A DNA stretch of 23,912 nt, from IMG/VR virus record IMGVR_UViG_3300042898_001332, positions 1-23,912 of that record; one strand, given 5' to 3'. Each line of letters begins with the position of its first letter. The stretch's first letter is position 1. This DNA comes from a virus. Of this stretch, positions 1 to 23,912 are shown in pieces. Under the pieces are notes generated by a model. That model had not been told where the DNA came from. It did no database searches and saw only the letters and a program-made list of their open reading frames with translations. The position numbers and the translations under genes are program-made.

Positions 1-1358
1 TATGATGTCACAGTGGATGATAGTGGCGTGGTCTGAGATTGTAAATCTGGCAGCCCTTCGAGTGTGTTAAGTCCTCCAAGGGTGGTAGGCAACCAATAGT
101 TGGTGTCAGTGATGTCAGTGCCTGTTGGTACTGTTTGTTGTGCTCGATAGAATGTTGGTATTGGCGCACCTTCTGCTACCACAGCATTTTCCAGGTAGGT
201 TCTATTGATATCCCATGGCGAACGAGTGAATCCTTTGATCACTTGTGCCACTGCTGGCCAGGTGGTGTTGGGCATGCCAGTTATCTGTTGCAGGGCAACT
301 TGAACTGCTTTGTTGGCCACAGCTTGTTCTGGGGGAATAATTTTGCCTAGGTCATCACAACTGGTAGGAGTAGGAAGATACACAGATATTGAGCTTTGTA
401 CATTCATGTCAACGCTTCCGGCAGGATCATACACAGGAACATATCCCGCTGGGGTTGGAGTTTGCAAAGTAGTCCAGCTGTTGGGAAATACCTTTTGTGG
501 ATTTAACAAATCAGCCATGCTGTTGATGCCAGGAGTTGTTATGTCAAGTATGTCCAACACCTGTTGTAGATCTGCACCGGTTACTTTTAACATGCCAGCA
601 TAGGCCAATCTCTGCAATTGGTTCAACTGTGGTTCAGTCAGTGTGGATCTGGTGGCTAGCAAATACCCAATGTCTGTTTTGCTCAATCCAGCTGTGGTCA
701 ATGCATCAGCTACTACTGTAATCATACCGCCTTGTAGATCTGCCACTGCGGCTAACTGTTGCAACAGCGCCGCTGGAGTGCCGTAGTTGTTGAGATTTCG
801 AGTGTTGACCAATTTTCCCTGGTTGGCAATGTCTGTGCCAAACCCATCAAAGTTGGGATTGATCGAACTAATGCTGTTGGTAATCAACGAGTTCATGTTG
901 GAAAAGGTAGGACCAAGATAGGTCTGCGCATTGACTGAACTGACTATGAAACTGTTGATGGAAGAAACAAATCCTTGTACACCCATGAAATTGCTGGCAA
1001 ATTGTGCGCTGTTTCCGTTGCCAAGATACAAGTTTCCAGTCTGTTCAATCAGCCCACTGAAGCCACTAGGGTCTACCACGGGTGTTAGATTTGTAAAATC
1101 TCCCAGCGGGGCGGCCGGAATACTGTCACCTAGAGCCGGACAATTTGTAGCACCAATACTTTGTAAAGATAATAAAGTAGCTGGAGTTGCCCAGGATTGG
1201 ACTCGATAGTAGTCCAGTGCCGCCAAGTAATCGGCAATGACCGCTGTGCTGTTGAATGCAGTTAACGCATCGATCAATTCTGGAGGCAAAGGATTGATTC
1301 CTTGATTGTCCAGCATGTATGCAGTTGCAGTTAATTGTAAAGGAGTTAGTAAGCCCAT
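1..1358 (-). CDS. Large virion/tail protein, 3' end beyond window
   Basis: This frame is open from an ATG at 1358 to the left edge, so about 452 residues are visible and the C-terminus is missing. A ribosome site (AGGATAACA) sits just before the ATG, and the stop of the PAAR gene lies two bases upstream. The protein is rich in N, T, Q, S and L, with no signal peptide or catalytic motif that I recognise. Near the visible end is a segment reading FYRAQQTVPTGTDITDTNYW, which resembles small carbohydrate-binding modules with a terminal Trp; a similar segment occurs in the tail fibre at 7011-8726. Position directly after the PAAR spike tip, and composition, point to a tail, baseplate or appendage protein. 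That role is inferred; the coding call is firm. Confidence 0.85.
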   Translation of the reverse strand, partial: MGLLTPLQLTATAYMLDNQGINPLPPELIDALTAFNSTAVIADYLAALDYYRVQSWATPATLLSLQSIGATNCPALGDSIPAAPLGDFTNLTPVVDPSGFSGLIEQTGNLYLGNGNSAQFASNFMGVQGFVSSINSFIVSSVNAQTYLGPTFSNMNSLITNSISSINPNFDGFGTDIANQGKLVNTRNLNNYGTPAALLQQLAAVADLQGGMITVVADALTTAGLSKTDIGYLLATRSTLTEPQLNQLQRLAYAGMLKVTGADLQQVLDILDITTPGINSMADLLNPQKVFPNSWTTLQTPTPAGYVPVYDPAGSVDMNVQSSISVYLPTPTSCDDLGKIIPPEQAVANKAVQVALQQITGMPNTTWPAVAQVIKGFTRSPWDINRTYLENAVVAEGAPIPTFYRAQQTVPTGTDITDTNYWLPTTLGGLNTLEGLPDLQSQTTPLSSTVTS

Positions 1359-1360
1359 TG

Positions 1361-1624
1361 TTATCCTACTCTAACATCTGGACTGCCGCCTTGTCGTGGA
1401 TGTTTGCAAGTGTCAATACATCCGGCAGTTATAACAGGTGTTCCGCCTGCACGAACAGAACCATTGCCACCCGAAGTAAATTGTATCTTGTGACCTTTAA
1501 AATGTGGTGCCACTTTGATACCGTTGACAACGATAGGCTGGCCATTCACACGGACCGATCCCACGCCGGCTTCGGCTGGACCTTTTTCTATATTGAGATC
1601 ACCCTGTCGTTGAACTGGTGGCAT
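1361..1624 (-). CDS. PAAR-domain spike tip protein (T4 gp5.4-like)
   Basis: 87 residues, Gly/Pro/Val rich, made of short beta segments such as VRVNGQPIVVNG and GNGSVRAGGTPVITAGC, with His and Cys residues (APHFKGHK, CIDTCKHP) that could bind one metal ion. This is the look and size of PAAR-repeat proteins, which cap the membrane-piercing spike of contractile tails; in T4 this is gp5.4. It starts at an ATG one base after the stop of the upstream gene, with AGGATAAT as ribosome site, and is followed two bases later by the large tail protein, so the three genes are probably co-transcribed late. The alternative is another small beta-rich tail protein, but PAAR is the best fit. Confidence 0.8.
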   Translation of the reverse strand: MPPVQRQGDLNIEKGPAEAGVGSVRVNGQPIVVNGIKVAPHFKGHKIQFTSGGNGSVRAGGTPVITAGCIDTCKHPRQGGSPDVRVG

Positions 1625-1625
1625 A

Positions 1626-1931
1626 TTATCCTAGTATAAGTTTCTTTTCTGGTACTTTGATACCAGTTGTTGCTTCCAAGTATTTCATCCTGACTGAATC
1701 ATCAGTCTTTGATACCAAAGAAACGCTGTTACTATTTAACCGGATTTCTTCCTTGGGATCTGCAGTAAACAAGCTGGGCACAAGTCCCATACCCTGTGGC
1801 CCAGGCGCAATGCTCACTGGTTCTTCTAAGACGATCCAGTCGCTGCCAGATTGTTTAACTTTGGCTACCATTTCTTCACCTGAGTTCATTTTAAATGTGT
1901 ATACCTGGTTGGGTTCTAGTACTAGTTGCAT
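1626..1931 (-). CDS. Conserved small phage protein, possibly Sm-like beta barrel
   Basis: 101 residues starting at an ATG with a good ribosome site (AAAGGAAAATC). The N-terminal half reads like a five-strand barrel: YTFKMNSGEEMVAKVKQ followed by WIVLEEPVSI, a pattern like the Sm/LSm fold where a Gly-Glu turn follows the first strand. The C-terminal part is a likely strand and helix (VRMKYLEATTGI). No catalytic residues are visible. It lies between glutaredoxin and the PAAR gene with a 14-base gap to glutaredoxin. I do not recognise a defined function; an RNA-binding role would be a guess from the fold resemblance only. Confidence 0.75.
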   Translation of the reverse strand: MQLVLEPNQVYTFKMNSGEEMVAKVKQSGSDWIVLEEPVSIAPGPQGMGLVPSLFTADPKEEIRLNSNSVSLVSKTDDSVRMKYLEATTGIKVPEKKLILG

Positions 1932-1945
1932 GATTTTCCTTTGTG

Positions 1946-2197
1946 TTAATTTGTTGTGCCAACTTTGGCGGCGAATTCTTCTAGGGACAAGTTGGACAGT
2001 CCTTGGAATCCACCAGGAATCAGTTCGTTGTCTTTGTAAATTTGTGGAACACTTCTCAACCCAGCGTCAACAAGTTTTTGTCTTGCATCCGGGTGTTGCT
2101 CAATGTTCACTGATTCATATTTGATGTTGCGACTTTCTAGCAGTGCTTTGGCTCGATCGCAATAGGGGCAGTTGTTTTTTGTATATATTGTTATCAT
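1946..2197 (-). CDS. grx: Glutaredoxin
   Basis: 83 residues from the ATG at 2197, which gives the normal glutaredoxin N-terminus MITIYTKNNCPYC; the longer frame to 2236 would add 13 residues inside nrdB and has no family match. The dithiol active site is CPYC (C10, C13), followed by the expected helix and the cis-Pro segment SVPQIY and the GGF turn (PGGFQGL). It would reduce the C-terminal disulfide of ribonucleotide reductase in the cytoplasm after each turnover. The start lies one base after the nrdB stop, so the two genes are translationally close, and this order (nrdB then grx) fits the job. Function is very likely; whether host glutathione or thioredoxin reductase recharges it cannot be seen. 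Confidence 0.93.
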   Translation of the reverse strand: MITIYTKNNCPYCDRAKALLESRNIKYESVNIEQHPDARQKLVDAGLRSVPQIYKDNELIPGGFQGLSNLSLEEFAAKVGTTN

Positions 2198-2198
2198 T

Positions 2199-3299
2199 TT
2201 AAAGATTTGGAAGTTCGTCGTAGTCAATGGCATCACTCATTACGCCAATAACATAATTAGTCGATTCAGACTCCTGTAGTGCAGTTTGTTTGTTACTGGT
2301 GTTGACATGTTTGTTGAACCAAGGAATAGGTGTGGTCTTTGGTGCAGGAGTTTGATACTTGATACCAATTTCTTTAAGAGCACCGGCTGCTGTGTAATCC
2401 ACAAAGTCCTTCAAGATCTGTGCGTTGAGTCCAATTACTGGACCTCGATTGAACAAGTAATCAGCCCATTGTTTTTCTTCACGGATAACATCCAGATACA
2501 GTTCATATACTTCTGCTTCGCATTCTGCTTTGACTGCAGCGAAACGAGGATCTTCTTTGACCACTTGGTTGATCAGCCAGGCCGTCCAATCCTTGTGCAG
2601 GATCTCATCTTGAAGAATCAAACTGATAATGTTGCCATTACCAATAAAGATTCTATTCTCTACCATGGCCAAACTAGTGGCAAACGATACCATAAAGCGG
2701 AATGCTTCCAATGCGTAAGACGCATGCAGTGCCATGTAAATTGCTTTGATGTGTTCTTTCTCGTTTACATTTTCACCTAACTCTTTGCGACAGTTAACTT
2801 TGTGTAACTCATCATAGTATCTACCAACACTACTTGCCATATCAACAATCTCTTTTGTATCGTGGATGGTGTTGAACACATCTTTGGGTACATTGTAGAT
2901 GTTGCGAATGATGTGACTGTAACTGCGTGAGTGAATGTTGGTTTCAAAGAATCCCCAGTTGTACATGAGACTTTCTAGTTCAGGGATTGAACACACTGGC
3001 GTAAACACTTGTGTAGGTCCACGACCTTGCAAACTGTCCAAGGCTGTTTGACGCAACAGGTTGCTGGTAAAGATATGTTTAACAGTTTCACTGGATTCTT
3101 TAAAATCATTAGCGTCTTTGGTCAGTGAAATCTCTTCTGGAACCCAGAAGAAGCCACGAGCTTCTTGCTCAAACTTGGTTAGCTTGTTGTATTTGACTTC
3201 TTCGAATCGTTGAATAGTCACTGGCCCGGCTGGATCCAAGAACATCTTACGGTTCAGATAGTCTGTTTTTGTTTTTAAATTGTATTGTGCTTGACTCAT
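2199..3299 (-). CDS. nrdB: Class Ia ribonucleotide reductase, beta subunit
   Basis: 366 residues, close to the usual 350-380. It holds the di-iron/tyrosyl radical cofactor that starts ribonucleotide reduction by NrdA. Against E. coli NrdB the ligands can be placed as D88 (in TALDSLQGRG), E119, H123, E198 (in YALEAFRF), E232 and H235 (QDEILH), with the radical Tyr at Y127 (HSRSY). One oddity: the segment is FFETNIHSRSY, so E119 and H123 are four apart instead of three in E. coli. The C-terminus (YDELPNL) is acidic and contains the expected Tyr for the radical path. The ATG is preceded by AGGAGC. It follows the small membrane protein gene and precedes glutaredoxin in the same operon. Confidence 0.95.
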   Translation of the reverse strand: MSQAQYNLKTKTDYLNRKMFLDPAGPVTIQRFEEVKYNKLTKFEQEARGFFWVPEEISLTKDANDFKESSETVKHIFTSNLLRQTALDSLQGRGPTQVFTPVCSIPELESLMYNWGFFETNIHSRSYSHIIRNIYNVPKDVFNTIHDTKEIVDMASSVGRYYDELHKVNCRKELGENVNEKEHIKAIYMALHASYALEAFRFMVSFATSLAMVENRIFIGNGNIISLILQDEILHKDWTAWLINQVVKEDPRFAAVKAECEAEVYELYLDVIREEKQWADYLFNRGPVIGLNAQILKDFVDYTAAGALKEIGIKYQTPAPKTTPIPWFNKHVNTSNKQTALQESESTNYVIGVMSDAIDYDELPNL

Positions 3300-3320
3300 T
3301 GAAATGCTCCTATTGGTACT

Positions 3321-3512
3321 TTACCAGTGTCTAATTGTGTTGGCTATAATAAAGCCACAAGTTATAACATGTATTATAACCCAAAATGTTTTAAAGAACA
3401 AGGCTATTCGGGCTTCTTGCAAAGTTAGTATCGGCACATCAGGACGATCGTGATCAGATTCGCCCATCAAGTGCCCGGTTGCCCGTGCCCAGATCTTTTC
3501 TAAACTATTCAT
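3321..3512 (-). CDS. Small single-span membrane protein upstream of nrdB
   Basis: 63 residues. The N-terminal half is soluble and charged (GESDHDRPDVPILTLQEAR); the C-terminal half is one hydrophobic segment, roughly residues 38-59 (FFKTFWVIIHVITCGFIIAN), ending in IRHW. No signal peptidase site is evident, so a single-pass inner membrane protein is expected. Small proteins of this layout next to nrdB are, as far as I recall, common in cyanophages and related T4-like phages, without known function. Its ATG overlaps the stop of the HNH gene (ATGA), so its translation may be coupled to that of the mobile gene. Function unknown. Confidence 0.75.
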   Translation of the reverse strand: MNSLEKIWARATGHLMGESDHDRPDVPILTLQEARIALFFKTFWVIIHVITCGFIIANTIRHW

Positions 3513-4201
3513 TTACATTTTATCCATTCTTCATCTTGAGTAGGAATCCATCCATGCCTAAAGTATTTTACCATATTCATAAACGGGCCTACTTCTTTTC
3601 CGTCATCTTTCCAGTTATAATTCTTATTCATACTCAATCCATATAACTTACAATATGATGGTTTATTATTATCAATCCATATATTGTAAATTTCATCTGC
3701 CCTAGACCAGATACCTTTAGTAACTACTGTTGCTCTTGGATGATTCCAAGGTTTAACTCCAGCGTTTGGATTTTTATCACCGCGCTTTGAGTCAGACATA
3801 GATTTCAATCCGGCTTCTGTAAACAATGATGTGTCAAAAGGTTTTCCAAATTTCCAATGTGCTTTGCCTTTTGGCTGATGTTTTCCAGGATTATTAGGTC
3901 CACACATATACTCAGAATATTGTCTCTTTAACCAACCGTATGCCTTATTGTTTCTTTTTACATTATTATTTGATGCTACCATAAACATAGCGGCTTTGAC
4001 AAGTCGTATATTATTAGGATGTATTTTAACTAACAGAAGATGACACAAATAATGTTCTTCTGGTGTCAGTGATACTAAGTTAGGTGCGTCATCTGTTCCT
4101 CCGAGACATCTCGGAACAATATGATGCTTTTCACTATATCCTTCTAATATTCTATTTTGTCCTCTCCTTACTAATGTATTGTATATTTTTTGATAATCCA
4201 T
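3509..4201 (-). CDS. HNH homing endonuclease between nrdA and nrdB
   Basis: 230 residues. The HNH motif is N-terminal: H26-H27 in EKHHIVPRCLGG, N41 in APNLVSL and H50 in PEEHYLCH. The rest is basic and Lys/Asn rich and includes KRGDKNPNAGVKPWNH, reminiscent of the DNA-binding modules of phage homing endonucleases. Such enzymes cut a related phage genome lacking the gene and so copy themselves into it. The gene is A+T rich by eye (lines 3901-4020 hold 38 G+C of 120 bases against 31 of 60 at 4801-4860 in nrdA). It sits between nrdA and nrdB, the place of mobE in T4. The ribosome site AGGAGA stands directly after a hairpin that also contains a late promoter. I see no intron; it is free-standing. 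Confidence 0.9.
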   Translation of the reverse strand: MDYQKIYNTLVRRGQNRILEGYSEKHHIVPRCLGGTDDAPNLVSLTPEEHYLCHLLLVKIHPNNIRLVKAAMFMVASNNNVKRNNKAYGWLKRQYSEYMCGPNNPGKHQPKGKAHWKFGKPFDTSLFTEAGLKSMSDSKRGDKNPNAGVKPWNHPRATVVTKGIWSRADEIYNIWIDNNKPSYCKLYGLSMNKNYNWKDDGKEVGPFMNMVKYFRHGWIPTQDEEWIKCK

Positions 4202-4211
4202 ACAAGTCTCC

Positions 4212-4249
4212 TATAAGTTTATTTATTACAACTTACAGAAAAACTTATA
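4212..4249 (-). promoter_or_regulatory. Hairpin before the HNH ribosome site
   Basis: On the transcribed strand TATAAGTTT (4249-4241) is perfectly complementary to AAACTTATA (4220-4212), a 9-bp A/U-rich stem with a 20-base loop; one further U-G pair is possible with the first G of the ribosome site GGAGA (4211-4207). In a long read-through transcript from nrdA the stem would form right against the ribosome site and could hinder initiation. A late transcript starting inside the 3' arm would lack the 5' arm. This is the arrangement known for T4 homing endonuclease genes. Confidence 0.6.
4220..4226 (-). promoter_or_regulatory. Late promoter motif (ATAAATA) for HNH gene
   Basis: ATAAATA in the context GTAATAAATAAAC on the minus strand matches 7 of 8 bases of the T4 late consensus TATAAATA. 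It overlaps the loop and 3' arm of the hairpin upstream of the HNH gene. Transcription would start near 4214, just before the ribosome site AGGAGA. Confidence 0.55.
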
Positions 4250-4258
4250 ATTTACAAC

Positions 4259-6580
4259 TCAAAGTTTGCAAGCGATACAATCTTCCTCAAGATCAAAGTC
4301 AATTTCTTCCAATGGTGCTTCTACTTCAGCGTCTTGCCCTTTTGATCCTTGTTTGTTGATCAAACTGTAGTAGAATGTTTTCAGACCCCAGTAGTGTGCC
4401 TGCATCAAGTTCTTGGCAATCAATGTTGTAGGTACTTTACGATCCGCCCAGTGTGCTGGATTGTAGAATGTGTTTGTGGAAATCGATTGGTCAACATAAG
4501 CTGCCAATACTGCGGCTGTTTTCAAATAGCCGTCACAATCTTTTTGTGCCCACATCAACTGATACTTGTTTTTGAGTCTATGATACTCGGGAACCACTTG
4601 TGTCAATGATCCAGCTTTGGATTCTTTGACTGTGATCAAACTCATTGGCATTTCAATGCCATTGGTTGAGTTAATAACAACTGAGCTTGACTCTACTGGA
4701 GCAATGGCCATAGAAGTGGCGTTGCGTACCCCATGACTGCGCATCATTGCACGGAGGCCTTCCCAATTGAGTTCAGGTGCGAAATCAGTCAATTCATCAG
4801 CACCTTTTGCACGGCGTTCCCATGGAAAAATTCCCTGCCCGTAGTAGGTCTTGTCACTGTCTACACAGCGACCACGCTCTTGTGCCAGTTCAACACTGGC
4901 TTCAGTCAGATAATAGGCCTGATGTTCCATCCAGCTTTTAACTTCTGCAAGAGAATCCTTTTCACCGTACCGGAAGCTACGCTTGGCGTGCCAGTAGGCT
5001 AGATTAGTAACACCAATGCCAAGAGGTCTGATTTCATCGTTGCTCAACTTTGATTGAATTGATAAGAAATCTTGGTAGTCCAATATATTATTAAGGCTAC
5101 GATGGAGGATACGACAAGCACGGCGCATATCTTCTGGATTACGAAATGCGCCCCAGTTAATCGAGCCAAGTGTACATAAAGCAATACGCCCAGTATCGTC
5201 ATCAAGACGCTTAAAAGATCTAGTAGGTAAAAGAATTTCACAGCAAAGGTTACTCTGGTAAATGGTATGATACTCAGGATCAAAGGGTCCTTGATTCATC
5301 ACATTGTCAATGAACACAAGGTAAATGCGTCCAGTGTCAGTACGCTCTTTTAATATGCCACCTTTGAATACATCTTCAGCAGCCATGGTCTTTGTGCGCA
5401 AGTCTTTGCGCTTTTCATATGTTACATACAGCTCTTCAAACCGTTCCGTATTTGTGTAAAAGGCTTCGTACAAGTCCGGTACTTCGTTGGGGTCAAAGAA
5501 TGTTATGTTTTCTTTGTTCTTGAATCGTCTCCAGAAGAAAGCACTAAGCACAATCCCATAATCCATATGACGGACTCGGGTTTCTTCGGTTCCTTGGTTG
5601 TTCTTGAGAACAATAAGATCATCAAACTGATGATGCCAAATAGGATAAAAAACAGTAGCACTTGCATTGCGGATACCTCCTTGTGAGCATGAGCGCAAAT
5701 CTCCAAACCACTTCTTCAAGAATGGTATCATGCCTGTGTGCATGATTTCGCCACCACGGATAGGTGATCCTAATGGACGCAGTCGTCCAATTTCTAAACC
5801 AATGCCAGCTCGCTTGCTGGCATACTTGGCCATCATTTCACCTGAAGCAAATATACTGTCCAGATCATCGTCACTCCTGATAAGTACGCAACTACTAAAC
5901 TGTTTAGTAGGAGTCCCAAGACCAGCAAGCACAGGAGTAGCAAGAGTGAACAAGCCATCACTAGCCGCTGTGTAGTACTCTTTGATGTAGCGCATTCTCG
6001 CTGAGTTCGGTTCTTCAGAGTGAAATACAGTAGCGGCCGCGACCATGTATCTAACTTGCGGAGTTTCATAAATTTCTTTCGTTGATCTATTTTTTACAAG
6101 ATATTTTTCAATCAATTGTTCAATGGCAGCATAACTGTATTGTTCGTCTTTGGCATGATCAATCATGTCGTTCATGCGATTCCAATCATCTTCACTGTAC
6201 CATTCCAATAGCTCGGGTGTGTAAAGTCCAGTGGCAACATTTTTCTTGACGATTTCATAAAGATGCGGAGGTTCATAATCTCCGTACACATCTTTACGCA
6301 ACATGCTGAGTCGCTGTTTACCCGCAACAAACTGATAGTTGGTGTGACCAACATCAGGATTTGATTCTACATCTATTAGATCAACTATGGCTCGCAAGGT
6401 AATACCATCAATTTCGTTGGTGGTAATTCCATCATAAAAATGCAATTGAGTTCTAATTTCTATCATGCTCTGACTTACATCTGCAATTCCTGAGCATACT
6501 TTAGCAATTTGCGTCTGCCATTTTTCCAACGCCAACGGCTCTCTGCTGCCGTTTCGTTTGACAACTGTTATGTTTTTCAT
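4259..6580 (-). CDS. nrdA: Class Ia ribonucleotide reductase, alpha subunit
   Basis: 773 residues, full length for the family (E. coli 761). It reduces ribonucleoside diphosphates to deoxy forms for phage DNA synthesis. An ATP-cone lies at the N-terminus (VVKRNGSREPL). Catalytic residues are all in place: C231 (QFSSCVLI), N444, C446 and E448 (NLCCEILLPT), C469 (ALCTLGS), the radical-path pair Y737-Y738 (TFYYSL) and the C-terminal shuttle C768/C771 (CIACKL). There is no intron or break, so the gene looks functional. The ribosome site is modest (AAGTAGG). It leads the module nrdA, HNH, small membrane protein, nrdB, grx; the insertion of the HNH gene separates it from nrdB. Confidence 0.96.
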   Translation of the reverse strand: MKNITVVKRNGSREPLALEKWQTQIAKVCSGIADVSQSMIEIRTQLHFYDGITTNEIDGITLRAIVDLIDVESNPDVGHTNYQFVAGKQRLSMLRKDVYGDYEPPHLYEIVKKNVATGLYTPELLEWYSEDDWNRMNDMIDHAKDEQYSYAAIEQLIEKYLVKNRSTKEIYETPQVRYMVAAATVFHSEEPNSARMRYIKEYYTAASDGLFTLATPVLAGLGTPTKQFSSCVLIRSDDDLDSIFASGEMMAKYASKRAGIGLEIGRLRPLGSPIRGGEIMHTGMIPFLKKWFGDLRSCSQGGIRNASATVFYPIWHHQFDDLIVLKNNQGTEETRVRHMDYGIVLSAFFWRRFKNKENITFFDPNEVPDLYEAFYTNTERFEELYVTYEKRKDLRTKTMAAEDVFKGGILKERTDTGRIYLVFIDNVMNQGPFDPEYHTIYQSNLCCEILLPTRSFKRLDDDTGRIALCTLGSINWGAFRNPEDMRRACRILHRSLNNILDYQDFLSIQSKLSNDEIRPLGIGVTNLAYWHAKRSFRYGEKDSLAEVKSWMEHQAYYLTEASVELAQERGRCVDSDKTYYGQGIFPWERRAKGADELTDFAPELNWEGLRAMMRSHGVRNATSMAIAPVESSSVVINSTNGIEMPMSLITVKESKAGSLTQVVPEYHRLKNKYQLMWAQKDCDGYLKTAAVLAAYVDQSISTNTFYNPAHWADRKVPTTLIAKNLMQAHYWGLKTFYYSLINKQGSKGQDAEVEAPLEEIDFDLEEDCIACKL

Positions 6581-6585
6581 TTTAC

Positions 6586-7011
6586 CTACTTAATATATTT
6601 TTGTATTTCTTCTTGGCTAACGCTGTGTCGGGCATTGGTTTGCCCTAGGTTGATATTTACGACATGTGACTGGTCCCAATTCAATATATATTTCTCATTG
6701 TCAATCAGGACTAAATTGTCATCACAACTCTCAATCAACACAGCATTTTGTATGTCTGCGCGATCTAGCAATGTTATAGTATACATTATTCCTAGTCCTC
6801 TTGCAAGACTACAGAACAAATTATCATCTAATAGTTGCCATGGATCAGGCCAACTTGTACGATCATCCCAATGCAAATGATATGGTATCCACGGAGCATC
6901 AAACCACCATTGGTTGATCAATTCTAGTGCTGGTTCTTTGGGAAGTTGGGCAGCTTGAGATCTCAAATCTGCCCACGAATTTAATCGTTCAGAAAATAAT
7001 TTATGCCACAT
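6586..7011 (-). CDS. Conserved phage protein of unknown function
   Basis: 141 residues, very rich in Trp (WWFDAPW, LHWDDRTSWPDPWQLL) with a short segment NLFCSLARGLGIMY carrying one Cys, followed by IDNEKYILNW and a polar tail. The arrangement of a Cys in a helix and later acidic and His residues faintly recalls papain or transglutaminase-like folds, but I cannot place a catalytic triad. The ATG overlaps the tail fibre stop by one base (TAATG) and the stop lies five bases from the nrdA start, so it bridges the tail fibre and RNR genes in one transcript. I do not recognise the family by name; no function is claimed. Confidence 0.8.
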   Translation of the reverse strand: MWHKLFSERLNSWADLRSQAAQLPKEPALELINQWWFDAPWIPYHLHWDDRTSWPDPWQLLDDNLFCSLARGLGIMYTITLLDRADIQNAVLIESCDDNLVLIDNEKYILNWDQSHVVNINLGQTNARHSVSQEEIQKYIK

Positions 7012-8726
7012 TAGGCTAGTTTGTATACAGAGTAATTCAAAGTGGCGGTGGTACCAGTGTTGGTCGTGTTGTATGACACTGTGACAACTCCACCAGTTTC
7101 TGATGTGATGAATGCCACACCTGGTGTGCTATTTTCATATCCAGTGTCATTGAAAACCAAATTGCCGCCTGTGCCATCAGTGCTGGCAACCACGGTGTAT
7201 GTTCCGGAACGAGTGTTAACACCTCGGGTGATTGTGTAGTTAAAGGCAAATGCTCGAGTTAGACTGGCATCAACTGTGAACAACACCGCTGTAGTATTAT
7301 TCAACAGAGTGGGTCTAAGGCCTGTTTGACGAGTAAAGGTTCCTAGTTGTAATTCTACTGCATTGTCAAGACCAATGCTGGCTGTGTTGTTGATGTCAAT
7401 TCGGCGTTGGCCTGTGCTTACAACCTGAGCCGTGGTGCGAGCAAACATGTCACCAAGGCTAACATTGTTGTCAGCATCAATTTCAATGATTGAACTCACA
7501 GGATATGCGGTGCCAAGGAATTGATTACCTACATCATAAAATATATTGTAGCCAGACACATTCAAACTCACTCCATCAATGACAATACCTTGAAAACAAA
7601 TGTTATCAAAGTTGTTGTGTGTTATTCTTATGCCTGTGGCACCGCCTGAAACCGGCGACGCTCCTCCAAGATAAATTCCTTGATACAAAGTATCAAACGA
7701 TGAATTGGTAATCACTGATGCGGCAATTTGTTCTTCAGTATTCATGCCCCAGGTGAATCCAGTGAAAGCACAGTTGTCAATGATGATATTTTTACATACC
7801 AAGCTGGGAGTGCTTGCCCAAGCAATGGCCACAGTATTGTCCGTTGATGTTGTCAAGTCAGCTGCCAACAGCGGACCAATTACATCAACATTGCGCAAGG
7901 TGCATCTTTCAGCATTTTCAATCAACACACCATCCATTATCAAATTGGCCTGAAAGCCCATGTTGTTAATTTCAACACACTGTGGTGGCAACGCACCATT
8001 GGTAGCAATATCAACTCCAATTTGTTGTAAACTATCAGCAGTACGAGCAATGTATGTTGGGGCAGATTCGATTGACCAATAGGCAGTGTCACTGATACTG
8101 GTGCCAATAGGCACAGGTGCCACAGCACGATAAAAGTTAGCCCCATTTTTAACCAGTGTTCCCTGTGGCCAGGCTGCCGCGTCAGACCAATTTTCCACAT
8201 AGAAATACAACACTGATGAATCATTGCCTTCACCGTAGAGTGATGCAAAAGGAGGAATAAGAATTGCGTCTGTTACGATGTACACGCCAGCAGGAAAGAA
8301 TAGACTTCTGCGTATTTGAGGGTTGGTATCTCTGCAGTACAACTGATACAGAGCACGATTAATAGCCGCGGTATCATCAGTGACGCCGTCACCCATGGCT
8401 CCAAAATCTGTGACCACTGCATAGCTGTCTAGTCTACTTTGTAAACTTTGTTGTACAGGATCGCCTGCTGTGGGGCCTGTTTGAACTGTATAGCCAGCAG
8501 CCTCGCCTTGATAAGTGTAAGCAGCCGAAACAGCAATAATGTCAGAAAATTCAGTTAATATTTCAGTATTGCCCACAACTGGAGCACCTTCTGCCAAGGT
8601 TCCGTTGCCAATGAACAGTCTTCGTTCATCTGTTGCCCAGCCTAGTTCTGCGCCGGCCAATGGGGCAGGTAGATCTACAGTCAACCCTTTTCGGTTGGTT
8701 ATTCTTGATATTTGTACAATTGCCAC
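7011..8726 (-). CDS. Tail fibre/tailspike-like protein with beta-helix (pectate lyase-like) domain
   Basis: 571 residues with a GTG start at 8726, chosen because AAGGAAT lies seven bases upstream and the N-terminus then reads MAIVQISRITNRKG, a typical virion-attachment start. Residues 20-60 (LGWATDERRLFIGNG) form the head-binding part common in marine phage fibres. Around residue 107 comes DFGAMGDGVTDDTAAIN, the signature of the pectate lyase 3/right-handed beta-helix family of phage depolymerases and receptor-binding proteins. It continues with regular strand turns (NNIIIDNCAF-like rungs) and a Thr-rich C-terminal domain. A YRAVAPVPIGTSISDTAYW insert resembles a carbohydrate-binding module. 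A CTAAATA late promoter lies upstream. Whether it degrades or only binds host polysaccharide is open. Confidence 0.88.
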   Translation of the reverse strand: MAIVQISRITNRKGLTVDLPAPLAGAELGWATDERRLFIGNGTLAEGAPVVGNTEILTEFSDIIAVSAAYTYQGEAAGYTVQTGPTAGDPVQQSLQSRLDSYAVVTDFGAMGDGVTDDTAAINRALYQLYCRDTNPQIRRSLFFPAGVYIVTDAILIPPFASLYGEGNDSSVLYFYVENWSDAAAWPQGTLVKNGANFYRAVAPVPIGTSISDTAYWSIESAPTYIARTADSLQQIGVDIATNGALPPQCVEINNMGFQANLIMDGVLIENAERCTLRNVDVIGPLLAADLTTSTDNTVAIAWASTPSLVCKNIIIDNCAFTGFTWGMNTEEQIAASVITNSSFDTLYQGIYLGGASPVSGGATGIRITHNNFDNICFQGIVIDGVSLNVSGYNIFYDVGNQFLGTAYPVSSIIEIDADNNVSLGDMFARTTAQVVSTGQRRIDINNTASIGLDNAVELQLGTFTRQTGLRPTLLNNTTAVLFTVDASLTRAFAFNYTITRGVNTRSGTYTVVASTDGTGGNLVFNDTGYENSTPGVAFITSETGGVVTVSYNTTNTGTTATLNYSVYKLA

Positions 8727-8745
8727 AGTGTGATTCCTTGAGGTA

Positions 8746-9462
8746 TCACATATTTAGCATGTAGTACTGTTCGACTCTTTTCCACCACATGGTGCGATAT
8801 TGTTCAAATTCTGCACCCTCTAACACAAACTCTTGATATTCTGGGGGTTTAATGATTTCCATCTGCTCGTTGAGATCTGGCTTGACGCACATCAAAATCA
8901 CGCCCTTGCTTATTTTTGTATTGTGTACCTCGTTATGTGCTTCTGCATAGGCACACAGTTGCATGAAATAGTCATCAATCCATTCACGACGTTTGGGTTT
9001 GTTGGTCTGCTTGTAATCCAGGATTGCTTCTTGATTTAAATGAACACCTGCACCGTCGGTAGTGCCTGCATACACGCCTGGAAAGTACAAGGGCACTTCA
9101 ATACCCCAAAATTCTGTGACATTTTTTAAACCTTGCTCCACTACCACATGGGCCATAGCATGACTAGGCCATGAATAAGGATTGCTAGTACGGTCTTTGA
9201 TTGCACCTGTCTTGACATAGTCTTCAAGATAGGTGTGCATTCTTGTGCCACGGTTGGCAGCTTCTGTGGTAATTTGTTGTGCTTTTTCCGCACCTACACT
9301 CTTGCGCCAACGGTTTAGGCTGTCAATTTTGTCTTGGCTTTTGGTCTTGTCAAGAATGGTTGTGACACTGGGCAGATTTTTGCCATCAGGAGTGGCATAG
9401 AAACGCTTGCCGTCTATGACTACTCGCGGAATAGATTGATAGTTAAATTTAGGATTATACAA
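8746..9462 (-). CDS. PD-(D/E)XK exonuclease, RecB/MGME1-like
   Basis: 238 residues. The RecB-family motifs appear in order: LPSVTTIL near residue 30, GTRMHTYLED (H76), GTTDGAG (D136), ILDYKQTNKPK (D149, K151) and the helix MQLCAYAEAH (Q168, Y173). This is the layout of PD-(D/E)XK exonucleases such as MGME1 and many phage nucleases, which bind a metal with the Asp residues and use the Lys in catalysis. A role in DNA replication, recombination or host DNA breakdown is likely. It overlaps the glycosyltransferase-like gene by eight bases. The late promoter of the tail fibre lies in its last codons. Confidence 0.85.
   Translation of the reverse strand: MYNPKFNYQSIPRVVIDGKRFYATPDGKNLPSVTTILDKTKSQDKIDSLNRWRKSVGAEKAQQITTEAANRGTRMHTYLEDYVKTGAIKDRTSNPYSWPSHAMAHVVVEQGLKNVTEFWGIEVPLYFPGVYAGTTDGAGVHLNQEAILDYKQTNKPKRREWIDDYFMQLCAYAEAHNEVHNTKISKGVILMCVKPDLNEQMEIIKPPEYQEFVLEGAEFEQYRTMWWKRVEQYYMLNM
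8751..8757 (-). promoter_or_regulatory. Late promoter motif (CTAAATA) for tail fibre
   Basis: CTAAATA on the minus strand, 24 bases upstream of the GTG start of the tail fibre gene and overlapping the last codons of the nuclease gene. It matches the NTAAATA motif repeated before other structural genes here and the late promoters of T4-like phages. A start near 8745 would leave a short leader holding the AAGGAAT ribosome site. Confidence 0.6.
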
Positions 9463-10453
9463 AATGTGAATTAGGTGATTGTTTGTAATAAGTGTCTGCT
9501 ATTTGATTATACACTGTTTTATTGTATTCTGCAATTAAATTGATTTCTTTTATCACCTGATCTAATTGTTGTTTGGGTAACTGATCTAATCTTGAGATCT
9601 CCGTACAGATCATGTCAAATCGTTTGTGCATGTTTGGCTCTTGATCGTAACCTTCATTGATCCAGGGTGCAAAGGTTCGAAATCCCATGGTGCGTAACTT
9701 TGCCAATTGACCCACTGTGCCCATCAATATAAAAGGTTTGCCAGTGTACAGGCATCGAGTTGTTTTTTCTGTAAACCATCCATAATCAAAAATATTATTT
9801 TCAATGCTAATTTCAATTTGAAATTTGGTCCATAATTGACCATAACTGTTTAATGCATCGCTAACATGCACATGCGGTTGAAAATTATAATAATCAAATG
9901 TTCTATTAGATTCTTGTCGATTGTCTAGCCAGGCCAATTGTGCAGAATATTGTTCTTCAAATCCAACCAAATCAACATGATTCCTAGTAGGATGAAATAT
10001 TACAAAAGATGGGCTGGTCAGTTGTGTTTCTAGATAGTAGGCCAGTAGAAATCGATGTAAAGTGTATCTTCCATATATTCCACCAAACAAAGATGCGGTA
10101 GGATCTACATTCCAACTTGGCTGAGACAAAAATTTTCTTGTGCCTTTAAAAGATCTTGATGGATAGGTATCTACTGTTACATTAGGGTTGATATAGGGAG
10201 GAGTTGAGTCTACTACAAACACTCGCAATTGATCCTGACGCAGATTATAAGTAGTCTGCACCTGCTCAATGATTTTATTAAATCCTGCATGATCAATGGG
10301 GGCTCCGTCAGGCATGTTAAACTGTACACTATCAAAAGTTAATTTGTGCAAGGTATCCAACAGCAAATCAATTTTATAGATATATCCGTCATGTTTTATA
10401 AAAGTATGACCAGCAATGTACGCTACGCCATCTTTTACCTCAACACTATTCAT
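9455..10453 (-). CDS. Glycosyltransferase-like conserved phage protein
   Basis: 332 residues. The C-terminal half has the run IEISIENNIFDYGWFTEKT, then CLYTGKPFILMG, LAKLRTMGFRTF and INEGYDQEPN. This pattern (acidic residue, TEK, PFI, GF+TF, ESYD-like) resembles the nucleotide-sugar binding end of GT10/fucosyltransferase-type enzymes and is frequent in phage proteins labelled glycosyltransferase. The N-terminal half (RVFVVDSTPPYIN) is less clear. It starts in an ATGA overlap with iscA, so its translation is coupled to the Fe-S genes, and ends overlapping the nuclease gene. Function from pattern only; donor and acceptor unknown. Confidence 0.8.
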   Translation of the reverse strand: MNSVEVKDGVAYIAGHTFIKHDGYIYKIDLLLDTLHKLTFDSVQFNMPDGAPIDHAGFNKIIEQVQTTYNLRQDQLRVFVVDSTPPYINPNVTVDTYPSRSFKGTRKFLSQPSWNVDPTASLFGGIYGRYTLHRFLLAYYLETQLTSPSFVIFHPTRNHVDLVGFEEQYSAQLAWLDNRQESNRTFDYYNFQPHVHVSDALNSYGQLWTKFQIEISIENNIFDYGWFTEKTTRCLYTGKPFILMGTVGQLAKLRTMGFRTFAPWINEGYDQEPNMHKRFDMICTEISRLDQLPKQQLDQVIKEINLIAEYNKTVYNQIADTYYKQSPNSHFV

Positions 10454-10770
10454 ACCCTAAAACTTTCTCCGCAGCCGCATCTGTCTCTTTCGTTTGGATT
10501 TTTAAATTCAAATCCTTCATTGAGACCTTGGCGAACATAATCTATTGTTGTGCCGTTTAAATAAACACAGCTTTTTGGATCAACAAAAATCTTACAATCA
10601 TCGCAATCAATACATTGATCAGTATCTAGAGGATTGTCCACAAACTCTAGTACATATGCTAGGCCACTGCATCCAGTGGTTTTGACACCAACTCTAATGC
10701 CTTGAGTTTGTGTTCGAATCTGTAGAGTTTTTTGTATTTTCTTGGCAGCTGATTCGGTTAAAAAGATCAT
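10450..10770 (-). CDS. iscA: IscA-type Fe-S cluster carrier
   Basis: 106 residues, the normal length for the A-type carriers IscA/ErpA/SufA. The three ligand cysteines are C34 (TTGCSG), C98 and C100 (RCGCGESF), and GLNEGFEFKNPN matches IscA more closely than SufA. It would take [2Fe-2S] or [4Fe-4S] clusters from the scaffold and pass them to client proteins in the cytoplasm. Unusual for the family are four additional cysteines, C53, C56, C59 and C68, in the segment DQCIDCDDCKIF. The ATG overlaps the iscU stop (ATGA), so the two are translationally coupled. Local G+C is low (20 of 60 bases at 10501-10560), unlike iscU. Confidence 0.92.
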   Translation of the reverse strand: MIFLTESAAKKIQKTLQIRTQTQGIRVGVKTTGCSGLAYVLEFVDNPLDTDQCIDCDDCKIFVDPKSCVYLNGTTIDYVRQGLNEGFEFKNPNERDRCGCGESFRV

Positions 10771-11147
10771 GATTTTGCATGTTTATTCTTGTAATCTGCT
10801 ACCGCAGCCTTGATAGCGTCTTCTGCTAGAATCGAACAATGGATCTTAACTGGCGGGAGGGCAAGCTCTTCAGCAATCTCCGAATTCTTAATCGCTCCCG
10901 CGGCGTCGAGCGACATTCCTTTAACCATTTCGGTGATGAGCGAGCTTGAAGCAATCGCTGAGCCGCAACCGTAAGTCTTAAATTTTGCGTCCGTAATAAT
11001 GCCATTTTCTACTTTGATTTGAAGTTTCATCACATCGCCGCAAGCAGGTGCGCCAACCATGCCCGTGCCAACTGTGTCATCTACTTCAAGTTTTCCTACA
11101 TTGCGAGGATTCTCGTAATGATCAATAACCTGCTGACTGTAAGCCAT
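10767..11147 (-). CDS. iscU: IscU Fe-S cluster scaffold
   Basis: 126 residues, full length. Cluster ligands are present: C36 and D38 (GAPACGDV), C61 (TYGCGSA), H103 and C104 (KIHCSIL). The LPPVK motif (97-101), recognised by the HscA chaperone of the host, is intact, so this protein could plug into the host IscS/HscAB machinery. The sequence is close to proteobacterial IscU. A good ribosome site (AAAGGAAAC) precedes the ATG. The gene is richer in G+C than its neighbours (33 of 60 bases at 10861-10920), which suggests more recent transfer from a host. It is followed directly by iscA; IscS, HscA, HscB and ferredoxin are not in the window. Confidence 0.95.
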   Translation of the reverse strand: MAYSQQVIDHYENPRNVGKLEVDDTVGTGMVGAPACGDVMKLQIKVENGIITDAKFKTYGCGSAIASSSLITEMVKGMSLDAAGAIKNSEIAEELALPPVKIHCSILAEDAIKAAVADYKNKHAKS

Positions 11148-11310
11148 AATTTTTTGTTTCCTTTATCCACCCAATAATACATTGTTGACCATATCTAGAT
11201 TGAAATGCATTTCTAGCTTGGTATTCATTCTCGGCATCAATTCGAGCTTCAAATTGACGGGTTGAATCGTCCAGTTGAGGAATTTTAATATATGCTTCCC
11301 ATGTTTTCAT
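11122..11310 (-). CDS. Small unknown protein upstream of iscU
   Basis: 62 residues if the ATG at 11310 is used; a TTG at 11322 would add four. The sequence AYIKIPQLDDSTRQFEARI followed by a helix NEYQARNAFQSRYG and QQCIIGWIKE looks like a small strand-helix-strand domain, a shape seen in small phage proteins that modify alpha-amino or nucleic acid contacts, but I do not recognise the family. Its 3' end overlaps the start of iscU by 26 bases and covers the iscU ribosome site. The ribosome site before the ATG is weak. Confidence 0.6.
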   Translation of the reverse strand: MKTWEAYIKIPQLDDSTRQFEARIDAENEYQARNAFQSRYGQQCIIGWIKETKNYGLQSAGY

Positions 11311-11325
11311 TGCGGTATCCAATAC

Positions 11326-11625
11326 TTATTGTGTACAAGTTCGTTCACGGTATATTTTACCATCAGAAGTTTGTATTTCTTTCCAAGGTGTGCAAGACTC
11401 TTGCGGCACATAGACGGGTTGTTGTTGCACAATTATTGTTTCTGCTTGTGCAGGTCGATTGGCAATCACAGCTCCAACTACACCGCCAATGATCAACGGA
11501 GCGACCCAACCACTGTGACCGTAGTATCTAACATGTCCGTGGTGCCTGTGTCCGTGATTCCAGTGTTGTGCCAATACTGGTACGCTGGCAACTATCAATA
11601 GTGTTGCTAAAATAATCTTTTTCAT
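11326..11625 (-). CDS. His-rich exported protein with glycine zipper
   Basis: 99 residues from the ATG at 11625, which has a strong ribosome site (AAGGAGACAGC) and gives a clear signal peptide, MKKIILATLLIVASVPVLA, cut after Ala19. A longer frame to 11703 has no support. The mature start is very rich in His (seven between residues 21 and 37), then a Gly-rich hydrophobic stretch APLIIGGVVGAVIA, then a polar tail with two Cys (C83 and C97 approximately, SCTPW and RTCTQ) that may form a disulfide. Resembles small exported proteins of proteobacteria. Location is periplasm or outer membrane. Role unknown; metal binding is possible. Confidence 0.78.
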   Translation of the reverse strand: MKKIILATLLIVASVPVLAQHWNHGHRHHGHVRYYGHSGWVAPLIIGGVVGAVIANRPAQAETIIVQQQPVYVPQESCTPWKEIQTSDGKIYRERTCTQ

Positions 11626-11668
11626 TGCTGTCTCCTTATTACATTGTATAGTAATATAACGCCTTGTG

Positions 11669-12289
11669 TCAATGGTCTGTTGACATTTCAGGGTCGGGCA
11701 CAATTATTTCCAATGGTTTTGTGTTGGTATATGTGGTCTCATACTCATTGGTAGGATCAAACATCACATCATACTCTTCTAAACGGTCAAAGGTTGCCCG
11801 GCACTCATCATAATTTATAACAAAATCTCGTGCATTGTATGGGCACTTTACCGTAGGCACAAAATCAATTACTGCTGTCAACCCTAATCTGCTGTACACA
11901 TACTCAGGGTTGTTTAAAAATTCTTCAAAGTAAAAGTTTTCTACTCTGGCCCAGGGCAAGGAAAGATCATGACGGCGTGTGTACCATTTGTTCCAGCGAT
12001 TTTTGTGTGCAAAATAAGATTGTTTGCCTGAACAAGACACACGAAAAGGTTCTATTTCCAAGTTTGTGTAGTTGTCATATTCTTTTGTACAGTCGGCCAT
12101 GATCTGTGACATGATGGCTGCAAATCTATTGTGCCTTTCAAGAATTATTAAACATGTGTTTTCATAATCAATATCAATATAAGGACTGTGAGATACCAGT
12201 ACTTTGACTCCAGCGCACATCAACATGGCTTGCATGTTGATTGTTCCGGTTCTGCTAGGTGAGCTGATTAGATACTGTACGGGGGTCAT
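11669..12289 (-). CDS. Sulfotransferase-like P-loop protein
   Basis: 206 residues. Near the N-terminus LISSPSRTGTINMQAML resembles the 5'-phosphosulfate loop of sulfotransferases (typically PRSGTT), and LIILERHNRFAAIMSQIM resembles the 3'-phosphate segment (Arg then Ser about eight later). The match to the family is weaker than for the gene at 22486-23139, but the two share spacing of these parts. If active it would move a sulfate from PAPS to a sugar or protein. The ATG overlaps the previous stop (ATGA). An unrelated P-loop protein cannot be excluded. Confidence 0.7.
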   Translation of the reverse strand: MTPVQYLISSPSRTGTINMQAMLMCAGVKVLVSHSPYIDIDYENTCLIILERHNRFAAIMSQIMADCTKEYDNYTNLEIEPFRVSCSGKQSYFAHKNRWNKWYTRRHDLSLPWARVENFYFEEFLNNPEYVYSRLGLTAVIDFVPTVKCPYNARDFVINYDECRATFDRLEEYDVMFDPTNEYETTYTNTKPLEIIVPDPEMSTDH

Positions 12290-12633
12290 TTTGCCAGGCC
12301 GCGTTTCATTGCGGATTTGGCCATTCTATCTACTGTGGCTTGCGCCTGTGGGACTGACATCTTGGAAGGACCAATATCGGCACCTTTGTAAGTGATCATG
12401 TTTGATTGTGCATCCAATGGCTCGAGCACACTGCTCAGTGGTGGTGATCCAACTATTTGTGCTAGGTTTTGTTTGGTAATATTGATTCCTAAACTTTGAG
12501 CTAGATTGATGAAAGCGTCTTGGCTGATTTGTTTGGTGGCATCGGTGTCATCAGCACGACCATGTAGAAATTGAACAAGACCTAAGAGTTTGTTCGGGTC
12601 TTCCCCTTGATCCTCAAACTCAACAAGGCGCAT
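12286..12633 (-). CDS. Conserved virion-associated protein, unknown
   Basis: 115 residues beginning MRLVEFEDQGEDP and then helical: KLLGLVQFLHGRADDTD, DAFINLAQSLGINIT, a Pro-rich turn VGSPPLSSVLEPL and a basic C-terminal helix (TVDRMAKSAMKRGLAK). Similar small proteins with this start occur in aquatic T4-like phages, to my recollection, without a known function. The start overlaps the stop of the 12633-13577 gene (TAATG). It shares the short acidic/Leu N-terminal style with its neighbours (MKLQELAAP, MQIHEITLK), hinting at a common role or maturation in the particle. No function is claimed. Confidence 0.75.
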   Translation of the reverse strand: MRLVEFEDQGEDPNKLLGLVQFLHGRADDTDATKQISQDAFINLAQSLGINITKQNLAQIVGSPPLSSVLEPLDAQSNMITYKGADIGPSKMSVPQAQATVDRMAKSAMKRGLAK

Positions 12634-13577
12634 TATCTACGAGCTCTGCCCAATGAAGCAGGCGGTGCTGGACTAATTTCATCAGCGGCAGCTAGTTCGG
12701 CACCAGCTTCGGCGCCTAGTTCGGCACCAACTTCTGCACCCGGAGCACCACCGGCCGCGGCACCAATATCGGCACCAATGTCTGCACCTAAATCAGCTCC
12801 GGCTTGTTCTGGAGGAACTCCAGGGATTTGTGGAGTTTGTCCAGTAACAACTCCTAATGCGGCATCAAGTTGTTGCTTGGAGCCTTGTAGATTTTGCACA
12901 AGACCAGCCAAGGCGGCTGATGCATCAGTGTTAAATTGTTGAGCTTGGTCAATGCCCACTTGATTCTTGATTGAATCTACTAGAGCTGGAAGTTCTTTGA
13001 ATTGTAATTCAGTGACATCTTCCAACATGCTTTGCATTTTATCAACCATGTCTTGAGCTGCCAGCACAACCTGAGCTTGCTGAACTTCGGACTCTTTCAA
13101 GTAACGGTAAGCGTTACGCAAACGGCTTTCGGTCTTGGCCAGTGCCGCGCCTGCTACCATTTTTTGTTCTTGCGGATTGAGACTCTGACCATTGGCAGCT
13201 TTTTGCAATGCGGATTTTAGTGCAGGATCTTTTGTTTGTGCAACCACAGCAGCGGCTTGCTTTTTGGCAGCTTCTGGATCAGCAACTGCGGCAGCGCCTG
13301 GGGCTGTACCTGGAGCGCCAGGCATGGTCGTTTCTTTAAGACGACTGACCAGTGCCTGTTCCAGCATTACCATTTTTAAGTACGCAGGATTTTGTTCACT
13401 GCGGTGGAAGCTAGGCTGACGGCGGGATTCTTTCAATGCTGTTTGAATACGACCGAGCAGTGTCTTTGCTTGTCCAGCAGTTAACTGGTCAAAGTGAAGG
13501 TTTGAACCAAAGTAACTTTCGAATACTTTGGATATTTGTTTAGATGGCTTAGGAGCCGCTAGTTCTTGCAGTTTCAT
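12633..13577 (-). CDS. Virion structural or head-core protein, Ala/Gly-rich C-terminus
   Basis: 314 residues. The N-terminal part is helical and carries LKESRRQPSFHRSEQNPAYL and MVMLEQALVSRL, which I associate with a conserved structural protein family of aquatic T4-like phages. The middle is helical with many Gln and Lys, likely coiled coil (VQQAQVVLAAQDMVDKMQ). The C-terminal 50 residues are a low-complexity repeat of GAE/GAD units. It has a late promoter (CTAAATA) and AGAGGATT ribosome site. An acidic helical protein with this composition would fit a prohead core or scaffold-like role, but this is inference. Confidence 0.78.
   Translation of the reverse strand: MKLQELAAPKPSKQISKVFESYFGSNLHFDQLTAGQAKTLLGRIQTALKESRRQPSFHRSEQNPAYLKMVMLEQALVSRLKETTMPGAPGTAPGAAAVADPEAAKKQAAAVVAQTKDPALKSALQKAANGQSLNPQEQKMVAGAALAKTESRLRNAYRYLKESEVQQAQVVLAAQDMVDKMQSMLEDVTELQFKELPALVDSIKNQVGIDQAQQFNTDASAALAGLVQNLQGSKQQLDAALGVVTGQTPQIPGVPPEQAGADLGADIGADIGAAAGGAPGAEVGAELGAEAGAELAAADEISPAPPASLGRARR
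12688..12800 (-). repeat. Degenerate GAE/GAD coding repeat
   Basis: Imperfect units near GGTGCCGA(A/T) on the minus strand encode alternating Gly-Ala-acidic steps (GADLGADIGADIG, then GAEVGAELGAEAGAEL) at the C-terminus of the 12633-13577 protein. The repeat is likely to vary in length between relatives. Confidence 0.7.
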
Positions 13578-14025
13578 TATTGAATCCTCTAATTTGCATG
13601 TATTTAGCCATTTTTATACATTTTTCAAGTTCAGCTGTGACTGACGCTTGTTGTTCTATCTTTGGCTGTATTTTAGTATTTACTATTTCGTAAAACTCTT
13701 GAGTTTTACCACGGTCGGCCTGCGCTTTGCGACATTGTATATCTGCCGACAATGTGCTTTGCTTACGGTCTAGCACTAGAATTTGTTGTGCTAGGTTAAT
13801 CTGATTTTGCTTGTCGGCCACACACCAGCTGACTGCTGATCGTTTGCTGCCAAAATGATAAATTGTATCATCCAATGTGGTAACTTTGAACCCCACATCC
13901 GCTGGTTCAATTTGATACCTCCCAAACACAATATACCCATCGTGTTCATTGGGCACAATCAACTGATCTATATTGCGGCGAATTTCTTTTTCGGCCCAGC
14001 GTTCTAATTTTTGTTGTTGGGTCAT
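13549..14025 (-). CDS. Conserved phage protein with coiled coil, unknown
   Basis: 158 residues from the ATG at 14025, chosen because it overlaps the previous stop as ATGA; a longer frame to 14091 would run through the membrane segment region of the upstream gene. The N-terminal part (KLERWAEKEIRRNIDQL, then DGYIVFGRYQI) has a small beta domain, followed by a His/Lys region FGSKRSAVSWCVADK and a long helix NLAQQILVLDRKQSTL that continues to the C-terminus and probably forms a coiled coil. It overlaps the next gene by 29 bases. I do not recognise a function; the position suggests a structural or assembly role. Confidence 0.75.
   Translation of the reverse strand: MTQQQKLERWAEKEIRRNIDQLIVPNEHDGYIVFGRYQIEPADVGFKVTTLDDTIYHFGSKRSAVSWCVADKQNQINLAQQILVLDRKQSTLSADIQCRKAQADRGKTQEFYEIVNTKIQPKIEQQASVTAELEKCIKMAKYMQIRGFNNETARTSGS
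13601..13607 (-). promoter_or_regulatory. Late promoter motif (CTAAATA)
   Basis: CTAAATA on the minus strand, 23 bases upstream of the ATG at 13577 and inside the end of the preceding gene. The ribosome site AGAGGATT follows it at normal distance. Confidence 0.6.
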
Positions 14026-14279
14026 TTGATGTATTGTATTATCAACCAACCGCACAGCGCAACTAATGTTCCAATTATGCCCACGCCCCAATTGATCAAT
14101 CGATCATTGTTTTTTGTGGCCATGGTTTCGACTGTGCTTTTAACACTCGAAATGGCCACGACTAATTCTTCACATTTTTGTTCTACACTATCTAGCTTGG
14201 TTTCTAGAAATTTATAACGCTCAGCACATAACTCCACATGCGCTTCGAGACTTTTCTTTTCAATTTCGGTTGTATCCAC
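14022..14279 (-). CDS. Small coiled-coil protein with C-terminal membrane anchor, holin-accessory-like
   Basis: 85 residues with a GTG start at 14279 supported by AAGGAT eight bases upstream. Residues 1-60 are a charged heptad-like helix (KSLEAHVELCAERYKFLE, KLDSVEQKCEEL); residues 63-84 form one membrane span (WGVGIIGTLVALCGWLIIQYI). The layout, coil then C-terminal span, matches XhlA-type hemolysin/holin accessory proteins and small phage membrane proteins generally. A late promoter ATAAATA lies 21 bases upstream. A lysis role is possible but not shown; no lysozyme is visible in this window. Confidence 0.72.
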   Translation of the reverse strand: MDTTEIEKKSLEAHVELCAERYKFLETKLDSVEQKCEELVVAISSVKSTVETMATKNNDRLINWGVGIIGTLVALCGWLIIQYIK

Positions 14280-14295
14280 AGCAAATGATCCTTGT

Positions 14296-14718
14296 TCAAT
14301 TATTTATGGTATTAAACCAAATGTTCTGTTTGCTGCCTGTGGCAATCAACTCTGGAGCAAGCTCATTTATTTCGTCTAGACCTACTATCATTGGAATTCC
14401 TGAACATTCAGACAATAAGCTATCATAGTTGTCTATGTCGCCATTTGCACTGTACACACCGGGAGTTTCAATCTCAAAAGAAAATTCCCAGGCGCCATCA
14501 GCTACTGTAGTATTGCCTATGGCCATTGGTTGAGTGCGCAGGCTGATCATTTGCACAATGGTTTCCCAATTGCGTTGCTGGTTTCTTGCTCTATTCCAAT
14601 CTTGTTGATTGTTGATTGTTTGTCCGGTTTGATCTTCAAAAGGAACCGTGGACGGACGGAAGTGCCCAGTTATTCCTGTGTGACTGCAATCAAACAAAGT
14701 TCTACATTGTATTTTCAT
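14296..14718 (-). CDS. Conserved phage protein of unknown function
   Basis: 140 residues from the ATG at 14718; the longer frame to 14772 would cross a transcription terminator and is not used. N-terminus MKIQCRTLFDCSHTGITGHF, then NNQQDWNRARNQQRNWETI and MISLRTQPM, then a beta-rich part (AWEFSFEIETPGVY) and an acidic end. I recall this as a conserved family of T4-like aquatic phages without a named function. A TTAAATA motif is eight bases before the ATG, leaving no room for a usual ribosome site. Confidence 0.72.
   Translation of the reverse strand: MKIQCRTLFDCSHTGITGHFRPSTVPFEDQTGQTINNQQDWNRARNQQRNWETIVQMISLRTQPMAIGNTTVADGAWEFSFEIETPGVYSANGDIDNYDSLLSECSGIPMIVGLDEINELAPELIATGSKQNIWFNTINN
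14301..14307 (-). promoter_or_regulatory. Late promoter motif (ATAAATA)
   Basis: ATAAATA on the minus strand, 21 bases upstream of the GTG start at 14279 and overlapping the last codons of the gene before it. The AAGGAT ribosome site follows it. Confidence 0.5.
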
Positions 14719-14726
14719 TCTGCAGG

Positions 14727-14733
14727 TATTTAA
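14727..14733 (-). promoter_or_regulatory. Possible late promoter motif (TTAAATA)
   Basis: TTAAATA on the minus strand, eight bases from the ATG at 14718 and just after the terminator of the preceding gene. If used, the transcript would start about three bases before the ATG and be almost leaderless. The close spacing makes this call less certain than the others. Confidence 0.4.
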
Positions 14734-14737
14734 TGCC

Positions 14738-14769
14738 AAAAGAAAACCCCGGGTTTTATTCCGGGGTTT
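14738..14769 (-). terminator. Rho-independent terminator after the 128-residue virion protein gene
   Basis: A perfect 9-bp stem (AAACCCCGG at 14752-14744 side, CCGGGGTTT at 14761-14769 side, reading GAAACCCCGG-loop-CCGGGGTTT on the minus strand) with an 8-base loop, followed on the minus strand by TTTTCTTTT. It lies 19 bases after the stop of the gene at 14789-15175, and is the only strong terminator I see in the window. Confidence 0.88.
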
Positions 14770-14788
14770 CAATCAAGTTAAAAACTGA

Positions 14789-15175
14789 TTAAGATGCAGC
14801 TAGTTTGAAACCAACATTGGAAGCACTGTTCAACTGGTAACCAGTGTAAGTGATGTTGGCAGCAGCCAAGAACACAGCGGCGTTGGCAAATGCACCTGTT
14901 GGGTACACAGCAAAGCTCAATGTTGTGCCGTCAACTTGGTACATTGCAACTGTAGCTGTTTGTTGAATAGCGTTGATAACATTAGCAACATACTCTTGAA
15001 CACCTTGTTGAGAAACAACAGTAGTGTTAGCAACAGCGCCGAAGAAGTCTAATTTCGGACCAGCTGGTTGAACTGGAGTACCAGCAGTAGAGGCTGATGG
15101 AGAAACTGGACCGTTTTGTACATCAAGTGCAAATACTGGTTGTGCATCACCATTCGAAGGGGTATAATAAGCCAT
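14789..15175 (-). CDS. Small, probably abundant virion protein
   Basis: 128 residues starting MAYYTPSNGDAQPVFALDVQ. Ala, Val, Thr, Gln and Asn rich with almost no Cys or charged residues: a Ser/Pro-rich linker (GPVSPSASTAGTPVQPAG), a helix EYVANVINAIQQTATVAMYQ, and strands (LSFAVYPTGAF, NITYTGYQL). It looks like a small capsid, decoration or tail protein. It has its own late promoter (GTAAATA), a strong ribosome site (AAAGGAAAT) and a strong terminator, making it a single-gene unit, as expected for a protein made in many copies. No enzyme motif. Exact place in the particle unknown. Confidence 0.8.
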   Translation of the reverse strand: MAYYTPSNGDAQPVFALDVQNGPVSPSASTAGTPVQPAGPKLDFFGAVANTTVVSQQGVQEYVANVINAIQQTATVAMYQVDGTTLSFAVYPTGAFANAAVFLAAANITYTGYQLNSASNVGFKLAAS

Positions 15176-15218
15176 GATAAATTTCCTTTAAGTTTATAGA
15201 TCTTTTTGATCCTGCACT

Positions 15219-15225
15219 TATTTAC
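15219..15225 (-). promoter_or_regulatory. Late promoter motif (GTAAATA)
   Basis: GTAAATA on the minus strand, 43 bases upstream of the ATG at 15175, in the only non-coding gap before that gene. With the terminator at 14738-14769 it frames a single-gene transcript. Confidence 0.5.
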
Positions 15226-15239
15226 CAAAGTGACAAAAA

Positions 15240-17222
15240 TCACTGTGGTTGAGGGTTATTTCTCTGCCTATTTCTAGCGGCAAATGAGTTGGGGTCAAAG
15301 CGGCTTACCAGTTTGCTGTAGCCTGCAGGGGTGGCCATTACCCAGCCCTCACCTCCAGGATTGGCAATGTCTGCTTGTGCCTTGAGGTGCATCTTGAGCT
15401 TGTGCAACAATTCAAATGCCAGGAATGCGGCACCCAAGGCGTCTTGATTGCTGCCAGGACTCTTTAGATATTCCACAATGTTGTTGAATTTGCGTGGAGT
15501 TACTCGTGTTTGCAACCATTGCCCAAACTCTACCACCAGCTGATTGGCTGGTTCTAAGGGCTGTCCTACTTTGGTATTGATAAAGTCCACAGCCAGTTTA
15601 AACAAGTCTGTGATCTGCATGGCTCTTAGCTCAATTGGATTGAACAATGTTTTTAGATTTTCCAGTTGTCCACCGCTGGCCACCTTCTTCAACAAACCAG
15701 TCAGCTGTTTTACCACTTGATCATCTGTGGCCAGTACTTTAGGTGATGCAGGTGTTTCCAACAACAGACCCGGCACAGGATTAAACTTTACACCACTCAG
15801 CGGTTGTCTAGGATCACCTTGGTCGGCATACATTGAGTGCATGGCTATGCCAATCTGTGCTGGTGGTGCTCCTGTTTCAGGATTGCCAGATATACGACGA
15901 CCCATTGGACTTTTTACTGGAATACGATATTCAATAGTGTTGGGTTCAAACACATAATTGCCGTCAATTACAGGAGGAGTTTGCATGAACAGCAAGTCGC
16001 CTTTGACATAGCCACGGAACCCTTCAGGCAAGGCTGCTTCTAAAACAGGAAACAAAGTAGCATACAGTTGAATTAGATCTGACCGTTCGCCCTTGCGCAT
16101 GCCTTGAATTTGTGCCATCATTTGGGGACTGGTGGCCAAGCCATCATAGCCTTTGGCGTCAAATCCGGATCCATCAGTCAACACAAATTCCCCGGTTGAG
16201 GGCTTGCGACCAAATATAAGTGCAGGCTTGCCGTCCCATTTGGCTGTGGTAGTTTGTTGCGGTGCTTCAGTGGCATGTTTAACAATGTCCAGTGCTTTCT
16301 GGATGCCAGCAGGACCTTCACGGAACACAAGATCTTCCAGGTGTTCGATACCTTTGGCTCTGCCGCCTACACCGGCCGCATCAGCTTCGTACAGTTGATA
16401 TGGGTTGGTTGCTTCTGTTTCTATCAAGGGAGTCATACCCTGATTGACAATACGATCACGCAGTTTGGCCAAGAAGTTTACTTCCGTGTGTTCATTCACA
16501 GCGCCTGGCTCTTGCAGTCCTTCTCGAGCCAGATACTCACGAAAATCTTTTAGCTTGGCATCACGATTCTTGTCTTTGGCCAAGGCGGCATAGATGCTTT
16601 CTACATTTTTGAGTGCGTCACGGGTGGCAGTTTTGCCCAGGAACATGGTGGCCAGTTGATCAGGATCCATGGTTACCAATTGATTGCTGGTTCTATCAAA
16701 CACGCCATTTGCACCCACTTTGAAGCCCAATGACTTGGCAATGCTTGACATCAGCACATTGCGATTCATGCCTTTGTATGCAGAGTCTGTGCCGCCACCA
16801 TAGTAGAATTGGCCCCAGTCCAGGTTAGGGAAAAACATAAAGTCTGTCTGCACATATCCTTTGTCTGGACGGCCGGCAATGGGAGTACGCAAATGCACTT
16901 CACCAGCTTTTTTAACCCACTCTTTGGGATTGAGTTTGTGACTGATTGCCCATTGTGTCAGTCGGTTGGCCAGCTCTTCTTTGGAAATTTCATTGGCATC
17001 AACTGCCATGTCCATGTCGCCCGATGTAGGAGCCTTGCCAGTTGATCCTAACCACCGAGTGGGTTGATTGGTCACAGGGTCTCTATCTGAGGTAAAGTCC
17101 AGGCCAGTCAATTGTTCTAGCCATTGTACTGTGGCAGCAACATCGGCCTGATTTATTCGTTGAGTTAAAGGATTGCCATCAGCATCCTTGAAAACATTGC
17201 CGCCTTCTAGTAGATATTTCAT
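15240..17222 (-). CDS. Two-domain nucleotidyltransferase / KxDG ligase-like protein
   Basis: 660 residues. Residues 55-130 show a polymerase-beta-type nucleotidyltransferase signature: LGSTGKAPTSGDMDMAV (G59-S60, then D69 and D71) and a third acid at D127 in VQTDFMFF. Residues 325-412 show a ligase-like adenylation signature: TTTAKWDGKPALIFG, with K328 as candidate nucleotidyl lysine (KxDG), and later GYVKGDLLFM, which resembles motif III. The second part matches, to my recollection, a conserved uncharacterised family of T4-like aquatic phages; the order and the N-terminal domain make it look like a fusion. A helical C-terminal region follows. Possible roles are RNA or DNA end repair or a packaged enzyme. 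It starts one base after the stop of the next gene upstream. Confidence 0.85.
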   Translation of the reverse strand: MKYLLEGGNVFKDADGNPLTQRINQADVAATVQWLEQLTGLDFTSDRDPVTNQPTRWLGSTGKAPTSGDMDMAVDANEISKEELANRLTQWAISHKLNPKEWVKKAGEVHLRTPIAGRPDKGYVQTDFMFFPNLDWGQFYYGGGTDSAYKGMNRNVLMSSIAKSLGFKVGANGVFDRTSNQLVTMDPDQLATMFLGKTATRDALKNVESIYAALAKDKNRDAKLKDFREYLAREGLQEPGAVNEHTEVNFLAKLRDRIVNQGMTPLIETEATNPYQLYEADAAGVGGRAKGIEHLEDLVFREGPAGIQKALDIVKHATEAPQQTTTAKWDGKPALIFGRKPSTGEFVLTDGSGFDAKGYDGLATSPQMMAQIQGMRKGERSDLIQLYATLFPVLEAALPEGFRGYVKGDLLFMQTPPVIDGNYVFEPNTIEYRIPVKSPMGRRISGNPETGAPPAQIGIAMHSMYADQGDPRQPLSGVKFNPVPGLLLETPASPKVLATDDQVVKQLTGLLKKVASGGQLENLKTLFNPIELRAMQITDLFKLAVDFINTKVGQPLEPANQLVVEFGQWLQTRVTPRKFNNIVEYLKSPGSNQDALGAAFLAFELLHKLKMHLKAQADIANPGGEGWVMATPAGYSKLVSRFDPNSFAARNRQRNNPQPQ

Positions 17223-17223
17223 G

Positions 17224-17898
17224 TTATTTCTGACCCATTTGTCTATTTTGGAATTGTACTTCGGCCGCTTTGTTTAATTTTTGTATTGAGACTGGATCAA
17301 TTACTTCTTCATTGTCTGGTCCGCGCCATTTACGATCTGGGAAAGTGTAAATCCAGTTTACACCTGTTTTGTCTTTAATTACAATAGGTTTAGTTGTTGT
17401 GGTGGCAGCAGGTTTGGCTATAGTAGAGTTAGTTGCCACCGGAGTGGTAGCGCCTTGTCCGGACAACGGTGGTGCTGTAGAAGCAGGTGCTACAGGCGCA
17501 GGTGTGCTTGTTGGAGTCGTTGTGGCTGTCGGAGTCGTTGTGGCTGTCGGAGGAGACACTTTATCTAATGCATCAATCATCTGTTGTGAAACGGGTTTGC
17601 CTGCTGGAAAACTAATCCACTGGCCTGTGCCATTTTTACGCTGGAACTGTTGATTTTTCCATTGAACGGTAATCGGCGAATTATCAATAATTTGAAATTG
17701 TTGTAAGAATTTACTTCGTGGTACAGTCGCGGCAGCGGCAGAGGCAGCGGCAGTCTCAGGCGAGTTGGCTGTTATGGAGTCTGGACTAATTCCAGTTTTA
17801 GATGCCGCTGCCTTTATAGCTCGGGCAGCTAAATTATTACCTATATTTTTTAACACACCTTCGGCCACTGGCTTGAGTGTAATTTCATGAATCTGCAT
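17224..17898 (-). CDS. Virion-type protein with Pro/Thr-rich linker
   Basis: 224 residues. The start MQIHEITLKPVAEG resembles the N-termini of its neighbours. An Ala-rich region (AAASAAAATVPRSK) precedes a small domain (FQIIDNSPITVQWKN, GQWISFPAGKP). Then comes a linker of Pro/Thr/Ala repeats encoded by two exact 18-base copies, and a C-terminal domain with GVNWIYTFPDRKWRGPDNEEV. The two small domains look related, each with a W and a GxW/KW turn, so they may be a duplicated module joined by the linker. It overlaps the upstream gene by 14 bases. Function unknown. Confidence 0.75.
   Translation of the reverse strand: MQIHEITLKPVAEGVLKNIGNNLAARAIKAAASKTGISPDSITANSPETAAASAAAATVPRSKFLQQFQIIDNSPITVQWKNQQFQRKNGTGQWISFPAGKPVSQQMIDALDKVSPPTATTTPTATTTPTSTPAPVAPASTAPPLSGQGATTPVATNSTIAKPAATTTTKPIVIKDKTGVNWIYTFPDRKWRGPDNEEVIDPVSIQKLNKAAEVQFQNRQMGQK
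17513..17548 (-). repeat. Two tandem 18-bp copies coding for a Pro/Thr linker
   Basis: The 18-base unit ggagtcgttgtggctgtc (plus strand) occurs twice without mismatch. On the minus strand it codes for TATTTP-type units of the linker in the 17224-17898 protein. In-frame units of this kind can expand or contract without breaking the gene. Confidence 0.85.
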
Positions 17899-18133
17899 TG
17901 GTTCTCCTGACTGACCTTGAAAACTTACTGGGATCTTTTGTGCGGATTGCGTTGAGTAATTTTCGTGTGAGGTTTTCTGCCTGCTCAGGCGAAAACTCTG
18001 CTTCTATTTGTTCCAGCAATCTTGAGGCACTGGTAATAATACTGGCGGCCCTGTTTTCGATTATGATACGTTGATCTCGCTCCACATACATGGAGTCTAA
18101 TTCTTCGAGAATACTTTTTGTTTTCTTTTGCAT
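17885..18133 (-). CDS. Small helical phage protein, unknown
   Basis: 82 residues, nearly all helix: KSILEELDSMYVERDQRIII, then ASIITSASRLLEQIEAEF, then EQAENLTRKLLNAI and a basic tail (KFSRSVRRTNADS). I recall close relatives in other T4-like aquatic phages, always unnamed. It is the first gene of the leftward structural block, with a double late promoter and AAAGG ribosome site, and its end overlaps the next gene by 14 bases. A structural or chaperone role is likely from position only. Confidence 0.78.
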   Translation of the reverse strand: MQKKTKSILEELDSMYVERDQRIIIENRAASIITSASRLLEQIEAEFSPEQAENLTRKLLNAIRTKDPSKFSRSVRRTNADS

Positions 18134-18152
18134 TACACAAGGGCCTTTTGAT

Positions 18153-18163
18153 TATTTATTTAA
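18153..18163 (-). promoter_or_regulatory. Double late promoter motif (TTAAATAAATA)
   Basis: Two overlapping NTAAATA motifs on the minus strand, 19 bases upstream of the ATG at 18133, with the AAAGG ribosome site between. Expected start of the leftward structural transcript. Confidence 0.55.
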
Positions 18164-18184
18164 TTTTGGAAAGCTAGCGGGTAA

Positions 18185-18191
18185 TTAAATA
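18185..18191 (+). promoter_or_regulatory. Possible late promoter motif (TTAAATA) for radical SAM gene
   Basis: TTAAATA on the plus strand, five bases before the ATG at 18197. If used, transcription would start at or next to the ATG, giving a leaderless message. The spacing is odd and the call is tentative. Confidence 0.35.
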
Positions 18192-18196
18192 CTGCC

Positions 18197-19246
18197 ATGA
18201 ACAGTTATTTTTGCGTATTGCCCTTTTATGGTTACGAAATTCCACATAATTCTTACGAAAACATCCATTGTTGTAGACTAGCACCTGGTACTGATATTGC
18301 TATTATACAGGATTCCATCCACAACAAGCAACGGAATACGGCATGCAACACCTGCTGGAAGTTGGAAGATGCTGGATTACCCAGCGAACGGCAACTGCAC
18401 AATCAAGCATTTGATTTTTACCTGGATCGTGATCTAGACAAAATAGAACAAGATACCATTGATGGCCTGCACAGTCCCCAAATTGTCAAGTTAGCCACCA
18501 GCAACTTGTGCAATGGCACATGTGTCACCTGTGACAGTGGCAGTAGCAGTGCATGGGCCGCATTAGAAGGCAAAAAGATACAGTATCAAGTGATGCCCAC
18601 AGATCAACTGGATAAAATTAACTGGGCAAAAACTCGTCAACTGTCATTAGTAGGCGGAGAGCCATTGCTGGAAAGAGTCAACTTTCAGATACTTCAACGC
18701 CTGATTGATCTGAGCAACACCAGTTGTTTTGTATCTGTTGTTACCAATGGATCATGCGAGTTAAATCCGCAACAACTTGATGTGTTGGCGCAATTTCCAA
18801 ACCTGAATATTTGTGTCAGTATAGATGGCGTTGGCCCACGATTTGAATACATGCGGTATCCACTGAAATGGTCTTTGCTGGAACAAAATTTAAAACAGTT
18901 CAAACAAATTGCTCGATATCTTAGTGTAAGCTGTATGATATCAAATTTGAATATTGCTTACTATACAGAAATGATTGATTTTTTTAAGCAACATCAACTG
19001 AAATATTTGTGCAAACAGATAGATCATCCTGACTACTTTTCTCCAGGAAATCTATCTCCTGCTGCCCAACAAACGGTGTTAGAACTTAATCCCAGATACC
19101 ATGATGAAATTCAAGGATTTTTTAATACTGGTCGTTATTCACCTGAGCTGTTTGCACAATGTCAAACTGAAATTGCAAGACAGGATCAATTAAAAAAGAT
19201 CAACATTGTTGACTATGCGCCTGTGAATTTTGTTACCAGTATCTAG
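18197..19246 (+). CDS. Radical SAM protein with N-terminal auxiliary cysteines
   Basis: 349 residues. The radical SAM cluster motif is C105-C109-C112 (SNLCNGTCVTC, CX3CX2C), followed by LSLVGGEPLLE (SAM-binding GGE), VVTNGSCEL and ICVSIDGVG, the usual order of strands. The N-terminus holds another set, C6, C25-C26 and C50/C53 (HCCRLAPG, ACNTCWKLEDAG), a pattern known from twitch/SPASM-type enzymes that bind an extra Fe-S cluster. The enzyme would cleave SAM to a 5'-deoxyadenosyl radical and modify an unknown substrate. It is the only rightward gene here and converges on a second radical SAM gene, with 14 bases of overlap at the 3' ends. There is no clear ribosome site. Confidence 0.9.
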   Translation: MNSYFCVLPFYGYEIPHNSYENIHCCRLAPGTDIAIIQDSIHNKQRNTACNTCWKLEDAGLPSERQLHNQAFDFYLDRDLDKIEQDTIDGLHSPQIVKLATSNLCNGTCVTCDSGSSSAWAALEGKKIQYQVMPTDQLDKINWAKTRQLSLVGGEPLLERVNFQILQRLIDLSNTSCFVSVVTNGSCELNPQQLDVLAQFPNLNICVSIDGVGPRFEYMRYPLKWSLLEQNLKQFKQIARYLSVSCMISNLNIAYYTEMIDFFKQHQLKYLCKQIDHPDYFSPGNLSPAAQQTVLELNPRYHDEIQGFFNTGRYSPELFAQCQTEIARQDQLKKINIVDYAPVNFVTSI

Positions 19247-20345
19247 CATAAAATTCAGCCACTTCAGGAAAAGTGTTTTGGAAACTTTGATTTCTAATCT
19301 GATCAAACTGTTTGATGTGTGCTATTAACTGGTGTATTTGTTCAGGGTTCTCTTTCCAATTGCCAGGAATTAGATTTTGATACACACTTGATTGCATTGC
19401 ATCCACATATTCCTGTGTGCAATTGCCTAATCGTTGAATACCAAATGCCAAGTGGCGAGTGTGGTTTACAACATCACCTTCTCTGTTGGTTATAAAGTTT
19501 TCTTTAAGCCAATATTCTAATTCGTTGATATAAAACAAATTGTATGTGCTTACGGTTTCTTCAACTAGAAACATAACATTGCTAGGAACTGTATCTCTTA
19601 GATGCAACATATTATCAATTACCTTGCTCCAGGTGGCTGGCCAACGCAAGTACTCAAATCGTGCTCCGATTCCATCAAGACTTATGTGCAATTTGACCAA
19701 TTTTACTCGATCAATTAAATCATAGTTACGAGGATGAATTGGTTGTGTGCCATTTGTTTGAAAACACAAGGTAAGTTTTTGTTTGGCGTTAGGAACATTC
19801 TCCACTAACCATTTGACTACATCCCAGTGTGTCTGCCCCAGCAATGTTTCGCCACCGCAGAAAACCAACATCTGCAGATTACTTAGATCCAATTGCTCAA
19901 GTGCAGTGATAATCTCATTGTACTGTTTGGGAGCAAACACAGGTTGATCCCATTGACCATTGTCTTTAAGATGCTTTTGCCAAAAAGTACTGTATTTTGG
20001 ACTACAAGTTCTACATGCTAAATTACAACTAATGTCAAACATTAAATCAATTCTAGCAGGGCCTGTTGGGCAGTCAGGAACCACTAGTCCATCATTCATG
20101 CCCAAACGAAAACTAATGTTCCTTGTGCTTTCTATATTTTTGCAGTTTTCACAACCAGGGTCCCATTTGTTTGCCTGATTTATTTTTCGTAAAGGCTCAA
20201 AGCCAGGATCATTCCAGAAATTGGTTCGTGTGTCTATTGGAATTTTTGAATTTCGCAGGCAACAATGTTGTGCTGTTGGTTCCTGGTCTTTTAAAGATAA
20301 TTCTAATCCACCATGAATCATGGAACAATAAACACTTTTATTCAT
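19233..20345 (-). CDS. Radical SAM protein, paralogue of the 18197-19246 gene
   Basis: 370 residues. CX3CX2C at C107-C111-C114 (SCNLACRTC), then LVFCGGETLLG, CFQTNGTQPI and LHISLDGIGARFEYLRWP. The N-terminal auxiliary set is C7, C28-C29 and C65/C68 (AQHCCLRNS, GCENCKNIE), laid out as in the convergent neighbour, which also shares the RFEYxRxP segment after SxDGxG. So the two are paralogues that have diverged in their C-terminal halves. The ATG follows the helicase stop by one base (AGGTTGAT ribosome site), which ties this gene to the replication transcript. Substrate unknown. Confidence 0.9.
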   Translation of the reverse strand: MNKSVYCSMIHGGLELSLKDQEPTAQHCCLRNSKIPIDTRTNFWNDPGFEPLRKINQANKWDPGCENCKNIESTRNISFRLGMNDGLVVPDCPTGPARIDLMFDISCNLACRTCSPKYSTFWQKHLKDNGQWDQPVFAPKQYNEIITALEQLDLSNLQMLVFCGGETLLGQTHWDVVKWLVENVPNAKQKLTLCFQTNGTQPIHPRNYDLIDRVKLVKLHISLDGIGARFEYLRWPATWSKVIDNMLHLRDTVPSNVMFLVEETVSTYNLFYINELEYWLKENFITNREGDVVNHTRHLAFGIQRLGNCTQEYVDAMQSSVYQNLIPGNWKENPEQIHQLIAHIKQFDQIRNQSFQNTFPEVAEFYARYW

Positions 20346-20346
20346 A

Positions 20347-21783
20347 TCAACCTGTTTTGATCTTGCCCAGCAATTGTTTTAGTTTGGCGCTTTGTACATC
20401 ACCGTCTACTTTGGCTGGTTGTTCCCACGCAGGAGTTCCAGTGGCTTTTTCCCATTTGGTAGAATTACCTTGGACTTCATCAGCAGCCTTGATTTGGCTT
20501 TTGGCCTTGATTGAGTCCATGATTGAACTTTGTGGTCGGTTGTGGCCTGCTTGGTCACCACCTTCATCAGTAATGCGCATTGTTTCAATGTTATACTCCA
20601 AATCAATTTTTTGACCAACGCCGGTCGAGCTTCGAGATTTCATACATTGTATCTGATACTTGCCACGCTCTTTCATGGCACGACTTGTAAAGATACCAAA
20701 CACATTGTCTGCTGTGTTAATTTTACTGATACCACCTGAAATGTGGCTGTGATCAAATTCAATTTCTTCCACAGCACTACGATTCAACTGTGAAGCTGTG
20801 ACCATTAACACTCCGAGCTCTTTGGCCAAGTTACGCAGTTCTTCTGACACATACTTGTCTTTGACAAACAAGTCGTTGGGGCTGACTTTGGCACTTACAG
20901 GCATCAGCAAGTCCAAGTAGTCAATCATCATAAAGTCTACTTTGATCCCTGTTTGGATCTGTACTTCTTTGATATAACTACGGATATCGTTGATATTGCT
21001 TTGTGCCGGCAAGGCTTTTACACGATACTGTCCTGACTTCTTGGCAACCAGTTTAACTTTGAGTTCTGTTGTGTCAATGTCTTTGCGTATGTCTTTGGTT
21101 GACATGTTGGTCAACATGGCGTCTGTACGCAAACTAGTAAGCTCTTCTGAAAGTTCTAGTGTAATGTAAACGCCACTGAGACCTTGTTGCAACCAGTTCA
21201 GAGCAATGTTCATCATGACCAGTGACTTGCCTGAGCCTGATCCACCTGCAAAGATGTTTAGTTCACCTCTACTGAAGCCGCCATACAACAGTCGATCCAG
21301 TTGAGTCCAGCCTGTGCTGACTTGTCCGCCTGAGTTAAAATACTTGTTGATACGACCACTAGGATCTGCAAAATAGTCTGTGCCCATGTCCTTAGTAAGT
21401 GATATTTGTACTGCATCTTTGATTAACTTTTCAACTGGATCATACTCGCCTTTTTCAAGCAAGTCTGCGGCTTTGAGAATTGCTCGCTCAAGTTCTTGCC
21501 GCTTGGTAAATGATTCAAACTCTTGCATAAACCAATCATAGTGTCCTTCATTCAAGTCAGGTACAGTTTGTAATGTTATATTGCATGCGGCCAAAATTTG
21601 GGTACGATCTGGCAGAGTCTTGTACTTGTCGCTGTGTTCTTTGATAAATTCTGCGGCCTTGCGTAGACTCCGATCAAAGTTTTCTGGGTTGTAGATATTT
21701 TGAATGCGCACATAGCTAGATGCGTCTTCTAACATCATTTCAAGAAACAAGCGTTGGACTTCAAGTCCGTATTCTTTTAACAA
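20347..21783 (-). CDS. Replicative DNA helicase, T4 gp41-like (DnaB family)
   Basis: 478 residues. The N-terminal part is helical (DnaB N-domain like). The RecA core has Walker A at 180-187 (GGSGSGKS), catalytic E210 (ITLELSEE), Walker B MMIDYLDLL (D288), a sensor ASQLNRS and the HISGG segment with the Arg finger region MKSRSST. This is the 5'-3' hexameric helicase that unwinds DNA at the phage fork with the primase. The start is TTG at 21783: AAAAAGGAAT lies seven to ten bases upstream and the next in-frame Met (residue 16) would cut the N-domain. It overlaps the SGNH gene by seven bases. Low-complexity tail after residue 430. Confidence 0.93.
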   Translation of the reverse strand: MLKEYGLEVQRLFLEMMLEDASSYVRIQNIYNPENFDRSLRKAAEFIKEHSDKYKTLPDRTQILAACNITLQTVPDLNEGHYDWFMQEFESFTKRQELERAILKAADLLEKGEYDPVEKLIKDAVQISLTKDMGTDYFADPSGRINKYFNSGGQVSTGWTQLDRLLYGGFSRGELNIFAGGSGSGKSLVMMNIALNWLQQGLSGVYITLELSEELTSLRTDAMLTNMSTKDIRKDIDTTELKVKLVAKKSGQYRVKALPAQSNINDIRSYIKEVQIQTGIKVDFMMIDYLDLLMPVSAKVSPNDLFVKDKYVSEELRNLAKELGVLMVTASQLNRSAVEEIEFDHSHISGGISKINTADNVFGIFTSRAMKERGKYQIQCMKSRSSTGVGQKIDLEYNIETMRITDEGGDQAGHNRPQSSIMDSIKAKSQIKAADEVQGNSTKWEKATGTPAWEQPAKVDGDVQSAKLKQLLGKIKTG

Positions 21784-22502
21784 AATCCATTCCTTTTTAA
21801 AGTTGGTAACACAGATACATCAAAATAGTGACCATTGCCTGCAGGTCCGTGATGGCCTTGCCATTCAAATGGATCAAAGTCTGCTGGTTTATGGATGTTT
21901 AAGTTTGCACTATAATATGTGTTGTCGTGTAATATATACTTGGGGTTGGCAAGAGCATCAGGTAATACAAAGGCATACGGTGCCCAGTTTGTGTCTTTGA
22001 GAAATGGAACACTTAGATTTGTCACAATGTACTTGGCTTTTTTTGACTCCAGCCAAGTAGACAACAAAAATAATGTGTTTAATGCTTGCACTTCAGTCCA
22101 AGAACTATTTTCATAAATTACTAGGTCTTTAATGTCTCGCACTGGCATATTTACTAATCCAGTATGACAATCAATCTGAACCAACTCACTTTGCCAAGTA
22201 TTAGTGTCAATATGTGTTGCATTATGCCTGGTATCTTTGAAATTGTCAAATACTGTGAGTCGTAACAGTGGAGGAATTCCAATTATAAAAAAATCATTTT
22301 CCCAATCATACTGACCTTGAAGGCCAATCAACATATGACATATACTTGTAAGACAGTTACCTGGCCAAGAACAATTAACAATAGACTTGGCACCAATGGC
22401 CGCCGCGGTCAATCCCCAAAAGCTATCTTTAGATTCAACACAGAAATTTGGAGTGGTGAAACTATCTCCAAACACCCAGAGTTTATTATATTGTTTGGTC
22501 AT
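21777..22502 (-). CDS. SGNH/GDSL hydrolase-like protein
   Basis: 241 residues. N-terminal VFGDSFTTPNF is the GDSx block with S14 as nucleophile; NCSWPGNCLTS fits the Gly block, FFIIGIPPLLR the third strand, and GHHGPAGNGHYF near the C-terminus fits the His block. Members are esterases or acyl-group hydrolases acting on sugars or lipids. There is no signal peptide, so it acts in the cytoplasm or in the particle. It lies between sulfotransferase and helicase with overlaps of 17 and 7 bases, and has AAGGAATC as ribosome site. Substrate unknown; the third block lacks the usual Asn, so activity is not certain. Confidence 0.8.
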   Translation of the reverse strand: MTKQYNKLWVFGDSFTTPNFCVESKDSFWGLTAAAIGAKSIVNCSWPGNCLTSICHMLIGLQGQYDWENDFFIIGIPPLLRLTVFDNFKDTRHNATHIDTNTWQSELVQIDCHTGLVNMPVRDIKDLVIYENSSWTEVQALNTLFLLSTWLESKKAKYIVTNLSVPFLKDTNWAPYAFVLPDALANPKYILHDNTYYSANLNIHKPADFDPFEWQGHHGPAGNGHYFDVSVLPTLKRNGFC

Positions 22503-23139
22503 TTATCATTGATTCCTTGATTCGAGTTTCTACTTCTTTGTAATTGGTACACAATCTGCTGTATTCAAGTTTGGGATCATGCAATGCACCTTTTGATTCT
22601 GAAATGCAAAACTTGATATTGTCTATGTTTTGTTCAACATTGTTTATGTAACTTTCATAATGCACCACACTGTATGGCGTATTGGTCTTGTCTAAAAACT
22701 GTTTGGATTCAATATATTTTTTATAGGCTCTTATGCAATCATTTAAAAAATTCATATCGCACTCAAACAACACTGGGTCAGGATATACCTCAGTTGCTGA
22801 GTAATGAAATCGTTGTGTTACCTTTTGTGCATAGTATAAACTAATACAGCAATCAGTCAAATTGCTTCGCTCTGTAAGCACAACTAAATCAAATTTTCCA
22901 TGATCTATTAGTCTTTTAAATTTAAAAAGTGGAAGATACACCAATTGTGTAGTCAAGTACTTGACCACGCAGTTGTTTTGATTGCTGACCCAGTGGTATG
23001 GATTTTTAGGGGACTCACCGAGTTCTGGTTCCACTAGATTATCTAATCCATACAAGTGTGACAATTGTTGTTGCAATACTGTTGTGCCTGACCTAGGCAT
23101 TCCAAATACTAAGATTTTTTTAATTTCTTTTCCAACCAT
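22486..23139 (-). CDS. Sulfotransferase family protein
   Basis: 217 residues. VFGMPRSGTTVLQQQL (residues 11-26) is the 5'-phosphosulfate loop of PAPS-dependent sulfotransferases and VVLTERSNLTDCCISLYYA the 3'-phosphate segment with R and S. The length is a bit under the usual 250-300. It would transfer sulfate to a carbohydrate or tyrosine. The start overlaps the primase end by 31 bases, so the gene is packed into the replication operon between primase and helicase. It has a weaker relative at 11669-12289. Acceptor unknown. Confidence 0.88.
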   Translation of the reverse strand: MVGKEIKKILVFGMPRSGTTVLQQQLSHLYGLDNLVEPELGESPKNPYHWVSNQNNCVVKYLTTQLVYLPLFKFKRLIDHGKFDLVVLTERSNLTDCCISLYYAQKVTQRFHYSATEVYPDPVLFECDMNFLNDCIRAYKKYIESKQFLDKTNTPYSVVHYESYINNVEQNIDNIKFCISESKGALHDPKLEYSRLCTNYKEVETRIKESMINDQTI

Positions 23140-23912
23140 TTTTTTCTCATTTGAATTTTGATTTTGCTAGTTTCTCTAGACTGGAATATAGTTAGCATGG
23201 TTGCCAACTTACCAAACTCAATCACAGCATCGTTTACATCTTTGATATGATCTGGCCAGTTGGGTATGCTCACTGCCCATCCCAGTTCTAACGCACGATC
23301 AACCAGCTCTAGTCCAGCACGATCTTGATCAGGAATTACAGTAATTTGTTTTCCCAAACTACGAATTAGTCTTGCCTGGGCGTCACCAATGGTATTGTGC
23401 ATTACTGCAAGGCCGCCTATTGACAGTGCATCAAATATGCCTTCCATTACCAACACATGCTCCCATTTATCATGTTGTAAGTCAGTGCCAAACACATAGC
23501 CTGGTTGACTATCTGAAATGTACTTGGGCTGTTTGTTGTCAAAAAATCTACAGGTATACCCTACGATTTTATTGTCGGCAGTAAATGGAATCACCACATG
23601 TGGGCGAATCCAATGGACACCATCGTTTTGTATCTGTACCATTACAGGAAAATCTTCTGGTACTTTTCTTGAACGCACATAGTCTCTGTAGTCACCTTCG
23701 TCTGTTAACAATTCTGCAAACGGCGGTAGGTCTCGTTCTTCAAATTCAATTGCACTCAGCGCATTAAATGTTTTTTGTCGATCTTCTAATATGCCGTGTA
23801 TGTTGCGATGTTTGAGACTTTCTAGATTGAGATAATCAATTTCAGCATCAGGTACACCCAACCAAGTCAAGAGCCTGCGGGCCTTATAGCTCACTGAGCG
23901 GCCAAGGATAAA
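23109..23912 (-). CDS. DNA primase, T4 gp61-like, 5' end beyond window
   Basis: At least 267 residues; the frame is open across the right edge (six codons upstream of an in-frame GTG at 23894), so the N-terminus, where gp61 has its zinc finger, is missing and the start is not in view. The Toprim domain is clear: VLVMEGIFDALSIGG (catalytic Glu), IGDAQARLI and VIPDQDRAG (DxD metal site), then KDVNDAV. It makes RNA primers at the fork together with the helicase at 20347-21783. The C-terminus is basic (MRKKWLEKKLKKS). Upstream context not visible. Confidence 0.9.
   Translation of the reverse strand, partial: FILGRSVSYKARRLLTWLGVPDAEIDYLNLESLKHRNIHGILEDRQKTFNALSAIEFEERDLPPFAELLTDEGDYRDYVRSRKVPEDFPVMVQIQNDGVHWIRPHVVIPFTADNKIVGYTCRFFDNKQPKYISDSQPGYVFGTDLQHDKWEHVLVMEGIFDALSIGGLAVMHNTIGDAQARLIRSLGKQITVIPDQDRAGLELVDRALELGWAVSIPNWPDHIKDVNDAVIEFGKLATMLTIFQSRETSKIKIQMRKKWLEKKLKKS

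Follow-up and report, generated by a model that had tools for sequence, protein, structure and literature searches.

The window analysed here, a virus record of 23,912 bases, is T4-like by its DnaB-type helicase, primase, ribonucleotide reductase and virion genes. It carries two genes for twitch-type radical SAM proteins, referred to here as A and B, whose positions are given in Table 1 together with those of the neighbouring features. As the original prediction had stated, the two genes are convergent and overlap at their 3′ ends; both reading frames were confirmed in the sequence, as were their stop codons (TAG of A at 19244-19246, and TAA of B at 19233-19235 on the minus strand). The gene list also bears out the view that A alone is rightward in the window, all other genes being leftward.

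Table 1. Features of the A/B locus and related genes of the window (positions are those of the window).
Feature	Position	Strand	Remarks
Gene A	18197..19246	+	349 aa, twitch-type radical SAM enzyme, opposite in orientation to all its neighbours, predicted to be late
Gene B	19233..20345	-	370 aa, twitch-type radical SAM enzyme, last gene after the helicase
Convergent 3′-end overlap of A and B, 14 nt	19233..19246		From sequence
TAAATA, late-promoter core of T4 type, 5 nt upstream of A's start codon	18186..18191	+	Conserved in A relatives
TAAATAAATA, late-promoter core(s) before the divergent virion gene 17885-18133	18153..18162	-	Core before 57/65 relatives
Virion structural protein, 82 aa (g17885), divergent from A	17885..18133	-	phrog_11854, head and packaging, E 3.7e-14
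DnaB/gp41-type replicative helicase, gene directly upstream of B	20347..21783	-	phrog_19, E 1e-72; DnaB_C, E 2e-21
SGNH-hydrolase-like protein	21777..22502	-	Motif only: N-terminal GDS and GHHG..GN block, conserved in five relatives
Sulfotransferase-like protein	22486..23139	-	Sulfotransfer_1, 22.0 bits, exactly at the cut-off of 22
IscU-type Fe-S scaffold	10767..11147	-	NifU_N, E 7.9e-52
A-type Fe-S carrier (IscA/ErpA-like)	10450..10770	-	Fe-S_biosyn, E 2.5e-20

Every scored A relative that converges on a gene in the B position overlaps that gene, by 14-47 nt, and the convergent overlapping arrangement is therefore not a matter of chance. Neither a sigma-70 promoter nor an intrinsic terminator was found at the A/B junction beyond chance expectation. 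The C-terminus of B is mostly RFL, RYL or RFW, regardless of the presence of A; this likeness of the final residues makes the overlap look like tight packing, and a functional antisense role of the overlap was rejected on the same grounds.

The two proteins fall into one radical SAM subfamily, NF033640 (N_Twi_rSAM), with whole-protein scores of 177.8 bits (A) and 178.6 bits (B), both above the curated NCBIfam cut-off of 170 bits; the PF04055 radical SAM scores of the pair are 30.6 and 34.4 bits (cut-off of 29.5). The cysteine layout and GGE motif noted in the original prediction are present in both of them: (i) in A, C6, CC25-26, C50xxC53, C105xxxC109xxC112, GGE and SIDGVGPRFEYMRYP, and (ii) in B, C7, CC28-29, C65xxC68, C107xxxC111xxC114, GGE and SLDGIGARFEYLRWP. 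This layout and these motifs agree with those of diverse viral members of NF033640, and in 19 such proteins, A and B included, the four N-terminal auxiliary cysteines (C, C, CxxC) and the CX3CX2C motif are invariant. The cluster cysteines have been kept by the close relatives of both proteins: C6, C25, C26, C50, C53, C105, C109 and C112 are invariant in the A clade (29 sequences), as are C7, C28, C65, C68, C107, C111 and C114 in the B clade (34 sequences). A and B differ from other NF033640 proteins in forming phage-only clades with C-terminal regions of their own, and the match of A spans only positions 55-339 of the 398 in the model. BLASTP aligned A and B with each other over 192 aa at 25% identity (E 6e-16); the similarity spans the radical SAM core, and from the divergence of their C-terminal thirds the two would act on different substrates. 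We found no characterised member of NF033640.

Structure prediction gave confident AF2 models (pLDDT of 91.6 for A and 93.4 for B), and Foldseek searches with these models returned a radical SAM barrel in both cases. The closest solved structures included those of SuiB, anSME, SkfB, BlsE and viperin-like enzymes, with AprD4 also among the fold matches; the radical SAM enzymes nearest in fold act on peptides, proteins, sugars or nucleotides. At the level of these models, the fold matches confirm the radical SAM core and do not choose a substrate. SuiB, anSME and other SPASM/twitch maturases, to which the whole-chain TM-scores (by query length) are about 0.34-0.44, contain a further cluster besides the core fold of radical SAM enzymes, as predicted for A and B. 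In these maturases the auxiliary-cluster domain comes after the core, whereas the auxiliary cysteines of A and B precede it. Neither protein gave a SPASM match, which sets both apart from the SPASM peptide maturases. A nearby small substrate peptide, for which the original prediction had suggested a search, was also looked for: neither the 63-nt gap before A nor the junction of B with the helicase contains a small peptide ORF, and no precursor gene adjoins either enzyme.

Relatives of A were found at 35 viral loci, and those of B at at least 99. Among the INPHARED phages no relative of B was detected, and the sole relative of A, in Vibrio phages K566/K567, is only 20% identical. The position of B is highly regular, its start lying no more than 10 nt from the stop of a DnaB-type helicase gene in 80 of the 89 loci. 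A is flanked on one side by the virion gene g17885 and on the other by B or directly by the helicase gene; it is inverted (convergent) in 29 of the 35 scored sequences, with a single change of state on the tree, and six relatives lie in tandem behind the helicase. Where A faces the helicase directly, the two genes overlap by 11-18 nt or are 71 or 176 nt apart.

At the B loci with enough flanking sequence A is present in 15 cases out of 47 and absent in 32, and in the phages lacking A its slot is either empty (15-85 nt) or filled. Most of the filled slots that were read contain an inverted gene encoding 305-593 aa with a conserved N-terminus (MTSQINPNNIDG.YPVAG...NNTQGFRDNF). This gene is preceded by a late-promoter core, as is A, and it usually overlaps the stop codon of B by a few nucleotides; the C-terminal part of its product matches unannotated phage proteins only. 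From this architecture, it looks like a fibre or adhesin gene. Such an inverted late-core gene was seen between B and g17885 in eight contigs (L042, L043, L045, L046, L051, L072, L080 and L113). The other filled slots are occupied by SGNH-like genes or by different ones, in some cases on the strand of B.

The gap upstream of A holds a promoter-like element, in keeping with the proposal that this gene has a promoter region of its own. In 20 of the 24 loci the hexamer TAAATA is found 4-8 nt upstream of the start codon of A, as against 0.37 expected and a maximum of 3 in 500 resamplings. Three of the four A loci devoid of the core comprise two tandem copies and one copy with unplaced neighbours. 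Both tandem copies tested are without the core, from which it follows that late timing is not essential to the function of A. The same core precedes the virion gene g17885 in 57 of 65 cases (median distance of 20 nt), g14789 in all 20 (41 nt) and g12633 in 17 of 18 (23 nt); before the DnaB helicase it was found in 0/66 cases and before B-type genes in 4/76. In the window itself, TAAATA also occurs 18-43 nt upstream of the starts of genes 14789-15175, 14022-14279, 12633-13577, 7011-8726 and 3509-4201, and these cores should be useful for mapping the late regulon of this phage group.

The late promoter, with the core TAAATA, has been given as TATAAATA for T4 and NATAAATA for S-PM2, and the motif has been reported for T4, KVP40 and cyanophages (PMC2984593). 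As in T4 and S-PM2, the core lies upstream of virion genes, and here of A as well; it differs from the late promoters of these phages in lying 4-8 nt from the ATG of A instead of about 17-43 nt, which implies an almost leaderless mRNA. In T4, late transcription starts about 5-6 nt after the promoter octamer. With this geometry the transcript of A would begin at or beside the start codon, that is, on or within approximately 3 nt of the ATG; the core is a 6-mer, and the leaderlessness of A rests on the T4 promoter geometry. The promoter sequence thus predicts late expression of A from an almost leaderless mRNA, and the place of B in the helicase operon predicts that B is made together with the helicase. 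The suggestion that the two enzymes may be made at different times has in this way gained support from the sequence. We found no earlier description of the inverted late slot of A and the helicase-linked B as a regulatory arrangement.

The original prediction also took the pair for an old duplication with inversion. In trees with bacterial homologues (from Bacteroidota, Bdellovibrionota, Elusimicrobia and others) A and B formed separate phage-only clades, each with 100% or nearly full support. No bacterial donor of either gene was evident in the sampled genomes, which came from a single scan with an alignment of array-type copies as the query, a search that may miss bacterial kin closer to A or B. 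The phage-only composition of both clades led us to reject a recent bacterial donor, and among the sampled genomes there was no sign that the two genes had been acquired separately from different bacterial families.

Descent of A and B from a single gene, duplicated and inverted at this site, would accord with their homology, with the full cysteine layout common to both and with their tail-to-tail position. Moreover, the distances of A and B are correlated among the loci in which they co-occur (Mantel r 0.61, p 0.004), which indicates that where both genes occur they have mostly travelled together. However, the closest kin of B are the B-position proteins of other phages (B2) and then copy C, a third copy of the family often found across the helicase from B (SH-aLRT of 94 and 88), and constraining A and B to one clade cost 34 log units (p-AU 0.037, a mildly significant result obtained with weak deep branches). 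There are loci with A but without B, in which the inverted A converges straight on the helicase, and there are the B loci without A, in which the inverted slot is empty or holds an unrelated gene. A local inverted duplication was rejected on these grounds, namely clade structure, B loci lacking A, and convergence of A on the helicase; A and B are thus probably not such a pair, and we regard their origin by an old event of this kind at this site as quite improbable. The sequence comparisons indicate instead that they are old, separate lineages within the phage expansion of NF033640.

This expansion can be considerable, and large contigs contain multiple family copies; one of 288 kb, for example, gave 13 matches and another of 212 kb gave 12, some of which are weak. 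In phage contigs (L035/L119 and L118) and in a Bacteriovoracaceae genome (L140), five to eight divergent genes for twitch-type radical SAM proteins form arrays in which the head-to-tail orientation prevails. Radical SAM genes approximately 48-50% identical to the phage copies were also found in four contigs (L135-L138) of MAGs labelled Flavobacterium, Pelagibacter, Verrucomicrobia and Betaproteobacteria, which are possibly misbinned phage sequences. A and B could be viewed as generic, uncoordinated mobile cargo, their overlap and orientation being packing accidents of a gene-dense phage. The variable occupancy of the slot (A, a fibre-like gene, other genes or nothing) and a B tail that is not shaped by the overlap are compatible with such a view. 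It is nevertheless unlikely, because the cluster cysteines and clade-specific residues are invariant over a large divergence, and the placement of B and A's promoter core have likewise been kept across deep divergence.

Besides the IscU-type scaffold and the A-type carrier, the window encodes a glutaredoxin, and an A-type Fe-S carrier was present in 7 of the 10 larger contigs tested. The T4-like ocean phage TARA_ERS488813_N000010, described by Nishimura et al. (2017), similarly combines an A-type carrier and glutaredoxin with radical SAM genes, 12 in number, and other T4-like genomes encode IscU and/or the carrier with two to seven further Fe-S-related genes (PMC5332604). The general phenomenon, that is, the combination of Fe-S and radical SAM genes, is therefore already known; the passages of that paper considered here make no mention of the subfamily or the promoter element, nor of the place of B by the helicase or the inverted late slot in which A lies. 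In another contig (L056, 15132-17095) iscU and the A-type carrier gene flank a gene for a twitch-type radical SAM protein, all with touching ends, and this order ties the phage genes for Fe-S assembly directly to phage radical SAM enzymes.

Enzymes of the radical SAM superfamily cleave SAM to generate a 5′-deoxyadenosyl radical, which modifies the substrate. By analogy, A and B would each bind a SAM-cleaving [4Fe-4S] cluster at CX3CX2C and a single auxiliary cluster held by the four N-terminal cysteines, and would use the 5′-deoxyadenosyl radical to modify their substrates; the clusters may be supplied by the phage IscU, A-type carrier and glutaredoxin. We consider it reasonably probable, on the whole, that A and B represent separate NF033640 lineages with different tasks. 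A would be transcribed almost leaderless from its own T4-type late promoter in the inverted slot, made late together with the virion proteins, and would modify a virion component or a surface glycan; B would be read with the replicative helicase and act earlier, on a different substrate. For A itself, the most likely role is to modify a virion component or a glycan of the surface at a late stage of infection. More specifically, T4-like phages may have an inverted late slot by the helicase whose alternative occupants are a radical SAM enzyme and a fibre-like virion gene, with a late promoter giving the enzyme an almost leaderless mRNA; the enzyme would then be a dedicated late modifier of the virion surface, fed by phage Fe-S assembly proteins. 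We regard this version as tentative and rather doubtful. DNA hypermodification was also considered, and rejected, as no gene supporting it was seen in the window.

It is also conceivable, with a probability that falls short of even, that both enzymes modify glycans or nucleotide sugars (those of the host surface or of virion glycans) and not proteins. SGNH/GDSL genes are the commonest neighbours of the bacterial relatives (19/158 near genes versus 2/80 distant genes of the same contig set; Fisher p 0.009), SGNH-like and sulfotransferase-like genes lie upstream of the helicase in the window, the phage arrays include carbamoyltransferase, GT25, mannose-6-phosphate isomerase and FkbM genes, and the sugar-acting BlsE and AprD4 are among the fold matches. 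On the other hand, the top fold matches (SuiB, anSME and SkfB) are mostly modifiers of peptides or proteins, and the SGNH gene of the window was assigned by motif alone, the attempt to assign it by profile having failed (no Pfam or PDB match for 21777-22502). The SGNH/GDSL, sulfotransferase-like and sugar-enzyme neighbours point to surface or glycan chemistry, though gene neighbourhood is an indirect kind of evidence, and the fold matches point equally to peptides. SGNH-like proteins with an N-terminal GDS or GDG, encoded near helicase and twitch radical SAM genes, were noticed in the window (21777-22502) and in four other contigs (L083, L093, L099 and L101); further SGNH-like proteins occur in L106 (6642-7370) and L112 (10864-11520), and those that were scanned are invisible to Pfam.

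Among environmental T4-like phages, proteins of the twitch radical SAM type are widespread, reaching about a dozen per genome, and we found no function assigned to them. A and B belong to a known family and have a conserved regulatory arrangement, of which the late core before A is new here. The separation of the two by lineage and predicted timing replaces a vague "auxiliary gene" label with testable claims, which place A in the late programme and B in the replication operon. Should A act on virions, this would be a modification of virus particles by radical chemistry, and it would help to explain the presence of Fe-S assembly genes in these phages.
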